Below, in pieces: positions 1-64,000 of a stretch of 64,000 nt of DNA (the stretch's first letter is position 1; the number at the start of each line of letters is the position of its first letter). The stretch is from Gemmatirosa kalamazoonensis. GTDB taxonomy: Bacteria; Gemmatimonadota; Gemmatimonadetes; Gemmatimonadales; Gemmatimonadaceae. The notes under the pieces were generated by a model. That model was not told where the DNA came from. It searched no databases and was given only the letters and a program-made list of their open reading frames with translations. The translations under genes were made by a program, and so were the position numbers. The stretch is taken from positions 1,658,220 to 1,722,219 of the forward strand of contig NZ_CP007128.1 of the NCBI RefSeq assembly GCF_000522985.1, read 5' to 3'.

Positions 1-1
1 A

Positions 2-115
2 CAGACGGCGGTGAACTCGCTGCTGCGACGGAAGCTCGTCGGGCTCCAGCGCGAGACGCCGACGGCGATTCCCCGCTATGCGGTGCTGAAGCCGTGGGCG
101 CGGCGGGGAGGGTGA
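2..115 (+). CDS. C-terminal fragment of an unidentified protein
   Basis: An open frame runs in from the left edge and ends at TGA 113-115, giving 37 residues that include VNSLLRRKLVGLQRE and end in PRYAVLKPWARRGG. Codon use is typical of the window. The basic, helix-like stretch would fit the end of a winged-helix DNA-binding protein, but that is a guess. The gene begins outside the window. It is followed by the AT-rich blaI operator region, so it belongs to a separate transcription unit. Confidence 0.5.
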   Translation, partial: QTAVNSLLRRKLVGLQRETPTAIPRYAVLKPWARRGG

Positions 116-132
116 GGCCGAAAACCCGCTAT

Positions 133-167
133 TGCTAATTTTCTAGCACGATGCTAGAAGTTTAGCA
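133..167 (+). promoter_or_regulatory. Tandem BlaI-type operators upstream of the repressor gene
   Basis: Two 16-bp dyads of form TGCTA-N6-TAGCA stand side by side: TGCTAATTTTCTAGCA at 133-148 and TGCTAGAAGTTTAGCA at 152-167 (second half reads TTAGCA). Their centres are 19 bp apart and they lie 25 bp before the blaI-like start. The same dyad recurs before or at the next two transcription units (3287-3302 and 4599-4614), so autorepression by the BlaI-like protein is likely. The pairing of repressor and site is inferred. Confidence 0.8.
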
Positions 168-191
168 CACCAGTCTCCGAGAGCCCGCGCG

Positions 192-584
192 ATGCCCGAG
201 CAGCCGATCGACCGCCATCTCAGCCGCCGCGAGCGGCAGATCATGGACGTGCTCTTCCAGATGGAGGAGGCGACTGCCGCCGAGGTCCAGGAGCGGCTGC
301 CGGAGGCGCCGAGCTACTCGGCCGTCCGCGCGATGCTGCGCATCCTCGAGGACAAGGGGCACGTGCGGCATCACGAGGACGGGCCGCGCTACGTGTACCG
401 CCCGGTCGTCGCGCGCGACACCGCGCAGAAGACGGCCATCTCGCACATGCTGCGGACGTTCTTCGACGGATCGGTCGAGGCGGCGATGACCGCGCTGCTC
501 GACGCGACCGACCGCCGCCTGTCGCGCGACGAGGTCGACCGCCTCTCGTCGCTCATCGAGGAGCGTCGCCGGGAGGGCCGCTGA
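192..584 (+). CDS. blaI: BlaI/MecI/CopY-family transcriptional repressor
   Basis: A 130-residue protein of the usual BlaI length. The N-terminal winged helix (about residues 8-80) contains LSRRERQIMDVLFQ, the recognition segment SYSAVRAMLRILEDKGHV and the wing YVYRPVV. The C-terminal half (FFDGSVEAAMTALL...LSRDEVDRLSSLIEE) matches the dimerisation part of the family, which is cut by an activated BlaR1. It starts at ATG 192 behind two tandem operators and ends 2 bp before the BlaR1-like gene, so the two are co-transcribed. It probably represses its own operon plus the genes at 3315 and 4588. The inducer is unknown, and nothing here is a beta-lactamase. Confidence 0.92.
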   Translation: MPEQPIDRHLSRRERQIMDVLFQMEEATAAEVQERLPEAPSYSAVRAMLRILEDKGHVRHHEDGPRYVYRPVVARDTAQKTAISHMLRTFFDGSVEAAMTALLDATDRRLSRDEVDRLSSLIEERRREGR

Positions 585-586
585 CC

Positions 587-3223
587 ATGACGCCCCTTCT
601 CGCCGATCTCCTGTCGCGCGGCGGCGATCTCGCCGCCCGCGCCCTCCCCCTGGTCGCCGGCAGCGCGATCAAGGGGACGATCATCCTCGCCGCGGCGGCC
701 GGCGCGACGACGCTGATGCGCCGCGCCGCCGCCGCGACTCGGCACCTCGTGTGGAGCACCGCGGTCGTGGGCGTGCTCGTGCTGCCGCTGCTGGAGCTCG
801 TGGCGCCGCGCTGGAGCCTCCCGATCGCGCCCGCGTCGTTCGCCCCGGCGTCGCTCGCCGGACCGGTCGCCGGACCGGTCGCCGGGCCGATCGCCGGGCC
901 GATCGCCGGGCCGATCGCCGGGCCGATCGCCGGACCGGTGGAGGTCGCCCCCGCGCCCGCCGTCGCCGTCCCCGCCGAGGTCGTGGTCGCCCCGCCGGTC
1001 GCCGTGCCGATCTCCACGGTCACGCCGAGCGAATGGGGAGCGCCCGCTTCTTCCGGTCCGTCCGTGCTCGGCTGGCTGGCGATCGTGTGGGCCGCCGGCG
1101 CGGTCGTCGTCCTGCTGCGACTCACGCTCGGCACGTTCGGCCTCGCCCGGCTCGTGCGCCGCGCCGCGCCGGCGGACGATGCCGCGTGGGTGATGCTCCT
1201 CCAGCGGCTCGCCCGCCAGCTCGGCATCCGCCGCCCCGTCACGCTGCTCGTCGGACGCACGGGCACGGTGCCGGTGACGTGGGGCGTCGTCTACCCGCTC
1301 GTGCTCCTGCCGGCCGACGCCGACGCGTGGACCGAGGAGCGCCGCCGCGCGGTGCTGCTCCACGAGCTCGCGCACGTCGAGCGGTTCGACGCGCTCACCC
1401 ACGTGCTGTCGCAGCTCGCGCTCGCCGTGTTCTGGTTCCATCCGCTCGTCGTGCTCGCGGCGCGCCGGCTGCGCGCGGAGCGTGAGCGCGCGTGCGACGA
1501 TCTCGTGCTCGCGGTCGGCACGAGGCCCACGGCGTACGCGGGCGACCTGCTGGAGCTCGTGCAGACGCTGGGCGAGGCGAGCCCCGCCGCCGCGGCGCTC
1601 GCGATGGCGCGCCGATCGGAGTTCGAGGGACGACTGCTCGCGATCCTCGACCCGGCGCTGCCGCGCATCCGCACGACGCGCCGCGCCGCCGCGGTGGCGT
1701 GCGCGGTCGCCGCCGTCGCGCTCGTGCCGCTCGCCGGTGCGCGCGCCACCGCGGCCGCGACGCCCGCTCGCCAGGCCGCGCACGCGCCCCGCCCGGCGGG
1801 CGAGTCCGCGCTGCCGTCGTACATCGTCGAGCACGGGCCGACGCAGGCGCACGCGCCAGCGGCGCCGGTCCGCGGCACGCCGTCGACGCTCGCCGCGCTC
1901 GGCATGGCGCGCGCACAGCTCTCCGGCAAGGTCACCGCGCTCGCCGGCTGCCGGCCGCGCGCGGGACAGCACGTCGTGTCCGTCCACGACGACGGCGCGC
2001 ACTCGTCGACGACGATCGTCAACGGCGAGCGGTGCCTCGAGGTGCAGCTCACCGGCAAGGTCGACTTCTCGGACGACGACACCGACGTGGAGCGCCTGTC
2101 GTCCGGCGGCATGATGGAGATCGCCGAGACCCGTGGCGGCACCACGCGCGCGGTGCTGCTGCGCGAGCGCGGCGGGCAGCTCGAGCGGTCGTACACCGTG
2201 AACGGCGCGGCGCTCGACCCCGTGGAAGGGGAACAGTGGCTGCGCGGCATCATCCCCGTGCTCGCCCGCGAGAGCACGATCGGCGTGCAGGGACGCGTGG
2301 CGCGCATCCGCCGGCAGCGCGGCGTCGCCGGCGTGCTCGACGACCTGCGCCAGATCGCGAGCGACGGCGTGAAGCGCGCGTGGTTCACGGCGCTGCTGCA
2401 GGACGGGCAGCCGTCGGTCGACGAGCTGCGGCAGATGGCGCTCGCGACGCGCTCCATCGCCTCCGACGGCGACAAGGCGGCGTCGCTGAAGGCGATCGCC
2501 GACCGCGCGAACGGCGATCCCGCCGTGGCGATGGCGATCGTCGCCGCCGCGCACACGATCGCCTCCGACGGCGACCGCCGCGCCGTGCTCACGCGCGTCG
2601 CCGGCGCGCCCGCGACGGGCGAGGTGCTCGGCCAGGCGACCCAGGCGGCGAAGGAGATGGCGTCCGACGGCGACAAGTCGGCGGTGCTCCGGCTGATCAT
2701 CTCGCGCGCGACGGACCTGCCGGAGGTGCGCAATGCCGTGATCGACGCCTCGACGACGCTCGCGAGCGACGGCGACCGCTCCGGCGTGCTCGTCGCCGTG
2801 CTCGGCGCGCCGACCGACGAGGCGACGCTCGTCAACGTGCTCCGTTCGGCGCACGCCATCGCGTCGGACGGCGATCGGCGCATCGTGCTCACCGCGGCGC
2901 TCACGCGCACGACGCTCGCGACGACGCGCGCGCGCGAGGCGTTCTTCACGACGGCCGACAACATCGCGTCGGACGGGGACCACGCCGAGGTGCTGCTCGC
3001 CGCGCTGCGCCGCCCCGACCTGTCGCCGGCCGCGCTCCCCGACCTGCTGCGCTCGGCCTCGCACATCGCGTCCGACGGCGACAAGGCGCGCGTGCTGAGC
3101 GCCGTCGCCGCGCGGCCGCGCGCGCTCGAGGATGCGGGCACGCGCACCGCGTTCTTCGCCGCGCTGAAGACGGTGTCGTCGGGCGAGGAGTACCGGCGCG
3201 TGATGGAGCTCGTCACGCGTTAG
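587..3223 (+). CDS. BlaR1-like M56 metallopeptidase sensor with a repeat ectodomain
   Basis: 878 residues. Membrane segments lie near residues 22-45, 55-75, 160-185 and 365-385. The cytosolic M56 zinc peptidase carries HELAH at 259-263 and a downstream ERACD motif holding the third zinc ligand. In classical BlaR1 the outer part is a penicillin-binding transpeptidase. Here residues 386-878 instead hold a globular segment (about 445-580, with CLEVQLTGKVDF) and then eight copies of a roughly 34-residue helical unit with the signature (I/M/L)ASDG(D/V), plus a degenerate ninth (VSSGEE). It should sense an envelope signal and inactivate the BlaI-like repressor encoded 2 bp upstream. The gene at 3315 is a secreted paralogue of the ectodomain. 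The ligand cannot be read from the sequence. Confidence 0.88.
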   Translation: MTPLLADLLSRGGDLAARALPLVAGSAIKGTIILAAAAGATTLMRRAAAATRHLVWSTAVVGVLVLPLLELVAPRWSLPIAPASFAPASLAGPVAGPVAGPIAGPIAGPIAGPIAGPVEVAPAPAVAVPAEVVVAPPVAVPISTVTPSEWGAPASSGPSVLGWLAIVWAAGAVVVLLRLTLGTFGLARLVRRAAPADDAAWVMLLQRLARQLGIRRPVTLLVGRTGTVPVTWGVVYPLVLLPADADAWTEERRRAVLLHELAHVERFDALTHVLSQLALAVFWFHPLVVLAARRLRAERERACDDLVLAVGTRPTAYAGDLLELVQTLGEASPAAAALAMARRSEFEGRLLAILDPALPRIRTTRRAAAVACAVAAVALVPLAGARATAAATPARQAAHAPRPAGESALPSYIVEHGPTQAHAPAAPVRGTPSTLAALGMARAQLSGKVTALAGCRPRAGQHVVSVHDDGAHSSTTIVNGERCLEVQLTGKVDFSDDDTDVERLSSGGMMEIAETRGGTTRAVLLRERGGQLERSYTVNGAALDPVEGEQWLRGIIPVLARESTIGVQGRVARIRRQRGVAGVLDDLRQIASDGVKRAWFTALLQDGQPSVDELRQMALATRSIASDGDKAASLKAIADRANGDPAVAMAIVAAAHTIASDGDRRAVLTRVAGAPATGEVLGQATQAAKEMASDGDKSAVLRLIISRATDLPEVRNAVIDASTTLASDGDRSGVLVAVLGAPTDEATLVNVLRSAHAIASDGDRRIVLTAALTRTTLATTRAREAFFTTADNIASDGDHAEVLLAALRRPDLSPAALPDLLRSASHIASDGDKARVLSAVAARPRALEDAGTRTAFFAALKTVSSGEEYRRVMELVTR
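857..939 (+). repeat. 12-bp tandem repeat inside the M56 sensor gene
   Basis: Seven units of a 12-bp sequence (GCCGGACCGGTC or GCCGGGCCGATC) encode an AGPV/AGPI tetrapeptide array at about residues 91-118. It lies between the second and third membrane segments. The pure unit repetition suggests copy-number variation between strains and a flexible linker in the protein. Confidence 0.85.
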
Positions 3224-3286
3224 TCGATCGTTAGGCGCTCGTCAGGCTCACGGCGCGTCCCTCGCGCCGTCGGCTTTCCCCCGAAG

Positions 3287-3302
3287 TGCTAAGAACTTAG
3301 CA
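3287..3302 (+). promoter_or_regulatory. BlaI-type operator before the secreted ectodomain paralogue
   Basis: TGCTAAGAACTTAGCA is a near-perfect palindrome with the same TGCTA-N6-TAGCA form as the two operators before the blaI-like gene. It lies 12 bp upstream of ATG 3315, where bound repressor would block transcription. It places the downstream gene in the BlaI regulon. Confidence 0.8.
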
Positions 3303-3314
3303 GAGGATCCGCCC

Positions 3315-4460
3315 ATGATGCCCGTCCCGCTCCTCGCGCTCGCGACGATGTTAGGCACCGCGGAGCCGCTCGCGCAGCCGCCCGCGGTGTGCAGCCAGGT
3401 GCTCGGCCACATGACGAACAGCGACGGCGCGCGGACGACGATGGTGGTGAGCGACCGCGAGCACTGCCTCGAGGTGCGCCTGACGGGACGCGTCACGTTC
3501 GACGACGCGGACGCCGACGTGAAGACGATGGATCCCGGGAGCACGCTCGTCGCGACCGAGTCGCGCGGCGGCGGTACGCGCGCCCTCACGCTCGTCGAGC
3601 GCAGCGGCGCGATCGACCGCGCGTACCGCGTGAACGGCGAGGTGCGGCCGGTGGCCGAGAGCACGGCGTGGTTCCGCGGCGTGGTGCTCGACCTCGTGCG
3701 CGAGGCGGGCTACGGCGCGCCGGAGCGCGTGGCGCGCATCCGCCGGCAGGGCGGCGTGGGCGCGGTGCTCGACGAGGTGCGACGGATCCACTCCGACCAC
3801 GTGCGGCAGATCTACCTCGAGACGGTGCTCGCCTCGAGCGGCCTGACCGTCGACGAGGTGCGCCGCGTGACGCGCGCCGCGAGCGACGATCTGTCGTCGG
3901 ACCACGCGAAGGGGATGGTGCTGCGCGCCGCGGTCGACCTGCGCGGCGACGACCGCGAGGTGGCCGACGCCGCGGTGCGCGGCGCGGGGACGATCGGCTC
4001 CGACCACGAGCGCGCCGAGCTGCTGCGCCGGGTGCTGGAGCGCGTCTGCTCCGACGACGCGGTGGTCGCGCGCGCGCTCGACGCCGCGGCGGAGATGGGA
4101 TCCGACCACGAGCGCGCGAACGTGCTGGCGACGGCGCTCGACCGCGCCGAGCCGACGGCGCCGACGGTGCGCGCGTCGTTCTTCCGCACGGTGGACGGTG
4201 TGGGCTCGGACCACGAGCGGCGGCGCGTGCTGGAGTCGCTCGCCGGCCGCGACTCGTTAGGCACCGCGACCGCGCACGCGCTGCTCGCCTCGGCGGCGCG
4301 GATCGGCTCCGACCACGAGAAGGCCGCGGTGCTGCTCGCGCTCGCGTGGCACCCCGATCGGCTCCGCGACCCCGGCGTGCGCGCCGCGTTCGACGCCGCG
4401 CTGAAGTCGATCGGCTCGGACGCCGAGTACCGCCGCGTCGCCGGCGCGCTCGCGCGGTGA
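3315..4460 (+). CDS. Exported paralogue of the BlaR1-like ectodomain
   Basis: 381 residues beginning MMPVPLLALATMLGTAEPLAQ, a short export signal, with no peptidase domain or further membrane segments. The body matches the sensor at 587 part by part: CLEVRLTGRVTFDDAD versus CLEVQLTGKVDFSDDD, then RVARIRRQGGVGAVLDEVRRI versus RVARIRRQRGVAGVLDDLRQI, then seven ~34-residue helical units whose signature is SDH(E/A/V) instead of SDGD (last unit GSDAEYR). It has its own BlaI-type operator. It could be a soluble co-sensor, a decoy that tunes the receptor, or an envelope structural protein; the sequence does not decide. The 5' end has two adjacent ATGs, at 3315 and 3318. Confidence 0.75.
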   Translation: MMPVPLLALATMLGTAEPLAQPPAVCSQVLGHMTNSDGARTTMVVSDREHCLEVRLTGRVTFDDADADVKTMDPGSTLVATESRGGGTRALTLVERSGAIDRAYRVNGEVRPVAESTAWFRGVVLDLVREAGYGAPERVARIRRQGGVGAVLDEVRRIHSDHVRQIYLETVLASSGLTVDEVRRVTRAASDDLSSDHAKGMVLRAAVDLRGDDREVADAAVRGAGTIGSDHERAELLRRVLERVCSDDAVVARALDAAAEMGSDHERANVLATALDRAEPTAPTVRASFFRTVDGVGSDHERRRVLESLAGRDSLGTATAHALLASAARIGSDHEKAAVLLALAWHPDRLRDPGVRAAFDAALKSIGSDAEYRRVAGALAR

Positions 4461-4476
4461 GCCGATGCTCGGCGTC

Positions 4477-4557
4477 CTCACGCGGCGGCGCGGAGAACGC
4501 GGAGAAAGCCAGCACATCGTCCTGCAGTTCTCCGCGTTCTCCGCGTCTTCGCGTAAG
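4477..4557. repeat. Word hairpin, family CGCGGAGAACG
   Basis: The left arm reads CTCACGCGGCGGCGCGGAGA and the right arm carries the reverse-complement words TTCTCCGCGTTCTCCGCG and ends GCGTAAG. Arms are about 30 bp with a loop near 4510-4528. Related hairpins occur at 17777, 30487 and 43394. It sits between two co-directional genes of the BlaI regulon and could act as a terminator or transcript stabiliser. Confidence 0.8.
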
Positions 4558-4587
4558 ATCCATCCCCGACCCAACGAGGCTGTCGTC

Positions 4588-7143
4588 GTGTCCATTGATG
4601 CTAAGAAACTAGCATTCGCCGGATCCATCCTGCTCACGACGCTCGGCCGCGGCGGGGCGGCGGGCGCGCAGGTCGGCGACTCGGCGAGGGAAGCGGCGCC
4701 GGTGCGGTCGCCGGCGCGGGCGGTGCGGGCGGAGCGGGCGGAGCGGGCGCCGGTGATCGACGGCGACGACCGCGACGCGGTGTGGCGCGCGGCGATGCCG
4801 TTAGGCGCGTTCCGCGTGTTCGACCCCACCGAGGACGGCGAGCCGACGCTGCGCACCGAGGCGCGCCTCGCGTTCGACGCGCGGCACGTCTACGTGTTCG
4901 TGCGCGCGTTCGACCCGCACCCCGACAGCATCGTGTCGCGTCTCTCGCGCCGCGACGTGCGCACGCCGAGCGACCAGATCAAGGTGATGCTCGACAGCTA
5001 CCACGACCGGCGCACCGCGTACGAGTTCGCCGTCAACCCCGCCGGCGTGAAGCGCGACTACTACGCGTACGACGACGGTGTGGAGGACGTGACGTGGGAC
5101 GCCGTGTGGGACGTCGCGACGCGCGTCGACTCGTTGGGCTGGACGGCGGAGTTCCGCATCCCGCTGTCGCAGCTCCGATTCCCGCGCGCCGGCGCCCACA
5201 CGTTCGGCGTCATGGTCACGCGCGACGTCGCGCGCACGAACGAGCGATACAGCTGGCCCGTGTACCGCCGCTCGCGCCCGGGCCTCCCGTCGCAGTTCGC
5301 GGACGTCGCCGGCTTCGAGGGGCTCGGCGCGTCGGGGCGGCTGGAGGCGATGCCGCACGTCGTGGCGACGAACCGCAGCGCCACCCGCCCCGACGGCTTC
5401 GCGCGCACGCAGCGTCAGGACCTCGGCGCCGATCTCAAGGTGGGGCTCGGGTCGAACCTCACGCTCGACGCGACGGTGAACCCCGACTTCGGCCAGGTGG
5501 AGGCCGACCCGGCGACGGTGAACCTCACCGCGTTCGAGACGTTCTTCGACGAGCGGCGCCCGTTCTTCCAGGAAGGAACGGGGATCTTCTCGTTCGGCGC
5601 CGACGCCACGCGGCTGTTCTACTCGCGCCGCATCGGACGCGCGCCGCAGCTCGCCGCCCTCGCGCCGACCGACGCCGACGTCCCGGGCGCGACGACGATC
5701 CTCGGCGCGGGGAAGCTCACCGGCCGCGTCGGCAACGGCCTGTCGGTCGGTGCGTTAGGCGCGGCGACGGGACGGGAGCGCGCCGGCGGCGCGACCGTGG
5801 AGCCGGCCGCCGCGTACAGCGCGGCGCGCGTGCAGCAGGACCTGCGCGGCGGCGAGAGCGGCATCGGCGCGATGTTCACCGGCGTGCGCCGGTCGCTCGA
5901 CGCCGCGGACGCGCCGTACCTGCGCGACGAGGCGTACGCCGGCGGCGTCGACCTGCGGCACCGCTTCGCCGGCCCGTTCGGCGGACGCTACCGGCTCGCC
6001 GCGTCGCTCGCCGGCAGCGTCGTGCGCGGCTCCGCGCAGTCGATCGCGCGCACCCAGCGCTCGGCGGTGCACTACTACCAGCGGCCCGACGCGGGCCTCA
6101 CCTACGACTCCACGCGCACGGCGCTCGGCGGCACCGCGCTCGATCTCTCGGCGTCGGAGGTCGCGGGGACGTGGCGGTTCGACGCGTCGTACTCGCGGCT
6201 CTCGGCCGGCTTCGAGACGAACGATCTCGGGTTCCTGTCGCGCGCCGACATGCAGACCGCGTCCGCCGGCGTGCGCGCGGTGTCGTCGCGACCGCGCGCG
6301 TTCTGGCGCAACGCGAACGCGTCGTTCGACGTCGTGACGCAGTACACGGCGCGCGGCACGCCGATCGCCAGCACGGTGGAGCTCGCGGGCTACGCCCAGT
6401 TCGCGAGCGGCGCGTATCTCAGCGCCGATCTGTGGACGGACAACGCGGGCGCCGTGTACTGCGATCGCTGCGCGCGCGGTGGCCCCGCGCTGCGGCTCTC
6501 CCCGGCGACGTCGCTGCTCATCAACGTCTCGCGCGACGACCGCAAGCGCGTGGTGCCGTACTTCGCCGCGATCTACACCGTCGGCGACGGCGGCCGCTCG
6601 ACGCTCTGGCGCGTGCGCCCGCTCGTCACGCTGCGGCCGGCGAGCAACGTGAACGCGCAGATCGGCGCGCGCTATCAGCGCAACCGCGACGCGACGCAGT
6701 GGTACGCGAACGTCACGTCGGGCGGCACGCCGCGCTGGCTGTTCGCGCGGCTCGACCAGCACCTCCTCAGCTTCCTCGGCACGCTCGACGTGACCGCGAC
6801 ACCGACGCTGTCGCTGCAGCTCTACGCGGAGCCGTTCGTGAGCGCCGGAAAGTACGACGACGTGCGCACCCTCGCCGACCCGCGGGCGCGCCGCTACGAC
6901 GACCGCTTCACGCCGTTCCCGAGGACGACGGAGGGCTTCAACTCCAAGCAGTTCAACTCCACCGCCGTGCTGCGCTGGGAGTACCGCCCGGGCTCCACGC
7001 TGTTCGTCGTCTGGTCGCAGGGCCGCGAGCAGCTCGACCGCGACCCCGGCTCGTTCGAGGCCGCGCGTGACTACCGCAACCTGTTCGGGGCTCGGCCGGA
7101 CAACACGCTCGCGGTGAAGCTGGCGTACTGGATCGGGCGGTAG
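4588..7143 (+). CDS. DUF5916 outer-membrane protein with CBM9-like N-terminal domain
   Basis: From GTG 4588 the protein has 851 residues and starts VSIDAKKLAFAGSILLTTLG...AGAQ, a normal signal peptide. An open frame reaches back to ATG 4465, but that stretch is the translated word hairpin. Residues about 50-205 form a CBM9-like beta-sandwich (APVIDGDDRDAVW...; YEFAVNPAGVKRDYYAY). DUF5916 follows with VNPDFGQVEADPATVNL and FFDERRPFFQEGTGIFSFG, then a long C-terminal stretch of alternating beta strands typical of an outer-membrane barrel. A BlaI-type operator lies inside codons 4-9 of this reading frame. Members are often annotated as carbohydrate-binding proteins or hydrolases; the substrate is unknown. 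Confidence 0.82.
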   Translation: MSIDAKKLAFAGSILLTTLGRGGAAGAQVGDSAREAAPVRSPARAVRAERAERAPVIDGDDRDAVWRAAMPLGAFRVFDPTEDGEPTLRTEARLAFDARHVYVFVRAFDPHPDSIVSRLSRRDVRTPSDQIKVMLDSYHDRRTAYEFAVNPAGVKRDYYAYDDGVEDVTWDAVWDVATRVDSLGWTAEFRIPLSQLRFPRAGAHTFGVMVTRDVARTNERYSWPVYRRSRPGLPSQFADVAGFEGLGASGRLEAMPHVVATNRSATRPDGFARTQRQDLGADLKVGLGSNLTLDATVNPDFGQVEADPATVNLTAFETFFDERRPFFQEGTGIFSFGADATRLFYSRRIGRAPQLAALAPTDADVPGATTILGAGKLTGRVGNGLSVGALGAATGRERAGGATVEPAAAYSAARVQQDLRGGESGIGAMFTGVRRSLDAADAPYLRDEAYAGGVDLRHRFAGPFGGRYRLAASLAGSVVRGSAQSIARTQRSAVHYYQRPDAGLTYDSTRTALGGTALDLSASEVAGTWRFDASYSRLSAGFETNDLGFLSRADMQTASAGVRAVSSRPRAFWRNANASFDVVTQYTARGTPIASTVELAGYAQFASGAYLSADLWTDNAGAVYCDRCARGGPALRLSPATSLLINVSRDDRKRVVPYFAAIYTVGDGGRSTLWRVRPLVTLRPASNVNAQIGARYQRNRDATQWYANVTSGGTPRWLFARLDQHLLSFLGTLDVTATPTLSLQLYAEPFVSAGKYDDVRTLADPRARRYDDRFTPFPRTTEGFNSKQFNSTAVLRWEYRPGSTLFVVWSQGREQLDRDPGSFEAARDYRNLFGARPDNTLAVKLAYWIGR
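4599..4614 (+). promoter_or_regulatory. BlaI-type operator inside the start of the DUF5916 gene
   Basis: TGCTAAGAAACTAGCA has the TGCTA-N6-TAGCA form of the other operators. It begins 11 bp after the proposed GTG start, so it encodes part of the signal peptide (A-K-K-L-A). A repressor bound here would act as a roadblock just inside the gene, or the transcript could start close upstream. Confidence 0.72.
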
Positions 7144-7162
7144 GGCGCTCGGCCGCTCCAGT

Positions 7163-7219
7163 CCGCAGATTGCGCAGATCGCGCAGATTGTTCTTCTGCG
7201 TGATCCGCGCAATCTGCGG
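7163..7219. repeat. Inverted repeat built from CGCAGATTG/CGCAGATCG words
   Basis: Left arm CCGCAGATTGCGCAGATCGC pairs with a right arm GCGCAATCTGCGG at 7207-7219. The loop holds TTGTTCTT. It follows the DUF5916 gene by 19 bp and ends 27 bp before pepE, so a role as terminator is plausible. Confidence 0.75.
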
Positions 7220-7246
7220 ATTGTCGTTTCATCGAGCCCGCGCCCG

Positions 7247-8017
7247 ATGCTCATCCTCCTCTCGAACTCCCGCGATCCGCAGGGTCGCTATCTCCATCAC
7301 TGTCGCGACGTACTGGCCGAGCTGCTGAAGGGGGTGAAGCGCGTCACGTTCGTGCCGTACGCGAGCGTCGTCGCGCCGTGGGACGACTACATGGCGAAGC
7401 TGCGCGACGCGCTCGCGCCGATCGGCGTCGGCGTCGACGGCGTGCACCGCGCCGAGTACGCGGCGCAGGCGATCCGCGATGCGGAGGCGATCGCGGTCGG
7501 GGGCGGGAACACGTTCCACCTGCTCCAGCACCTGCAGGAGTCGGGGGCGCTCGACGCGCTGCGCGAGCGAGCGCTCGCCGGCGTGCCGTACTTCGGGTGG
7601 AGCGCCGGCGCGGTCATCGCCGGGCCCACCATCCGCACGACGAACGACATGCCGATCGTCGAGCCGCCTAACGGCCTCGGCGCGCTCGGGCTCGTGCCGT
7701 TCCAGATCAACGCGCACTTCACCGACCTGCACCCGCGCGGCTTCCAGGGGGAGACGCGCCGCGAGCGGCTCGCCGAGTTCCTCGTGGCGAATCCGACGCT
7801 CGCGGTCGTCGGCCTGCCCGAGGGGGACTGGCTCCGCGTCGACGGCGACGCCGTGACGCTCGAGGGGCCGCACGAGGCCGTGCTGTTCCGCGACGGCGAG
7901 CCGGCGGCCGCGCTGCCGAGCGGCGTGCGCGTGGACCGCGTGCTCGCGGGCACCGTGGCGACGACGCCCTCGGTGCCGCGCCCGCGCGGGCTGCTCGCGC
8001 GGCTGCGCGGTGCCTAA
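7247..8017 (+). CDS. pepE: Peptidase E, S51 alpha-aspartyl dipeptidase
   Basis: 256 residues; enterobacterial PepE has about 230. It hydrolyses dipeptides with N-terminal aspartate in the cytoplasm. Family landmarks are present: GGGNTFHLL near residue 85, the nucleophile elbow GWSAGA with Ser119, the strand PTIRTTNDMPIV and INAHFTD with His157, positions that match the known family. The roughly 25 extra residues at the C-terminus (after VLAG) are low-complexity. The stop TAA lies inside GCCTAAC and overlaps the stop of the convergent carbonic anhydrase by 4 bp. Confidence 0.93.
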   Translation: MLILLSNSRDPQGRYLHHCRDVLAELLKGVKRVTFVPYASVVAPWDDYMAKLRDALAPIGVGVDGVHRAEYAAQAIRDAEAIAVGGGNTFHLLQHLQESGALDALRERALAGVPYFGWSAGAVIAGPTIRTTNDMPIVEPPNGLGALGLVPFQINAHFTDLHPRGFQGETRRERLAEFLVANPTLAVVGLPEGDWLRVDGDAVTLEGPHEAVLFRDGEPAAALPSGVRVDRVLAGTVATTPSVPRPRGLLARLRGA

Positions 8018-8661
8018 CGCTCGGCGAGCCGCCGGACGGCCGACCGGTGCACCGCCGGCGTCTCCGCGGCGGCGTCGACGTCGAAGCAGAGATCGTGGAT
8101 GATGCCGTCGCGCAGGCCGTAGATCCACGCGTGCACCGAAAGCTCCTGCCCGCGCTCCCACGCGTCCCGCACGACCGTCGTCTCGCACACGTTGTACGCC
8201 TGCTCCAGCACGTTCAGCTCGCACAGCCGGTCGTGGCGCGCGTCGTCCGGCGTGGCGTCGACGAGCGCGCGGTGCTTCTGGTGCACGTCCTGGATGTGGC
8301 GGAGCCAGTTCTCGATGAGGCCGAGCTTCGTCGACTCGAGCGCGGCCCGCACGCCGCCGCAGCCGTAGTGGCCGACGACCATGATGTGCCGGACCTTCAG
8401 CACGTCGACGGCGAACTGCAGCACGGAGAGACAGTTGAGGTCCGTGTGCACGACGACGTTCGCGACGTTGCGGTGCACGAACAGCTCGCCGGGGAGCAGG
8501 TCGACGATCTCGTTCGCCGGCACGCGGCTGTCGGAGCAGCCGATCCACAGGTAGCGCGGCGCCTGCTGCGCGGCGAGGCGCGCGAAGAACTCGGGGTCGC
8601 GCGCGGTGACGCGGGCGGCCCAGGCGCGGTTGTTGTCGAACAGGTCGGTCGGGACTGGCAT
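8014..8661 (-). CDS. can: Beta-class carbonic anhydrase
   Basis: 215 residues that align closely with the family over the full length. It interconverts CO2 and bicarbonate in the cytoplasm. Zinc ligands are visible in CSDSR (Cys with the Asp-Arg dyad) and in HYGCGG (His and Cys). HRNVANVVVHTDLNCLSVLQFAVDVL and the late YGLRDG are conserved. ATG 8661 gives MPVPTDLFDNNRAWAARV, the normal beginning; an open frame continuing to 9174 only translates the upstream repeat region. It ends convergent with pepE, with overlapping stop codons. Confidence 0.95.
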   Translation of the reverse strand: MPVPTDLFDNNRAWAARVTARDPEFFARLAAQQAPRYLWIGCSDSRVPANEIVDLLPGELFVHRNVANVVVHTDLNCLSVLQFAVDVLKVRHIMVVGHYGCGGVRAALESTKLGLIENWLRHIQDVHQKHRALVDATPDDARHDRLCELNVLEQAYNVCETTVVRDAWERGQELSVHAWIYGLRDGIIHDLCFDVDAAAETPAVHRSAVRRLAER

Positions 8662-9025
8662 CGGGCTCGATGAGGCGGTTCCGACGGGGTGCCGGTGCGG
8701 CGGTTCCGATACGGCGGTTCCGATACGGCGGTTCTGGTGCAGCGGGAGGGGCCGGTGCACCGGGGCGAACCGGCGGGGGCCGATGAAGCGGGGCCGTGAT
8801 GGCGACACTGTGTGCTGCCGACCACGCAGCATCGGCCCCGCAGCATGGCACCCGCACCTCGGCCCGCAGCACCGACCCCTCCCGCTGCATCGGAACCGTA
8901 TCAGGGGAACCGCCCCATCGGAACCGCCCCATCGGAACCGCCCCACCGAGATGCAGGGTGCGACTAGATTTCCGGCCCCGTCCGGGGTGCCCGGGAAAGG
9001 GAATCCACGCCGAACCGCATTCCAG
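8662..9025. repeat. Divergent intergenic region holding a long imperfect inverted repeat
   Basis: This 364-bp gap separates the starts of can and the DUF6941-like gene. From about 8670 the word GGCGGTTCCGATAC is iterated, followed by TGCAGCGGGAGGGGCCGGTG. From about 8855 the reverse complements appear: GACCCCTCCCGCTGCATCGG, then several copies of CATCGGAACCGCCC up to about 8955. The middle (8790-8850) pairs GATGAAGCGGGGCC with GGCCCCGCAGCAT. Both promoters must lie in or beside this structure. No convincing gene is seen in it. Confidence 0.75.
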
Positions 9026-9433
9026 ATGCACGTCCAGTACGTCGCCGTCTGCGACCACGTCCTCGTCGGGGCCGACGGCAAGCCGTCGCTCATCGGGGTC
9101 TTCAGCGACATCCAGGCGCCGCAGGTGCCCGTCACGCTCCCGCGGCTCGCGTTCGCGGCGCGTCTCCTGTTCACCGCCGACGAGGCGGGGAAGACTTACA
9201 AGATCGAGGTCGTCATCACCGATCCGAAGGGCAACGAGATCGCGCGGCCGGGCGGCGAGATCAGCGTCCCGCAGGCGCCGATCGGCATCGACTCGCTCGC
9301 CGCCGACCTGCCGATGCTGTTCGACATGTTCGGCCTCCCCGACTACGGCCGCTACACGTTCATGCTCACCGTCGACGGCAAGCCGACCGCGGGCGTGCAG
9401 GTCGCGGTGCGGCAGGCGCCCGCCATTCAGTGA
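9026..9433 (+). CDS. DUF6941-like conserved protein
   Basis: 135 residues from ATG 9026, MHVQYVAVCDHVLVGADGKPSLIGVFSDI. It has no signal peptide. The pattern CDHVLVGADGKPSLIGVF, the beta-rich body (KIEVVITDPKGNEIARPGGEI) and the late YGRYTFMLTVDGKP fit a small family annotated as DUF6941, whose function is unknown. Longer in-frame starts upstream fall inside the repeat region and are rejected. Its end is followed after 3 bp by a GCTGCGTG hairpin. Confidence 0.75.
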   Translation: MHVQYVAVCDHVLVGADGKPSLIGVFSDIQAPQVPVTLPRLAFAARLLFTADEAGKTYKIEVVITDPKGNEIARPGGEISVPQAPIGIDSLAADLPMLFDMFGLPDYGRYTFMLTVDGKPTAGVQVAVRQAPAIQ

Positions 9434-9436
9434 GTC

Positions 9437-9533
9437 GCTGCGTGGCTGGGTAGCTGCGTAGCTGCGTGGCTGCGTGGCTGCGTGGCTGCGTAGCGTCGGC
9501 GTGTTCACGCAGCCACGCAGCCACGCAGCAGCC
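9437..9533. repeat. Word hairpin, family GCTGCGTG
   Basis: About eight copies of the 8-bp word GCTGCGTG and variants (GCTGGGTA, GCTGCGTA) are followed by a short loop (CGTCGGCGTGTT) and the reverse-complement words CACGCAGC. It lies between convergent genes and ends 1 bp before the stop of the next one, so bidirectional termination is likely. Relatives are at 26813, 44392, 58741 and 62422. Confidence 0.85.
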
Positions 9534-9534
9534 G

Positions 9535-10245
9535 TTAGGCCGGCCGCCAGCCGCGCCGCAGCCGTTCCACCTCGCGCTCCGCCGCGCGCCTAACGGCGTC
9601 CGCCACCACGGGGCCGGGAAGGCCCACCAGCGCGGCGGGGTGCAGCGCGCGCCGCTCGCCGTCTGGGACGAGACGCTCCACGCGCGACCAGTCGCGCGGC
9701 GTCACGTGCGACAGCGGGATCAGCTCGTCGGCGCGCTCGCGGAGCCGGCGGAGCGCGCGCAGCGCGGCACCGACGCGCGCCGTCCACCCGGTGTCGCGCG
9801 CCGCCGCCGCCGGCTCCGCGGTCGCCGCCGCGCCGACGATCACCTCGCCGGTGGGACGCACGGCGTAGCGCAGCGTCCCGTCGCCGGGCGCCTCGTCGTA
9901 CAGCGCCCACGCGTCGGGGTCCTCGAGATCCTCGGCCACGAAGATCGTGCGGCCGGTGAGCAGCGCGTGGTCGCGCATCGCCTCCAGCTCCACCGCGGGG
10001 ATCGTCGATGCGTCGTGCACGAGCGCCGACGGCGCGCCGGCCGAGCGACGTCCCGCGGGACCGAGCCGCACCGCGCCGCCGCGCTCCACGCTGAAGGCGA
10101 GCGTCGCCGGATCGTCCGGACGCTCGGTCGCGAGCCGCCGGCCGCCCCCGGGCGGCTCCACGACGCCGAATACCGTGCGCCCCAGCCGGCGCGCGATCGC
10201 GCGCGCCACCGCCAGCTCGCTCTCGGGGATCTCGTCGTTAGGCAC
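9535..10245 (-). CDS. Hypothetical cytoplasmic protein
   Basis: 236 residues, probably starting at GTG 10245 (VPNDEIPESELAVARAIARRLG). The start codon is directly joined to the GCCTAAC heptamer. There is no signal or membrane segment. Alternating strands and charged helices follow, with TIFVAEDLEDPDAWALYDEAPGDGTLRYAVRPTGEVIVG in the middle and a helical, arginine-rich end. I do not recognise the family. It diverges from the secreted protein at 10337 and ends at the hairpin that precedes it on the map. Confidence 0.7.
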   Translation of the reverse strand: MPNDEIPESELAVARAIARRLGRTVFGVVEPPGGGRRLATERPDDPATLAFSVERGGAVRLGPAGRRSAGAPSALVHDASTIPAVELEAMRDHALLTGRTIFVAEDLEDPDAWALYDEAPGDGTLRYAVRPTGEVIVGAAATAEPAAAARDTGWTARVGAALRALRRLRERADELIPLSHVTPRDWSRVERLVPDGERRALHPAALVGLPGPVVADAVRRAAEREVERLRRGWRPA

Positions 10246-10336
10246 TCGGCAACGGCATGGGGAAGCGCGGTCGACGCCCGCAAGTTAGGATCGGGACGCG
10301 GGCCTGTCACCCGCCGTCACCTCCACCGCCGCACGC

Positions 10337-11464
10337 ATGCGTCGCGCATCACACCTCGCGCTCGTCGCGCTCGCCGCGCTCACCGGTCGTGCAGCAGCGG
10401 CGCAGTCGCTGCCGCTCGCCGTCGGCGCGGGCGTCGATACCGTCGCGCGCGCGAGCCACGATGTGTTCGCGCGCTGGCGCAACTACCTGCGCGACCACGC
10501 CGACACGGCGCGCGCGAACGCGTACTGGACGGCCGACGAGCGCGCGCGCTGGCCCGCTCCGGACCTCGCGACGCCGTGGGTGGCGCCGGCGGGGAGCGCG
10601 TGGCCCGACCGCCTCGCCGCGACGATCGTCGACCTCGGGCCCGAGGTGCCCGGTGACACGACGACGTACGTCGTGCGCACGCTGTTCACGCGCGACGCGG
10701 TGCCCGTGGCGCTCGTGCGCGTGTACGCGGTGCGCGACGGCGCGCGGTGGGCGCTCGCGAACGCGCTGCCGCGTCTCACGCGCGACTGGACGCGTGTGGA
10801 CGTCGGACAGGTGACGTTCGTCCATCCATCGTCGCACCGCTACGACTCCGCCGCCGCGCGCCGCGCCGCGCGCTTCGTGGACTCCGCGGCGGCGGCGACC
10901 GGCGCGCGCCCCACGAGACACGTGGAGGTCTACTTCGCGCCGTCGCCGCGCGAGATGGCGCGCGTGCTCGGCGCCGAGCTCGCGGTGCTGACGAACACCG
11001 GCCGCGTGTATCCCGAGAACGCGCTCGTCGTCGCGGGCTCGCCGACGGCGAGCGAGTGGAACCCGCACGATCTCGCGCACGTGGTGCTCGGCGCCGTCGC
11101 CGGACCGACGGGGCGGTGGTGGAGCGAGGGTGCCGCGACGTGGCTCGGCGGCCGGAGCGGCAAGGACTTCGCGCGCCTCGTGCGCGAGCTCGACGCGGAT
11201 CTCGCGCGCAACCCCGCTCGCACGCTGGACAGCCTCGTCGCGCCGCACGCGTGGCGCGACAGCGCGTCGGCGACCGGCGCCGCGGTGCTCGTGCGGCTCG
11301 CGTTCGAGCGTGGCGGCCTCGATGCCGTGCGCGCGCTCGTCGCGACGCCGGCCGACTCGCCCGCGGACGTGCGACGGGCCGCCGCCCAGGTGTTGGGCGT
11401 GCGGCCCGACGACGTCGAACTGCTGTGGAGACGTGCGGTGCGCCGACTTACTTCTTCGGCGTGA
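10337..11464 (+). CDS. Secreted gluzincin-like protein with altered active site
   Basis: 375 residues with a signal peptide ending RAAAAQ. The C-terminal half resembles the peptidase-MA-like group of gluzincins: a helix with HDLAH near residue 236 followed about 20 residues later by WWSEGAATWLGG, where the family has HExxH and a WxxEGxA motif. The catalytic Glu of HExxH is Asp here, so activity is doubtful although both His and the third ligand Glu are kept. The N-terminal half (about 30-150) looks like a SnoaL/NTF2-type alpha+beta domain. It overlaps the convergent sigma-FecR gene by 17 bp. Confidence 0.7.
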   Translation: MRRASHLALVALAALTGRAAAAQSLPLAVGAGVDTVARASHDVFARWRNYLRDHADTARANAYWTADERARWPAPDLATPWVAPAGSAWPDRLAATIVDLGPEVPGDTTTYVVRTLFTRDAVPVALVRVYAVRDGARWALANALPRLTRDWTRVDVGQVTFVHPSSHRYDSAAARRAARFVDSAAAATGARPTRHVEVYFAPSPREMARVLGAELAVLTNTGRVYPENALVVAGSPTASEWNPHDLAHVVLGAVAGPTGRWWSEGAATWLGGRSGKDFARLVRELDADLARNPARTLDSLVAPHAWRDSASATGAAVLVRLAFERGGLDAVRALVATPADSPADVRRAAAQVLGVRPDDVELLWRRAVRRLTSSA

Positions 11465-12710
11465 GCGTCATCGTCTTGCCCTCCCACCCGAACTGCACGT
11501 TCGCGGCCTTCTCGAGCGCGGCGATCGCCTCGCGCGACGACTCGAGCGACGCCGTCATCGTGACCGGGCGCGCGAGGATCGACTGATCGGGCGTCTTGAA
11601 CTCGAGGCCGTACCACCGCACGAGCTGCGGCAGCACCGCGCTGAGCTGGCGGTTGTTCACGACGAACTTCTTATCCGCCCACCCGAACGCCTCGCTCAGA
11701 TCGGCGGCCGACGGCGTGGAGACCTGCCCGTCCTTCGTGACGGCGACGGCCTGGCCCGCGGCCGCGGTCTGGGTGGCGCCGGTGGAGAGCGACTTCACGT
11801 CCACGCTGCCCGAGCGCACGCGCACCGTGGTCGCCTGATCGCCGGGGTAGCTGCGCACGTCGAAGCTCGACGCGGCGGTGGCGGCGATCGACGCGTCACC
11901 GGCGCGCACGATGAGCGGGTGCTGCGGGCTCTCGGCGGCCACGGCGTCGAACGACGCGGAGCCGTCGAGGCGGACGGCGCGCATGCGCGGCCCGAAGTTG
12001 GGTGGGATGCGGATCTTCGTGTCGGCCCCGATGGTGACCTTGCTGCCGTCGTTCAGCGTCGTGCGCCCGCTCTGCGCGGCGAGCGTGCTGACGTTGCGGC
12101 CGTCGGGCGAGGCGAGCGCGCTCGTCACCGCCTGGTCGGCGCTCGCGCGGTCCATCCAGCGGAACGCGCCGAAGATGGCGACGGCGAGGATGACGGCGAT
12201 GGCCGTCGGGAGCTGCCACGCGGGACGCTTCGCGAGCGCGGCGACGTGCGTCGCGGCGTCGTGGCGGAGCACGTCGTGCAGCTCGTCCTGCACCCTCGCG
12301 GACGGCGCATGGGTCGCGTGCAGCGCGGTGCTGACGTGCTGCCACGCATCGTCGAGCGTCACCGGCGCGGCGCTGCTGTGGGTGGTCGCGTGGTGCCCGT
12401 TGTTCGCGCCCCCCCCGAACCGGTGGGCGGCCGCACGGCGGCTCCGCTCGCGCGCGGCACCGGTCTTCACGGCGTCGAACAGGAACTCCTCGAGCGCTTC
12501 GGGCGTATCGATCGCCCCGCGCTCGCCCCACACTCGCACGAACGCGCCCTCGACGACCTTCGGCGCCGCGGCCCCGTCCTCGCCGAGCGCCGCGCTGGCC
12601 TGCTCCGTGAGAGGCTCGTAGCGCGCGCGGAAGACCTGTTCGAGTGCCCGCTCGTCGCCGAGTCGGAATCCGGTGAGCACGTCACGATCGATCGGCTGCA
12701 TACCGGGCAT
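11448..12710 (-). CDS. ECF sigma region-2 / FecR / STN fusion membrane regulator
   Basis: From ATG 12710, with AGGAGG 5 bp upstream, 420 residues. Residues about 8-100 resemble region 2 of ECF sigma factors (LTGFRLGDERALEQVFRARYEPLTEQA...VVEGAFVRVWGERGAIDTPEALEEFLFDAV), but no region 4 follows. One membrane segment is near 170-190 (LPTAIAVILAVAIFGAF). The outer part has a FecR-like beta domain (DGSKVTIGADTKIRIP...SFDVRSYPGDQATTVRVRSGSVDV) and a C-terminal STN/DUF4974-type domain (LSAVLPQLVRWYGLEFK). FecR proteins are normally separate anti-sigma factors; the fused sigma2-like part is unusual. It diverges from the pseudouridine synthase. Confidence 0.78.
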   Translation of the reverse strand: MPGMQPIDRDVLTGFRLGDERALEQVFRARYEPLTEQASAALGEDGAAAPKVVEGAFVRVWGERGAIDTPEALEEFLFDAVKTGAARERSRRAAAHRFGGGANNGHHATTHSSAAPVTLDDAWQHVSTALHATHAPSARVQDELHDVLRHDAATHVAALAKRPAWQLPTAIAVILAVAIFGAFRWMDRASADQAVTSALASPDGRNVSTLAAQSGRTTLNDGSKVTIGADTKIRIPPNFGPRMRAVRLDGSASFDAVAAESPQHPLIVRAGDASIAATAASSFDVRSYPGDQATTVRVRSGSVDVKSLSTGATQTAAAGQAVAVTKDGQVSTPSAADLSEAFGWADKKFVVNNRQLSAVLPQLVRWYGLEFKTPDQSILARPVTMTASLESSREAIAALEKAANVQFGWEGKTMTLTPKK

Positions 12711-12877
12711 GAGCACCTCCTGGAGGGTAAACGGACGGCGTGCCTCCTCGCACCACGTTGCATCGCGTTTCGCCAGACGCAAGAAGCCCGAACGCGAAAA
12801 ATTTCATCAACTCTTAATCGACGACCTGCCGAGCCCGCATATTCGGCGCCGCGCCACCGCCTCTGTTCGCTTCACTG

Positions 12878-13624
12878 ATGCCGAATCACCGTCCCAAACC
12901 GCGCCGCGTCCCGCCCGTCAGCCTCGCCCGCGCCCTCTCGAAGCTCGGCGTCTGCTCGCGCAGCGAGGGCGAGGCGCTCGTCACGGCGGGCCGCGTGCGG
13001 GTCGACGGCGTGGTGCGACGGGAGCCGTCGTTCCGGGTCGACCCGGGCCGCGCGGCGATCGAGGTGGACGGCCGCCCGGTCGGCGGGCGCCGCACGGTGT
13101 ACCTCGCGCTGAACAAGCCGCGCGGCCTCGTCACGACGCGACACGACCCGCAGGGGCGCCCGACCGTCTACGACTGCCTCGACGACCCCGCGCTCCCGTT
13201 CCTCGCGCCGGTCGGGCGGCTCGATCGCGCGAGCGAGGGGCTGCTGCTGTTCACGAACGACACCCGCTGGGCGGCGCGGCTGCTCGACCCGGCGTCCCAC
13301 GTCGACAAGGTCTACCACGTGCAGATCGACCGCCTGCCCGACGACGCGCTGCTCCGGTGCCTAACGGACGGCGTCGACGACGCGGGCGAGCGGCTGGCGG
13401 CGAAGGACGCCCAGGTGCTGCGCGCCGGCACGCGCACCGGCTGGCTCGTCGTGACGCTCGACGAGGGGCGCAACCGCCACATTCGACGACTGCTCGCCGT
13501 GCTCGGCGTCGAGGTCCGTCGGCTCGTGCGCGTGTCGATCGGGCCGCTCACCCTCGGATCGTTAGGCAAGGGTGCGTGGCGGCGGCTCACGGCGCAGGAG
13601 GTGGATGCGCTCGAGGGCCGGTAG
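12878..13624 (+). CDS. RsuA/RluB-family pseudouridine synthase
   Basis: 248 residues. An N-terminal S4 RNA-binding domain (SLARALSKLGVCSRSEGEALVTAGRVRVDG) precedes the synthase domain with LNKPRGLVTT, the catalytic motif GRLDRASEGLLLFTND (Asp116) and the late GRNRHIRRLLAVLG. It isomerises a uridine in ribosomal RNA; whether 23S (RluB/RluE/RluF-like) or 16S (RsuA-like) is not clear. The 167-bp gap upstream contains an AT-rich patch at 12795-12825, the likely promoter zone shared with the divergent sigma-FecR gene. Confidence 0.92.
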   Translation: MPNHRPKPRRVPPVSLARALSKLGVCSRSEGEALVTAGRVRVDGVVRREPSFRVDPGRAAIEVDGRPVGGRRTVYLALNKPRGLVTTRHDPQGRPTVYDCLDDPALPFLAPVGRLDRASEGLLLFTNDTRWAARLLDPASHVDKVYHVQIDRLPDDALLRCLTDGVDDAGERLAAKDAQVLRAGTRTGWLVVTLDEGRNRHIRRLLAVLGVEVRRLVRVSIGPLTLGSLGKGAWRRLTAQEVDALEGR

Positions 13625-13638
13625 CGCGGCTTCCGGCT

Positions 13639-13983
13639 TCAGAGCGGCTTCGCCAGCAGCACCGTCAGGTTCTCTCCGTCCTCCTCCTCGACCGAGACCA
13701 GCTCCAGCGCGGTGTCGCCCCACCCGGTGTCCGTGGCGAACAGGAACGCCGCGTAGTCGAGGACGTCGTCGCGCGGGCCGCTGAGGCGCGTGTAGTCGAG
13801 GAAGCGCAGGCGCGACGGGGGCGAGGAGACGGCGATGTGCGCGACGGCGCCCGGGCGCGGGCTGCGGTGGCGGATCTGCTCGCCCAGGCCGTGGCGCGTG
13901 CGAGGCGCTTCGGGTGCGGCGGTGAAGTGTGCGTCCAGCATGGTGCGCTCCGCGTGCGGTGTGACGAACCGACGATGTCCCAC
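13639..13983 (-). CDS. Small conserved protein, tandem paralogue A
   Basis: 114 residues. The core FLDYTRLSGPRDDVLDYAAFLFATDTGWGDTALELVSVEEEDGENLTVLLAKPL matches the neighbour at 14031. Both proteins also begin M-x-H-R-R, which supports the start at 13983 over the inner ATG (MLDAHF). The family is not recognised. It has no signal or membrane segment, and the acidic C-terminal half looks like a small beta-rich domain. It lies in a two-gene unit that reads toward the pseudouridine synthase. Confidence 0.7.
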   Translation of the reverse strand: MGHRRFVTPHAERTMLDAHFTAAPEAPRTRHGLGEQIRHRSPRPGAVAHIAVSSPPSRLRFLDYTRLSGPRDDVLDYAAFLFATDTGWGDTALELVSVEEEDGENLTVLLAKPL

Positions 13984-14030
13984 GCAGCGACGACGACGCG
14001 ATCGACGGCCCGGCCGTGCCTAACGGCGTC

Positions 14031-14342
14031 TCAGGGCTCGGAGTACAGCGACCGTGACAGCAGCAGCGTCAACTCGCCGTCGGCATCCCGCTCCACGGCG
14101 TCGAGATCGAGCCGGGCCGCGCCCGTGTTCGTGTCGGTCGCGAACAGGTACGCGGTGTAGTCCAACACGTCGTCGCGCGGGCCGGCGATGCGCGTGTACG
14201 CGAGGTACGCGCTGCGCGCGTGCGGCGCGCTCACCTGCACCCGGGCGACGGCGTCCGCGCGAGGCGTACGCTCGGCGATCAGCGCACGCACCGTCTCGAT
14301 CGGCGGCGTGACAGGATGCACGGTGGGACGACGGTGCGGCAT
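14031..14342 (-). CDS. Small conserved protein, tandem paralogue B
   Basis: 103 residues. YLAYTRIAGPRDDVLDYTAYLFATDTNTGAARLDLDAVERDADGELTLLLSRSLY aligns with the gene at 13639, so the pair arose by tandem duplication. The first gene of the pair, it diverges from the ACT-domain gene across an 88-bp gap. Function is unknown. The shared core GPRDDVLDY(A/T)A(F/Y)LFATDT is the best handle for a family search. Confidence 0.7.
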   Translation of the reverse strand: MPHRRPTVHPVTPPIETVRALIAERTPRADAVARVQVSAPHARSAYLAYTRIAGPRDDVLDYTAYLFATDTNTGAARLDLDAVERDADGELTLLLSRSLYSEP

Positions 14343-14430
14343 CGGCGAAACGGGGACAGGCGCGAAGGACCTGGACTTCTCGGGCGTGGCGCGGGGAAGC
14401 GAAAGTTACCCAACCACCTTCGCCGCGTGC

Positions 14431-14832
14431 ATGCCCCCGTCTCAATCGCCGACGCTCGCGCTCACCCTCGTGGCCGTCCCGCTCGCCGTCTGCCGCTTGC
14501 CGGCGGACGCACCGGTGCCGTCGTGGGCGCTCGGGCCGCCGTTCTCCTCCGTGACCCGCACCCCGGACGAGCTCTCCGTCGTGTGCGCCGCGGACGGCGT
14601 CCCCGCCGGCGCGCTCACCTCGCGCCCGTGGCGCGCGCTCCGCGTCGACGGCCCGCTCGACCTCGCCCTCGTCGGCGTGCTGGCCGCGCTCGCCGCGCCG
14701 CTGGCCGAGGCGGGGGTGAGCGTGTTTCCGATCGCGACGTACGACACCGACTGGATCCTCGTGCGCGAGGCCGATGCGGACCGGGCGTGCGCGGCGCTCG
14801 AGCGGGCCGGACACGTCGTGCGCCGAGGCTGA
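14431..14832 (+). CDS. ACT-domain protein
   Basis: 133 residues from ATG 14431. It resembles the CASTOR/ACT-type proteins annotated as amino-acid-binding: ALTLVAVPLAVCRLP at the start, FSSVTRTPDELSVVCA, and FPIATYDTDWILVREADADRACAALERAGHVV at the end. These typically bind an amino acid and act as regulators, here without a fused enzyme. It precedes the cupin and the amino-acid permease in the same direction, which would suit an amino-acid-related role. Confidence 0.8.
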   Translation: MPPSQSPTLALTLVAVPLAVCRLPADAPVPSWALGPPFSSVTRTPDELSVVCAADGVPAGALTSRPWRALRVDGPLDLALVGVLAALAAPLAEAGVSVFPIATYDTDWILVREADADRACAALERAGHVVRRG

Positions 14833-14853
14833 CCGCGGGCTATATCCTGGGCC

Positions 14854-15363
14854 ATGATTCCCGCCCTCCTCGCCGCCCCTGGCGCCGGCACCGCCGCGCC
14901 CATCCGCCGCTTCCACACGACCGTGCGCGTGCGCGCCGAGGCGAGCGGCGGCGCGGCGTCCGTGCTCGAGCACACGCTGCAGCCGGGATGCGTGGCGATG
15001 CCGGTGCACCGGCACCCCGGCGCGACCGAGGTGCTGCACGTGCTCGACGGCGCGCTCGTGCTGTGGCTCGACGGCGCGGAGCTGGACGCCCCCGCGGGGG
15101 CCAGCGTCGTCATCCCGGCCGGAGCGGCGCACACGTTCTGGGTGAGCCCGGACGCGCCGAGCGCGGCGCGCGCGCTCGCGGTGTTCGCGCCGGGTGGCAT
15201 GGAGCGCTACTTCGAGGCGGTGGCGGCGCACGTTCCGCCGCCGGGCGCCGGCCGCGGCCCCGACATGGCCGGGGTGCTGGACGCGTCGGTGCGGCATGGC
15301 GTGGAGGTGGACATGGGGAGCCTGTACGAGCTGATCGGCCGGCACGGGCTCGCGCTCGCCTGA
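14854..15363 (+). CDS. Cupin-domain protein
   Basis: 169 residues. A single cupin barrel shows MPVHRHPGATEVLHVLDGALVLWLDG (the HxH...E metal-binding motif) and a second-half strand VVIPAGAAHTFWV with the remaining His. It has no other domain. The C-terminal 40 residues (GPDMAGVLDASVRHGVEV) resemble the tail of cupins often called quercetin 2,3-dioxygenase-like. The substrate is unknown. The stop is 11 bp before the start of the APC permease, suggesting an operon. Confidence 0.85.
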   Translation: MIPALLAAPGAGTAAPIRRFHTTVRVRAEASGGAASVLEHTLQPGCVAMPVHRHPGATEVLHVLDGALVLWLDGAELDAPAGASVVIPAGAAHTFWVSPDAPSAARALAVFAPGGMERYFEAVAAHVPPPGAGRGPDMAGVLDASVRHGVEVDMGSLYELIGRHGLALA

Positions 15364-15374
15364 CCCCACGCCAG

Positions 15375-16736
15375 GTGCCTGACGCTCCGCCTCCGGCGCT
15401 GCGGCGCGCGATCGGTCTGCCGCGCGCGACGGCGATGGTTGTCGGGATCATCGTCGGCGCGTCGATCTTCGTGCAGCCGTCGGTGGTCACGGCGCGCATG
15501 CCGACGGCGGGGGGCGCGCTGCTCGTGTGGTGCGTGGCGGGGGCGCTCACGCTCCTCGGCTCGCTCGTCACCGCGGAGCTCGCGTCGGCGTGGCCGCGCT
15601 CGGGCGGCGTGTACGTGTTCCTGCGCGACGGCTACTCGCCCGCGCTCGGCTTCCTGTGGGGGTGGGCGATGTTCTGGAGCATGCACTCCGGCATCGTCGC
15701 CGCCATCGCGGTGGTCGCCGCGCGGTACGTCGGCACGTGGATCCCGCTCGGCGACGCCGGCACGCGCGCCGTCGCGATCGCGGCGATCGGCGCGCTCACC
15801 GGCGTGAACGTGCTCGGCGTGCGCCAGGGGAGCGCGGTGCAGGCCGCGCTCACGTGCGTGAAGGTGCTCGCGGTGGTGCTGATCGTCGCGGTGGGATTCA
15901 TCGCGCACCCGCGCGCCGCGCCGGCGAACGCGCCTGACGGATCGGCGACGCCGTCGGCGTTCGTCGCCGCGCTCGTGGCGGGGCTGTTCGCGTACGGCGG
16001 GTGGCACATGGTGTCGTACGCGGCGGAGGAGACGGTGGACGCGGCCCGCACGATACCGCGGGCGCTGCTCGTGGGCACGGTCGCCGTGACGGCGCTCTAC
16101 GTCGGCGTGAACGCGGCGTACCTGCGCGTGCTGCCGCTCGGCACGCTGCGCGGCTCGACGCGCGTCGTCGCCGACTTCGCCGACGCGACGCTCGGCGGCG
16201 CGGGCGCGCAGATCATGGCGGCGCTCGTCGTGCTCTCCGCGCTCGGCGCGATGAACGGCGTGATCCTCGCCGGGCCGCGCGTCTACCTCGCGATGGCGCG
16301 CGACGGGCTGCTGTTCCGCCGGCTCGGCACGGTGCACGCGCGGTTCCGCACGCCGCACGTCGCGCTCGTGGCGCAGGCGGTGTGGTCGTCGGTGCTCGTG
16401 GCGACGGGGAGCTACCGCGCGCTGTTCACGCGCGTCGTCTACACCGAGTGGATCTTCTTCGGGCTCATGGCCGCGTCGCTCCTCTGGCTCCGCCGGCGGC
16501 CGGACTACCGACCGGTGTTCCGGGCGTGGGGCGGCGCGGCGACGCCGGTCGTGTTCGCGGCGGCGAGCCTCGTGATCGTCGCGATGCAGCTGGTCGATCA
16601 GCCGCGCGACGGCGCGATCGGACTGCTGCTGGTGCTCGTCGGGTTGCCGGTGTACTGGATCCGGGGACGCGCGCCGTCTCACGACTCCTCTACCGAGACG
16701 TCACCTCGAGCAGTCCTCGTCGATGAGGGACCGTGA
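15375..16736 (+). CDS. APC-superfamily amino-acid permease
   Basis: 453 residues from GTG 15375 (VPDAPPPALRRAIGLPRATAMVVGIIVGASIFVQPS). An inner-membrane secondary transporter with about 12 hydrophobic segments. The first helix has GIIVGASIF, the hallmark of the family; VYVFLRDGYSPALGFLWGW and ALNGVI-type (SALGAMNGVILAGPRVYLAMARDG) motifs follow at the right places. The closest functional groups are LAT/serine-threonine exchangers, but the substrate is not readable. Longer upstream frames only translate the cupin region. It follows the ACT and cupin genes. Confidence 0.9.
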   Translation: MPDAPPPALRRAIGLPRATAMVVGIIVGASIFVQPSVVTARMPTAGGALLVWCVAGALTLLGSLVTAELASAWPRSGGVYVFLRDGYSPALGFLWGWAMFWSMHSGIVAAIAVVAARYVGTWIPLGDAGTRAVAIAAIGALTGVNVLGVRQGSAVQAALTCVKVLAVVLIVAVGFIAHPRAAPANAPDGSATPSAFVAALVAGLFAYGGWHMVSYAAEETVDAARTIPRALLVGTVAVTALYVGVNAAYLRVLPLGTLRGSTRVVADFADATLGGAGAQIMAALVVLSALGAMNGVILAGPRVYLAMARDGLLFRRLGTVHARFRTPHVALVAQAVWSSVLVATGSYRALFTRVVYTEWIFFGLMAASLLWLRRRPDYRPVFRAWGGAATPVVFAAASLVIVAMQLVDQPRDGAIGLLLVLVGLPVYWIRGRAPSHDSSTETSPRAVLVDEGP

Positions 16737-16769
16737 GCCGGCGCGCCTGACACGAACAGGAGATCGTGA

Positions 16770-17756
16770 GTGAGAATCGTCGACGTCCACAACCACTTCT
16801 ATCCCCCCGCCTACGTCGACGCGCTGCGCAAGGGCGAGAGCGCGATCACGGTGCGCGTGGACGCCGCCGGCAACCCCGAGGTGCACTACCCGGGCGACTA
16901 CAACGTGCTCGTTCCCGGCCACCGCGACATCGACCACCGCGCCGAGGTGCTCGAGCGCGACGGGGTCACGACGCAGGTGATCAGCCTCACGACGCCGGGC
17001 ACGCACGTGGAGACGCCGGCCCGCGCGGCGCGCTACGCGAGCCTGGTGAACGACGCGTTCGCCGGCATCGTGCGCGACCACGGCGGTCGTTTCGCCGCAT
17101 ATGCGACGCTGCCGCTGAACGATCCCGCGGCGAGCGTGGCGGAGCTGCGGCGCGCCGTGGAGCAGCTCGGGTTCCGGGGCGCGATGCTCTTCAGCAACGT
17201 CAACGGCGTGGCGCTCGCCGACGCGCGCTACTGGCCGCTGTACGAGGCGGCGGAATCGTTAGGCGCGGTGCTGCACATCCATCCGACGAACCCGATCAGC
17301 GTGGAGGCGATGCGCGAGTACTGGCTCATGCCGCTCGTCGGGTTCCTGTTCGACACCACGGTGGCGGCGGCGCACCTCGTGTTCGCCGGTGTGCCGGAGC
17401 GGTTCCCGCGTCTGCGCTGGGTGCTGTCGCACCTCGGCGGCGCGATCCCGTACCTCGCCGAGCGGCTGGACCGGGGCTTCCACGCGTTTCCCGCCTGCCG
17501 CGCGCACATCTCGCGGCCGCCGAGCGAGTACCTGAAGACGTGGTACTACGACACGGTGAACTTCGACCGCGACGCGCTGGAGCTGGCGGTGAAGTTCGCC
17601 GGGGCCGACCACGTGCTGGCGGGGAGCGACTATCCGCACCAGATCGGGAGCATCCCGGCGATGAAGGAAGCCCTCTCGTCGCTACGCGTGTCGGACGAGG
17701 AGCGGGCCGCCATCTTCGGCGGGAACGCCGCGCGGCTGCTCGGGCTCGAGGCTTGA
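16770..17756 (+). CDS. Amidohydrolase 2 family, ACMSD-like decarboxylase/hydrolase
   Basis: 328 residues from GTG 16770, with AGGAGA at 16758-16763 as ribosome site. The fold is a metal-dependent TIM barrel: VHNHFYPP (HxH), HIHPTNP, VLSHLGGAIPYLAERLDRG and AGSDYPHQIGS (metal Asp) follow the pattern of 2-amino-3-carboxymuconate-semialdehyde decarboxylase relatives. The enzyme likely decarboxylates or hydrolyses an aromatic-derived acid. It stands alone after the APC permease with a 33-bp gap, and might use the imported compound. Confidence 0.88.
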   Translation: MRIVDVHNHFYPPAYVDALRKGESAITVRVDAAGNPEVHYPGDYNVLVPGHRDIDHRAEVLERDGVTTQVISLTTPGTHVETPARAARYASLVNDAFAGIVRDHGGRFAAYATLPLNDPAASVAELRRAVEQLGFRGAMLFSNVNGVALADARYWPLYEAAESLGAVLHIHPTNPISVEAMREYWLMPLVGFLFDTTVAAAHLVFAGVPERFPRLRWVLSHLGGAIPYLAERLDRGFHAFPACRAHISRPPSEYLKTWYYDTVNFDRDALELAVKFAGADHVLAGSDYPHQIGSIPAMKEALSSLRVSDEERAAIFGGNAARLLGLEA

Positions 17757-17776
17757 GGGATACGGTGCCATCGTGT

Positions 17777-17852
17777 CTCACGCGGAGACGCGGAGGACGC
17801 GGAGGAAACCATGTCGGTGGTGTTCTCCGCGTTCTCCGCGGCTCCGCGTGAG
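17777..17852. repeat. Word hairpin, family CGCGGAGAACG
   Basis: Left arm CTCACGCGGAGACGCGGAGG and right arm ending CTCCGCGTGAG are reverse complements with a loop near AAACCATGTCGGTGG. It is the second of four copies (4477, 17777, 30487, 43394). It follows the amidohydrolase and precedes the next gene in the same direction by 25 bp. Confidence 0.85.
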
Positions 17853-17876
17853 ACTCACAACGCAACGGACGCACTC

Positions 17877-19526
17877 ATGATGCGACTCGCGATCGTGCCG
17901 CTCGGTGCGGCGCTCGTGCTCGCGGCGGGCCACGCACGGCCGTCGGATGGATGTCGGGCCGCGCTCGCGTCGGTGGAGCGGCGATGGGGCGGGACCGGCG
18001 AGTGGCGGCGGCTCGCGCCGTATCCGGTCGCGCGCGAGGCGTCGCCGACGGACTCGGTGGGCGTGTGGCTCGAGCGGTGGACGCTCGACGACGGCCGCGT
18101 GGAGCTGCGGCGGGTGAGCGCGCGCGAGACGCGGGTCGCCGACGTGACCGGCGAGGGATGCGTGATGCGCACGACGGCGCACGCGCGCACGTACGACGCG
18201 GCGGCGATGGCCGGCGCGTTCACCGACGACTCGCTGCGCGCGACGATGCGTGTGCACCGGCGCGGAATGGTCTACGTGTGGTCGCCTGGGATGCCGCTCT
18301 CCGTACGCGGGCTGGCCGAGGCGCGCGCTGCGGCGTCGGCGCTCGGCGTGGGCTTCACCGCGGTCGTCGCGGACGCGCGCCCCGGCGAGCTGGAGATCGT
18401 GCGCCACGATCCCGTGGACGCGCGCACCATGGACGCGCTGGAGCTCGTGTACCGCGACGCGACGATCCACTACCCGACGGCGCTCCTCTACGCCGACGGC
18501 AAGCCGTTAGGCACCGCGATCCCCGGCTACAAGTCGCGCGACACGTACGAGGCGCTCGCGCGCGGGCGGTTCGCCGGCGTCGCGCACGCACCGCCGCCGC
18601 CGGGTCCCACGCCCGCGCTGTGGCTCGACCGCAAGGCGCAGGTGACGACGCTCGCGACGGTGCCGACGGTGCGGCACGTGGGGTTCTTCTTCAAGCCCGT
18701 GCCGGGGACGGATCTCATCTCGTACACCGCGCCGTTGCCGGGCGCGATGGGCGGCGGCGGCGAGTCGTACATCTTCGACCTGAAGACCCGCGAGGAGCGG
18801 CGGATTCCGGGGAACGTCGATCCGGTGCCGACGCCCGACGGACGGTTCATCACGCGGCCGGGGCTCGTGTTCCATCCGGTGCCCGCGCTCGCGGCCGGCG
18901 ACGAGACGCCACTGTTCGTCGATCCCGAGCTGCCCGACGAGTACCAGTCGATCAGCATCCTCGCGCAGTCGAAGCGCGCGCTCCGCTACCGCGTGGTCAC
19001 GGGCTGGCGCGTCGGGCTCCGCCTGCGCGATTACGACGTGTCGTTAGGCCGCACCGGCGCTCCCGAGGCGGTGCGCCCGGCGAGCCCGGCGACGGTGCCG
19101 TGCCCCGAGCGGCAGTTCACGCTGCCGATCAGCGCGCGCGGCAGCCGCGAGGTGGGCGTGTACGACCTGCATGCCGGAACGAACCGCATCGTCGTCGTCT
19201 CCGACGACGGCCGGTGCACCGACGTGCTGGACCTCGGCTTCGCGTCGGGCAAGCTCGCGTTCAGCCACGACGGCGGGACGATCGCGTTCGCGACGTCGCG
19301 CGTGGACGTGGATGCGGAGGGTGCGCTGCTGAAGCCGAGCGAGATGTTCTACAAGGACGCGCTGCTGCTGTACCGCAAGACGGGGCGGCTGGTGAGCCTC
19401 TCGGCCAACCGGCCGCTGCGCGCGATGACGTTTCCCGAGTTCCTGCCGGACGGGCGGTCGATCCTGCTGGACCAGGCGGGGGGGCTGCGGACGGAGGAGG
19501 TGATACGGATCGTGAAGGTGCGGTGA
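17877..19526 (+). CDS. Secreted protein with beta-propeller-like C-terminal part
   Basis: 549 residues from ATG 17877 (a second ATG follows at once), with a signal peptide (MRLAIVPLGAALVLAAGHARPSDG). Residues about 145-210 (YVWSPGMPLSVRGLAEARAAASALGVGFTAVVAD...LLYADGKPLGTAIPGYKS) look like a thioredoxin-type alpha/beta fold without the CxxC. The rest has repeated beta strands with SHDGGTIAFATS and FPEFLPDGRSILL, as in TolB/PD40 propellers. No enzyme motif is visible. Function is unknown, and export to the periplasm is inferred from the signal. Confidence 0.75.
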   Translation: MMRLAIVPLGAALVLAAGHARPSDGCRAALASVERRWGGTGEWRRLAPYPVAREASPTDSVGVWLERWTLDDGRVELRRVSARETRVADVTGEGCVMRTTAHARTYDAAAMAGAFTDDSLRATMRVHRRGMVYVWSPGMPLSVRGLAEARAAASALGVGFTAVVADARPGELEIVRHDPVDARTMDALELVYRDATIHYPTALLYADGKPLGTAIPGYKSRDTYEALARGRFAGVAHAPPPPGPTPALWLDRKAQVTTLATVPTVRHVGFFFKPVPGTDLISYTAPLPGAMGGGGESYIFDLKTREERRIPGNVDPVPTPDGRFITRPGLVFHPVPALAAGDETPLFVDPELPDEYQSISILAQSKRALRYRVVTGWRVGLRLRDYDVSLGRTGAPEAVRPASPATVPCPERQFTLPISARGSREVGVYDLHAGTNRIVVVSDDGRCTDVLDLGFASGKLAFSHDGGTIAFATSRVDVDAEGALLKPSEMFYKDALLLYRKTGRLVSLSANRPLRAMTFPEFLPDGRSILLDQAGGLRTEEVIRIVKVR

Positions 19527-19535
19527 GCGATCTAC

Positions 19536-19655
19536 GGCGGGATGACGTACGGCGGGATGAATTAGCTGCGGGACGATCGACGGCGGGACGATCCACGGCG
19601 GGACGATCCACTGCGGGACGATCCACTGCGGGACGATCCACGGCGGGATTGAACG
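19536..19655. repeat. Iterated GGCGGGACGATCCAC words, left arm of a composite repeat
   Basis: Six to seven near-identical 16-bp words (GGCGGGACGATCCAC, with TGCGGG variants) follow the stop of the propeller-like gene. Their reverse complement (CGTCCCGCCGTC) is the unit of the tandem array at 19801, so the two blocks form a large inverted repeat. Between them sits one copy of the GGGGGGAGCCCCCC element. Confidence 0.8.
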
Positions 19656-19661
19656 GCGCGT

Positions 19662-19735
19662 ACCTAGGTGCCAGGGGGGCTCCCCCCCCTTCGCCCAAGG
19701 TGCTATGCGCGCGAACGGCCGCCATACCAATTGAA
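19662..19735 (-). repeat. ~75-bp dispersed element, copy A
   Basis: Read on the minus strand it runs TCAATTGGTATGGCGGCC... through GCGCATAGCACCTTGGGCGA to a G-run/C-run hairpin (GGGGGGAGCCCCCC) and CCTGGCACCTAGGTA. Copies B (60364) and C (63735) share the order TCxAxTGGTA, CGCG, ACC-TGGGCGAAGGGG, G/C hairpin, and a tail like CTAGTACCTAG. It lies between the two arms of the surrounding inverted repeat, among convergent genes. Confidence 0.78.
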
Positions 19736-19800
19736 CGCGGACCGGATCCCTCCGAACGCACCGCCATCCCGCCCTCGAACGTCCCGCAGTGAATCATCCC

Positions 19801-19905
19801 GCCGTCAGGCGTCCCGCCGTCAGGCGTCCCGCCGTCAGGCGTCCCGCCGTCAGGCGTCCCGCCGTCAGGCGTCCCGCCGTCAGGCGTCCCGCCGTCAGGC
19901 GTCCC
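19801..19905. repeat. Seven perfect 15-bp tandem repeats
   Basis: The unit GCCGTCAGGCGTCCC is present seven times without change, followed by a partial unit that runs into the stop of the small membrane-protein gene (19911). Perfect identity implies recent expansion. There are no spacers, so it is not a CRISPR. The region 19736-19800 between the arrays holds degenerate copies (CATCCCGCCCTC, CGTCCCGCAGTG) and no gene. Confidence 0.9.
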
Positions 19906-19910
19906 GCCGT

Positions 19911-20033
19911 TCACCGCATCCCGTGCATCCTCCGCAGCGTCCCCATCACGTCCGCCCCCGCGTACCGCACCACCGCGACGAGCACCACGACCAGCACGAG
20001 CACGACCACGACGCGAGCGACCGAGCGGTTCAT
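19911..20033 (-). CDS. Small single-span membrane protein after the ABC exporter
   Basis: Forty residues: MNRSVARVVVVLVLVVVLVAVVRY followed by AGADVMGTLRRMHGMR. One strongly hydrophobic helix is flanked by arginines. It starts 26 bp after the permease stop in the same direction, so it is probably the last gene of the exporter operon; a weak GGGA precedes the ATG. It may be a small accessory subunit. The stop touches the 15-bp tandem repeat. A gene this short carries some risk of being fortuitous. Confidence 0.5.
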   Translation of the reverse strand: MNRSVARVVVVLVLVVVLVAVVRYAGADVMGTLRRMHGMR

Positions 20034-20059
20034 GTGAGCGATCCCTGGAAGAAGAATCG

Positions 20060-22408
20060 TTAGGCGGCGGCGAGCAGCGCGCGCGGCGGCAGCGTGGCGG
20101 CACGCCACGCGGGCAGCGCGCTCGCGAGCAGCGCCACCACCGCGGTGACCGCGGCGAGCGCCGGTACCGAGCCCGCGCTGAGATGCAGGTCGAGCGGCGT
20201 GCCGAGCATCGTGCGGCCGAACGCGCGCGCGAGCAGCGCCGCCGCCGGCACCGACAGCACGACGCCGCACGCCCACCCCACGAGCGCCACCCACGCTCCC
20301 TCGGCGACGACGAGCACCACGAGGTGCGCGCGCGACGCGCCGAGGGCGCGCAGCACGCCGAGCTCGCGGGAGCGCTCGAGCACTCCGACGCTGAGCAGCG
20401 TGCCGAGTCCCAGCCCGCCGACGACGATGCAGGCGCCGGAGAGCGCGACGAGGAAGCGCGTGATGACGAGCACGTGGTCCACGCGGTGCCGCTCGGTGTC
20501 GCGCAGGCTCACGATGCCGCGCGCCACGATCCCGCGTGCGTCGAGCGTGCGGCCGATCGCGGCCATCAGCGCGCGCACGGCGGCGCTGTCGTGTCGAGCG
20601 GCGACGACGCGCACGATCGTCGTGCGTGCCGCTCCCGCCGTCGCGGCATCGAGCGCGGCGCGCGGCGCGTAGAGCGTGGCGCCGGCCATCACCTCGCGCA
20701 CCTCGCCGACGAGCCGCCACCGCGTGGAGTCGCCGCCGATGCGCAGGCCGATCGAGTCGCCGACCGTGTAGCCGGGATGGTCGTGCAGCCACGCATGGTT
20801 CGCGACGACGTCGCGTCCGTCGGCGTCGGAGAGCCAGCGGCCGCCCTGTACGACGAGCGACGTCGGCGTGCGGCCCATCGCCGCCTGCACGGTGAACGCG
20901 TTGGGCTGTGCGTCGCGCGCGTCGGCGGCGAGCGCGCGCACGCGCGGCACCGCGTCCGCCGACGCCACGCCCGGGAGCGCGTGCACGAGCGCGGCGATCT
21001 CCTCCGGTGACCGCGCCTCGCTCACCGCGAACGCGACGTCGTAGCCGAGCGACGCGACGGTGACGGCGACCGTGCCCTGGAACGAGCGGCCGAGGTCGAG
21101 CGCGGCGAGACACATCGCGGCGCCGAGGGCCACCGTGCCGGCGACGAGCGCGAAGCGGCCGCGCACCCGCATCGCGTTCGCCACGCCCAACGCCACGAGC
21201 CGCGGCCCGCCGGCGCGCGTGGGCGTGCCGGGCGTGACACGAGCGATCGCGACGTCGCTCAGCGCCTCGCGCGTGGTGATCGACGCCGCGCGCACGATCG
21301 GCACGACGGACACGAGCAGCGGCAGCGCGACGCCCGCGAGCACGAGCGCGGCGAGCAGCGGCGCGGGCACGCGGGCGTCGGTCACGTCGAAGTTCAGCAT
21401 CTCCGCGATGAACCGCGCGTACGCCCGCCCCGCCGTCACCCCCAACGGCAGCGCGACCGACTCGGCGCAGCCGGCGAGGACGAGGATCCAGAGCGCGTAC
21501 ATCCCGGCGATCGCGCGGCGGCTCGCGCCGACGGCCTTCATGGCGCCGATCTGCGGACGATGCTGGACGAGCATCGCGCCGAGCAGCACCACGACGAGCG
21601 CGCCGGCGAGGAGCAGCGCGACCGCGGCGAACGCCTGCTGGATGCCGAGCAGCGCGTCCATCTGCCCCTGGTGCGGGTGTGCTCCGGGCGTCGGGATCTG
21701 CACGTCGCGCACGCGGACGCCGCGCTCGGCGAGCAGTGCCGCGATGCGGGTTGCGACGTCGCGGATGCGCGACGGATCCGCGGGCCGGTCGGCGACGATG
21801 CGCAACTCGTTCAGGCCCGTCGTGTCGGCGAGGCGCGCCATCGTCCCGGCGTCGACGTAGCCGTACACGACGCCTTCCTGCCACGCCGGCGCCTGGCTGA
21901 AGTCGTGCACCGTGCCGGCGACGGCGAGCGGCACCGGCGCGCGCGTGCCGACGCGTACCACCAGCGGCGCCCCGGTGCCTAACGCGGCCACGCGCACCGC
22001 GGCGCGCTCGAGCAGCACCGCGCCGGGCGGTGGCGGCCACGCGCCGGTCTGCGCGCGCACGCGGTTCACGCGCTGGCGGCGCCAGTCGGCCGCGGCGTAG
22101 AGCAGCACGGTGCGCGGATCGCCGTCGGCGCCGGTGCGCGCGACGAGGGTGCGCCCCGCGTCGGCGAGCGCGACGCCGGGCACTCGGCGCACGGCGGCGA
22201 GCAGCGACGTGTCGAACGACGCCGTGCGCAGGATCGCCGACGCGGGCGTGATCGCCGCGAAGCCGCGGCGCATCTCGCGAGCGAGGATCGCGTTCGTCGC
22301 CGCGACGCAGACGACGGCCGCGAGCCCCGTCGTCATCGCGAGCACGACGAGCCCGGCGCGGCCGCGTGCCGCCCACAGATCCGCCACGGTCTTGCGGGCG
22401 ACGCGCAT
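20060..22408 (-). CDS. MacB/LolC-type ABC transporter permease with two FtsX domains
   Basis: 782 residues from ATG 22408, overlapping the ATPase stop by one base (TGATG), so the two are translationally coupled. The first helix lies at about 18-40 (GLVVLAMTTGLAAVVCVAA). One FtsX core follows near 270-400 (LLGIQQAFAAVALLLAGALVVVLLGAMLVQHRPQIGAMKAVGASR) and the second near the C-terminus (GACIVVGGLGLGTLLSVGVLERSRELGVLRALGASRAHL). The loops between helices are large periplasmic domains. With its ATPase it probably exports or extracts a lipid, lipoprotein or peptide; the cargo is unknown. The stop is TAA within GTTAGGC. Confidence 0.92.
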   Translation of the reverse strand: MRVARKTVADLWAARGRAGLVVLAMTTGLAAVVCVAATNAILAREMRRGFAAITPASAILRTASFDTSLLAAVRRVPGVALADAGRTLVARTGADGDPRTVLLYAAADWRRQRVNRVRAQTGAWPPPPGAVLLERAAVRVAALGTGAPLVVRVGTRAPVPLAVAGTVHDFSQAPAWQEGVVYGYVDAGTMARLADTTGLNELRIVADRPADPSRIRDVATRIAALLAERGVRVRDVQIPTPGAHPHQGQMDALLGIQQAFAAVALLLAGALVVVLLGAMLVQHRPQIGAMKAVGASRRAIAGMYALWILVLAGCAESVALPLGVTAGRAYARFIAEMLNFDVTDARVPAPLLAALVLAGVALPLLVSVVPIVRAASITTREALSDVAIARVTPGTPTRAGGPRLVALGVANAMRVRGRFALVAGTVALGAAMCLAALDLGRSFQGTVAVTVASLGYDVAFAVSEARSPEEIAALVHALPGVASADAVPRVRALAADARDAQPNAFTVQAAMGRTPTSLVVQGGRWLSDADGRDVVANHAWLHDHPGYTVGDSIGLRIGGDSTRWRLVGEVREVMAGATLYAPRAALDAATAGAARTTIVRVVAARHDSAAVRALMAAIGRTLDARGIVARGIVSLRDTERHRVDHVLVITRFLVALSGACIVVGGLGLGTLLSVGVLERSRELGVLRALGASRAHLVVLVVAEGAWVALVGWACGVVLSVPAAALLARAFGRTMLGTPLDLHLSAGSVPALAAVTAVVALLASALPAWRAATLPPRALLAAA

Positions 22409-23133
22409 CAGGACGCGTGGAGGACGTTGGGCACCGTGTCGCGCGCCACGCGGCCGTCGTCGAGCGTGACCGTGCGGCCGAGTCGCGACGCGATCGCCGC
22501 GTCGTGCGTGACGACGAGCAGCGTGCGGCCGCCGGCGACCTGCTCCAGCAGCAGCGCCACGATCGCGTCGCTCGTGCGCGAGTCCAGGTTGCCCGTCGGC
22601 TCGTCGGCGACGAGGAGCGAGGGGTCGTTCGCGAGCGCGCGGGCGACGGCCGCGCGCTGCTGCTCGCCGCCGGACAGCGCGCCGGGCGGCTTCGCGGCGT
22701 GGTCGGCGAGCCCCACGCGGTCGAGCAGGTGCAGCGCACGCGTACGCCGCTCGCGCGCCGGGATCACGCCCACGAAGTCCATCGCGAGCAGCACGTTGTC
22801 CGCCACGCTCAGCGTCGGCAGCAGGTGGAACTGCTGGAACACGATGCCGACGTGTCGCCCGCGCCACGCGGTCAGCGCTCCCTCGGACATCGCGTGCAGC
22901 GCCGCGCCGCCGACGTCGATCGTGCCGGTGGTGGGGCGGTCGATGCCGGTGAGGAGGTTGAGCAGCGTGCTCTTGCCGCTGCCGGAGCGTCCGACCACGG
23001 CGACCGATTCGCCGCGCCGCACGTCGAGGTGCACGCCGCGCAGCGCGGCGAAGCGCCGACCGCCCGCGTCGTAGTCGCGCGAGACGTCGCGCAGGCGCAC
23101 GAGCGGGCCCGGAGTCGTCGTGGAGATGGTCAC
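22408..23133 (-). CDS. ABC transporter ATP-binding protein, MacB/LolD type
   Basis: 241 residues. Walker A is GRSGSGKST, the signature LSGGEQQRAAVARALANDPSLLVADEPTGNLDS includes Walker B, and the switch His is in VVTHDAA. The Q-loop region is GIVFQQFHLLPTLSVADNVLLAMDF, typical of the LolD/MacB/FtsE group. It drives the permease encoded immediately downstream with a one-base overlap. ATG 23133 (MTISTTTPGPLVRLRDVSRDY) is the usual beginning. Confidence 0.95.
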   Translation of the reverse strand: MTISTTTPGPLVRLRDVSRDYDAGGRRFAALRGVHLDVRRGESVAVVGRSGSGKSTLLNLLTGIDRPTTGTIDVGGAALHAMSEGALTAWRGRHVGIVFQQFHLLPTLSVADNVLLAMDFVGVIPARERRTRALHLLDRVGLADHAAKPPGALSGGEQQRAAVARALANDPSLLVADEPTGNLDSRTSDAIVALLLEQVAGGRTLLVVTHDAAIASRLGRTVTLDDGRVARDTVPNVLHAS

Positions 23134-23205
23134 ACGACGAGTCTACGGCGCCTCGTCGGCGCGAATGTCAGAGGACGATAAGAACCGCGGGGTGCGGCGA
23201 AGCGC

Positions 23206-24186
23206 TCACCGCACCGTGCGCGCGAGCCACGCCAGCGCCATCACGAGCACGACGAACGTCGCCAGCACCCGCCGGTCGCCGGGCCCGGCCTCGCGCTGCA
23301 TCGCGCGCCACACCGCCACGCCGCCGACGAGGAACAGGATGCGCTGCTCCGTCCACAGCAGCGCGATCGCGATCGCCGCGACGACGATCCACCGCTCCGA
23401 GCGCGACAGCGCGTGGAACCCGCGCGACCCGTCGAGCTGCCAGAACGGGATCAGGTTGAACAGGTTCAGGAACCCCGTGAGCTGCGCGATCGCGAGCCAC
23501 ACCGGCGTGTGCGTGGTGCCGTACACCGCGAGCGCCGCGAGCCCCGCGCCGAGCCCCCAGACCGGGCCGGCGAGGCCGATCTGCGCGTCCTGCACCGGGT
23601 CGTCCACGCGCTGCTTCAGCAGCACCAGCGCGCCGACGCCGGGGATGAACAGCGGCGCGCCGGCCGCGATGCCGAGCCGCCGCAGCATCGCGACGTGCCC
23701 CATCTCGTGGATGTAGATCGAGACGACGAGGCCCAATGCCAGCGGCCACCCGTAGAGCGACCAGTACAGCGCGAAGAAGCCGAACATCGACAGGAACGTG
23801 CTCGCCTTCGTGAGGCCGAGCAGCAGGAACTTCAGCTTCCCGAGCAGCAGCAGGACGAGCGCGAGGAGGCCGCCCGCGCCGCGGCGCCACCACGGCGTCT
23901 CGTCCGCGCGCGGCGTCGGCGCGTCGGGGCTCGCGTCGGGGCTCGCGTCGAGGCTCGCGACGCGGGCGCGCACGAGCGCGTGCTGCCGCGAGTCCTCGGG
24001 CAGCAGCCGCAGCGCCGCCTCCCATCGCGCGCGCGCCGTCGTGACGTCGCCCGCCGCCGTCGCCGCGTCCGCCTCCTCGGCCAGACGCTGCAGGCGCGGG
24101 CCGTGCACGAGCGCGTCGCACGCCGGGCACGCGAGCGCGTGCGGTGCGAGCTCGGTGCCGCAGCTCGCGCAGCGGTCAGCCGGCAC
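23206..24186 (-). CDS. M50-family membrane zinc metallopeptidase with N-terminal zinc ribbon
   Basis: 326 residues. The N-terminus is a zinc ribbon (CASCGTELAPHALACPAC), then a TPR-like helical region (ALRLLPEDSRQHALVRARVASL) with an SPDASPDA linker. The membrane part has HEMGH near residue 159 and NLIPFWQLDG near 255, the two M50 active-site motifs. It therefore cuts proteins in or near the membrane, as site-2 proteases do. It overlaps the zinc-ribbon membrane gene at 24176 by 11 bp and is co-transcribed with it. Confidence 0.9.
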   Translation of the reverse strand: MPADRCASCGTELAPHALACPACDALVHGPRLQRLAEEADAATAAGDVTTARARWEAALRLLPEDSRQHALVRARVASLDASPDASPDAPTPRADETPWWRRGAGGLLALVLLLLGKLKFLLLGLTKASTFLSMFGFFALYWSLYGWPLALGLVVSIYIHEMGHVAMLRRLGIAAGAPLFIPGVGALVLLKQRVDDPVQDAQIGLAGPVWGLGAGLAALAVYGTTHTPVWLAIAQLTGFLNLFNLIPFWQLDGSRGFHALSRSERWIVVAAIAIALLWTEQRILFLVGGVAVWRAMQREAGPGDRRVLATFVVLVMALAWLARTVR

Positions 24187-24949
24187 CGACGCGGTACGGT
24201 CCGGTGACGACGACGCGCGGGGCGCCCGTCATGTGCCACGCCTGCCGCAGTCCGAAGAAGATGATCGCCCCGCTCAGGAGCCCCGATGGCAGCGAGCCGA
24301 CGACGGCGATGACCGGCAGCGCGAACGCGAACGCGAACACCACGACGAGCGCCTTGGCCAGCGACGGCGCATGCGACGGCGTACGCGACGGTGCATGCAC
24401 CGGCGTACGCGAATCCGTGCTGGCCGAATCGTTAGGCGCCCGGCGCGCCGAGTCGGCGGCCGCGCTCGTGGCGCTCTGCGAGCCCTTGAACGCGAGCGGC
24501 GTGTACGCGAGCCCGACGGCGCAGTAGGTCAGCACCGCGGCGAGGATCTGGAAGCCGCGCGCGCCGCGTCCGCCCGTCGCCTTCCGCACCGCCCAGCCGA
24601 CCATGTAGCCGATGAGGATCGCGACGATGCCGATCTCGAAGTCGGTGATGGCGACGACGGCGTAGTAGACGACCGCGCCGGCGATCGCCGCGCCGAGGCC
24701 GTACAGCACCGCGCGGCCCCACGTGCCCGCACCGCGCGCCGGCACCGCCGCCGCCTCCACCAGACGCCGGCAGTCGGCGCATACGCTCTTGCCGTTCAGG
24801 TGCCAGTACTCGGTCTCGATCGCGCGGCCGCACCCCGCGCACGCGACGGTCGGTTGGGCCGCCGTCGTGTCGGGGCCGGGCGCGTCGCGCACCACGCGGT
24901 CGAACCGCAGGTCGTCCGACGGGGAAGGGCCAGGAGACTCGGAGGTCAT
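24176..24949 (-). CDS. Zinc-ribbon multi-span membrane protein
   Basis: 257 residues from ATG 24949 (MTSESPGPSPSDD); a longer frame starts at 25009. A zinc finger CAGCGRAIETEYWHLNGKSVCADC lies near 33-60. Then come four to five hydrophobic segments, in two blocks separated by a Ser/Ala/Pro-rich loop (SRTPVHAPSRTPSHAPS). No catalytic motif is visible. It is the upstream partner of the M50 peptidase (11-bp overlap). The paired zinc ribbons suggest a functional pair. Confidence 0.8.
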   Translation of the reverse strand: MTSESPGPSPSDDLRFDRVVRDAPGPDTTAAQPTVACAGCGRAIETEYWHLNGKSVCADCRRLVEAAAVPARGAGTWGRAVLYGLGAAIAGAVVYYAVVAITDFEIGIVAILIGYMVGWAVRKATGGRGARGFQILAAVLTYCAVGLAYTPLAFKGSQSATSAAADSARRAPNDSASTDSRTPVHAPSRTPSHAPSLAKALVVVFAFAFALPVIAVVGSLPSGLLSGAIIFFGLRQAWHMTGAPRVVVTGPYRVGAG

Positions 24950-25028
24950 GTCACAGGACGACGGCCGGCCAGCGCCGGGGGTCACGAGCGCGTATAGGGA
25001 AAGTCCCATTTTCCTCTACGGAGTCAGG

Positions 25029-26807
25029 ATGCACAGCGCACGCTACGTCCCGCTATCCCTGCTGCTCGTCGCGCCGCTCGCCGCGCACGGCCAGGGGCCG
25101 ACGAACCGCTTCGGCAACCCCGCGCACGTCGCGCCGGCCCCCACCACGCCGGCGATCACGGTCCGCGACCTCCAGGTCCGGCTCTACCAGTTCGCCGACG
25201 ACTCGATGCAGGGCCGCCAGGTCGGGCGGGTCGGCAACAAGAAGGGCACCGACTACATCGCCGCGGAGGTGAAGCGGCTCGGCCTCGTGCCGGCGGGCGA
25301 CAACGGCACGTACTTCCAGGTGCTGCCGTACCACCTGCACACGTTCACGGACCACTCGCGCCTCACCGTCGACGGGAACCCGATGACGTGGCTCGCCGAC
25401 TGGGTCGCGATCCCCGGCGCGCGCGCGCCGCGCGCGGTGAGCGCGGTGCCGGTGGTCTTCGGCGGCACGGCCGGCGATACGACGACGCAGATCTCTGCCG
25501 CGCAGGCGGCGGGCAAGTTCGTCGTGCTGCTCGCCGCGAAGCCGACGCCGCAGCCGGCGTTCGCGGGACGCGGCGGGTTCGGCGCGGCGCCTAACCGATT
25601 CGCCGATGCGGCCGCCGTCGCGACGGTCGATCTCGACGCCGTGCCGGCCGCGCAGCGCGCGGCGCTCGCCACGCCGCAGGTCGCGTCGTCGAACGCGGTC
25701 GGCGGACGGGGTGGACGCGGCGGCGTGGCGGCCGCGCCGACCGACTCGGTGACGCTCCTCAAGCAGCAGATCGCGCAGCTCTCGCCCGCCGCCACCGTGC
25801 GCCTCACGCGCGCCGCGGCAGCGCGGCTGTTCCGCGGACGCGAGGTGTCGTCGCTCTCGGCGGGCGACGCCGGCGGCACGGTGACGGCATCGCTCGACTT
25901 CCTCGAGCTCCCGACCGACTGGGCGCGCAACGTCGTGGCGATCATCCCCGGCAGCGACCCGGCGCTCCGCCACGAGTACGTCGCGATCGGCGCGCACAAC
26001 GACCACATCGGCATCTCGACGCCGGTCGACAAGGACTCGCTGAAGGCGTTCAACGACGCGCGCAACCGCATGCTGATCGCGAACGACATGATCGCGCTGA
26101 AGCAGGAGCAGCTCGCGTCGATCCGCGTCAACATGGACAGCATCCGCCGGCTCTACCCGAAGGCGCGGCTCGACTCGATCAACAACGGCGCCGACGACGA
26201 CGGCTCGGGGTCGATGGGCGTGCTGGAGATCGCGGAGGCGATCCAGGCGATGCCGGTGAAGCCGAAGCGCTCGGTGCTGTTCGTGTGGCACACCGGCGAG
26301 GAGGGCGGCCTCGTGGGCTCGCGCTTCTTCACCACGAACCCGACGGTGCCGATGGACTCCGTCGTCGCGCAGATCAACATCGACATGATCGGCCGCGGCC
26401 GCGCCGAGGATCTCCCCGGCGGTGGTCCCGACTACCTCGGCGTCGTCGGCTCCTTCTTCGACTCGAAGGACCTCGGGGAGACGGTGGCGCGCGTGAACAA
26501 GAAGCAGGGGCGCCCGCTGCAGCTCGACTACAAGTACGACACGACGCTGACGTGGTCGGGGTACAACAACATCTACGGGCGCTCGGACCACTACAACTAC
26601 GCGCTGCAGGGCGTGCCGATCGCGTTCTTCTTCACGGGTCTGCACGGCGACTACCACCAGCGCACCGACGAGCCGGAGTGGATCGACTATCCGCACTACC
26701 AGCGGATCGCGAGCTACATCAAGGACATCGTCGTCGACGTGGGGAACGGGCCGCGTCCGCGGATGAACGGCTCGAAGCCGGCGAAGCCGGTCGCCGCGAT
26801 GCAGTGA
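25029..26807 (+). CDS. M28-family secreted zinc peptidase
   Basis: 592 residues from ATG 25029 with a signal peptide ending AAHGQ. The metal-binding order of M28 is intact: GAHNDHIG, NNGADDDGSGSMGVLE, HTGEEGGLVGS (catalytic Glu), INIDMIGR and GRSDHYNYALQGVP. An insert at about 180-290 forms a PA-like domain with a glycine-rich FAGRGGFG...GGRGGRGG loop. The product is likely an aminopeptidase or carboxypeptidase in the periplasm or outside. It diverges from the M50 pair. A second M28 gene of different subtype is at 60769. Confidence 0.92.
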   Translation: MHSARYVPLSLLLVAPLAAHGQGPTNRFGNPAHVAPAPTTPAITVRDLQVRLYQFADDSMQGRQVGRVGNKKGTDYIAAEVKRLGLVPAGDNGTYFQVLPYHLHTFTDHSRLTVDGNPMTWLADWVAIPGARAPRAVSAVPVVFGGTAGDTTTQISAAQAAGKFVVLLAAKPTPQPAFAGRGGFGAAPNRFADAAAVATVDLDAVPAAQRAALATPQVASSNAVGGRGGRGGVAAAPTDSVTLLKQQIAQLSPAATVRLTRAAAARLFRGREVSSLSAGDAGGTVTASLDFLELPTDWARNVVAIIPGSDPALRHEYVAIGAHNDHIGISTPVDKDSLKAFNDARNRMLIANDMIALKQEQLASIRVNMDSIRRLYPKARLDSINNGADDDGSGSMGVLEIAEAIQAMPVKPKRSVLFVWHTGEEGGLVGSRFFTTNPTVPMDSVVAQINIDMIGRGRAEDLPGGGPDYLGVVGSFFDSKDLGETVARVNKKQGRPLQLDYKYDTTLTWSGYNNIYGRSDHYNYALQGVPIAFFFTGLHGDYHQRTDEPEWIDYPHYQRIASYIKDIVVDVGNGPRPRMNGSKPAKPVAAMQ

Positions 26808-26812
26808 CGGCC

Positions 26813-26870
26813 GCTGCGTGGCTGCGTGGCTGCGTGAGAGGTGACGCAGCCACGCACCCACGCAGCCACG
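26813..26870. repeat. Word hairpin, family GCTGCGTG
   Basis: Three copies of GCTGCGTG, loop AGAGGTGA, then CGCAGCCACGCACCCACGCA and CGCAGCCACG on the return arm. It begins 6 bp after the M28 stop and separates it from the ADOP permease in the same direction. Confidence 0.85.
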
Positions 26871-26907
26871 CGTGGTGACGAACGCCCATTGACGCCCGCG
26901 GCCGCAC

Positions 26908-26936
26908 CCCTATATATGGCACTGACACATATAGGG
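26908..26936 (+). promoter_or_regulatory. Operator-like dyad over the ADOP start region
   Basis: CCCTATAT at 26908-26915 and ATATAGGG at 26929-26936 form a perfect 8-bp inverted repeat with a 13-bp spacer, the only AT-rich patch nearby. The right half ends in AGGGAG, which is also the likely ribosome-binding site for ATG 26944. ADOP-type permease genes are often regulated by PadR-like proteins that bind TATA-rich dyads; no PadR gene lies in this window. Confidence 0.6.
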
Positions 26937-26943
26937 AGCCGCC

Positions 26944-29628
26944 ATGTCCGACGCGCGCGAATGGGGCCGGGTCGTCCGCGACCGGCTGTCCGTGGAGGAC
27001 GCCGACGTCGTCGAGGAGCTCGCGCAGCACGCCGAGGCGCGATTCGCCGAGCTGCGCCTGCGCGGGCTGTCCGACGACGAGGCACGCCGACGCGTCCTCG
27101 AGGAGATGCCCGACGCCGCGCTCCTGGGACGCGCCCGGCGGCCGCGCCGAGAGCCGGTGCCGTTAGGCCGCGCCGACGGCGCACGGCTCGCCGGCGTGTG
27201 GCGCGACCTCGCCCTCGCCGCGCGCGCGCTCCGCTCGCGCCCGGTGTTCGCGCTCGCCGCGCTGCTCACGCTCGGCCTCGGCGTCGGCGCCGCCACCGCG
27301 GTCTTCAGCCTCGTCGACGGCGTGGTGTTGCGGCCGCTCCCGTACGCGCACCCCGACCGGCTCGTCATGCTGTTCGAGGGGAACACCGCGAAAGGGCTCG
27401 CGCGCCAGCCGCTCTCGCCGGTGAACCTCATGGACTACCGCGCGCTCGGCCGCGACTTCGACGACGTCGCGGCGTGGTGGCGCCCGGAGGTCGATCTCGT
27501 CGACGACGTCGGAGAGCCGATCCGCGTCCCGACCGTGGAGGCGAGCGAGAACCTGTTCCGCGTGCTCGGCGTCGCGCCGCAGATCGGCCGCGCGTTCCCG
27601 ATCACGCCGCGCCTCTACGGCACGGAGGCGGAGGCCGTCATCAGCGACCGGCTGTGGCGCACGCGCTTCGGCGCCGCGCCGTCGACCGTCGGTCGCACGG
27701 TGCGCCTCAACGGCGCGGTGTTCACCGTCGTCGGCGTCATGCCGCCCGGCTTCCAGTTCCCGGGCGAGACCGACGTCTGGCAGCGGCTGCAGTGGGACAT
27801 GACGCAGCACAGCCGCGGCGCGCACTTCATGGGCGCCGTCGCGCGCCTCGCGCCGGGGGTCGCCCCCGAGCGCGCGACCCGCGACCTCGCTGCGTTAGGC
27901 GCGCGACTCGGCGCGGAGCACACCGCGACGAACGCCGGCTGGGCGGCCGAGGCGGTGCCGCTGCGCGACGACGTGGCCGGCGTGTTCCGACCGGGGCTCC
28001 TCGCGCTGTTCGGTGCCTCGGGCCTGCTCCTGCTCGTCGCGTGCATCAACGTCGCGAACCTGCTGCTCGCCCGCGCCACGACGCGCCGTGCGGAGACGGC
28101 GGTCCGCACCGCGCTCGGCGCCACGCGCGCGCGCCTCGTGCGCCAGCTCCTGGCCGAGAGCCTCGTGCTCGGCACGGCAGGCACCGCGCTCGGGCTGCTC
28201 GTGGCGTGGGCGGCGGTGCGCGGCTTCCTCGCCTGGACGCCGGTCGACGTGCCGCGTGCGGCGGAGGTGGGGATGCATGCACCGGTGCTCGCGTTCGCCG
28301 CCGTGCTCGCGCTCGCGACCACGCTCGCGTTCGGGCTCGCCCCGGCGCTCGCGGCGACGCGCGACTCGCTCCAGTCGACGCTGCGCGATCACGGACGCGG
28401 GATGTCCGGCGGACGCGTCGCGCGCCGCCAGCGCAGCGCGCTCGTCGTCGCCGAGGTCGCGTTCGCCGTCGCGCTGCTGTGCGGTGCCGGACTCCTCGTG
28501 CGCACCGTGTCGACGCTGCTCCGCCAGCACACCGGCGTCGCGGCCCCCGAGAGCGCCGTGGCGGTCGACGTGCAGCTCCCCGACGCGCGCTATCAGGACT
28601 GGACGCGCGTCGCGAGCTTCTACGCGTCGCTCATGACCGGCGTGCGCACGCATGCCGGCGTCACGGCCGCGGGCGCGACGAACTTCCTCCCGCTCGACGC
28701 CGGCTGGCGCATCCCGTTCCGCATCGTCGACGCGCCGAGTGACGACCCGCAGGGCGAGCGCACGACGCAGTACGTGTCGGTCGACGAGGGCTACTTCCAC
28801 GCGCTCGGCGTGCGGCTCCTGCGAGGACGCACGTTCGAGGCGCGCGACGACGCCGACGCGCCGGGCGTGGTCGTCATCAACGAGACGATGGCGCGCCGGT
28901 TCTGGCCCGACGAGAACCCGGTCGGTCGCCGCGTCGCGCTCACGTCGCGCAACATCGGGCCGCTTGGCCACCGCATCCGCGAGTCGGCGGAGGCGGAGAT
29001 CGTCGGCGTCGTGTCGGACGTCAAGAACACCGCGCTCACCGAAGCGCCCGAGCCGGCGATGTACTCGTCGGCGCGTCAGTTCCCGTTCCGCAAGCTGTAC
29101 GTCGTGCTGCGCGGCGCCGGCGGCTCGGCGACGCTCGCCGCGGTCGTGCGCGACGAGGTGCGCCGCCTCGACCCGTCGCTCACGCTGGGCCGCGCGCGGA
29201 GCCTCGACCGCGTGCTCGCCGCGTCGGTGGATCCGCCGCGGCTCGTCATGCTGCTGATGGTCGCGTTCGCCGCGGTCGCGCTGTTGCTCGCCGCGGTCGG
29301 CATCTACGGCATCCTGTCGTACACCGTGCAGCGCCGGCGCCGCGAGTTCGGCGTCCGCCTCGCGTTAGGCGCCCGTCCCTCCGACGTGCTGCGCCCGGTG
29401 GTGCGCGAAGCGCTCGGCCTCGCGCTCGGCGGCGCGGCGATCGGCGTCGCGCTCGCGGTGGCCGGCGGCCGCTTCCTCGCCGGACTGCTCTACGGCGTGA
29501 CGCCGGCCGACCCGCTGACGATGCTCGCCGTGGTGAGCGTGGTGCTCGCGGTGACGCTCGCGTCGTCGGTACTTCCGGGCCGCCGCGCGGCGCGCACGGA
29601 CCCCGGTCGGACGCTGCGCGACGACTGA
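26944..29628 (+). CDS. ADOP-type orphan ABC permease
   Basis: 894 residues. An N-terminal cytosolic prefix domain (VRDRLSVEDADVVEELAQHAEARFAELRLRGLSDDEARRRVLEEM) identifies the acidobacterial duplicated orphan permease group. It is followed by a MacB-type periplasmic domain and an FtsX core (LLLLVACINVANLLLARATTRRAETAVRTALGATRARLVRQLLAESLVL), and then a duplicated second half ending LLLAAVGIYGILSYTVQRRRREFGVRLALGARPSDV. No ATPase gene is adjacent, as is usual for this group. Export or envelope signalling is inferred. The operator-like dyad sits at its 5' end. Confidence 0.93.
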   Translation: MSDAREWGRVVRDRLSVEDADVVEELAQHAEARFAELRLRGLSDDEARRRVLEEMPDAALLGRARRPRREPVPLGRADGARLAGVWRDLALAARALRSRPVFALAALLTLGLGVGAATAVFSLVDGVVLRPLPYAHPDRLVMLFEGNTAKGLARQPLSPVNLMDYRALGRDFDDVAAWWRPEVDLVDDVGEPIRVPTVEASENLFRVLGVAPQIGRAFPITPRLYGTEAEAVISDRLWRTRFGAAPSTVGRTVRLNGAVFTVVGVMPPGFQFPGETDVWQRLQWDMTQHSRGAHFMGAVARLAPGVAPERATRDLAALGARLGAEHTATNAGWAAEAVPLRDDVAGVFRPGLLALFGASGLLLLVACINVANLLLARATTRRAETAVRTALGATRARLVRQLLAESLVLGTAGTALGLLVAWAAVRGFLAWTPVDVPRAAEVGMHAPVLAFAAVLALATTLAFGLAPALAATRDSLQSTLRDHGRGMSGGRVARRQRSALVVAEVAFAVALLCGAGLLVRTVSTLLRQHTGVAAPESAVAVDVQLPDARYQDWTRVASFYASLMTGVRTHAGVTAAGATNFLPLDAGWRIPFRIVDAPSDDPQGERTTQYVSVDEGYFHALGVRLLRGRTFEARDDADAPGVVVINETMARRFWPDENPVGRRVALTSRNIGPLGHRIRESAEAEIVGVVSDVKNTALTEAPEPAMYSSARQFPFRKLYVVLRGAGGSATLAAVVRDEVRRLDPSLTLGRARSLDRVLAASVDPPRLVMLLMVAFAAVALLLAAVGIYGILSYTVQRRRREFGVRLALGARPSDVLRPVVREALGLALGGAAIGVALAVAGGRFLAGLLYGVTPADPLTMLAVVSVVLAVTLASSVLPGRRAARTDPGRTLRDD

Positions 29629-29654
29629 GGGAACCGGGTGCGCTTCGAACGGCG

Positions 29655-29805
29655 CGGGCGATGCTGCGCTGACGGTGAGGCGCGATGCTGCGCTCGCACC
29701 GTCTCGCACCGCTGAACCACGCAGTACGGCGCGGTGCCGCGGTGTGAGACGTCGTTCGCGCATCACGGCGCTTCACCGTCAGCGCCGTATCGCAGCCGCC
29801 GTCAC
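29655..29805. repeat. ~140-bp dispersed repeat between convergent genes, copy 1
   Basis: From GATGCTGCGCTGACGG to CCGCCGTCACCGG it matches 41800-41931 closely, for example GTGTGAGACGTCGTTCGC versus GATGTGAGACGTCGCTTGCG and TTCACCGTCAGCGCCGTATC in both. It carries internal inverted repeats (CTCGCACCGTCTCGCACC against GGTGTGAGACG). Both copies lie between convergent genes, so bidirectional termination is plausible. Confidence 0.78.
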
Positions 29806-29813
29806 CGGCGCCG

Positions 29814-30485
29814 TCAATCCGCGAGCCGGTACCCCGCGCCGCGCACCGTGACGACGTAATCCGCCCCGCCCAACCGCTGCCGCAGCGCGGCGAGGTGCGT
29901 CTCCACGGTGCGCGACTCGGCGCCCGGCGCGTAGCCCCACACCTCGCGCAGCAGCTCGGCGCGCGACACGACGCGGCCGCGGTGGCGCACGAGTGCGGCC
30001 AGCAGGTCGAACTCCTTCGGACGCAGCACGAGCTCCTCGTCGCCGCGCTTCACCGTGCGTGCGGCGAGGTCGATCGCGAGGTCACCGACACGCGCGGCGT
30101 TGGGCGTCGCCGCAGTGCCGGCGCGGCGGAGCAGGGCGCGCACGCGCGCGAGCAGCTCGCGCAGCCCCACCGGCTTCACGACGTAGTCGTCGGCGCCGAG
30201 CCCGAAGCCTCGCAGCTTCTCCTCCTCGGTGCCGAGCGCGGTCAGCAGGAGCACCGGTGCAGCGATCCCCTCGTCGCGCAGCCGCTGCAGCACGGTGAAG
30301 CCCCCCATCGCCGGCAGCATGAGGTCGAGCAGCACGAGATCGAATGCGCCGGCCCGCGCCGCCGCGAGCCCGTCCGCCCCGTTCGCGGCGACGGTCACCG
30401 CGTATCCCTCGTGCTCGAGGTTCGTCCGCAGCGTCGCCGCGTAGTCGCGATTGTCCTCGACGATCAGGATGTTAGGCATGGCCAT
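29814..30485 (-). CDS. OmpR-family response regulator
   Basis: 223 residues. The receiver domain has the acidic pair in IVEDNRDY, phospho-acceptor Asp in LVLLDLMLP and Lys in VVKPVGL. A winged-helix C-terminal domain (LRPKEFDLLAALVRHRGRVVSRAELLREVWGY...TVETHLAALRQRLG) binds DNA. The start is ATG 30485 or, more like the family, ATG 30479 (MPNILIVED), whose codon is directly joined to the CCTAAC heptamer. It follows the histidine kinase gene (30690) in the same direction, so they form a two-component system. Confidence 0.94.
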   Translation of the reverse strand: MAMPNILIVEDNRDYAATLRTNLEHEGYAVTVAANGADGLAAARAGAFDLVLLDLMLPAMGGFTVLQRLRDEGIAAPVLLLTALGTEEEKLRGFGLGADDYVVKPVGLRELLARVRALLRRAGTAATPNAARVGDLAIDLAARTVKRGDEELVLRPKEFDLLAALVRHRGRVVSRAELLREVWGYAPGAESRTVETHLAALRQRLGGADYVVTVRGAGYRLAD

Positions 30486-30486
30486 T

Positions 30487-30662
30487 CGGTCTCACGCGGA
30501 GCCGCGGAGGACGCGGAGAAGTACCCTCTCGTTCTTGAACCGCAGAGGACACAGAGGAGAACCCCTTCAAGAAAGTTGGTGTTCTCTGTGCCCTCCGTGT
30601 CCTCTGTGGTTCAAATCAAAGAGGCAGTCCTCTGCGGCCCTCCGCGTCCTCTGCGGTTCAAA
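30487..30662. repeat. Composite word hairpin between kinase and regulator genes
   Basis: The left part carries the CGCGGAG word (CTCACGCGGAGCCGCGGAGG). Next comes a second word: GAACCGCAGAGGACACAGAG pairs with CCTCCGTGTCCTCTGTGGTT to make a long stem over about 30537-30615, and a further arm (CCTCTGCGGCCCTCCGCGTC) follows. The structure lies in the 204-bp space between the kinase and regulator genes, where it could reduce or uncouple expression of the regulator. Confidence 0.8.
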
Positions 30663-30689
30663 GGTGCTCCGCACGTCCCCCTCGTGAGC

Positions 30690-32264
30690 TCATGCCGGCA
30701 GCTCGATCACGGCGCGTGTGCCGCCCCCGGGAGCGTCGTCGAGCCACACGCGGCCGCCGTGCGACTGGGCGATGTTGCGGACGACCGCGAGACCGAGGCC
30801 CGTGCCGGCGCGCTCCGAGGCGCGGTCGCGCGACAGGCGCTCGTACGGCTCGAACACGCGCATGCGCTCCGCGCGCGGCACGCCCGCGCCGGCGTCGTCG
30901 ACGTGGAATCGCACGCGGTCGCCGTCGGCCGATGCGCCGAGCGTCACCGGTCCCGCGCCGCCGTACTTCAGCGCGTTGTCGACGAGGTTCACGAGCGCCT
31001 GGCGGAGCAGGTCGCGGTCGCCGTGCGCGGCCAGCGACGCGTCGGCGTCCACGACGAGCGTGCGTCCCGCGTCGTCGGCGGCGAGTCGCACGTCCTCGGC
31101 GACGTCGTCGAGCAGCGCGCGCACGGGCACCGTGACACGTCGCGGCCGCAGCCCCACGGCGCCGGCGCGCGAGAACAGCAGCACGTTCTCCACCAGCGCG
31201 AGCAGGCGGCGCCCCTCGCGCACCACCGAGCTCGCGAGGCGTCCACGCTCGGCCGCGTCGCGCGCACGATCCATCGCGAGCGTCTCGCCGGCGAGCAGGA
31301 TCTGCGCGAGCGGCATGCGCAGGTCGTGCGACACGCCGGCGACGAAGTCGGCGCGCTCGCGCTCGAGCGCCGTCTCGCGCCGCGACGCGCTCACCGCGAG
31401 CACGATGACGACGACCGTGCCGAGCTGCAGCGCGCCGAGCTGCCAGAGCTGCGCGACGGGCACGGGCGGCCCGAGCGGCACCGCGACCTGACCGGCGTGC
31501 AGCGCCACCGCGATCGTGAGCGCGTCGAGCGCGCCGCGTGGGTGCACGGTGGCGCGGATGCCGCGCGTGGCGTCGATCGCGCCGAACAGCCGCGCGCCGC
31601 CGGCGCCCGTCACGGCGAGCGACGACGAGTCGAGCGTGGCGAGCGCCGACGCGGGATCGACGAGCAGCGGGCGCAGGACGTCGTGCCCGAACAGCAGCGC
31701 CGTGGTGCGCCGCGCGTCGGCCACGAGCCCCACGACGCCGCGCGCCGCGTCGGGCGCTTCGTGCCAGATGAGGGTCACGAGCACATCGTCGCCGAGCCGC
31801 GGGTCGGACACGAGGTGCACGGTGGGCCCGAGCGGCTCGCGCGCGCGGTGTGCCTCGGCCCGCGCGAGCTCGACGAGCACCGCCGGCGGCGCCACGGGGC
31901 CGGCGAGCGTCGCCGCGTCGAGCGCGCCGGTGGCGGCGTCGAGGCGGAAGAACGCGCTGGCCGGCAGCACCGCGCGGCACCGGCACCGCTCGCCCTCGCG
32001 CTGCGCGCGCGCCAGCATGCCGACCGCGGTCGCGTTAGGCACCGCGCTCGTCGCCGCCGGCGCGAGCATCTCGGCGGCGAGCGCGGTGAGCCGCGCCGAG
32101 GCGCGCGCGGCGGTCTGGTCGGCGACGGCGAGCATCACGGCGCGCGCCGCCGCGCGGTTGCGCGTCCGGTCGTGGACGACCGCCATCGACGCGGCGAGCA
32201 TCGCGGCGCCGAGCAGCGCGGCGGCCACCCACAGCACCGACGATGCGCGAGAGGAGGACGGCAT
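30690..32264 (-). CDS. Membrane sensor histidine kinase
   Basis: 524 residues. A signal-anchor helix lies at about 8-32 and a second hydrophobic segment near 270-290; between them is a roughly 240-residue periplasmic sensor. The H-box is GVSHDLRMPLAQILL (phospho-acceptor His near 311). The ATPase domain has NLVDNALKYGG, VDDAGAGVP and GTGLGLAVVRNIAQSHGG. The HAMP domain appears short or absent. The gene is preceded by the methyltransferase with a 12-bp gap, and it is followed by its response regulator. Confidence 0.93.
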   Translation of the reverse strand: MPSSSRASSVLWVAAALLGAAMLAASMAVVHDRTRNRAAARAVMLAVADQTAARASARLTALAAEMLAPAATSAVPNATAVGMLARAQREGERCRCRAVLPASAFFRLDAATGALDAATLAGPVAPPAVLVELARAEAHRAREPLGPTVHLVSDPRLGDDVLVTLIWHEAPDAARGVVGLVADARRTTALLFGHDVLRPLLVDPASALATLDSSSLAVTGAGGARLFGAIDATRGIRATVHPRGALDALTIAVALHAGQVAVPLGPPVPVAQLWQLGALQLGTVVVIVLAVSASRRETALERERADFVAGVSHDLRMPLAQILLAGETLAMDRARDAAERGRLASSVVREGRRLLALVENVLLFSRAGAVGLRPRRVTVPVRALLDDVAEDVRLAADDAGRTLVVDADASLAAHGDRDLLRQALVNLVDNALKYGGAGPVTLGASADGDRVRFHVDDAGAGVPRAERMRVFEPYERLSRDRASERAGTGLGLAVVRNIAQSHGGRVWLDDAPGGGTRAVIELPA

Positions 32265-32276
32265 GACGTCCTCGGC

Positions 32277-32966
32277 TCAGCCCTCGCGCCTCGCCACGAC
32301 GCAGATGTGCCGCGACCCCGCCGCGCCGAACGGTCGGCCGAGCGCGCAGAGCGCCCGTGCGACCGTGCGGCTCCCGCGCAGCGCGCGCGCCCCGCGCGTG
32401 TGCCGCACCGCCTTCAGCCACCCCTCGAACTGGTAGCACGGCCGGTCGTGGAAGTGGCGCACCGACACGACGCGCAGCGGGCTCGCCTCGATCATCCCCA
32501 CGAACTCGTGGAAGCGGGACGGGCGCATGTGCTCCGTGAGCACCGCGTGCCCGCCCGGTACGAGCGCGTCGTGGATCTCGCACAGCGTCGTCGCGCACTC
32601 CGCGGGGCCGAGCTGCCAGCTGTACAACCCGTCCGACGCGACGATCGCGTCGAACGCCGCGGGCGCGAACGGCAGCTCGGTCGCGCTGCCGCACGCGTAC
32701 GCCGGCCCGGGGAGCAGCGTGCGCGCGCGCCGCACCGCGGTCGGCGAGAGATCGATCGCGTGCAGCTCCGTGGGCAGCTCGGCGAGTCGTCGGGTGAGCT
32801 GCCCGAGGCTGCAGCCGAGGTCCAGCGTGCGTCGCGGCGCGAGCTCGGCGACGATGCGCGCGACGCGCTCGTGGCGCAGCGTCTCCACCCCGCGCTCGCT
32901 GAACGACCACGGCTCGTCCTCCGCCCGGTACAGACCCTCGAAGTGGCGCAGCGCGTCGTGCGTCAC
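32277..32966 (-). CDS. Class I SAM-dependent methyltransferase
   Basis: 229 residues from GTG 32966, which overlaps the deacetylase stop by four bases (GTGA). SAM motif I is TLDLGCSLGQLTRRLAELP; AIDLSPTAVRRAR and FDAIVASDGLYSWQL follow. The order resembles NodS/CheR-like small-molecule methyltransferases. Together with the overlapping polysaccharide deacetylase it suggests modification of a sugar or aminosugar, as in nod-type pairs, though this link is inference. Confidence 0.85.
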   Translation of the reverse strand: MTHDALRHFEGLYRAEDEPWSFSERGVETLRHERVARIVAELAPRRTLDLGCSLGQLTRRLAELPTELHAIDLSPTAVRRARTLLPGPAYACGSATELPFAPAAFDAIVASDGLYSWQLGPAECATTLCEIHDALVPGGHAVLTEHMRPSRFHEFVGMIEASPLRVVSVRHFHDRPCYQFEGWLKAVRHTRGARALRGSRTVARALCALGRPFGAAGSRHICVVARREG

Positions 32967-33679
32967 GCGCCCCGCCACCGCAGCCGGAGGATGTCCCACG
33001 CGAGCCGCGCCACCGTGGTGCTGCGCCACACGCCGATGCGGCGCAGCGCGAACGGCGGCGTGTCGTCGAAGTTCACGCGCCGGCGCACGATCGTCGCCGC
33101 CTCGTAGCCCGCGTCCTCGGCCAGGCGCTGCACCGTCTCGTCGTGCGCGCCCCACGGGTACGCGACCGCGCGCACCGGCGCGCCGAGGAGCTGGGCGAGC
33201 GCGTCGCGCGACTCGGCGAGCTCGCGGAGCGCGCACGCCGGCGCGAGCGCGGTGAGCCGCGCGTGCGTCGCGGTGTGCGACTGGAAGTCGATGCCGGCGC
33301 GCTGCATCTCGCGCACGTGGCACGTGCCCATGAGCGGCGTCTGCGGCTCGTCGGGATCCCACACGTTGGTGCCCCCGAGGAGCGACGAGACGAGGAAGAT
33401 CGTCGCGCCGGCGCCGAACTCCCGGAGGATCGGGAACGCGGTCGCGTAGTTGTCGAGGTACCCGTCGTCGAACGTCACGACGACGGCGCGCGGCGGCAGC
33501 GCCCCCTCGCCGCGGCGGTACGCGAGGTAGGTCGACAGCGGCACGAGGGTGCAGTCGAGCGCGCGCAGCATCGCGAGCTGCTCGGCGAATCGCTGCGGCG
33601 CGACCGTGATCTCGGGGTGCCGCGATCCCGCCGGGCACTCCGACACACGGTGATACATCAGCATCGGGACCGGAGGCAC
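32963..33679 (-). CDS. Polysaccharide deacetylase (CE4) family protein
   Basis: About 238 residues from GTG 33679 (VPPVPMLMYHRVSE); a longer frame reaches ATG 33778 and would overlap the korB stop, and MLMYH (33664) is also possible. NodB-type motifs are VVVTFDDGYLDNY (catalytic Asp and metal Asp), SHTATHARL (HxxxH zinc His) and YPWGAHDE. It removes acetyl groups from N-acetylglucosamine polymers or related glycans. It lacks a clear signal peptide with this start. It shares a GTGA overlap with the methyltransferase. Confidence 0.85.
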   Translation of the reverse strand: MPPVPMLMYHRVSECPAGSRHPEITVAPQRFAEQLAMLRALDCTLVPLSTYLAYRRGEGALPPRAVVVTFDDGYLDNYATAFPILREFGAGATIFLVSSLLGGTNVWDPDEPQTPLMGTCHVREMQRAGIDFQSHTATHARLTALAPACALRELAESRDALAQLLGAPVRAVAYPWGAHDETVQRLAEDAGYEAATIVRRRVNFDDTPPFALRRIGVWRSTTVARLAWDILRLRWRGA

Positions 33680-33752
33680 GGCGTCGCGCGCTCGGCGGCG
33701 GGGCGGGAAGAGGGGGACTTCGGCAGCGTCGACTGCGCCGACTACGAGGAGC

Positions 33753-34808
33753 CTAGCGCAGCTCGTCCATGTATGCATCGAGCGCCGTGCGCCCGGGGCA
33801 CAGCGACTCGAACGGCAGGGTGGCGAGCGGCGCCTCCACCGTGCCCTGCACCTCGTGCAGCGAGGAGCCGTTCGGGTCGACGAACAGGAGGCCCGTCGCG
33901 ATCTCGTTGCGCTCGCGCAGGGCGCGCACGTGCGCGTAGGCGGCCGCGCGGTCGGTCGGGTCGTAGCCGGCGTCGACGGCCCGGAAGCGCAGCACGGTGC
34001 CGTCGTGCATCGGCACGTCGAGCGCCGCGCCGGCGTCGCCCTCGGCGGCGATCTCGCGGCGCAGCGGCACGAGGTCGATCTCGGTGACGTCGGTCGCGTG
34101 CTCGCGCGTGAACCGGTAGCTCTTCGTCGAGCCCTCGTGGTCGTTGAAGCTCACGCACGGCGAGATCACGTCGACGAGCGCGAAGCCGTCGTGCACGAGG
34201 GCCGCCTTGAGGATCGGCACGAGCTGCTTCTTGTCGCCGGAGAACGACCGCGCGACGAACGTGGCGCCGAGGGTGAGCGCGAGCAGCACCGGGTCGATCG
34301 GCGGCTGCACGTTCTTCTGCCCGCGCTTGGACGTCGAGCCGACGTCCGCGGAGGCCGAGAACTGCCCCTTCGTGAGGCCGTAGACGCCGTTGTTCTCCAG
34401 CACGTAGGTGAGGCGCACGTTGCGGCCGACGGCGTGGCAGAGCTGCCCGAGCCCGATCGACAGCGAGTCGCCGTCGCCGGAGACGCCGACGCACACCAGG
34501 TGGCGGTTCGCGGCCTGCGCGCCCGTGGCCACCGACGGCATGCGCCCGTGCACCGAGTTGAAGCCGTGCGCCTGCCGCACGAAGTACGCGGTGGTCTTCG
34601 ACGAGCAGCCGATGCCGGAGAGCTTCGCCAGCGTGTGCGGCGCGATGTCGAGCTCGAAGCACGCCTGCACGATCGCCGCCGTCACGGAGTCGTGCCCGCA
34701 CCCCGCGCACAGCGTGGACATCGCCCCTTCGTAGTCGCGCTTCGTGAGGCCGAGCGCATTGGTCGGCAGCGCGCGGTGTCGGACGGGGGGCTTCGCGATG
34801 CTCGTCAT
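33753..34808 (-). CDS. korB: 2-oxoacid:ferredoxin oxidoreductase beta subunit
   Basis: 351 residues. The thiamine-diphosphate-binding subunit: CAGCGHDSV carries the CxxC iron-sulfur ligands, GVSGDGDSLSIGLGQLCHAVGRN and ENNGVYGLTKGQ the ThDP/Mg site (GDGD...N). KorB-type proteins use 2-oxoglutarate; pyruvate cannot be excluded. The start ATG 34808 overlaps the alpha-subunit stop (ATGA), so both are made in step. It releases CoA-acid plus reduced ferredoxin, or fixes CO2 in reverse. Confidence 0.94.
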   Translation of the reverse strand: MTSIAKPPVRHRALPTNALGLTKRDYEGAMSTLCAGCGHDSVTAAIVQACFELDIAPHTLAKLSGIGCSSKTTAYFVRQAHGFNSVHGRMPSVATGAQAANRHLVCVGVSGDGDSLSIGLGQLCHAVGRNVRLTYVLENNGVYGLTKGQFSASADVGSTSKRGQKNVQPPIDPVLLALTLGATFVARSFSGDKKQLVPILKAALVHDGFALVDVISPCVSFNDHEGSTKSYRFTREHATDVTEIDLVPLRREIAAEGDAGAALDVPMHDGTVLRFRAVDAGYDPTDRAAAYAHVRALRERNEIATGLLFVDPNGSSLHEVQGTVEAPLATLPFESLCPGRTALDAYMDELR

Positions 34809-36694
34809 ACGACGGTTGGGACTCGGGGGGCGGGACTCGGGACTCGGGACTCGGGACTCGCAGCCAGCGGGCTTCCGAGTCCCGAGTCCCGAGTCCCGAG
34901 TCCCGACAACACGGCATCCACGACCACGCGCGCGGTGAGCGGCAGTCCGCCGTAGTCGAGCACCGCGGTCATGCGGTCGCGCGCCACGCCGGTCTCGATC
35001 GCGAGCAGCGATCGGAGCTGCGCGTCGCGGTTCTGCTCCACGACGAACAGCCGCGGATGCGACTCCAGGAACTCGCGCACGCTCGCCGCGAACGGGAACG
35101 CCCGCACGCGCAGGTAGTCCACCGCCACGCCGAGCGCGCGCAGCGTCGCCGTCGCCTCGCGCACCGCACCGTCGCACCCGCCGAGCGACACGACGCCGAC
35201 CGCCGGCTCGCCGTCGGAGCCGTTAGGCACCGCGTCGATCACCGGCTGCGGGGCGGTGTCGGCGGCGCCGGCGATCTTGCGCGCGAGCCGGTCCACCACC
35301 TCGCGGTACTCCGCGGAGTCCTCGGTGTACGCGGCGTTCGCGTCGTGTCCGGAGCCGCGCGTGAAGTACGCGCCGCGCGGGTCGACGCCGGGCAGCGTGC
35401 GCGCGGCGATGCCGTCGCCGTCGACGTCGCGGTAGCGCGCGAACTTCGCGATGCGGTCCAGCTCCGCCTTGCCGAGCACCTTGCCGCGGTCGGGGCGGTA
35501 TGCGTCGTCCCACGTGAACCGTCGGCACATCCAGTCGTTCATGCCGATGTCGAGATCGCTCGCCACGAACACCGGCGTCTGGTACCGCTCCGCGAGGTCG
35601 AACGCGGCGGCGGCCATCGTGAAGCATTCCTCGGGGCTCGCCGGGAACAGCACGATGTGCTTCGTGTCGCCGTGCGACGCGTAGGCCAGCGAGAAGAGGT
35701 CCGCCTGCTGCGTGCGCGTCGGCATCCCCGTGCTGGGGCCCGCGCGCTGCACGTCGAAGAACACGCCGGGGATCTCCGCGTAGTACGCGAGGCCGATGAA
35801 CTCCTGCATGAGCGAGATGCCGGGGCCCGCCGTGCACGTGAACGCGCGTGCGCCCGCCCATCCCGCGCCGACGACCATCCCCGCCGCGGATAGCTCGTCC
35901 TCCGCCTGCAGGATGCAGTAGCGCTTCTGCTTCGTCGCCGGGTCCACGCGCCACCGCGCGCAGAACTCGGTGAACGCCTCCATGAGCGACGTGCTCGGCG
36001 TGATGGGGTACCACGCGCCGACCGTCGCGCCGGCGTAGAGCGCGCCCAGCCCCGCGGCGGTGTTCCCATCCAGCAGCACGTGGTCGCGCGTGGCGTCCAT
36101 CGGCTCCAGGTGGAACGGCAGCGGGCACCCGTACTGCGTGCGCGCGTACTCCGCGCCGAGCGCGAGCGCCTTCGCGTTCGCGTCGAGCAGCTTCGGCTTC
36201 TTGCCGTAGCGCTCCTTCACGAGCGCGTCGAGCACCGCGGTGTCGATGTCGAGCAGCGCCGACAGCGCGCCGGCGTAGGCGATGTTGCGGAGCAGCGTGC
36301 GCTCGCGGTCGCCCGTGAACGCCTCGGTGCACAGCGCGCCGAACGGGACGCCGAGCACGTGGACGTCGTCGCGCGCGAGCGCCGCGTCGAGCGGCCACGA
36401 CGAGTCGTAGAGCAGGTAGCCGCCGGTGCGCACCGCCGCGACGTCCTTCGCGTACGTCGCCGGGTTCAGCGCGACGACGAGGTCGACGTCCGACGGCCGC
36501 GCGATCCAGCCGTCGCCGCTCACCCGGATCTCGTACCACGTCGGCAGCCCCTGGATGTTCGACGGGAACAGGTTCTTCCCCGACACCGGGATGCCCATGC
36601 GGAAGATGGCCTGCATGAGCAGGCCGTTCGCGCTCGCCGAGCCCGTGCCGTTGACCGTGCCGATCCTGAACGCGAAATCGTTGATGCCGCTCAT
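34805..36694 (-). CDS. korA: 2-oxoacid:ferredoxin oxidoreductase alpha subunit with fused gamma domain
   Basis: 629 residues. Residues about 1-190 are the gamma domain (GTVNGTGSASANGLLMQAIFRMG); the alpha part follows with GNTAAGLGALYAGATVGAWYPITPSTSLMEAF and GPGISLMQEFIGLAYYAEIPGVFFDVQRAGPSTGMPTRTQQADL. The C-terminal tail (about 600-629: SGLGTRDSGLGSPLAASPES and RVPSPAPRVPTVV) is encoded by an inserted word hairpin and is not part of the enzyme fold. Overlaps of ATGA type occur at both ends, with the oxidoreductase gene upstream and korB downstream. Confidence 0.93.
   Translation of the reverse strand: MSGINDFAFRIGTVNGTGSASANGLLMQAIFRMGIPVSGKNLFPSNIQGLPTWYEIRVSGDGWIARPSDVDLVVALNPATYAKDVAAVRTGGYLLYDSSWPLDAALARDDVHVLGVPFGALCTEAFTGDRERTLLRNIAYAGALSALLDIDTAVLDALVKERYGKKPKLLDANAKALALGAEYARTQYGCPLPFHLEPMDATRDHVLLDGNTAAGLGALYAGATVGAWYPITPSTSLMEAFTEFCARWRVDPATKQKRYCILQAEDELSAAGMVVGAGWAGARAFTCTAGPGISLMQEFIGLAYYAEIPGVFFDVQRAGPSTGMPTRTQQADLFSLAYASHGDTKHIVLFPASPEECFTMAAAAFDLAERYQTPVFVASDLDIGMNDWMCRRFTWDDAYRPDRGKVLGKAELDRIAKFARYRDVDGDGIAARTLPGVDPRGAYFTRGSGHDANAAYTEDSAEYREVVDRLARKIAGAADTAPQPVIDAVPNGSDGEPAVGVVSLGGCDGAVREATATLRALGVAVDYLRVRAFPFAASVREFLESHPRLFVVEQNRDAQLRSLLAIETGVARDRMTAVLDYGGLPLTARVVVDAVLSGLGTRDSGLGSPLAASPESRVPSPAPRVPTVV
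34819..34907. repeat. Word hairpin, family CGGGACT, inside korA
   Basis: The left arm iterates the 7-bp word CGGGACT (34831-34860); the right arm iterates CGAGTCC (34874-34906), with loop GCAGCCAGCGGGCTT. Seven is not a multiple of three, so three words give a seven-codon peptide (GLGTRDS; PESRVPS from the other arm). It forms the last 30 or so codons of korA without a stop. A second family member lies in the amidase gene at 54155. Confidence 0.88.
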
Positions 36695-38481
36695 CGCGCC
36701 ACCTGCAGCGTGCGCGGCGCCGCGTACATCGGCAGCGCGCGGTGGTCGGTCGCCGGCCGGCCGGCGTACGGCAGCTGTAGCTCGAACGTGCGCATGTCCC
36801 ACGCCGCCGTCGGGCACCGCTCGGCGCACAGGCCGCAGTGCACGCACACGTCCTCGTCCTTCACCATCACGCGCGCCGTCTGCGGCAGCGCGTCGGACAC
36901 GTAGAGCGGCTGCGTCGGGTTCACCGGCGGGGCGACGAGGCTCGCGAGCAGCGTCGCGGGGTCCTCCGCGTTAGGCACGATGGACAGGCAGCTCACCGGG
37001 CACACGTCCACGCACGCGTCGCACTCGATGCACGTGCTCGACGTGAAGTGCGTCTCGATGTCGCAGTTGAGGCACCGCTCCACCTCGGTCGCCGCCTGCT
37101 CGGGCGTGAAGCCCAGCTCCACCTCCATCGACAGGCGGCTGAACCGCTCCTCGAGGTCCGCGTGCGTCATCTTCTGGCGCGTCGCGGCGTTGTAGTCGTT
37201 GCTGTACGCCCACGCGTGCATCCCGACCTTGGCGCTGACGAGCGTCATCCCCTCCGGCGGGCGCTCGTCGACGGAGACGCCGCGGCAGTGGTTGTGGATG
37301 CTGATCGCCGCCTGGTGCCCGTGCGCGACGGCCCAGATGATGTTCTGCGGTCCCCACGCCGCGTCGCCGCCGAAGAACACCCCGGGACGCGTGCTCTGGA
37401 ACGTCACCTTGTCGACCACCGGCATCCCGTCGGCGAACGCGACGCCGGCGTCGCGCTCGATCCACGGGAACGCGTTCTCCTGGCCGATCGCGAGGATCAC
37501 GTCGTCGCACGGCAGCACGACCGTTCCGTTGGGCGCCTCGAACTCCAGGCCGACCAGCCGCCCGCCGTCGATGACGAAGCGCTTCGGCGAGTGGTTCTCG
37601 ACGATGTGCACCCCTTCCTCCTCGGCGTCCTCCAGCTCCCACGGCGACGCCTTGAAGTACTGGCGCGACCGGCGCGCGATCACCGAGATGTCCTTGCCGC
37701 CCAGCCGCCGCGCCGTGCGGCAGCAGTCCATGGCCGTGTTGCCGACGCCGATGATGAGCACGCGCTCGCCGATGCGGTCGACGTGCCCGAAGTGCACGTT
37801 CGCGAGCCACTCGATGCCGATGTGGACGTTCGCCGGCGCGTCGTGGCGGCCGGGCAGCTCGAGCTCCTTCCCCTTCGGCGCGCCGGAGCCGACGAACACC
37901 GCGTCCCAGCCCTCGTCGAGCAGCGCCGTGAGGCTCGTGACCGGCGTCCCGTAGCGCACCTCGACGCCCATGTCGATGATCGACTGCGTCTCCTCGTCGA
38001 GCACCTCGGCGGGGAGGCGGAACGACGGGATGTTGATCCGCATGAGTCCACCCGCGCGGTCGTGCTGCTCGAAGATCGTGCACTGGTAGCCGAGCGGCAC
38101 GAGGTCGTTCGCGACCGTGAGCGACGCCGGGCCCGCGCCGACGAGCGCGACGCGCTTGCCGTTCTTCACGTCGGGCGCCGTCGGCAGGAAGTCGCGCACG
38201 TCGTCGCGCAGGTCGGCCGCGACGCGCTTCAGGCGGCAGATCGCGACCGGCTTGCCGTCCACCCGCCCGCGCCGGCACGCCGGCTCGCACGGCCGGTCGC
38301 AGGTGCGCCCCAGGATGCCCGGGAAGACGTTCGACTCGCGGTTGACGAGGTACGCCTCGGTGTACCGCCCCTGGCCGATGAGCCGCAGGTACTTCGGCAC
38401 GTCCGTGTGGGCGGGGCACGCCCACTGACAGTCCACCACGCGGTGGTAGTACTCGGGGCGCGTTACGTCGGTGGGCTTCAC
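36691..38481 (-). CDS. NAD(P)H:ferredoxin-type FAD oxidoreductase with C-terminal 2[4Fe-4S] domain
   Basis: 596 residues from GTG 38481 (VKPTDVTRPEYYHRV). The order is: GltD-type iron-sulfur domain (CPAHTDVPKYLRLI...CDRPCEPACRR), FAD site (VALVGAGPASLTVANDLVPLGY), NAD(P) site (VLIIGVGNTAMDCCRTARRLGG), GGDAAWGPQ second FAD motif, and two ferredoxin clusters (CIECDACVDVCPVSC and CVHCGLCAERCPTAAW). It overlaps korA by ATGA. It should pass electrons between NAD(P)H and the oxidoreductase complex, making a self-contained unit. The extended upstream frame is not coding. Confidence 0.9.
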   Translation of the reverse strand: MKPTDVTRPEYYHRVVDCQWACPAHTDVPKYLRLIGQGRYTEAYLVNRESNVFPGILGRTCDRPCEPACRRGRVDGKPVAICRLKRVAADLRDDVRDFLPTAPDVKNGKRVALVGAGPASLTVANDLVPLGYQCTIFEQHDRAGGLMRINIPSFRLPAEVLDEETQSIIDMGVEVRYGTPVTSLTALLDEGWDAVFVGSGAPKGKELELPGRHDAPANVHIGIEWLANVHFGHVDRIGERVLIIGVGNTAMDCCRTARRLGGKDISVIARRSRQYFKASPWELEDAEEEGVHIVENHSPKRFVIDGGRLVGLEFEAPNGTVVLPCDDVILAIGQENAFPWIERDAGVAFADGMPVVDKVTFQSTRPGVFFGGDAAWGPQNIIWAVAHGHQAAISIHNHCRGVSVDERPPEGMTLVSAKVGMHAWAYSNDYNAATRQKMTHADLEERFSRLSMEVELGFTPEQAATEVERCLNCDIETHFTSSTCIECDACVDVCPVSCLSIVPNAEDPATLLASLVAPPVNPTQPLYVSDALPQTARVMVKDEDVCVHCGLCAERCPTAAWDMRTFELQLPYAGRPATDHRALPMYAAPRTLQVAR

Positions 38482-38583
38482 GGGAACCGTGTCTCCGGGG
38501 GGCGGGTGGCCCGATTGTGCCGACGGTGCACGACCACCGCAAGGCGCGAAACCGGCCGCGCGGCGCCGTGTACGAATCGCGGC

Positions 38584-39108
38584 ATGCCTCGTACCGCACT
38601 CGCCGCCGGCCTCGCCGCCGCCGCCCTCGTCACGACCGCGCAGCACGCCGGCGCTCAGCACGCCGAGCGTCTGCGCGTCGGCGCCCGTCCGCCCGGTCCG
38701 GCCGTCGACAGCCAGCCGCCGCATCGCGCCCCGCCGCCCGGCGCCGCGGTGCTCCGCACCGGTGGCGCGATCCTCGGCTGGGCCGGCGGCGCGTACACCG
38801 GGGCGTACGTCGGCTACGGCTTCCGGAAGCACACCGGCGGCGACTTCGAAGGCTTCGGCGAGGCGCTTCTCGGCGCGATGGCGGGCGGAGTGGTCGGCGC
38901 GGCGGCGGGTGCCGCGCTCCCCGAGCTCGGGAGCCGCTGCGAGACTGGACGGCGGTTCGGCCGTGCGATCGGCGGCGCGGCGCTCGGCGGGGCGGCCGGG
39001 CTCGTCGGCCTCGGCTTCGGGGGGTGGCCCGCGCTGCTCACCGTTCCCATCGGCTCCGTCGTTGGGGCGACGGCCGGGGCGCACGGCTGCCGGCCAGCCG
39101 GCTCGTGA
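38584..39108 (+). CDS. Glycine-zipper exported protein, paralogue 1
   Basis: 174 residues with signal peptide MPRTALAAGLAAAALVTTAQHAGAQ. The body is rich in GxxxG repeats (GGAILGWAGGAYTGAYVGYGF, LLGAMAGGVVGAAAGAALP, IGGAALGGAAGLVGLG), as in outer-membrane 17-kDa-like glycine-zipper proteins. Cysteines at CETGRRF and HGCRPA could form a disulfide. It shares its pattern with the next gene, and its stop overlaps the next start (GTGA). Confidence 0.75.
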   Translation: MPRTALAAGLAAAALVTTAQHAGAQHAERLRVGARPPGPAVDSQPPHRAPPPGAAVLRTGGAILGWAGGAYTGAYVGYGFRKHTGGDFEGFGEALLGAMAGGVVGAAAGAALPELGSRCETGRRFGRAIGGAALGGAAGLVGLGFGGWPALLTVPIGSVVGATAGAHGCRPAGS

Positions 39109-39623
39109 CCTGCAAGCGACCCGGCGTGCTCCGCGCCAGCCGACTCGCCGCCGTCGCCGTCGTCCTCGCACCCTCCGTCGCCGCGGCCCAGCGTGGCGAC
39201 GCGCTCCGAGTGGGAGCCGAGGCCCACCTGTCGCAGCCACGCCCGCCGCCGATGGGCGGCGGTTCCGCGGTTCCGTCGGGGCGCGTCATCGGCGCGATGG
39301 TCGGCTACGCGATCGGCGCGTACGTGGGCGTCGCGGCCGGCGAGGGGTTGAGTCGGCCGAGCCGCGGGGGCGAGCACCACGCGGCCGGCCTGGTCGGCGC
39401 GGGTATCGGCGGGATGATCGGCGCTGCCTACGGCGCGGCCGTCCCCCGCCTGGAGAGCAAGTGCGGACGCACCCGCCGCTTCCGTCACGCGCTCGCCGTC
39501 TCGGCCATCGGGACGGGTGTGGGACTCCTGGGCCTCCTGCCGAAGGAGAACTGGATCGCGCTGCTCACCGTGCCCGCCGGCTCGATCGTCGGCGCCACCG
39601 TGGGCGCGCAGGACTGCCCGTAG
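39105..39623 (+). CDS. Glycine-zipper exported protein, paralogue 2
   Basis: 172 residues from GTG 39105, overlapping the previous stop by four bases. Signal peptide VTCKRPGVLRASRLAAVAVVLAPSVAAAQ. The order matches the gene before it: RVGAEA..., a Pro-rich stretch, GAMVGYAIGAYVGVAAGEGL, GLVGAGIGGMIGAAYGAAVPRLESKCGRTRRF, GTGVGLLGL, ALLTVPAGSIVGATVGAQDC. The tandem pair arose by duplication and may assemble together. Function unknown. Confidence 0.72.
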   Translation: MTCKRPGVLRASRLAAVAVVLAPSVAAAQRGDALRVGAEAHLSQPRPPPMGGGSAVPSGRVIGAMVGYAIGAYVGVAAGEGLSRPSRGGEHHAAGLVGAGIGGMIGAAYGAAVPRLESKCGRTRRFRHALAVSAIGTGVGLLGLLPKENWIALLTVPAGSIVGATVGAQDCP

Positions 39624-39718
39624 CCGGACGCGTTACGTGGCTCGCAGGATGCTTTAGAGCCCTGCCGTCCACCGGCCCGGCAGCAGCGGGCCGCCGTCGC
39701 AGCCGAAGCAGGTGCCCC

Positions 39719-41788
39719 ATGTCGCACTCCGCAGCGTCGAACGATCGTGAGCGCCGCGCCCACCGCGCGGCGTGGGGGCTCCTCCTCGCGTTCGGCGCCG
39801 CGTGCGGCGGCGACGGCGGGGCCCGGGCGACGGGGCCGAGCAGCAGCACCAGCCCGGCGCTCGCCGCGGCGGCGGTGAGCGTGGTGAGCGGCAGCGGCCA
39901 GACCGCGGCGGCGGGTGCCGCGCTCCCCGCGCCGCTCGTCGTGAAGGTCACGACCGCCAACGGCAGCGCGGTCCCCGGCGCGACCGTCGTCTTCCAGGTC
40001 ACCTCCGGCACCGGCACCGTGTCGCCGTCGAGCGCCGTCACCGACGCGAGCGGCCAGGCGAGCACCCAGCTCACGCTCGGCGCGAACGCCGGCGCGGTGC
40101 AGGTCACGGCCACGGTGCAGGGGACGACGATCAGCACGACGCTCTCAGCCAGCGGGTCGACCGTCATGCCGCCCACCGTCACGTGCGCTCCGGCGGGCGC
40201 GCAGTCGCTCGCGCCGGGCCAGGCGACGACCGTCTCGGGCAGCTCGGTGTGCGTGGCCGGCGCGGCAGGGTCGGAGTTCGTGCTCGAGCCGTTCAACACC
40301 GCGTCCGATCCGGGCGCGCGCGCGGCGGTCACCGTGCAGGCCAGCGGCGTCGATCCGGTGACGGGCGTGCTCGCGAGCCGCGCGCCGGTGCCGGGCGTCT
40401 CGTCGGACGTCGTGCCCGACGTGGTCGGCGCCCCCGCGTTCCGCGACGCGTTCGAGGCGCGACTCCGCCTGCGGCGCATCGCCGAGCTGACGCCGATGAT
40501 CTCCGCCGCGCGCGGCTGGTACGCGGCGCGCACGAGCTCCACGCTCCGGCGCTCGGTGATCCCGGGGAACGTGAGCGTGGGCACCGTCGTGCGGCTGAAC
40601 GCGAACAGCGACCTGCCGTGCTCCAACCCCGACTACCGCGGCGGCGTCGTGGTGGCGGTGAGCGGCAGGGCGATCGTCGTCGCCGACACGCTGAACCCCA
40701 CGGGCGGCTTCACCACGGCCGACTACCAGTCGATCGCCACCACGTTCGACACGCTCGTCGACGCGATCGACACGCGCAACTTCGGCCAGCCGACCGACAT
40801 CGACGGCAACGGGCACGTCATCATGTTCTTCACGAGCGCCGTGAACGCGCTCACGCCGCGCAACTCCGACGCGTACGTCGGCGGCTTCTTCGACTCGCGC
40901 GACCTGTTCCCGACGCGTGCCACGCGCGACCTGCCGGCGTGCGCGACGAGCAACGTCGGCGAGATGTTCTACCTGCTCGTCCCCGACCCGACGGGGATGG
41001 TGAACGGCAACCGCTTCACGAAATCGTTCATCACGCGCGTCACCATCGCCACCGTCGCGCACGAGTACCAGCACCTCATCAACTCGTCGCGGCGGCTCTA
41101 CGTGAACACGCAGTCGGTCGGGTTCGAGGAGCCGTGGCTCGACGAGGGGCTGGCGCACATCGCGGAGGAGCTGCTGTTCTACGCGCGCGCGGGACTCGGC
41201 CCCGGCCGCGACATCGACGCGCCGACGCTGCGCTCGTCGACGACCATCACGAACGCGTTCGGCGACGACGGCATCGAGAACTTCGACCGGTTCGGGCTGT
41301 ACCTGCAGAACACCGTGCGCAACTCGCCGTACGCCGACAACGACTCGCTCGAGACGCGCGGCGCGGCCTGGTCGTTCCTCCGCTACGCCGCCGACCGCGT
41401 GCAGCCGGCGGCGCAGGAGACGCTCTGGCAGAAGATCGTGAACTCGAACGCCGTCGGCCTCACGAACCTCCGGCAGTCGCTCGGCACCGATCCGGCCGCG
41501 CTGTTCCGCGACTGGGGCGTCATGCTCGCGCTCGACGACGTGCCGGGCGCGGACGCGCGCTACCAGATGCAGAGCTGGAACCTGCGCTCGGTGTTCGCCA
41601 TGCCGAACGTGGACGGCTCGTACCCGCTGCGCACCACGCCCGTGGCCAGCGGCACGCCGATCGCGCTGGGCCTCCCCGGCGGCACGGGGGCGTACCTCCG
41701 CTTCACCGTGGGTGCCGGGAAGGCCGGCGCGCTGTCGTGGAACGCGCTGCCGCAGGACGTGCTCGTGACCCTGGTGCGACTTCGTTAG
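39719..41788 (+). CDS. M30-like secreted lipoprotein metalloprotease
   Basis: 689 residues from ATG 39719. The signal ends in a lipobox (LLLAFGAAC), so it is probably anchored to the membrane as a lipoprotein. Residues about 50-145 form a bacterial Ig-like (Big_1) domain (GQTAAAGAALPAPLVVKVTTANGSAVPGATVVFQVTSGTGTV). The catalytic region has TVAHEYQHLINSS near 448 and, downstream, WLDEGLAHIAEEL, as in M30/hyicolysin-type peptidases. The stop TAG is part of GTTAGGC. The 95-bp gap upstream (39624-39718) shows no gene. Confidence 0.85.
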   Translation: MSHSAASNDRERRAHRAAWGLLLAFGAACGGDGGARATGPSSSTSPALAAAAVSVVSGSGQTAAAGAALPAPLVVKVTTANGSAVPGATVVFQVTSGTGTVSPSSAVTDASGQASTQLTLGANAGAVQVTATVQGTTISTTLSASGSTVMPPTVTCAPAGAQSLAPGQATTVSGSSVCVAGAAGSEFVLEPFNTASDPGARAAVTVQASGVDPVTGVLASRAPVPGVSSDVVPDVVGAPAFRDAFEARLRLRRIAELTPMISAARGWYAARTSSTLRRSVIPGNVSVGTVVRLNANSDLPCSNPDYRGGVVVAVSGRAIVVADTLNPTGGFTTADYQSIATTFDTLVDAIDTRNFGQPTDIDGNGHVIMFFTSAVNALTPRNSDAYVGGFFDSRDLFPTRATRDLPACATSNVGEMFYLLVPDPTGMVNGNRFTKSFITRVTIATVAHEYQHLINSSRRLYVNTQSVGFEEPWLDEGLAHIAEELLFYARAGLGPGRDIDAPTLRSSTTITNAFGDDGIENFDRFGLYLQNTVRNSPYADNDSLETRGAAWSFLRYAADRVQPAAQETLWQKIVNSNAVGLTNLRQSLGTDPAALFRDWGVMLALDDVPGADARYQMQSWNLRSVFAMPNVDGSYPLRTTPVASGTPIALGLPGGTGAYLRFTVGAGKAGALSWNALPQDVLVTLVRLR

Positions 41789-41799
41789 GCGGTACGGCG

Positions 41800-41931
41800 C
41801 GGTCGATACGGCGCGATGCTGCGCTAGCGACGCTCACATCGCGGCACCACGCGGCACGGCGCCGTGTCGCGATGTGAGACGTCGCTTGCGCCTCATCGCG
41901 CTTCACCGTCAGCGCCGTATCGCCGCCGCCG
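41800..41931. repeat. ~140-bp dispersed repeat between convergent genes, copy 2
   Basis: This block from GTCGATACGGCGCGATGCTG to CCGCCGCCGTCAACTG matches 29655-29805. It lies between the M30-like protease and the epimerase gene, which converge. Internal pairing of CACATCGCGGCACC with GTGTCGCGATGTG is visible, consistent with a bidirectional terminator. Confidence 0.78.
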
Positions 41932-42861
41932 TCAACTGCGCAGTATGCGCCTCTCGACGGCGGCGAATCCCTCACGCACGCTGGTATACCGCGGCGCCCA
42001 CCCGGCCGCCGCTCGCAGCTTGCGGTTCGACATCCGCTGCGACCGCGACAGCAGCTCGAGCGTGCTCCCGCCGAGTCGGGTGAGCCAGCGCGGGAGCGGG
42101 CGCGGGGGCGGGGCGCCTAACGCGGCGGCGAGCGCCGTGCCCCACGCGCCGCGCGTCAGCGGCTCGTCGTCGGTGACGTTGTAGATCCCGGCGGGCACGC
42201 CGAGCGCGGCGACCGCCGCCGTCGCCGCGTCGTCGTGCGACACCGACGACACGAATGCGCTCGCGTCGCCGGGCAGCGCGAGCCACCCCCGGCGCGCGAT
42301 CGGCATCGCGTCGTGCAGGAACGTCGAGTCGGGGCCGTAGAACAGCGCGAAGCGCAGCACCACGCCGGTCCCGCCGCGTTCGGTGAACCGCGCCTCCGAG
42401 CGCTCCGCGTCGAGCACCGATTCGTTGTACGGTGCGGGCCGCACGGGCCACGACTCGTCGATCCACGCGTCGCCACCGTCCTCGTAGATCGGCGCGAACG
42501 ACTCCTGCACGAGTCGCGGCACGCCCGCCGCGAGCATCGCGTCGACGAGCGCCGCGGAGCCGTCGCGCCGCACGCGATCGTTCTCGCGCCACGCGCTGGG
42601 GAGCAGCATGCGGTTCGTCGAGCGCGGCATGTGCGTCGCGAGGTTCAGCACCGCGTCGTGCCCGTGCAGCGCGCGCCGCAGCGCGGCCGCGTCGAGCAGA
42701 TCCACGTCCACCGCGGCGGCGCCCTGGCGCTCGAGCGCCGAACGCTTCTCCGGCGAGCGTCCCACCGCGGTGACCGCGTGGCCGGCGGCGACGAGCAGCG
42801 GCACCACGCGCCGCCCGACCACGCCCGTCGCGCCGGTCACGAAGATGCGCGTACCGCTCAC
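41932..42861 (-). CDS. NAD-dependent epimerase/dehydratase-like protein of the ECF41 module
   Basis: 309 residues from GTG 42861, overlapping the previous stop by four bases (GTGA). A Rossmann fold with GATGVVGRRVV at the start identifies the extended short-chain dehydrogenase/epimerase group; VQESFAPIYEDGG and FALFYGPDS are strand motifs. The usual YxxxK pair is replaced by PYNESVLDAERS, so it may not be a standard epimerase. Epimerase-like, oxidoreductase and carboxymuconolactone-decarboxylase genes are the known neighbours of ECF41 sigma genes, and this one is the second gene of the operon. Confidence 0.88.
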   Translation of the reverse strand: MSGTRIFVTGATGVVGRRVVPLLVAAGHAVTAVGRSPEKRSALERQGAAAVDVDLLDAAALRRALHGHDAVLNLATHMPRSTNRMLLPSAWRENDRVRRDGSAALVDAMLAAGVPRLVQESFAPIYEDGGDAWIDESWPVRPAPYNESVLDAERSEARFTERGGTGVVLRFALFYGPDSTFLHDAMPIARRGWLALPGDASAFVSSVSHDDAATAAVAALGVPAGIYNVTDDEPLTRGAWGTALAAALGAPPPRPLPRWLTRLGGSTLELLSRSQRMSNRKLRAAAGWAPRYTSVREGFAAVERRILRS

Positions 42862-43331
42862 GCGTGCGCCGCGACGCGCTCGCGCGGCTGGTACGTGCCC
42901 GGCTCCGCGCGGAAGCTCACCGCGAGCCGGTTCCATCCGTTGATGGCGACGATCGCCATCGTGAGCGCGACGATCTCCTCCTCGGAGAAGTGCGCGCGCA
43001 CCTCGTCGTACGCCTCGTCGGGCACGCCCGTGACGGCGAGCGCGGTGACCGACTCCGTCCACGCCAGCGCGGCCCGCTCGCGCGGCGTGAAGAACGGCGT
43101 CTCGCGCCACACCGGCACCGCGTACAGCCGCTGCTCGGTCTCGCCGGCGAGCCGCGCGTCCTTCGTGTGCATGTCGACGCAGTACGAGCAGCCGTTCATG
43201 TACGATGCGCGCAGCTTCACCAGCTCCACCAGCTCCGGCTCCAGCCCCGACCGCCGCACGTACGACTCCAGCCCCGACATCGCGCGCACCGCCTCGGGTG
43301 CCACGCGCGCATGATCGATTCGTCTCGTCAT
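42858..43331 (-). CDS. Carboxymuconolactone decarboxylase/AhpD-like protein
   Basis: 157 residues. The CxxC-type motif CSYCVDMHTKDAR and the region VELVKLRASYMNGC are those of the AhpD-like CMD family (alkylhydroperoxidase core). These proteins work in peroxide or thiol redox chemistry. It is first in the operon that diverges from the ECF41 sigma gene and has a sigma-type promoter 31 bp upstream. The start MTRRIDHARVAPEAV is the usual beginning. Confidence 0.93.
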   Translation of the reverse strand: MTRRIDHARVAPEAVRAMSGLESYVRRSGLEPELVELVKLRASYMNGCSYCVDMHTKDARLAGETEQRLYAVPVWRETPFFTPRERAALAWTESVTALAVTGVPDEAYDEVRAHFSEEEIVALTMAIVAINGWNRLAVSFRAEPGTYQPRERVAAHA

Positions 43332-43361
43332 CTCTCGCTCCGTTGGACGTTCACCCCGAAA

Positions 43362-43387
43362 GACGGGGACGGGCGCGGCGTGTGACA
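43362..43387 (-). promoter_or_regulatory. ECF41-type promoter of the CMD-epimerase operon
   Basis: On the minus strand TGTCACA (43387-43381), then 15 bp, then CGTC (43365-43362). ECF41 sigma factors are known to use TGTCACA -35 and CGTC -10 elements. The promoter drives the CMD gene starting at 43331. The divergent sigma gene has the same two boxes with the same 15-bp spacer. Confidence 0.85.
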
Positions 43388-43393
43388 GCTTCT

Positions 43394-43474
43394 CTCACGC
43401 GGAGGCGCGGAGAACGCGGAGAAGGCCAACTCGCTGTGTTGTTGTTCTCCGCGTTCTCCGCGCCTCCGCGTGAG
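43394..43474. repeat. Word hairpin, family CGCGGAGAACG, between divergent ECF41 promoters
   Basis: CTCACGCGGAGGCGCGGAGA on the left and TTCTCCGCGCCTCCGCGTGAG-type words on the right form a nearly perfect long hairpin with a loop AGGCCAACTCGCTGTGTTGT. It lies wholly between the two divergent -35 boxes. It is the fourth member of its family, and here it is in a divergent, not terminal, position. Confidence 0.88.
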
Positions 43475-43488
43475 CCCGTCGAGCCCCT

Positions 43489-43514
43489 TGTCACATCCCC
43501 GGCCGGGTCGCGTC
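43489..43514 (+). promoter_or_regulatory. ECF41-type autoregulatory promoter of the sigma gene
   Basis: TGTCACA at 43489-43495, 15 bp spacer, CGTC at 43511-43514. The -10 box ends only 9 bp before the sigma ATG at 43524, so the transcript would be leaderless or nearly so. The same boxes and spacing drive the opposite operon, indicating autoregulation of the module. Confidence 0.82.
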
Positions 43515-43523
43515 TTTTCAGGC

Positions 43524-44387
43524 ATGGAGCAGCTCCAGCACTCGACCGACGATCTCGAGCACTACCGCCCGCGCCTCTTCGGCGTCGCCTATCGCATGCT
43601 CGGCGACGCGGCCGAGGCCGAGGACATCGTGCAGGAAGCGTATCTGCGGTGGCAGCAGGCCGACCGCACCGACGTGCGCGCACCGGAAGGCTGGCTCGTC
43701 GCCGTCGTCACGCGGCTCGCCATCGACCGGCTGCGGCGGCTCGAGACCGAGCGGCGCGCGTACGCCGGTCCGTGGCTCCCCGAGCCGATCGCGACCGAGC
43801 GCGTCGCCGACAACGAGGAGCTCGCGTCGGACCTGTCGCTCGCGCTGCTCGTGCTGCTCGAGCGGCTCGGCGCGGAGGAGCGCGCGGCGTTCCTGCTCCG
43901 CGAGGTGTTCGAGGCCGACTACGACGAGATCGCGCGCGTGCTCGAGGCGAGCGTCCCCGCGGTGCGGCAGATGGTGCACCGCGCCCGTGAGCGGGTGCGC
44001 GGCGGCCGCTCGCGCTTCGCCGCGCCGCCCGACGCACGCGAGCGACTGTTAGGCCGCTTCCTCGCCGCGCTCGAGGCCGAGGACCGCGACGCGCTGCTCG
44101 CCGTGTTCGCGCCCGACGCGACGTTCACGAGCGACGGCGGCGGCCGCGTCCCCGCCGCGCGCAACGTCCTCCGCGGCCCCGACCGCATCACGCGCTTCCT
44201 GCTCGGCATCCAGCGGAAGTACCGCCTCCCGATCACGCACGAGGTGCGCTCGCTCAACGGCGAGCCCGCCATCGCGAGCTACGCGTTCGGCCACCTCTAC
44301 TGCGTCACCGCCATCGACATGGACGGTGATCGGATCTCGGCCGTCTACCGCGTATTGAATCCGGAGAAGCTGCGGTACGTGGAGTGA
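43524..44387 (+). CDS. ECF41-group RNA polymerase sigma factor with SnoaL-like C-terminal domain
   Basis: 287 residues from ATG 43524. Region 2 (YRPRLFGVAYRMLGDAAEAEDIVQEAYLRW) and region 4 (ERLGAEERAAFLLREVFEADYDEIARVL...VRQMVHRARERV) are complete. The linker has WLPEP. The C-terminal SnoaL-like domain carries DGDRI and NPEKL, variants of the DGGRI and NPDKL motifs that mark ECF41. That domain controls the sigma without a separate anti-sigma. It should transcribe itself and the divergent CMD-epimerase operon from two TGTCACA-N15-CGTC promoters. Confidence 0.95.
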   Translation: MEQLQHSTDDLEHYRPRLFGVAYRMLGDAAEAEDIVQEAYLRWQQADRTDVRAPEGWLVAVVTRLAIDRLRRLETERRAYAGPWLPEPIATERVADNEELASDLSLALLVLLERLGAEERAAFLLREVFEADYDEIARVLEASVPAVRQMVHRARERVRGGRSRFAAPPDARERLLGRFLAALEAEDRDALLAVFAPDATFTSDGGGRVPAARNVLRGPDRITRFLLGIQRKYRLPITHEVRSLNGEPAIASYAFGHLYCVTAIDMDGDRISAVYRVLNPEKLRYVE

Positions 44388-44391
44388 GGCT

Positions 44392-44458
44392 GGCTGCGTG
44401 GCTGCGTGGCTGCGTGGCGGTGCCGTTACGCAGCCACGCAGCGACGCAGCCGCGCAGC
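44392..44458. repeat. Word hairpin, family GCTGCGTG
   Basis: Three words GGCTGCGT, loop GCGGTGCCGTT, then ACGCAGCCACGCAGCGACGC. It lies between the convergent sigma gene and a small Cys-rich gene, whose stop it touches. It probably terminates both. Confidence 0.85.
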
Positions 44459-44665
44459 TCACCGCCGGGCCGGCTCGAAGCCGTCGCACCCGCTGATCGG
44501 CGTCACCACGAGGTGCAGCGAGGCGTGGCGGGGGTGGCCGCACTCGTCCGTGAGCGTCTCCGGCGCCTGGCGGCGCTGGCGGATCTGCGTGAGCTGGCCG
44601 TCGCCCTGGTGGTGCTCGCCGAAGTGGGCGCAGAGCCCGCACTGTCCATCATGTACCGATTGCAT
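44459..44665 (-). CDS. Small Cys/His-rich protein
   Basis: 68 residues from ATG 44665 with a strong GGAGG 6 bp upstream: MQSVHDGQCGLCAHFGEHH, LTQIRQRRQAPETLTDECGHPRHASLHLVVTPISGCDGFEPARR. Cys and His residues (CGLCAHFGEHH; CGHPRH) could bind a metal. The defined start and strong ribosome site suggest a real gene. I know no function for it. It stands alone, convergent with the ECF41 sigma gene. Confidence 0.75.
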   Translation of the reverse strand: MQSVHDGQCGLCAHFGEHHQGDGQLTQIRQRRQAPETLTDECGHPRHASLHLVVTPISGCDGFEPARR

Positions 44666-44870
44666 GCACACCTCCGCTGATCGTCGGGTCGGTCGCCGCG
44701 CGGTCGAGCGCGCCGGCTGCACCGCCGGAGAGTGCAACATCCGGGCACCGCGCGCCGTCGTGCACGGAACCCGCGGGGCGCATTGCGACGCTCCGCACCG
44801 CCCCACACGTTACTCTGCAGCCCGCTGCGTGCCGCGCGGGCCGCACTCTCTCGCCGCCGGAGTCGTCGCG

Positions 44871-45680
44871 ATGCGCCCGTCCCCGATGTTCCGCTGGTCC
44901 CGCCGAATCACCCTCGCGCTCGCCCTCGCCGCGCCCGCCGTGCTCGCCGGGCAGCCCGTGACGAAGGCGCAGCCCGCCGACAGCGGGCGCGTGCGGACCG
45001 TCGCCGTGCTGTACTTCGACAACAACTCCGGCCGCACCGACTACGACCCGCTCGGCCGCGGCATCTCCGCCATGCTCATCACGGATCTCTCGGCCGTGCC
45101 GCAGATCCGCCTCGTCGAGCGCGAGCGCCTCCAGAACGTGCTCGCCGAGCAGCAGCTCCAGCAGCTCTCCATGTTCGATCCGGCGACCGCGGTGCGGGCC
45201 GGCAAGCTGCTCGGCGCCGAATACCTGCTCACCGGCGCGTTCTCCGCCGTCGACCCGCAGATGCGCATCGACACGCGCGTCATCCGCGTCGAGACCGGCG
45301 AGATCGTGCGCACGGCGAAGGTGCAGGGCAACGCGGACGACTTCTTCAAGCTGCAGCAGAAGCTCGCCCACGAGCTCGTGAGCGCGCTCCCCATCGCCCT
45401 GTCGCCGGCCTCGCTCGACTCGCTGCAGAAGCAGCAGCAGCGCAACCGCATCGACGACGCGCGCGTCATCGTCGACTTCGCGGCGGGGCTCGTGCGCCTC
45501 GACAACCGCGACTACGTCGGCGCGGTCGAGAAGCTCGCTCCCGCGCTCACGCGCTCCCACGACGCGCTCGTCGTGCAGCTCGCGTACGACGAGGCCAAGA
45601 AGCGCGCGAGCGCCTCGGCGAAGCAGTCGGCGAAGGACAAGGTGAGGTCCGGTCTCCGCGGTCTGCTGAAGCGGCCCTGA
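44871..45680 (+). CDS. CsgG-like exported protein
   Basis: 269 residues from ATG 44871 with signal peptide ending VLAGQ. The domain AVLYFDNNSGRTDYDPLGRGISAMLITDLSAVPQIRLVERERLQNVLAEQQLQQ...GKLLGAEYLLTGAFS is the CsgG/GNA1162-type alpha/beta fold. Such proteins form outer-membrane pores or assembly factors for curli-like fibres, or act in the periplasm with TPR tails; this one ends with a TPR-like helical region and a basic tail (KQSAKDKVRSGLRGLLKRP). There is no lipobox Cys, unlike CsgG itself. It is overlapped by the MFS gene. Confidence 0.82.
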   Translation: MRPSPMFRWSRRITLALALAAPAVLAGQPVTKAQPADSGRVRTVAVLYFDNNSGRTDYDPLGRGISAMLITDLSAVPQIRLVERERLQNVLAEQQLQQLSMFDPATAVRAGKLLGAEYLLTGAFSAVDPQMRIDTRVIRVETGEIVRTAKVQGNADDFFKLQQKLAHELVSALPIALSPASLDSLQKQQQRNRIDDARVIVDFAAGLVRLDNRDYVGAVEKLAPALTRSHDALVVQLAYDEAKKRASASAKQSAKDKVRSGLRGLLKRP

Positions 45681-46825
45681 GCGCGCGCTGGGATGCGGCG
45701 CGCGTCGCCGTCGCGACCGTCTTCCTGATCGACGGGCTCACGTTCGGCGTCTGGGTCGCGCACCTGCCGCTCGTGAAGAGCGGGCTGCGCCTCTCCGATC
45801 TCGCGTTCTCCGCCGCGCTCGCGGGGCTCGTCGCCGGCGCGTTCGTCGCGCAGCCGATGGCCGGCGCGCTCGCCACGCGCTTCGGCAGCCGCCGCATGAC
45901 GCGCGTCGCGTCGGTCGCCGCGTGCCTCACGCTCGCGCTCCCCGCGCTCGCGCCGTCGCTCGCCGCGCTCGTCGCCGCGACCGCGCTGCTCGGCTTCACG
46001 CGGGGCGCCACCGAGGTGCCGATGAACGCGCAGGCGACGCTGTACGAGCTGCGCGTCGGCGCGCCGCGCATGTCGACGTTCCACGCGTGCTTCAGCCTCG
46101 GCGGCTTCGCCGGGGCGGGCATCGCCGCGCTGCTCCTGCGCGCGGGCTCCCCCGCGGCCGCCACGCTCGCCGGCGTCGGCGCGGGGTGCGCGGTCGTCTC
46201 GGCGCTCGTCAGCCGCCATCTCCTGCGCGACACGCCACACCCCGACGCGCCGGACGATCATGCGCACCTCTCGCTCGGGACGCTGCTGCGCGACGGGGCG
46301 CTCGTGGCCCTCGGCGCGCTCGCGTTCTGCGGCATGTTCGGGGAGGGCGCGATGGCCGACTGGAGCGCGCTCCTGCTCGAGCGCACCACCGGCGCCGCGC
46401 CGGCCGCCGCGGCGCTCGGCTACGCGGCGTTCTCGGTCGCGATGACGCTCGGCCGCGCGACCGGCGACGCGGTGATCGCCGCGGTCGGTCGCGCGCGGAC
46501 GCTGCGCGCGAGCGGCGTGCTCGCCGCCGCGGGACTCACGCTCGCCCTCGTCGCCCCGTACGCCGCCGCGGTCGCCGGCTGCGCGATCGTGGGGCTCGGC
46601 TACGCGAACCTCGTCCCGATCCTGTTCAGCGCGAGCGGCCGACGCGCCGGCCACGCCGGCATCGCCGCCGTGTCGACGGTGGGCTACGCCGGATTCGTCG
46701 TCGGCCCACCGGTCATCGGCGGCCTGTCACAGCTGCTCGGCAGCCTGCCGATCGCGCTCGTGGTGGTGGCGCTGTTCGCGCTGGCGATCGCCGCGGGGGC
46801 CGGCGTCGTGTCGCGCGAGACGTGA
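45677..46825 (+). CDS. MFS transporter, likely CTG start
   Basis: 382 residues, an inner-membrane secondary transporter with about 12 hydrophobic segments. The first (VATVFLIDGLTFGVWVAHLPLV) has no ATG, GTG or TTG upstream in frame, but CTG 45677 overlaps the upstream stop as CTGA; the next usable GTG at 45772 would remove helix 1. GSRRMTRVASV is the helix 2-3 loop and FCGMFGEGAMADWSALLL the later helices. It resembles sugar or multidrug exporters of the YbjJ type; the cargo is unknown. Confidence 0.85.
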   Translation: MSARWDAARVAVATVFLIDGLTFGVWVAHLPLVKSGLRLSDLAFSAALAGLVAGAFVAQPMAGALATRFGSRRMTRVASVAACLTLALPALAPSLAALVAATALLGFTRGATEVPMNAQATLYELRVGAPRMSTFHACFSLGGFAGAGIAALLLRAGSPAAATLAGVGAGCAVVSALVSRHLLRDTPHPDAPDDHAHLSLGTLLRDGALVALGALAFCGMFGEGAMADWSALLLERTTGAAPAAAALGYAAFSVAMTLGRATGDAVIAAVGRARTLRASGVLAAAGLTLALVAPYAAAVAGCAIVGLGYANLVPILFSASGRRAGHAGIAAVSTVGYAGFVVGPPVIGGLSQLLGSLPIALVVVALFALAIAAGAGVVSRET

Positions 46826-46843
46826 TCAGGGCGTGCTCATCAC

Positions 46844-46863
46844 GACTCCACGTACGTGGAGTC
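46844..46863. terminator. Perfect 20-bp palindrome between convergent genes
   Basis: GACTCCACGTACGTGGAGTC is a perfect palindrome 19 bp after the MFS stop and 77 bp before the stop of the convergent gene. A hairpin transcript would form on both strands. There is no long T-run, so it is either a weak terminator or a protein site. Confidence 0.55.
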
Positions 46864-46940
46864 TTCCAGGCGCGATGACGCTCCATGTGACGACGGCCGT
46901 CAGGCCGCCACCCGCGCCGGCGGCCGGCGTGCGGCGCCGT

Positions 46941-47558
46941 TCACGGCAGCGTCGCCATCACCGTCGGCGGGACGATCTTCTTGCCCAACGCGTCCAGGAC
47001 CTCGCGCGTGTCCTTCGGCAGCACGTCGGTCGACAGGATCGCATCGGCCACGCGACGGGCGTCCTCGATGGCGAGCGCGGTGCCCGCGTCGGGCTCCGTC
47101 CCCGCGAACCGGAAGCTCCGCGCGAAGAACTTCGCCGACGCGCCGATGTCCTCGCCGACCGTGCGGCGGGCGATATCCTTCGGCACCTTCAGCCCCCACG
47201 CAGCCTGCCGCCAGTGATGCTCGGCGAGCAGCCGGTCGGTCTGCGCGAACGCGCTGTCGAGCGTCGGGAGCGCGACGTCGGCCTTCGCCCGCAGGCGCGC
47301 GACGAGCTTGTCGAGCAGGCTCTCGGCGTCCATGAGCCGCAGGCCGACGTTCTCGTCGCGGCTCCGCCCCATCTCCTGGCGGACGTAGGCGGACGCGAGA
47401 CTCAGCGTGTAGGCGGCGTGCCCGGCGTCGTGATCGACGACGAGACGACGGACGGCGGGGAAGTCCGCCGAGTAGGTGGGCTGCGCGCGCGTCGGAGCGG
47501 CGGCGGCGAGCAGCGCGACATAGGAAAAGGCGACCGACGCCAGTCTCCGGGTCCGCAT
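46941..47558 (-). CDS. Hypothetical exported protein
   Basis: 205 residues from ATG 47558, with GGAGGA upstream, and signal peptide MRTRRLASVAFSYVALLAAAAPTRAQ. The body is all helical: VVDHDAGHAAYTLSLASAYVRQEMGRSRDENVGLRLMDAESLLDKLVARLRA and a long C-terminal helix region. No known domain is recognised. HDAGHAAYTL is not in a zinc motif context. Stands alone, convergent with the MFS gene. Confidence 0.72.
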   Translation of the reverse strand: MRTRRLASVAFSYVALLAAAAPTRAQPTYSADFPAVRRLVVDHDAGHAAYTLSLASAYVRQEMGRSRDENVGLRLMDAESLLDKLVARLRAKADVALPTLDSAFAQTDRLLAEHHWRQAAWGLKVPKDIARRTVGEDIGASAKFFARSFRFAGTEPDAGTALAIEDARRVADAILSTDVLPKDTREVLDALGKKIVPPTVMATLP

Positions 47559-47798
47559 GGAAGTCCTCCTCGGAATCGGCCCGACGCATGGGCGCCGCGG
47601 CCGTCGCGCCGGCGGCGTCGCGCCGAGCTTCGGGAAGAGGATGCGGCGCCCGAGTCGGCACGTCAGTCGGACGACAGGCGACACCGCGTCGGGGGACTCG
47701 CGGACGCCCCAGTACCTGGGCCCCTGCGCCCGCGGTACCTTGCCGCCGCGCCGTGTACCCCGCGGCGTCGGTCCTCCCGCTTCCCGTTCGCCCACGCG

Positions 47799-50765
47799 AT
47801 GCGCGCTTCCCACCTCCGACTACTCGCGGCGCTCGGCCCGCTGCTCGTCGCGGCCCCCGCCGCCGCCCAGGTCGACACGGCGCTGCTCGCGCCGCTCCGC
47901 TGGCGCATGATCGGGCCGTTCCGCGGGGGACGTACGAAGGCGTCCGCCGGCGTACCGAGTCGCCCGGGGACGTTCTATGCCGGTGTCGTGAACGGCGGCG
48001 TGTGGAAGACCGACGACTACGGGCGCACGTGGAGCCCGATATTCGACCAGGCGCCTAACGGTTCCGTCGGCGCCATCGCCGTGTCGCCGTCGAACCCCGA
48101 CGTGATCTACGTCGGCAGCGGCGAGGGATTGCAGCGTCCCGATCTCGCCGCCGGCGACGGCGTCTACAAGTCCACCGACGCGGGCCGCACGTGGACGCAC
48201 CTCGGCCTGCGCGACGCGCAGCAGATCCCGCAGATCGTCGTCGATCCGCGAGATCCCGACCGGCTGTTCGTCGCCGCGATGGGGCACCCGTACGGGCCTA
48301 ACGCCGAGCGCGGGCTGTTCCGCTCCACCGACGGCGGGCGGACGTATCAGAAAGTCCTCTATCGCGACGAGAACACCGGCGTCGTCGACGTCGTGCTCGA
48401 CCCGCGCGACCCGAGCACCGTGTACGCGGTGACGTGGGAGTCGCGCCAGGCGCCGTGGGAGAACGGTGTGTTCAACGGGCCGGGGAGCGGGCTGTGGAAG
48501 TCCACCGACGGCGGCGACCACTGGACGCAGCTGACCAGCGGCCTGCCCAACTACGTCGACGACGGGCTCGGACGCATCGGCATCACCGTGGCGCCTAACG
48601 ACCCGCGGCGCCTGTTCGCGACGGTGGAGTCGCGTCGCCGGGGCGGGCTCTATCGCTCCGACGACGCCGGCGCGACATGGACGCTGGTGAACTCCGACCC
48701 GCGCGTCACCGAGCGTGGCAGCGACTTCGCCGAGGTGAAGGTCGATCCGACGAACCACGACGTCGTGTACACGGCGAGCGTCGTCGCATGGAAGTCGGTC
48801 GACGGCGGCCGCACGTTCGCTCCACTCAAGGGCGCGCCCGGCGGCGACGACTACCACCGCTTCTGGATCCACCCGACGGCGCCCGACGTCATGCTCCTCG
48901 CCGGCGACCAGGGCGCCGTGATCACGGTGAACGGCGGGCGCACGTGGAGCTCGTGGTACAACCAGCCGACGGCGCAGATGTACCACGTCTCCGCCGACAA
49001 CGCGTTCCCGTACCGCGTCTGCAGCGGCCAGCAGGAGAGCGGCTCGGCGTGCGTGGCGAGCCGCAGCAACGACGGCGCGATCACGTTCCGCGACTGGCAT
49101 CCGGTAGGCGCGGAGGAGTACGGCTACGTCGTCGCCGACCCGAAGAACCCGGACATCGTCTACGGCGGCAAGCTGTCGCGCTACGACCGGCGCACCGGCC
49201 AGACGCAGCAGATCTCGCCCTGCCCCGTGCGCGCCGGCGACTACTGTCGCGCGGTGCGCACGATGCCCGTGGCGTTCTCGCCGGCCGACTCCACGACGCT
49301 CTACTACGCGACGAACGTCGTGTGGAAGACGCTCGACGGCGGCAGGAGCTGGACGCGCATCAGCCCCGATCTCACGCGTCGCGACTCGGTCGTGCCGCCC
49401 AACGTCGGCAGCTACGCCGCGCTGCCGCAGGCGCGCGCGCGACACCCCGGCGTCGTGTACGCGCTCGCCCCGTCGCCGCGCTCGACGAGCGTGCTGTGGG
49501 CCGGCACCGACGACGGCCTGATCCAGCTCACGCGCGACGGCGGCCGCACCTGGACGAACGTCACGCCGCCGCAGCTCGTGCCGTGGGCGAAGGTGTCGAT
49601 CCTCGACGCGTCGCACTTCGACGCGAACGTCGCCTACGCCGCCATCAACACGTTCCGACTCGACGACCTGCGGCCGCACATCCTCCGCACCCGCGACGGC
49701 GGCCGCACGTGGACCGAGATCCACGACGGCATCCCCGACGGCGGCGCGGTGAACGTGGTGCGCGAGGATCCCGGGCGGCGCGGACTCCTGTATGCCGGCA
49801 CCGAGCAAGCGGTCTACGTCTCGTTCGACGACGGCGACCACTGGCAGTCGCTGCGGCGCGATATGCCGGCGACGTCGGTGCGCGACCTCGTGATCAAGGA
49901 CGACGACCTCGTGATCGGCACCCACGGCCGCGGCTTCTGGATCATGGACGACATGACGCCGCTGCGGCAGATCGCGCCTAACGGAGCACGCCCCGCCGCT
50001 ACGCTGCTGCGGCCGGCCCGCGCCACGCGCGTGCGCTGGAACACGTGGCCCGACACGCCGCTCCCGATCGACGAGCCGCAGGCCGAGAATCCCCCCGATG
50101 GCGCGCCGATCGACTACTGGCTCCCCGACGACGCGTCCCGGGTGTCGCTGGAGATCGTCGACGCCGCGGGCACCGTCGTGCGGCGCGTCGCGAGCGACGA
50201 CGCGCCGGAGCCGCTCGTCGAGGGGCGCAACATCCCCGACTGGTGGATCCGGCCGTCGCAGCCGCTGCCTAACGGCGCCGGGATGCACCGCTGGGTGTGG
50301 GACCTCCACGAGACGACGCCCGACGCGCCGCGCTTCGAGTACCCGATCTCCGCCGTGCTCCGCAACACGCCGCGCGAGCCGCGCGGGCCGTGGGCGATGC
50401 CCGGCCGGTACACCGTGCGGCTCACCGTCGCGCGCGGCGACTCGGCGCGCGTCTTCACGCAGCCGCTCGACGTCCGCATGGATCCACGCGTCGCCACGCC
50501 GAGCGCGGCGCTCGCCGCGCGGCACGCGCTCGCCCGCCGGCTCGCCGACGGGATGCACCGCGCCGCCGTCGCGCGCCGCGCGGCCGGAAGCGCGGCGACC
50601 CGCGCCGACTCGCTCGCACGCGCGGCCGACGACCTGCTCGCGCTGTACGAGATCGTGCAGGGCGCCGACGTCGCGCCCGCGTCGCAGACCGCTGCCGCGA
50701 TCGACGCGCGCCTCCGCGCGCTCGACGTGATGCTCGGGCGTCCCACCTCGGGAGGTGCTCGATGA
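47799..50765 (+). CDS. VPS10/sortilin-like beta-propeller exported protein
   Basis: 988 residues with a signal peptide ending AAPAAAQ. Repeated BNR/Asp-box strands (VYKSTDAGRTWTHLG, LFRSTDGGRTYQKVL, LWKSTDGGDHWTQLT, LYRSDDAGATWTLV, ILRTRDGGRTWTEIH) make a ten-bladed propeller like VPS10 or a glycoside-hydrolase-type WD40 superfamily protein. The C-terminal 280 residues have Ig-like strands and a long helix. It is exported, perhaps as a glycan- or peptide-binding protein; no active site is visible. Its stop overlaps the DinB start (ATGA). Confidence 0.88.
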   Translation: MRASHLRLLAALGPLLVAAPAAAQVDTALLAPLRWRMIGPFRGGRTKASAGVPSRPGTFYAGVVNGGVWKTDDYGRTWSPIFDQAPNGSVGAIAVSPSNPDVIYVGSGEGLQRPDLAAGDGVYKSTDAGRTWTHLGLRDAQQIPQIVVDPRDPDRLFVAAMGHPYGPNAERGLFRSTDGGRTYQKVLYRDENTGVVDVVLDPRDPSTVYAVTWESRQAPWENGVFNGPGSGLWKSTDGGDHWTQLTSGLPNYVDDGLGRIGITVAPNDPRRLFATVESRRRGGLYRSDDAGATWTLVNSDPRVTERGSDFAEVKVDPTNHDVVYTASVVAWKSVDGGRTFAPLKGAPGGDDYHRFWIHPTAPDVMLLAGDQGAVITVNGGRTWSSWYNQPTAQMYHVSADNAFPYRVCSGQQESGSACVASRSNDGAITFRDWHPVGAEEYGYVVADPKNPDIVYGGKLSRYDRRTGQTQQISPCPVRAGDYCRAVRTMPVAFSPADSTTLYYATNVVWKTLDGGRSWTRISPDLTRRDSVVPPNVGSYAALPQARARHPGVVYALAPSPRSTSVLWAGTDDGLIQLTRDGGRTWTNVTPPQLVPWAKVSILDASHFDANVAYAAINTFRLDDLRPHILRTRDGGRTWTEIHDGIPDGGAVNVVREDPGRRGLLYAGTEQAVYVSFDDGDHWQSLRRDMPATSVRDLVIKDDDLVIGTHGRGFWIMDDMTPLRQIAPNGARPAATLLRPARATRVRWNTWPDTPLPIDEPQAENPPDGAPIDYWLPDDASRVSLEIVDAAGTVVRRVASDDAPEPLVEGRNIPDWWIRPSQPLPNGAGMHRWVWDLHETTPDAPRFEYPISAVLRNTPREPRGPWAMPGRYTVRLTVARGDSARVFTQPLDVRMDPRVATPSAALAARHALARRLADGMHRAAVARRAAGSAATRADSLARAADDLLALYEIVQGADVAPASQTAAAIDARLRALDVMLGRPTSGGAR

Positions 50766-51277
50766 CCGCGCCGAAGCTCGAGGTGTGGCAGCGCGGGCCG
50801 GTGGCCGGCGTGCCGGCGCTGCTGCAGCCGGCGGCGCACGCGATGCTGCAGGCGCGCGAGGAGCTCGAGGCGATCGCGCGCGGGCTCACCACGGAGCAGC
50901 TGTGGGCGCGTCCGGCCGGCGTCGCGGCGGTGGGGTTCCACGTCGCGCACGTGGCGGGCGTGCTCGACCGGCTGCTCACGTACGCGCGCGGCGAGTCGCT
51001 GTCGCGCGAGCAGCGCGTGGCGTTAGGCGCCGAGCCCGAGCCCGGTGACCCGCCGCGCGACGCTGCGGCGCTGCTCGACGCGCTCGCGCGCGCCGTCGAC
51101 CGCGCGCTCGATCAGCTGCGCGCGACCGATCCGGCGACGCTCGTCGAGCCGCGCGAGCTCGGCCGGCTGAAGATCCCGACCACCGTGGGAGGACTCCTCT
51201 TCCACGCGGCGGAGCACGCGCAGCGGCACGTCGGTCAGGCGCTCGTCACGGCGCGCGTGGCGAGCGGCGGGGCGTAG
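50762..51277 (+). CDS. DinB-family four-helix protein
   Basis: 171 residues. Three metal-binding His are expected in this fold; here they are seen in FHVAHVAGVLDRL and FHAAEHAQRHVGQ. Proteins of the family include thiol-dependent transferases and YfiT-like hydrolases. Its ATG overlaps the VPS10-like stop by ATGA, so translation is coupled, though a functional link is uncertain. Confidence 0.88.
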   Translation: MTAPKLEVWQRGPVAGVPALLQPAAHAMLQAREELEAIARGLTTEQLWARPAGVAAVGFHVAHVAGVLDRLLTYARGESLSREQRVALGAEPEPGDPPRDAAALLDALARAVDRALDQLRATDPATLVEPRELGRLKIPTTVGGLLFHAAEHAQRHVGQALVTARVASGGA

Positions 51278-51325
51278 CGCGCGCGCCACGTCGACGGCAC
51301 GCGACCGGCATCGTAGGTTGGGGCC

Positions 51326-51532
51326 ATGCCGACCCCCGAGCCGCTGTCCCCGCACCAGGTCGACGCGCTGCTGCGCCCCGACCCACGCTCCACCGCCGCC
51401 GACATGCTGGTGCTCCGCGACGCGCTCCTGCGACTCGGCGACGCCTGGGAGCAGCTCGCGGAGGCAGCCGGCGCGCTGCATCAGGTGGCCGACGAGATCG
51501 CGCGGGCGCGCCGACCGGAGCGCGCCGACTGA
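51326..51532 (+). CDS. Small helical protein
   Basis: 68 residues from ATG 51326, MPTPEPLSPHQVDALLRPDPRSTAADMLVLRDALLRLGDAWEQLAEAAGALHQVADEIARARR. It forms two to three amphipathic helices. Not recognised. A second overlapping frame (ATG 51318) is less hydrophilic and has no family features, and I prefer this frame. The stop is 3 bp before the stop of the convergent DUF5670 gene. Confidence 0.55.
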   Translation: MPTPEPLSPHQVDALLRPDPRSTAADMLVLRDALLRLGDAWEQLAEAAGALHQVADEIARARRPERAD

Positions 51533-51535
51533 GGG

Positions 51536-51709
51536 CTAGTCTTCCGTGTTCAGCCGCCGCACGCCCTGACCGATGATCAGGAGCGCCGAGAGCGGGACGA
51601 GCAGGTGGAAGAGCCCGTGCATGCCGAGGACGATGAAGCCGAAGGCCCAGGCGATCAGCAGGATCGCGCCAAGAAGACCGGGGAGCCCGAGGGTCTGTCG
51701 CGTCAGCAT
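51536..51709 (-). CDS. DUF5670-like small membrane protein
   Basis: 57 residues from ATG 51709, with GGAGG 8 bp upstream. LLGAILLIAWAFGFIVLGMHGLFHLLVPLSALLIIGQGVRR has two hydrophobic segments separated by a short His-containing turn, the pattern of the lmo0937/DUF5670 family seen in stress-induced genes. The start is chosen from the ribosome site. Function unknown. Confidence 0.8.
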   Translation of the reverse strand: MLTRQTLGLPGLLGAILLIAWAFGFIVLGMHGLFHLLVPLSALLIIGQGVRRLNTED

Positions 51710-51820
51710 GGTGCACGCCTCCGTGGATGTATCCTCATCATCCCTCCGGTCACCGGCGGCCGCAAGAGCGGGTGGCCCGGCGCTCGCATCCCGGGGACTC
51801 CACGCATCAGCCGCGCGACC

Positions 51821-52231
51821 ATGAGCGCCACCTTCGAGGAGCATTCCGACCGGCACGTCTGGACGCTGCACGATCACCGGGTGACGCAGCTCGTCGTCGA
51901 GCTGGGCGCGGCGCGGCTGGTGACGTGGACGCTGCACGCCTCGCTCGACGTCCGGCTCGGCGTGCCGTTCGTGGTGCGGCAGGCCGACGGCGACGACCGC
52001 CCGGCCGATCCCGACGAGCCGGAGCAGCTCGCTCCGCTGCTCACGCTCGTCGGGCGGTGGCTCGAGACGCTCACCGCGACCGCCGACGGGGCGCTCGTCC
52101 TCGCGTTCAGCGACGGCACCGAGCTGCGCATCGCGGCCGACCCACGCTACGAGGCGTGGCAGGTGCAGGGCGGCGGCGCGCTCGAGGGGCTGGCGTACGT
52201 GGGGCGGCCGGGCGGCGGCACGCCCTGGTGA
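51821..52231 (+). CDS. Hypothetical DUF6188-like protein
   Basis: 136 residues from ATG 51821 (MSATFEEHSDRHVWTLHDHRVTQLVVELGAARL). A beta-rich small protein: WTLHASLDVRLGVPFVV, GALVLAFSDGTELRIAADPRYEAWQVQG. The pattern WxLxxxxVTQ...F.DGT.L.i......E.W is like DUF6188 members often found near toxins or immunity proteins, but the match is not certain. Frames starting upstream cover the DUF5670 leader and are rejected. Confidence 0.6.
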   Translation: MSATFEEHSDRHVWTLHDHRVTQLVVELGAARLVTWTLHASLDVRLGVPFVVRQADGDDRPADPDEPEQLAPLLTLVGRWLETLTATADGALVLAFSDGTELRIAADPRYEAWQVQGGGALEGLAYVGRPGGGTPW

Positions 52232-52238
52232 TAGGGCG

Positions 52239-52922
52239 TTACGGCGTATCTAGCGGGACGATGCGCACCGTGTTCGCCGAGTCGAGCACCGCGACGCGGC
52301 GAGCCTGGTTCGCGGCGATCGGGATCGCGATGTGGGCGAGCGTGTTCGACGCCGTCACGCTGGTCGCGCCGGCGGGGGTGACGTAGACCTCCCACGTCCC
52401 GGGTGGTGCCTGGATGTACGACGTGCTCGCGCCGTACGGGTGCGGGAACATGAACGTCACCGGCGTCGGGAAATCGGCCTGCTTGCGCCACACGTAGATC
52501 GCCGGCGCCTTCGCCGCGAGGTGCACGGCCTGGAGCTTCGCCGTTCCCGGCGCCGGGATCGCGCCGGTGTCGGCGAGGGCGACCGCGGAGACCGAGCCGG
52601 TCGTCGTGCCGAGGGCCGCGACGAGCAGCGGCGCCGCGGTCGACGCCTCGAGCTGCGTCGTGGCGGCAGTGCCGCCGCCGATCGGGCGCAGCTCGAGGCG
52701 TCGCGATCCCGGCGCCAGCGGGAGCACCGGCGAGATCGTCGCCGGCTCGAGCCGGCCGAGCAGCGCCATCCCGTCCGCCCAGACCTCGACGGGCGTGGTG
52801 GCGCCGTTCACGACGCGCAGCTCCGCGTGCCCCGGTCCGGCCGCCGACGGCGCGTCGGAGCATCCGACGGCCGCGGCGACGAGAAGCAGCGCGAGTGCGG
52901 CGGAGCGGTGCGCGTCGGTCAT
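52239..52922 (-). CDS. DUF4397-like lipoprotein
   Basis: 227 residues with a lipoprotein signal: LALLLVAAAVGCSDAP has the lipobox AVGC. The body LRVVNGATTPVEVWADGMALLGRLEPATISP...LPLAPGSRRLELRP and a second repeated strand set (LQAVHLAAKAPAIYVW...WEVYVTPAG) match the paired beta-sandwich of DUF4397. Probably an outer-membrane or periplasmic binding lipoprotein. It reads in the same direction as the secreted basic protein just upstream (3-bp gap). Confidence 0.82.
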   Translation of the reverse strand: MTDAHRSAALALLLVAAAVGCSDAPSAAGPGHAELRVVNGATTPVEVWADGMALLGRLEPATISPVLPLAPGSRRLELRPIGGGTAATTQLEASTAAPLLVAALGTTTGSVSAVALADTGAIPAPGTAKLQAVHLAAKAPAIYVWRKQADFPTPVTFMFPHPYGASTSYIQAPPGTWEVYVTPAGATSVTASNTLAHIAIPIAANQARRVAVLDSANTVRIVPLDTP

Positions 52923-52925
52923 CGG

Positions 52926-53429
52926 TCAGGACCCCTTGCGAGCCTTGCGGCTCACGAGCTTCTGCAGTGACTTGCCCGTGCGGTGCGCCTGGGCCTCGGT
53001 CTGGCTGCCAGCCTTATGGGCCGCATCGCGCACATTGTTCCCCGTGCGGTGCGTCTCGCTGCGCACGTTCTTGCCGACCTGCTCCGGCGTCAGCGGCTTG
53101 TCGCTGTCCACCGACGGCTTCGGCAGCGGCTGGGCGCCCGAGGTGAGCGGCGCGTCGCCGTTGAACTTGTTGTAGTCGCCGGTGCGCGCGTCGCGGCTGA
53201 CGAGGCGCGCGGCCGACTTGCCGGTGCGCTGCGCCTGCTTCTCCGTCTGGTTGCCGGCCTTCCGGACCGCGTCCTGGGTGCGCGCGCCGGCGCGATGCAC
53301 CTCGCTGCGGATGTTCTTGCCGACCTGCTTCAGCGTGACCGGCTTGTCCGGCTTGTCCTGCGCCCCGGCGGTCGCCGCGACGGCGGCGAAGGCGGAGGCG
53401 GTGGCGAGAATTCGAAGGCAACGAAGCAT
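52926..53429 (-). CDS. Secreted basic protein with an internal 47-residue duplication
   Basis: 167 residues with signal MLRCLRILATASAFAAVAATAGAQ. Two similar segments occur, QVGKNIRSEVHRAGARTQDA and on to LVSRDAR, and QVGKNVRSETHRTGNNVRDA to LVSRKAR, separated by a 27-residue Pro-rich linker. Both are lysine/arginine-rich and helical. GKN, EVHR and QRTGKS motifs are conserved between copies. Function unknown; a DNA- or envelope-binding role is speculation. Confidence 0.75.
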   Translation of the reverse strand: MLRCLRILATASAFAAVAATAGAQDKPDKPVTLKQVGKNIRSEVHRAGARTQDAVRKAGNQTEKQAQRTGKSAARLVSRDARTGDYNKFNGDAPLTSGAQPLPKPSVDSDKPLTPEQVGKNVRSETHRTGNNVRDAAHKAGSQTEAQAHRTGKSLQKLVSRKARKGS

Positions 53430-53581
53430 CGGGTGACTCCCGGTTCTCTATGTTTGGGTGCCGAGCGCCCGGCGGCGGCTGAGCCGCGGCGGCTCCGGTG
53501 GGTCTCGAGTAGGCAAGACCCGGGCACAAGCGACCATCCGTTTGCCCCTTTTCCCCCTCTACGCGTCCCATTTCTTCGCCG

Positions 53582-54115
53582 ATGTCCGCGCCCCGTTTCC
53601 GCGTGGCCGAGCCCGCCGACGCGGAGCAGCTCATCGGGCTCATGGTCAGAACGTTCCGCGAGACGTACAGCTCCGACCACTTCGGCATCTGCCGGCCGGC
53701 CGACGTCGAGGAATACATCGCCGAGTACTTCGGTCCGGAGGTTCAGCAGGCCGAGCTCGCCGACCCGGCGATGCGGACCATCCTCGCCGACTGCGACGGT
53801 GAGCTGGCCGGGTACGGGCAGCTGCGGCTCGGGTCGGCGTCGCCGGCCGCGCCGGGTCCGCGGCCGTGCGAGGTCGCGCGCTTCTACGTGGACCGGCCGT
53901 GGCAGGGGCGCGGGCTCGCCGCGCAGCTCATGCGCGAGTGCATCCGCGCCGCGGGCGACGCCGACCCCCTGTGGCTCGGCGTGTACGAGCACAACCGTCG
54001 GGCGCGGGCGTTCTACGCGAAGTGCGGCTTCGTGCCCGTCGGGCGCTCGACGTTCCGGATGGGCGGCGACGTGCAGGACGATTGCATCCTGGCCCTTCAA
54101 CCGAATCGACCGTGA
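53582..54115 (+). CDS. GNAT-family N-acetyltransferase
   Basis: 177 residues. MSAPRFRVAEPADAEQLIGLM is the usual N-terminus, and ARFYVDRPWQGRGLAAQLMRECI carries the acetyl-CoA loop (Q-G-R-G-L-A), with GVYEHNRRARAFYAKCGF near the end. It transfers an acetyl group to an amine of an unknown substrate. Its stop overlaps a GTG of the amidase gene; the preferred amidase start, ATG 54118, is two bases later. Confidence 0.93.
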   Translation: MSAPRFRVAEPADAEQLIGLMVRTFRETYSSDHFGICRPADVEEYIAEYFGPEVQQAELADPAMRTILADCDGELAGYGQLRLGSASPAAPGPRPCEVARFYVDRPWQGRGLAAQLMRECIRAAGDADPLWLGVYEHNRRARAFYAKCGFVPVGRSTFRMGGDVQDDCILALQPNRP

Positions 54116-54117
54116 CC

Positions 54118-55752
54118 ATGGACCGTCGCGCCTTCGTCGCCGCAGTGGCGATATCGGGACTCGGGACTCGGGACTCGGGACTCGCGCCCCCCGAGTCCCG
54201 AGTCCCGAGTCCCGAGTCCCGAGTCCCCGGTCCCGAGCTCGAAGAAGCGACGCTCGACGACCTGCAGGGGATGATGGCGTCGGGCCGCCACACGTCGCGC
54301 TCCATCACGCAGCTCTACCTCGACCGCATCGCGACGCTCGACCGCGCCGACGGCGATCGGCCCGGCGTGAACTCGGTGATCGAGCTCAATCCCGATGCGC
54401 TGCAGATCGCCGACGCGATGGACGCCGAGCGGAAGGCGGGGCGCGTGCGCGGGCCGCTGCACGGCGTGCCGGTGCTCGTGAAGGACAACATCGACACCGC
54501 GGACCGCATGGAGACGACGGCGGGGTCGCTCGCCCTCGTCGGCGCGGCGAAGCCGAAGGACGCGTTCGTCGCGGAGCGGCTGCGCGCGGCGGGCGCGGTA
54601 TTGCTCGGCAAGACGAACCTCAGCGAGTGGGCGAACTTCCGATCCACGCACTCGGTGAGCGGGTGGAGCGGCCGCGGCGGACAGACGCGCAACCCGTACG
54701 CGCTCGACCGCAACCCGTGCGGCTCGAGCTCCGGCTCGGGCGCGGCCGCATCGGCGAGCTTCTGCGCCGTCGCCGTCGGCACGGAGACCGACGGCTCGGT
54801 GGTGTGTCCGTCGTCGACGAACGGGCTCGTGGGGATCAAGCCGACGTTGGGCCTCGTGAGCCGCGCCGGCATCGTGCCCATCGCGCACAGCCAGGACACC
54901 GCCGGGCCGATGACGCGCACCGTGCGCGACGCGGCGATCCTGCTCGGCGTGCTCGCGGGCGCGGACCCGCGCGATCCGCTCACCGCGTCGTCGCGCGGGC
55001 ACGCGGAGCGCGACTACACGCGCCATCTCGACGCGAACGGGCTGAAGGGCGCGCGCATCGGCGTGTCGCGCAAGTCGATGGGCTTCAGCCGCGACGTCGA
55101 CCGGCTCGTGGAGGACGCGCTCGACGTGATGAAGCGCGCCGGCGCGACGATCGTGGATCCGGCGAACCTCCCGACCGACGGGCAGTTCGACGCGGCGGAG
55201 GGGGAGGTGCTGCGCTACGAGTTCAAGGCGGACCTGAACGCGTACCTCGCCGCGCGCGGCGTTAGGCTCGACGGCGCGCCGGCGACGCTGCAGTCGCTGA
55301 TCGACTGGAACGCGCGGCACGCCGACCGCGAGATGCCGTACTTCGGCCAGGAGCTGTTCGAGCAGTCGCAGGCAAAGGGGCCGCTGACGACGCCGGCGTA
55401 CCGGAGCGCGCTCGCGAAGAGCAAACGGCTGGCGGGAACCGAGGGGATCGATGCGGCGTTACGGGCGCACCGACTCGACGCGCTCGTCGCGCCGACGGGA
55501 CAGCCGGCGTGGACGATCGACCTGCTGAACGGCGATCACTTCACCGGGGGCTACTCGTCGGCGTCGGCGGTGGCGGGGTACGCACACGTCACGGTGCCCG
55601 CGGGCATGGTGCACGGGCTGCCGGTGGGGCTATCGTTCTTCGCGGGTGCGTGGAGCGAGCCCACGCTGCTGCGGCTGGCGTACGCGTTCGAGCAGGCCAC
55701 GAAGCACCGCCGGGCGCCGAGGTTTCTGGCGTCGGCGAATCTCGCCGAATGA
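54118..55752 (+). CDS. Amidase-signature enzyme with exported N-terminus
   Basis: 544 residues from ATG 54118. MDRRAFVAAVAISGLG starts with a twin-arginine-like signal that is cut short by a translated word hairpin (GLGTRDSGL and PESRVPS repeats, residues about 13-39). The enzyme has the Ser-cisSer-Lys triad: Lys122 (VLVKDNID), GSSSGSG at 202-208 and TETDGS with Ser227, positions that match peptide amidase. ANFRSTHSVSGWSGRGGQTRNPYALDRNPCG and PSSTNGLVGIKPTLGLVS are well kept. It probably hydrolyses an amide in the periplasm or cytosol. Confidence 0.92.
   Translation: MDRRAFVAAVAISGLGTRDSGLAPPESRVPSPESRVPGPELEEATLDDLQGMMASGRHTSRSITQLYLDRIATLDRADGDRPGVNSVIELNPDALQIADAMDAERKAGRVRGPLHGVPVLVKDNIDTADRMETTAGSLALVGAAKPKDAFVAERLRAAGAVLLGKTNLSEWANFRSTHSVSGWSGRGGQTRNPYALDRNPCGSSSGSGAAASASFCAVAVGTETDGSVVCPSSTNGLVGIKPTLGLVSRAGIVPIAHSQDTAGPMTRTVRDAAILLGVLAGADPRDPLTASSRGHAERDYTRHLDANGLKGARIGVSRKSMGFSRDVDRLVEDALDVMKRAGATIVDPANLPTDGQFDAAEGEVLRYEFKADLNAYLAARGVRLDGAPATLQSLIDWNARHADREMPYFGQELFEQSQAKGPLTTPAYRSALAKSKRLAGTEGIDAALRAHRLDALVAPTGQPAWTIDLLNGDHFTGGYSSASAVAGYAHVTVPAGMVHGLPVGLSFFAGAWSEPTLLRLAYAFEQATKHRRAPRFLASANLAE
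54155..54236. repeat. Word hairpin, family CGGGACT, inside the amidase gene
   Basis: Four copies of CGGGACT (54155-54184), loop CGCCCCCC, then five of CGAGTCC (54192-54227) and a partial CCCGAG. It encodes residues about 13-39 of the amidase in frame. The same family forms the C-terminus of korA at 34819. The frames of the two insertions differ in reading order but both stay open. Confidence 0.9.
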
Positions 55753-56104
55753 CGGATACGTAATGTGCGGTGGGTCGCCGGAGGTTGGCTACCGGGTGTG
55801 AATGATGCAGATTTCCGGCGCGGAACGAATGCGGTGTCGTGGGGTCCCACGAAACGTGTGTCGGGATGCCCGCACGACGGATGGGTTGGGTCCCTCGGAT
55901 TTGTCGCGAGTCTCAACAAATCGAGGGTGGGGGGCGTAAGTGCTGGAACATGCGTCGCTCGTCCGTTGTGACGGGACCGACATGGGACAGCGGATCGCGG
56001 GTTGTTGTGCACGGATCGTCGCTGTACGCTGACTGCGAGGCAGTGTCTGGATCTGCCGGGCGAGAGCACGCAACCCACTCGGCCTTCTTCCCACGAGTGA
56101 CCAC
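55753..56104. other. Intergenic region of lower GC with hairpin and no clear gene
   Basis: This 352-bp gap between the amidase and the next gene is visibly less GC-rich. It holds a perfect stem TCGTGGGGTCCCACGA at 55837-55852 and a run of short open frames on both strands (55765-55971, 55839-56108 plus; 55551-56156 minus) with compositions unlike neighbours. I accept none as a gene. It could be a structured RNA or the remains of an inserted element. Confidence 0.55.
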
Positions 56105-56482
56105 GTGATTCGGGACGTTTCTCTCCCGCCGCTGATGGCATCCCCTCGCGCGACACGTCGCAGCTGGGCCACCTGGCAGCGTCGGACGATCGAAGCGGTC
56201 GTCGCGCTCCTGGCCTTCGCGATCTGGGGCCGGCTCGCGTACGTGGGCGGCTTCCGCCTGCTGGCCCGGTACTGGGGTTGGCACCTTGGCGGCTCGCTGC
56301 TCCTCGACGTGCTGAGCTTCTGCATCGGCGTGTCCGGCAGCATCGCCGGGATCGCCGCGGTCTGGGCGCTGGTCATGCGCGCACTCGGCCGCACCCCGAC
56401 GTCCATCGTCGGTGCCCCGGACGACACGGCGGACGACTACCCGCAGCGCGAACGGTCGGGCGAGTACGTCGGGCGGTACTGA
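56105..56482 (+). CDS. Hypothetical two-span membrane protein
   Basis: 125 residues from GTG 56105, or 115 from ATG 56135 (MASPRATRRSWATWQRR). The two hydrophobic segments are VVALLAFAIWGRLAYVGGF and SLLLDVLSFCIGVSGSIAGIAAVWALVM; basic residues precede the first. The C-terminus is polar and acidic (TPTSIVGAPDDTADDYPQRERSGEY). Not recognised. It is followed by a strong hairpin at 56489. Confidence 0.65.
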   Translation: MIRDVSLPPLMASPRATRRSWATWQRRTIEAVVALLAFAIWGRLAYVGGFRLLARYWGWHLGGSLLLDVLSFCIGVSGSIAGIAAVWALVMRALGRTPTSIVGAPDDTADDYPQRERSGEYVGRY

Positions 56483-56488
56483 CCGGGA

Positions 56489-56599
56489 CAGGGCAAGAGG
56501 GCAGGAGGGCACGAAACGAGGGCAGGAGAGCCATCAGGCCTCCTGCCCTCGTTTCGTGCGTGCCCTCCTGCCCTCCTGCCCTCCTGCCCTCTTGCCCTG
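56489..56599. repeat. Long hairpin built from GAGGGCAG words
   Basis: CAGGGCAAGAGGGCAGGAGG...CACGAAACGAGGGCAGGAG pairs with CTCCTGCCCTCGTTTCGTG and several CCTGCCCTC words ending in CTTGCCCTG. The arms are about 40 bp, including a non-iterated part CACGAAACGAG that also matches perfectly. It lies between two co-directional genes, 16 bp before the MFS start. Confidence 0.88.
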
Positions 56600-56615
56600 C
56601 CGTTAGGTTCCCCGC

Positions 56616-57890
56616 ATGTCGTCCGTCTCGATCCGCGGCGCGCACGATCCGTATGCGGCGCTGCGCATCCCGAACTTCCGGTGGTACACGCTCGGCGCGC
56701 TGGCGCTGACGCTCTCGGGGCAGGTGCAGGAGCTCGTCGTCTCCTGGCAGGTCTACGACGTCACGCACGATCCGCTCTCGCTCGGCCTGATCGGGCTGGC
56801 CGAGGCGCTGCCGTTCATCGCGGTGGCGCTCGTCGCCGGGCACGTCGCCGACCACATCGACCGCCGGCGGCTCGCGCTCCTCTCGACCGCGGTGCTGCTC
56901 GGGTGCGCGGTGGCGCTGCTGGCGCTCGCGTTGTTCCCACTGCCGCCGCGCACGTTCGTGCGGCTGGTCTACGCGATCATCTTCGTCTCCGGCATCGGGC
57001 GCTCGTTCCTGCAGCCGGCGCGCGTGGCATTGAGCTCGGAGCTCGTGCCGCGCGAGACGCTGCCGAACGCGGTGACGTGGCGCAGCGTGACGTGGCAGAT
57101 CGCCGCCGTCGGGGGGCCGGCGTTAGGCGGGCTGCTGTACGGCTTCGCCGGTGCGACGCCGGCATACGTCATCTGCGTCGTGCTGATGGTGCTCGCGTGC
57201 GGCGCGTTCTGGCTCATGCGCCACCGCTCGCCGGCGCGCGAGCATGCGGCGGTGCCGATCGCCGAGAGCCTGGGCGTCGGGCTCCGCTTCCTGAAGGCGC
57301 AGCCGGTGATACTCGGCGCGATGACGCTCGACCTGTTCTCGGTGCTGTTCGGCGGCGCGACCGCGCTGCTCCCAGTGTTCGCCGATCAGATCCTCCACGT
57401 CGGACCGAAGGGCTTGGGCGTGCTGCGCGCGGCGCCCGCGGCGGGAGCGGTGCTCATGTCGCTCGCCCTCGCGCACCGGCCGCCGTTCCGACGCGCCGGT
57501 CGCGCGCTGCTCGTCGCCGTCGCGCTGTTCGGGTGCTCGATGGTCGGGTTCGGGCTGTCGCGCAGCTTCGCGCTGTCGGTCGCGCTGCTGTTCTTCAGCG
57601 GCATCGTGGACATGGTGAGCGTCGTCATCCGCTCGACACTGCTGCAGGTCTTCACGCCCGAGCAGCTGCTCGGCCGCGTGTCGTCGGTGAACCAGATCTT
57701 CATCGGCTCGTCGAACGAGATCGGCGCCTTCGAGAGCGGCGTGGCGGCGAAGCTGCTCGGCGCCGCGCCGTCGGTGGTGTTCGGCGGCGCCGCGACGCTC
57801 GTCGTCGTCGCCGCGATCGGGTGGGGCGTACCGACACTGCGGCGGCTGCGCGGGATCGAGCCCCCCCCGACCGCGGCGGCGACCGCTTAA
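56616..57890 (+). CDS. MFS transporter, EntS/DHA3-like
   Basis: 424 residues, about 12 hydrophobic segments. Markers of the enterobactin-exporter-like group include ALRIPNFRWYTLGALALTLSGQVQELVVSWQVYDVTHDPLSLGLIGLAEALPFIAVALVAGHVADHIDRRRL, with the conserved loop motif in GHVADHIDRRRL, and QIFIGSSNEIGAFESGVAAKLLG in the C-terminal half. The substrate is unknown. GTTAGG lies just before its start. Confidence 0.92.
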   Translation: MSSVSIRGAHDPYAALRIPNFRWYTLGALALTLSGQVQELVVSWQVYDVTHDPLSLGLIGLAEALPFIAVALVAGHVADHIDRRRLALLSTAVLLGCAVALLALALFPLPPRTFVRLVYAIIFVSGIGRSFLQPARVALSSELVPRETLPNAVTWRSVTWQIAAVGGPALGGLLYGFAGATPAYVICVVLMVLACGAFWLMRHRSPAREHAAVPIAESLGVGLRFLKAQPVILGAMTLDLFSVLFGGATALLPVFADQILHVGPKGLGVLRAAPAAGAVLMSLALAHRPPFRRAGRALLVAVALFGCSMVGFGLSRSFALSVALLFFSGIVDMVSVVIRSTLLQVFTPEQLLGRVSSVNQIFIGSSNEIGAFESGVAAKLLGAAPSVVFGGAATLVVVAAIGWGVPTLRRLRGIEPPPTAAATA

Positions 57891-57924
57891 CGTTAGGAAT
57901 CCGTCACACTCCCGAGACCTCTCC

Positions 57925-58740
57925 ATGCCTTCCCCGCGTCTCCTCCCCGGCCGACGTCTCGCGATGGGACTCGCCTTCGCGGCGGTCGCCTCCGGCGCCT
58001 GCGCCCGCGCCCGTCCGACCCCGGCGCCCGCCGAGGTCCGCATCACATCGGGCGAGCAGCTGCTCGGCGCGATGCACGACCGCTACGCCGGCAAGTGGTA
58101 TCGCACGATGACGTTCCGGCAGACGACCACGCAGGTGCCGCCCCAGGGAGGCGCGGAGCGGAAGAGCACGTGGTACGAGACGATGATGCTGCCCGGACGG
58201 CTGCGCATCGACACGGATCTCGAGCGCGGCGGCGGGACGCTGTACGCGAACGACAGCACGTATCTCATCCTGAACAACGCGCTGCGCCGGAGCTTCGCCG
58301 GTCGCAACCCACTGCTCGTGCTCGGCTTCGACGTCTACGGGCAGCCGGCGACGCGCACGGCGGCGATCCTCAAGGATCTCGGCTTCCCGATGTCGCCGGT
58401 GCGCGACGGGGTGTGGGAGGGGCGGCCCGTGTGGATCGTCGGCGGCAGCGGCGCGACGGACCTGCACTCGCCGCAGATCTGGGTGGACAAGGAGCGCCTC
58501 GTGTTCGTGCGGCTGCTGCAGCCGTTCGTGGGCGACACGACGAAGACGAGCGACATCCGCTTCACCGACTACCGCCCGGCGGGGAACGGCTGGGTGGCGG
58601 CGCGCGTGGAGGCGTACGTCGGAGACCAGCGCACGCTCGTCGAGGAGTACAGCGACATCCGCGTCGATCCGCCGGTGAGCGAGACGATGTTCGACCCGCG
58701 GAAGTGGAACGCGGCGCCGCACTGGGCGAAGAGCAAGTAG
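57925..58740 (+). CDS. LolA-like outer-membrane lipoprotein-sorting-type protein
   Basis: 271 residues. The signal LAMGLAFAAVASGAC carries a lipobox (ASGAC), so the protein is probably a lipoprotein. The body has beta strands typical of the LolA/LppX half-barrel: MHDRYAGKWYRTMTFRQTTTQV, TWYETMMLPGRLRIDTD, GGTLYANDSTYLIL, VWIVGGSGATDLHSPQIWVDKERLVFVRLLQP, DIRFTDYRPAGNGWVAARVEAYVGDQ. It might carry or sense a lipid. It follows the MFS gene by 34 bp. Confidence 0.75.
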   Translation: MPSPRLLPGRRLAMGLAFAAVASGACARARPTPAPAEVRITSGEQLLGAMHDRYAGKWYRTMTFRQTTTQVPPQGGAERKSTWYETMMLPGRLRIDTDLERGGGTLYANDSTYLILNNALRRSFAGRNPLLVLGFDVYGQPATRTAAILKDLGFPMSPVRDGVWEGRPVWIVGGSGATDLHSPQIWVDKERLVFVRLLQPFVGDTTKTSDIRFTDYRPAGNGWVAARVEAYVGDQRTLVEEYSDIRVDPPVSETMFDPRKWNAAPHWAKSK

Positions 58741-58796
58741 CTGCGTCGCCGCGTCGCTGCGTCGCTGCGTAACGGCCCACGCAGCCACGCAGCTAT
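58741..58796. repeat. Word hairpin, family GCTGCGTG
   Basis: GCTGCGTCGCCGCGTCGCTG words with a loop TAACGGCCC and a return arm ACGCAGCCACGCAGC. It lies between convergent genes; its end overlaps the stop of the DUF2007 gene. The TAACGGC loop is like that of 62422. Confidence 0.8.
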
Positions 58797-59038
58797 GCGG
58801 TCTTCTCCTCGTCGTCGTCGTCCGGCGCGGCGTCGTGCTCGAGGAGATAGAGCGCCCGCACGGCGTCCTCGTGGCGGACGGCGAGGCGGACGCCGCGGAG
58901 CCAGCTGAGGGCGACCTGCATCCCGCCGGCGTCGTCGCGCAACAGCATCGACGGGATCTCGTGCGCGTCGAGGACGGCCTGCGCGACGTGCGCCTCGTAC
59001 TCGTTCGCGAAGCTGGCGATCACGACGGGCGCAGACAT
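58793..59038 (-). CDS. DUF2007 small protein
   Basis: 81 residues. VVIASFANEYEAHVAQAVLDAHEIPSMLLRDDAGGMQVALSWLRGVRLAVRHEDAVRALYLL is the alpha/beta fold of DUF2007 (putative signal-transducing protein). The tail is acidic (DDDDEEKTA). No partner gene is evident; it lies between a LolA-like and a zincin gene, reading opposite to the former. Confidence 0.9.
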   Translation of the reverse strand: MSAPVVIASFANEYEAHVAQAVLDAHEIPSMLLRDDAGGMQVALSWLRGVRLAVRHEDAVRALYLLEHDAAPDDDDEEKTA

Positions 59039-59127
59039 CTCGGGGCGTCGTCCGGTTGCGGAAAGGGCATCGTGCGGCTCGATCGGATGCTACTGCCTGT
59101 CCACACGGCGTGCCACGCTGCGGGGCG

Positions 59128-60609
59128 TCATGGCCGCCGAGCGGGCGCGGACTCGTCGGCGCTCTCGATGCCGACGAGCGTGCGGCCGGTGCGGCTGCGG
59201 GCCCGCACGGCGTAGAGCAACTGGGCGTAGGCCACGTCTTCTGCCGTCGCGCGCGTCGTGGAGGCGTCGCCGACGGGGTGCATGACGGACGGCAGCCCGT
59301 ACGGCGCGTGGCCGACGCCGAGCGCGTGGAGCAGCTCGTGGGTCACCACGCCGGGGTCGGCGAGCAGCGCGCGCGTGCGCATGGCGACCACGGCGTCGTA
59401 GAGATCGCCGTCGCCGTTCCAGCCGGCGGTCGTGAGCCCTTCGGCGCGGATGCGCGGGTCGAGCGTGACGACGATCCCCGCGAAGTCGGCGTCGCCGGCG
59501 GGGACGGTGGCGGGAACGAACACCGACATCCCGAGGTCGCGCTGGAGCTGCTCGGCGGCGCGCCAGAACGCCACCGAATCGGCGCGGGCGATCGGTCCCC
59601 CGCGCGCATCGTGGTCGAACGCGAGCTTCAGCGGCAGACGCTCGGCCGCCCACCCGACCGCCTCGCCGGCGTCCGGCGCGCCGCCGCGGCCGACGCGCGC
59701 GAGGTGCCAGAGCCGCAGCGCGTCGCGGAGACGGGAGCTGGCGATCGATGGCCGGATGGGGACCGTGGTTCCCGCATAGGTGCCGGCGGCAATGCGCCAC
59801 CGTGTCGGCAGCAGCACGACGTCGACGTCGGCGAGCCGGTCGAGCGGGGTGTCGTCGAGCGCGGCGGCGTGGATGGCCGGGTCGTCGGGGACGACGCGGA
59901 CGGTGGCGGCGCCGTCGAGCGGCCGGTCGGGACGGAGTACGAACCAGCCACCCGGCCCGGTCCACGCGCTGTCGGTCCAGCGTCCGACGCGCGCCACGAC
60001 GCGCGCGCGAACGGGCGAATCGTCGGCCGCGACGACCCGGCCGCGGATGGCGGGCCGCACGACGAGTGGGGTGACGGTCTCACCGACCCGGCGCCAGGCG
60101 ACGATGGAGGCGGTACCCGGCGCCCGCGGCGTGACGGTGCCGGCGGCCACCGTCGCGACCGACGGCTCCATCGACGTCCAGCGAAGGTCGCGCGCGATGG
60201 ACGGCGGGGTGCCGTCGGGAACGGGCGGGGCGTCGAGCCGCAGCGTGTCCCCGAGCCAGATCGTGATGGCGGGGGCGGTCGTGCTGGTGAACGGGATGAC
60301 GCGCGTCGGCCAGTCGGCGGGGTCGCCGTAGGCGCTGTCCGCCGTCGTCGGGATCCGGTCGGCGCTCGAATGGTACGGGGGCGAGGAATCGCGCGTAGCA
60401 CCATGGGCGAAGGGGGGGGAGCCCCCCCTAGTACCTAGACGCAGCGAGTCGCGCCGCATCGCGACGGTCATCGTCTCGGGGGCCGACCGTTCGCCGACGA
60501 CGGAGCGCCGGAGGGCGCCGAGCGCCCGCCCGAGTGCCGTCGTGTCGCCCGGCGCGGGGCGCGACGGTGCGCATGCCGCGAGCGCGATCGACGCGGCGAG
60601 AAAGCGCAT
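59128..60609 (-). CDS. Lipoprotein-type zincin (metzincin-like) metalloprotease
   Basis: 493 residues from ATG 60609. The signal MRFLAASIALAACAPSRP has a lipobox (ALAAC). The middle has Ig-like strands (SVATVAAGTVTPRAPGTASIVAW; Big2-like). The C-terminal zinc site HELLHALGVGH lies near 424-434 and PSVMHPV resembles the Met-turn of metzincins. Residues about 57-72 (LGTRGGSPPFAHGATRD) are encoded by copy B of the ~75-bp G/C-hairpin element, so the gene seems to have absorbed it. The substrate is unknown. Confidence 0.82.
   Translation of the reverse strand: MRFLAASIALAACAPSRPAPGDTTALGRALGALRRSVVGERSAPETMTVAMRRDSLRLGTRGGSPPFAHGATRDSSPPYHSSADRIPTTADSAYGDPADWPTRVIPFTSTTAPAITIWLGDTLRLDAPPVPDGTPPSIARDLRWTSMEPSVATVAAGTVTPRAPGTASIVAWRRVGETVTPLVVRPAIRGRVVAADDSPVRARVVARVGRWTDSAWTGPGGWFVLRPDRPLDGAATVRVVPDDPAIHAAALDDTPLDRLADVDVVLLPTRWRIAAGTYAGTTVPIRPSIASSRLRDALRLWHLARVGRGGAPDAGEAVGWAAERLPLKLAFDHDARGGPIARADSVAFWRAAEQLQRDLGMSVFVPATVPAGDADFAGIVVTLDPRIRAEGLTTAGWNGDGDLYDAVVAMRTRALLADPGVVTHELLHALGVGHAPYGLPSVMHPVGDASTTRATAEDVAYAQLLYAVRARSRTGRTLVGIESADESAPARRP
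60364..60438 (+). repeat. ~75-bp dispersed element, copy B, inside the zincin gene
   Basis: TCGAATGGTACGGGGGCGAG, CGCGCGTAGCACCATGGGCG, an AAGGGGGGGG to CCCCCCC hairpin, then TAGTACCTAG. It matches copies A (19662) and C (63735). It keeps the frame of the zincin gene on the other strand open, which suggests insertion followed by selection or a tolerated gain. Confidence 0.8.
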
Positions 60610-60768
60610 GCAGGGCGGCCGGCGGCACGGTCGAGACGACATGGCTGGTGTGCTACCCTGCGTCCGGCGCGGCGTTGCGGCCAGCGTCGTGGCCGCGGGA
60701 CGCGTACTCGGAGTGCCACACGCGCGTCGTTCGTCGCGTCGCGGCCCCGACCCGAACAGGAGATCTCC

Positions 60769-62418
60769 GTGCACGCTCACATCGCTCGCCTGCCGCGCCG
60801 CGCGGGCCGGACCGCGGCGCTCGCGGGATCGCTCGCCGCACTCGCGTGGACGGGTGCACCGCTCCGTGCCCAGGCGCCCGTCACGAAGGACGCGCCGGCC
60901 GCGCGCGTCGAGCGCGTCGATTCGGCGGCCGTGGCGCGCATCGAGGACGAGGGGTTCAACCGGTCGCAGGTGATGGACGTGGCGAGCTGGCTGACCGACG
61001 TCTACGGCCCCCGGCTGACCGGCGGGCCGACGATCCGACAGGCGGCCGACTGGGCGATGAAGACCATGACCGGCTGGGGGCTGTCGAACGTGCACCTCGA
61101 GCCGTGGGGGCCGTTCGGGCGCGGCTGGTCGAACGAGCGGTTCTCGCTGCAGGTGCTCGAGCCGCAGAAGTGGGAGGCGATCGCGTACCCGAGCGCGTGG
61201 ACGCCCGGAACGAGCGGCGCGGTGACCGGGCAGGCGATCCTCGTGCAGGCGGACAGCGAGGCGGACCTCGCGAAGTATCGCGGGCAGCTGCGCGGGAAGT
61301 TCGTCCTGGTCGGGGCGCCGCGCGACGTGCCGGCGCGGTTCACGCCGCAGGGGTCGCGTCGCACCGACGCGGATCTCGCGGAGATGGCCGCAGCGCCGAT
61401 GCCGCAGCCCAGCGCCCAGCGGCGCGGCGCGTTCGATCCATCGCAGATGACTCCCGAGCAGCGCCTGCGCTTCCAGCGGCAGCAGCTCGTGCCGCGGCTG
61501 ATCCGCGCGGCGGCCGAGGAGGGGGCCGCGGCGGTGCTGCTGCAGGGGCAGGGGGACGACGGCACGGTGTTCGTGTCGAGCACCGGCGGGTCGCGCGACA
61601 CGGCGCCCAACGCGCCGCTCGTGCCGACGGCGGTGCTCGCCGCGGAGCACTACGGCCGCATCGCGCGGACGCTGGCGAAGGGCGTACCGGTGACGCTCGA
61701 GCTGAACGCGCAGAACCGGTGGTACGACGCCGACCGCAACGCGTTCAACGTGGTGGCCGAGATCCCGGGTACCGACCGTCGTCTGAAGGACGAGGTGGTG
61801 ATGGTGGGCGCGCACTTCGACTCGTGGCACGCCGGCACGGGCGCGACGGACAACGCGGCGGGGAGCGCGATCATGATGGAGGCGCTGCGCATCCTGAAGG
61901 CGTCGGGCGTGCCGCTGCGTCGCACGGTGCGCATCGGCCTGTGGACGGGCGAGGAGGAGGGACTGTTAGGCTCCCGCGCCTACGTCCGGCAGCACTTCGG
62001 CGACACGGCGACGCACTCGCCGGAGCACGCGAAGTTCGACGTGTACTTCAACGTCGACAACGGCACGGGCAAGATCCGCGGCGTGTACCTGCAGGGGAAC
62101 GACGCGATCGCGCCGCTGTTCGACGCGTGGATGTCGCCGTTCAAGAGCCGCGGCATGAAGACGCTGACGCTCGCGAACACGGGCGGCACCGATCACCTCT
62201 CGTTCGACGCGGTGGGGCTGCCGGGCTTCCAGTTCATCCAGGACGAGGTGGAGTACGGCACGCGCACGCACCACTCGAACATGGATCTCTACGAGCGGCT
62301 GCAGCCGGACGACATGAAGTGGAACGCGGTGGTGGTCGCGTCGTTCGTCATGCAGGCGGCGAACCGGGACGCGCAGGTGCCGAGGAAGGGCTCCACGCCG
62401 GCGCGCTCGAACCAGTGA
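60769..62418 (+). CDS. M28-family secreted zinc peptidase with PA domain
   Basis: 549 residues from GTG 60769, with AGGAGA at 60758-60763 as ribosome site. Signal peptide ends PLRAQ. A PA domain lies at about 150-300 (ILVQADSEADLAKYRGQLRGKFVLVG...VLLQGQGDDGTVFV). Metal-binding motifs are GAHFDSWHAGTGATDNAAGS, WTGEEEGLLGS (catalytic Glu), FNVDNGTG and GGTDHLSFD. It resembles glutamate-carboxypeptidase-like enzymes. A GCTGCGTG hairpin follows immediately. Confidence 0.93.
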   Translation: MHAHIARLPRRAGRTAALAGSLAALAWTGAPLRAQAPVTKDAPAARVERVDSAAVARIEDEGFNRSQVMDVASWLTDVYGPRLTGGPTIRQAADWAMKTMTGWGLSNVHLEPWGPFGRGWSNERFSLQVLEPQKWEAIAYPSAWTPGTSGAVTGQAILVQADSEADLAKYRGQLRGKFVLVGAPRDVPARFTPQGSRRTDADLAEMAAAPMPQPSAQRRGAFDPSQMTPEQRLRFQRQQLVPRLIRAAAEEGAAAVLLQGQGDDGTVFVSSTGGSRDTAPNAPLVPTAVLAAEHYGRIARTLAKGVPVTLELNAQNRWYDADRNAFNVVAEIPGTDRRLKDEVVMVGAHFDSWHAGTGATDNAAGSAIMMEALRILKASGVPLRRTVRIGLWTGEEEGLLGSRAYVRQHFGDTATHSPEHAKFDVYFNVDNGTGKIRGVYLQGNDAIAPLFDAWMSPFKSRGMKTLTLANTGGTDHLSFDAVGLPGFQFIQDEVEYGTRTHHSNMDLYERLQPDDMKWNAVVVASFVMQAANRDAQVPRKGSTPARSNQ

Positions 62419-62421
62419 TCG

Positions 62422-62520
62422 CTGCGTGGCTGCGTGGCTGCGTGGCTGCGTGGCTGCGTGGCTGCGTGGCTGCGTGGCTGCGTAACGGCAGGCACGCAGC
62501 CACGCAGCCACGCAGCCACG
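62422..62520. repeat. Word hairpin, family GCTGCGTG, best example
   Basis: Seven perfect or near-perfect copies of GCTGCGTG (62422-62477), loop GTAACGGCAGGC, then CACGCAGC words three and a half times. It lies between the M28 gene and the convergent DUF2911 gene and reaches to 6 bp before the latter's stop. Confidence 0.92.
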
Positions 62521-62525
62521 CCGCG

Positions 62526-63692
62526 TCACTTCTTCACCACGAACGGCACCGACAGCTGCTTGTCCCCCCACAGCATGCGGATCGTGCCGCCGTCAGGCGT
62601 GGGGTCGATCGCGAACGTGAACTGCTCGACGGGCGACGCGAGCGGGGCGGCGGTGAGCGGGATGCGGACGAGGTCCTGGTCGGCCTTGTACTCGGTGCCC
62701 CACTGGCCCGTCTGCTTGTTGACGACGAGCTGGTAGCCGTCGGGCGCGGCATACGTCCACAGCGTGTACTTCCCCGCGGGCACCGTCGCGCCGCCGATCA
62801 TGAGGTCGGCCGACGTGGAGAGCTGCGTCGCCGCGTTCGCGCCGGTGCGCCACACGGCGTTGTACGGCACGAGCAGCCCGCCCCACACCGTGCGGCCGCG
62901 CACCGAGGGGCGGCCGTAGTCGATCCAGAGCTGCGCGCCGGCCGCGGCGGCGCGCACGGTGTCGCGCGGCGACGTCTGGCCCATGTTGCCGCGCGCGGCG
63001 AACGCGGTCGCGAGTGTCGGAACGTCGACCGTCGCGACGCGCTCGACGACGATCTTGTTCGTCGACGCGGTGCCGTCGACGGCGAGCAGTCGGCCGGCCG
63101 CGTCGGTGGTCATGACGATCGGGTCGCCGAAGTAGTCGAGCGTCGCGCGGTTGCCGGCGATCGTGACCTTCAGCGGGTTCACGCCCTGCGCGCCGGCGGA
63201 GTACTGCGAGAGCGATCCGCTCGGCGCGCGCGACGCGCGGAGCTGCATCAGCGCGAGCTCCTGCATCGCGTACGAGTTCGCGAGCCCCGGCACGGTCCCC
63301 GCCGGCACGCGCGCGGCGAGGCGCACGGTGGTGTCGGCGGCGGTGAGGATCTCGCTGTACGCGGAGTCGCCGCGGAACGAGATCGTCGCCGACTTCGCGG
63401 TGTTAGGCACCAGCGAGCCGTCGGGGCGGCGCGACGCGAACTGCGCGCGCGTCACACGTCCCGCGGGGTCGAGCTCGACGACGTAGTGCGTGACGCGCAC
63501 GGTGGGCGCGCGGTTCACGACGTCGCCTTCGACGCGGTTGCCGATGCGCGCGTAGCGCTCGACGGCGACGGTGTCGGATCCGAGGCGCACGACGAACGCG
63601 CCGCCGGCGGCGGAAGCGTCCTTGGAGACGCGCTGCTGCGCGGCGAGCGGCCCGGCGACGAGTGCGAGGGCGGGGAGGAGAGCGAGTCGCAT
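62526..63692 (-). CDS. DUF2911-containing exported protein
   Basis: 388 residues with signal MRLALLPALALVAGPLAAQ. The C-terminal DUF2911 is clear: LWIDYGRPSVRGRTVWGGLLVPYNAVWRTGANAATQLSTSADLMIGGATVPAGKYTLWT. The N-terminal part (VVELDPAGRVTRAQFASRRPDGS) has beta strands of unknown function. Periplasmic location is inferred from the signal. It is convergent with the M28 gene and adjacent to copy C of the dispersed element. Confidence 0.9.
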   Translation of the reverse strand: MRLALLPALALVAGPLAAQQRVSKDASAAGGAFVVRLGSDTVAVERYARIGNRVEGDVVNRAPTVRVTHYVVELDPAGRVTRAQFASRRPDGSLVPNTAKSATISFRGDSAYSEILTAADTTVRLAARVPAGTVPGLANSYAMQELALMQLRASRAPSGSLSQYSAGAQGVNPLKVTIAGNRATLDYFGDPIVMTTDAAGRLLAVDGTASTNKIVVERVATVDVPTLATAFAARGNMGQTSPRDTVRAAAAGAQLWIDYGRPSVRGRTVWGGLLVPYNAVWRTGANAATQLSTSADLMIGGATVPAGKYTLWTYAAPDGYQLVVNKQTGQWGTEYKADQDLVRIPLTAAPLASPVEQFTFAIDPTPDGGTIRMLWGDKQLSVPFVVKK

Positions 63693-63734
63693 GGATGGGA
63701 GTCCGGGTGACGCGTCGGAATGGTCCGGCGCGCG

Positions 63735-63800
63735 CTCGAATGGTACCGCGCGGGCGACCCACGCGCGGTACCCTGGGCGAAGGGGGGGAGCCCCCCTGGG
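63735..63800 (+). repeat. ~75-bp dispersed element, copy C
   Basis: CTCGAATGGTACCGCGCGGG, then CGCGCGGTACCCTGGGCGAA and a GGGGGGGAG-CCCCCC hairpin with CCTGGGAACTA. It lies between the DUF2911 gene start and the stop of the last gene. Sequence order matches copies A and B. Confidence 0.78.
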
Positions 63801-63802
63801 AA

Positions 63803-64000
63803 CTACGATCCCGCGCGCGCGCCGGCCACGCGCACCCGCTGCGGCGGGTGCTTCCGGAACCAGCTCGCGACGAGGTAGAACTCCTCGAGGTCGTGCGTCG
63901 GGATGTCCGCGCCGCTCGGATCGGGGCCCTCGTACACCCGCTGCACGAGCGCCGCGAGCTCGCGCTCCTCGGTCGACGTCGTCGGCGCCGGCCGCTCGGC
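63803..64000 (-). CDS. C-terminal fragment of an unidentified protein
   Basis: 66 codons run in from the right edge on the minus strand, ending at TAG (63805-63803): EERELAALVQRVYEGPDPSGADIPTHDLEEFYLVASWFRKHPPQRVRVAGARAGS. DLEEFYLVASWFRKHP is a distinctive C-terminal segment, and such ends occur in nuclease- or exonuclease-type proteins, but I cannot assign it. The beginning lies outside the window. Confidence 0.6.
   Translation of the reverse strand, partial: AERPAPTTSTEERELAALVQRVYEGPDPSGADIPTHDLEEFYLVASWFRKHPPQRVRVAGARAGS

Follow-up and report, generated by a model that had tools for sequence, protein, structure and literature searches.

Twin divergent ECF41-type promoters around a dispersed word hairpin at a sigma factor locus of Gemmatirosa kalamazoonensis

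In Gemmatirosa kalamazoonensis, a stress-type sigma factor gene of the ECF41/SigJ type and a divergent operon encoding a carboxymuconolactone decarboxylase (CMD) and an epimerase are each preceded by the sequence TGTCACA-N15-CGTC, with a long hairpin between the two. We consider it very probable that this locus is an ECF41 switch with two outward copies of the sigma factor's own promoter, and that the hairpin is an inserted dispersed repeat. The locus lies in a window of 64,000 nucleotides (C2:1658220-1722219 of the genome), which is the whole stretch of DNA analysed here. Twin divergent ECF41 promoters as such are not new, because Wecke et al. (2012; PMC3426412) counted such loci: the motif was defined there as TGTCACA and CGTC with a spacer of 16 +/- 1, the divergent arrangement made up 15% of ECF41 loci, most of them with both motifs, and among 55 divergent loci the motif stood before the sigma gene in 36 and before the COE gene in 41 (twin promoters are tabulated in their Table 4). 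What this locus offers is a clean, testable ECF41 circuit within a phylum that has been little studied, together with two rules: a lineage-specific 15-bp spacer and, as a prediction, a recurrent pairing of a leaderless sigma mRNA with a leadered target. Its features are as follows.

41932-42861, minus strand: NAD(P)-binding SDR/epimerase gene, overlapping the CMD stop codon (PF13460 and PF01370; gene call).
42858-43331, minus strand: CMD/AhpD-like protein with CSYC (CxxC) (PF02627, E=1.3e-24; TIGR00778).
43338-43341, minus strand: Shine-Dalgarno-like GGAG of the CMD gene (from sequence).
43362-43387, minus strand: ECF41-type promoter of the CMD-epimerase operon (-35 TGTCACA at 43387-43381, N15, -10 CGTC at 43365-43362).
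43394-43474, no strand: inverted repeat of 81 nt lying between the -35 boxes, a dispersed repeat of this genome (ACGCGGAG word family).
43489-43514, plus strand: ECF41-type promoter of the sigma gene, read as autoregulatory (-35 TGTCACA at 43489-43495, N15, -10 CGTC at 43511-43514).
43515-43523, plus strand: 9-nt gap between the -10 box and the sigma ATG, with no Shine-Dalgarno sequence.
43524-44387, plus strand: ECF41/SigJ-type sigma factor gene with a C-terminal SnoaL_2 domain (287 aa).
44392-44451, no strand: another word hairpin (GGCTGCGT family), which follows the stop codon of the sigma gene at 4 bp, the usual 3'-end position of its class.

The assignment of the 43524-44387 product to ECF41/SigJ is supported by domains, motifs, comparison and the literature. 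A domain search placed sigma2 (PF04542) at residues 12-73 and sigma4 (PF08281) at residues 106-157, with no sigma3 between them, followed by SnoaL_2 (PF12680) at residues 178-239. The SigJ subfamily model PRK09636 scored 302.8 bits against a cut-off of 271, and TIGR02957 scored slightly under its curated cut-off; the best PDB match was 5xe7, the crystal structure of SigJ from M. tuberculosis (E=1.5e-51, aligned over 9-283). All three motifs named in the original prediction are present in the translation: WLPEP (as GPWLPEPIA, in the sigma2-sigma4 linker), DGDRI and NPEKL. The protein thus has the features by which ECF41 is recognised, including a C-terminal extension, about 100 aa long, that has a SnoaL-like fold and the DGGGR and NPEKL motifs. 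It shares the order of domains, the WLPEP linker and the C-terminal motifs with the ECF41 factors of B. licheniformis and R. sphaeroides and with SigJ of M. tuberculosis, and the CMD/epimerase neighbours, the TGTCACA and CGTC boxes and the promoters on both sides are likewise those of the loci described by Wecke et al. (2012; PMC3426412). The locus differs from theirs in its spacer of 15 rather than 16, in the predicted leaderless sigma mRNA and in the dispersed hairpin that separates the promoters. The list of open reading frames showed no anti-sigma candidate among the immediate neighbours of the sigma gene. The ECF41 identity, the CMD/epimerase neighbourhood and the reading of the twin promoters as an autoregulatory and a target promoter, all predicted earlier, are upheld by the domains and motifs, by comparison with other genomes and by the literature.

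Both promoters have exactly 15 bp between their boxes, as had been predicted, and comparison with other genomes places this spacing in a phylogenetic context. A search of 298 Gemmatimonadota genomes found both boxes in the orthologues of G285 (64% identity), G208 (61%) and G214 (48%). The CMD-side N15-CGTC box stands in the same place in G285 (locus L144), G208 (L145), L064, G032 (L146) and G228 (L147), and equivalents of the sigma-side promoter occur in G285, G208, G241 and G214. A tree was built from 46 ECF41-type sigmas whose promoter could be recognised. In it, the spacer is 15 in seven of the nine members of one mostly Gemmatimonadota clade, whereas all of the others (37/37) have 16. Six of the seven come from the searched Gemmatimonadota genomes, that of the window included, and the seventh is from a named Gemmatimonadaceae MAG. 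This clustering was equalled by none of 500 label shuffles, with moderate tree support within the 15-bp clade. Since the 15-bp spacer is confined to one clade, the identical spacers at the locus are, as judged from these sequences, a lineage trait. The distance from one -35 box to the other varies widely among loci, from 2 to 101 bp; in the twin loci other than ours and that of G214 it is 2, 35, 43 and 97 bp. The 43-bp gap of G285 (L144) holds a run of 7-nt words (TCGCACTTCGCACCTCGCACTTCGCACC) rather than a hairpin.

The 81-bp word hairpin foreseen between the -35 boxes is indeed there, with 30 perfect outer pairs and an MFE of -73.1 kcal/mol (z = -13.8). That it is an innovation of the ECF41 switch, as had been suggested, is not supported: it belongs to a dispersed, mostly 3'-end family, and the twin-promoter orthologues of G214 and G285 have no palindrome of this kind. 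BLAST with 43394-43474 gave about 40 copies among the matches scored, in both orientations. The arm core has 135 occurrences in the genome, where the reversed control has 0, and it is present in 6 of 249 Gemmatimonadota genomes, from three families. Fifteen of the 18 intergenic copies of the ACGCGGAG family lie in convergent or co-directional gaps, the co-directional ones at a median of 12 nt from the upstream stop and 27 nt from the downstream start. With the hairpin removed, the -35 boxes at our locus would be 20 bp apart, and in the hairpin-free G214 the distance is 21 bp. The simplest reading is that a dispersed repeat came to lie in a spacer that had measured about 20 bp, an insertion that we infer from this geometry alone; the relatives are too distant to reveal an empty site.

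Several known categories were considered for the hairpin and rejected. An ECF41-specific operator does not fit dozens of copies elsewhere and twin-promoter orthologues that do without; a canonical intrinsic terminator does not fit the lack of a U-tract (43475-43482 reads CCCGTCGA); a known RNA family was rejected as well, the window giving no Rfam match. The element is dispersed, intergenic, palindromic and high-copy, as are REP/BIME and further families of stem-loop repeats (PMC2817692; PMC3733652; PMC2267715), but differs from them in its arms of tandem 7-11-nt words, its many word families and its length of about 80-140 bp. A REP mobilised by RAYT was rejected, as no Y1 (IS200-like) transposase (PF01797) was found in the genome, while control genomes were positive.

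The hairpin is one member of a much larger class. In genome stretches totalling 1.2 Mb we found 190 hairpins of comparable strength, against none in a 400-kb third-order Markov control, which extrapolates to about 1,200 per genome. Their arms consist of short words, 7-11 nt long, in tandem, and more than ten word families are represented (ACGCGGAG, GGACTGAAGAA, C[AG]CAGAGGA, AGGGCAGG, GGCTGCGT, GGGACTC and others). Eight strong word hairpins of several families fall within the window, at the following positions.

9461-9529
17775-17854
34831-34905
43394-43474
44392-44451
54154-54222
56489-56599
62448-62521

Word hairpins are present in 46 of the 81 convergent gaps of 80 bp or more, versus 16 of the 137 divergent gaps (Fisher p ~2e-12); the one at 43394-43474 is among the few class members between divergent genes. 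In co-directional gaps they lie at a median of 17 nt after the upstream stop codon. Gene calls for these gaps came from a simple codon model of our own, which makes positions near starts approximate. The 8 nt after class members contain on average 1.66 T, against a background of 1.29, and thus form no U-tract. An apical ACCA/TGGT stem is seen in 74 of the 190 hairpins and CCAAC/GTTGG in 50, across different word families; the expectation for CCAAC/GTTGG is about 0.02 per apex. Such apex stems common to different families suggest modular assembly. No published description of this class was found in the open-access literature on Gemmatimonadota palindromic repeats. We tentatively propose, as a possibility to which we would give less than even weight, that word hairpins are an apparently undescribed modular Gemmatimonadota class whose word families are built alike, often with a shared ACCA(AC)/(GT)TGGT apex, acting as U-less 3'-end elements of which a minority would insulate divergent promoters. 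The class raises a larger question than the promoters do: how about a thousand palindromes arose and spread, and why they stand behind stop codons. Dispersed palindromes of other types occur near ECF41 genes in Pseudomonadota (L137 6609-6679 and 7220-7306; L067 and L069, GTAGGGCGGAGT... and GGGAGCGACGTAAGTCGCGA).

Could the hairpin nevertheless be a working part of the locus, a cruciform or bidirectional terminator that insulates the two promoters against one another as well as against upstream or antisense transcription? Its very high stability would suit such a role, as would the terminator-like location of the class at 3' ends. Where the copies vary in sequence, the arms also stay paired (in 45 of 57 cells, against 32.8 +/- 2.7 in shuffles), a covariation that could be either selected or maintained by copying between arms. 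A word hairpin is found upstream of a second ECF41-like promoter in this genome too, but two loci cannot establish a rule: divergent gaps are occupied in 16 of 137 cases, which gives a probability of about 1-2% that both of two loci have a hairpin, and the calculation is post hoc. The palindrome is moreover missing from twin-promoter orthologues, would be absent from both predicted transcripts and has no U-tract. We therefore regard an insulating function as rather unlikely and prefer the reading of an inserted repeat, which possibly has a useful side effect in separating two otherwise overlapping promoters.

The -10 box of the sigma gene ends at 43514 and its ATG begins at 43524. In-frame gaps of 8-9 nt are also found in G285, G241, five Pseudoxanthomonas genomes, a Rhodospirillales genome and Pelomonas, so that the short gap recurs in about six ECF41 lineages; such loci are a minority of the sample, and several other ECF41 autopromoters have about 16-45 nt. 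In the SMb20029-rpoE9 operon of S. meliloti, the transcription start was mapped 9 nt past the ECF41-type -10 box of a TGTCACA-N16-CGTC promoter (PMC3616915). RpoE9 shares the promoter consensus with our locus but differs in its 16-bp spacer and its single operon with one promoter that is not divergent. By this spacing, the sigma transcript is predicted to start at 43523 or 43524, and because the short gap recurs and the S. meliloti start lies at 9 nt, its mRNA is probably leaderless, beginning at or within about 3 nt of the ATG. The 9-nt distance claimed originally is thus exact, and the leaderless transcript claimed with it holds as probable.

The opposing view is that the sigma mRNA is not leaderless and the 9-nt gap is meaningless, either since translation begins elsewhere or since an upstream housekeeping promoter dominates; indeed, sigma expression could have another promoter as a source. 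An in-frame GTG does exist upstream at 43470, but a start there would place the promoter boxes inside the coding sequence, and downstream there is no ATG, GTG or TTG from 43524 to the conserved sigma2 core. With short in-frame gaps repeated in unrelated ECF41 loci as well, we judge this view improbable and retain the leaderless start. On the CMD side, 30 nt separate the -10 box from the ATG, and a start 9 nt past the box would leave about 21 nt of leader. This length, together with the GGAG, resembles the mapped ECF41 promoters, for which 5'RACE gave leaders of 22/23 nt (PMC3426412).

These elements can be combined into a model of the switch. The SnoaL-like C-terminal domain would release the sigma factor to give an active holoenzyme, which would read TGTCACA-N15-CGTC rightward into its own gene, as positive autoregulation, and the leftward copy into the operon of the CMD (AhpD-like) and SDR/epimerase genes. 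The sigma mRNA, starting at or within about 3 nt of the ATG, would be translated without a leader, and the enzyme mRNA would have a Shine-Dalgarno sequence in its leader of about 21 nt. The landing of the repeat hairpin in the short spacer would have widened the distance between the -35 boxes from roughly 20 to 101 bp, and may as a by-product permit the promoters to fire independently or block read-through.

The rarity of the motif bears on whether the boxes are promoters at all. TGTCACA-N13..17-CGTC matches the window at these two positions alone, with 0.19 matches expected and two reached in 1 of 100 shuffles. A genome-wide scan, proposed with the original prediction, covered 7,479,215 bases in four contigs. 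The looser pattern TGTCACA-N14..17-YGTY has five sites only, two of them at the twin locus and one, with a spacer of 16, before a second ECF41-like sigma gene, while the last two (L002 and L013) lie within or at coding ORFs. The reversed-pattern control likewise yields five matches; the site count therefore proves little, and positions and conservation carry the argument. As the control gives five as well, the two ORF-associated sites are probably due to chance, and, since they do not belong to COE genes, a wider regulon was rejected. That the twin boxes are themselves chance matches in GC-rich DNA, for which one might cite the equal control and the two other genomic TGTCACA-N15-CGTC sites unlike promoters of COE genes, is hardly credible given the shuffles and given that the boxes sit exactly before both expected gene starts and in the same place in orthologues.

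The promoter region of the second ECF41-like sigma gene is the following.

L253 1501-1527 and 1570-1700 (C2 ~706880-707060): TGTCACA-N16-CGTC, a GGAGGG leader and a GGACTGAAGAA word hairpin.

The hairpin is directly upstream of the promoter. The second sigma (C2:705981-706823) is without WLPEP, DGGG and NPEKL and forms a long branch in the tree, and for these reasons its group is unsure. Its promoter boxes are identical to those of the twin locus, so that a single base pair of spacing, 15 versus 16, may separate two circuits within one genome.
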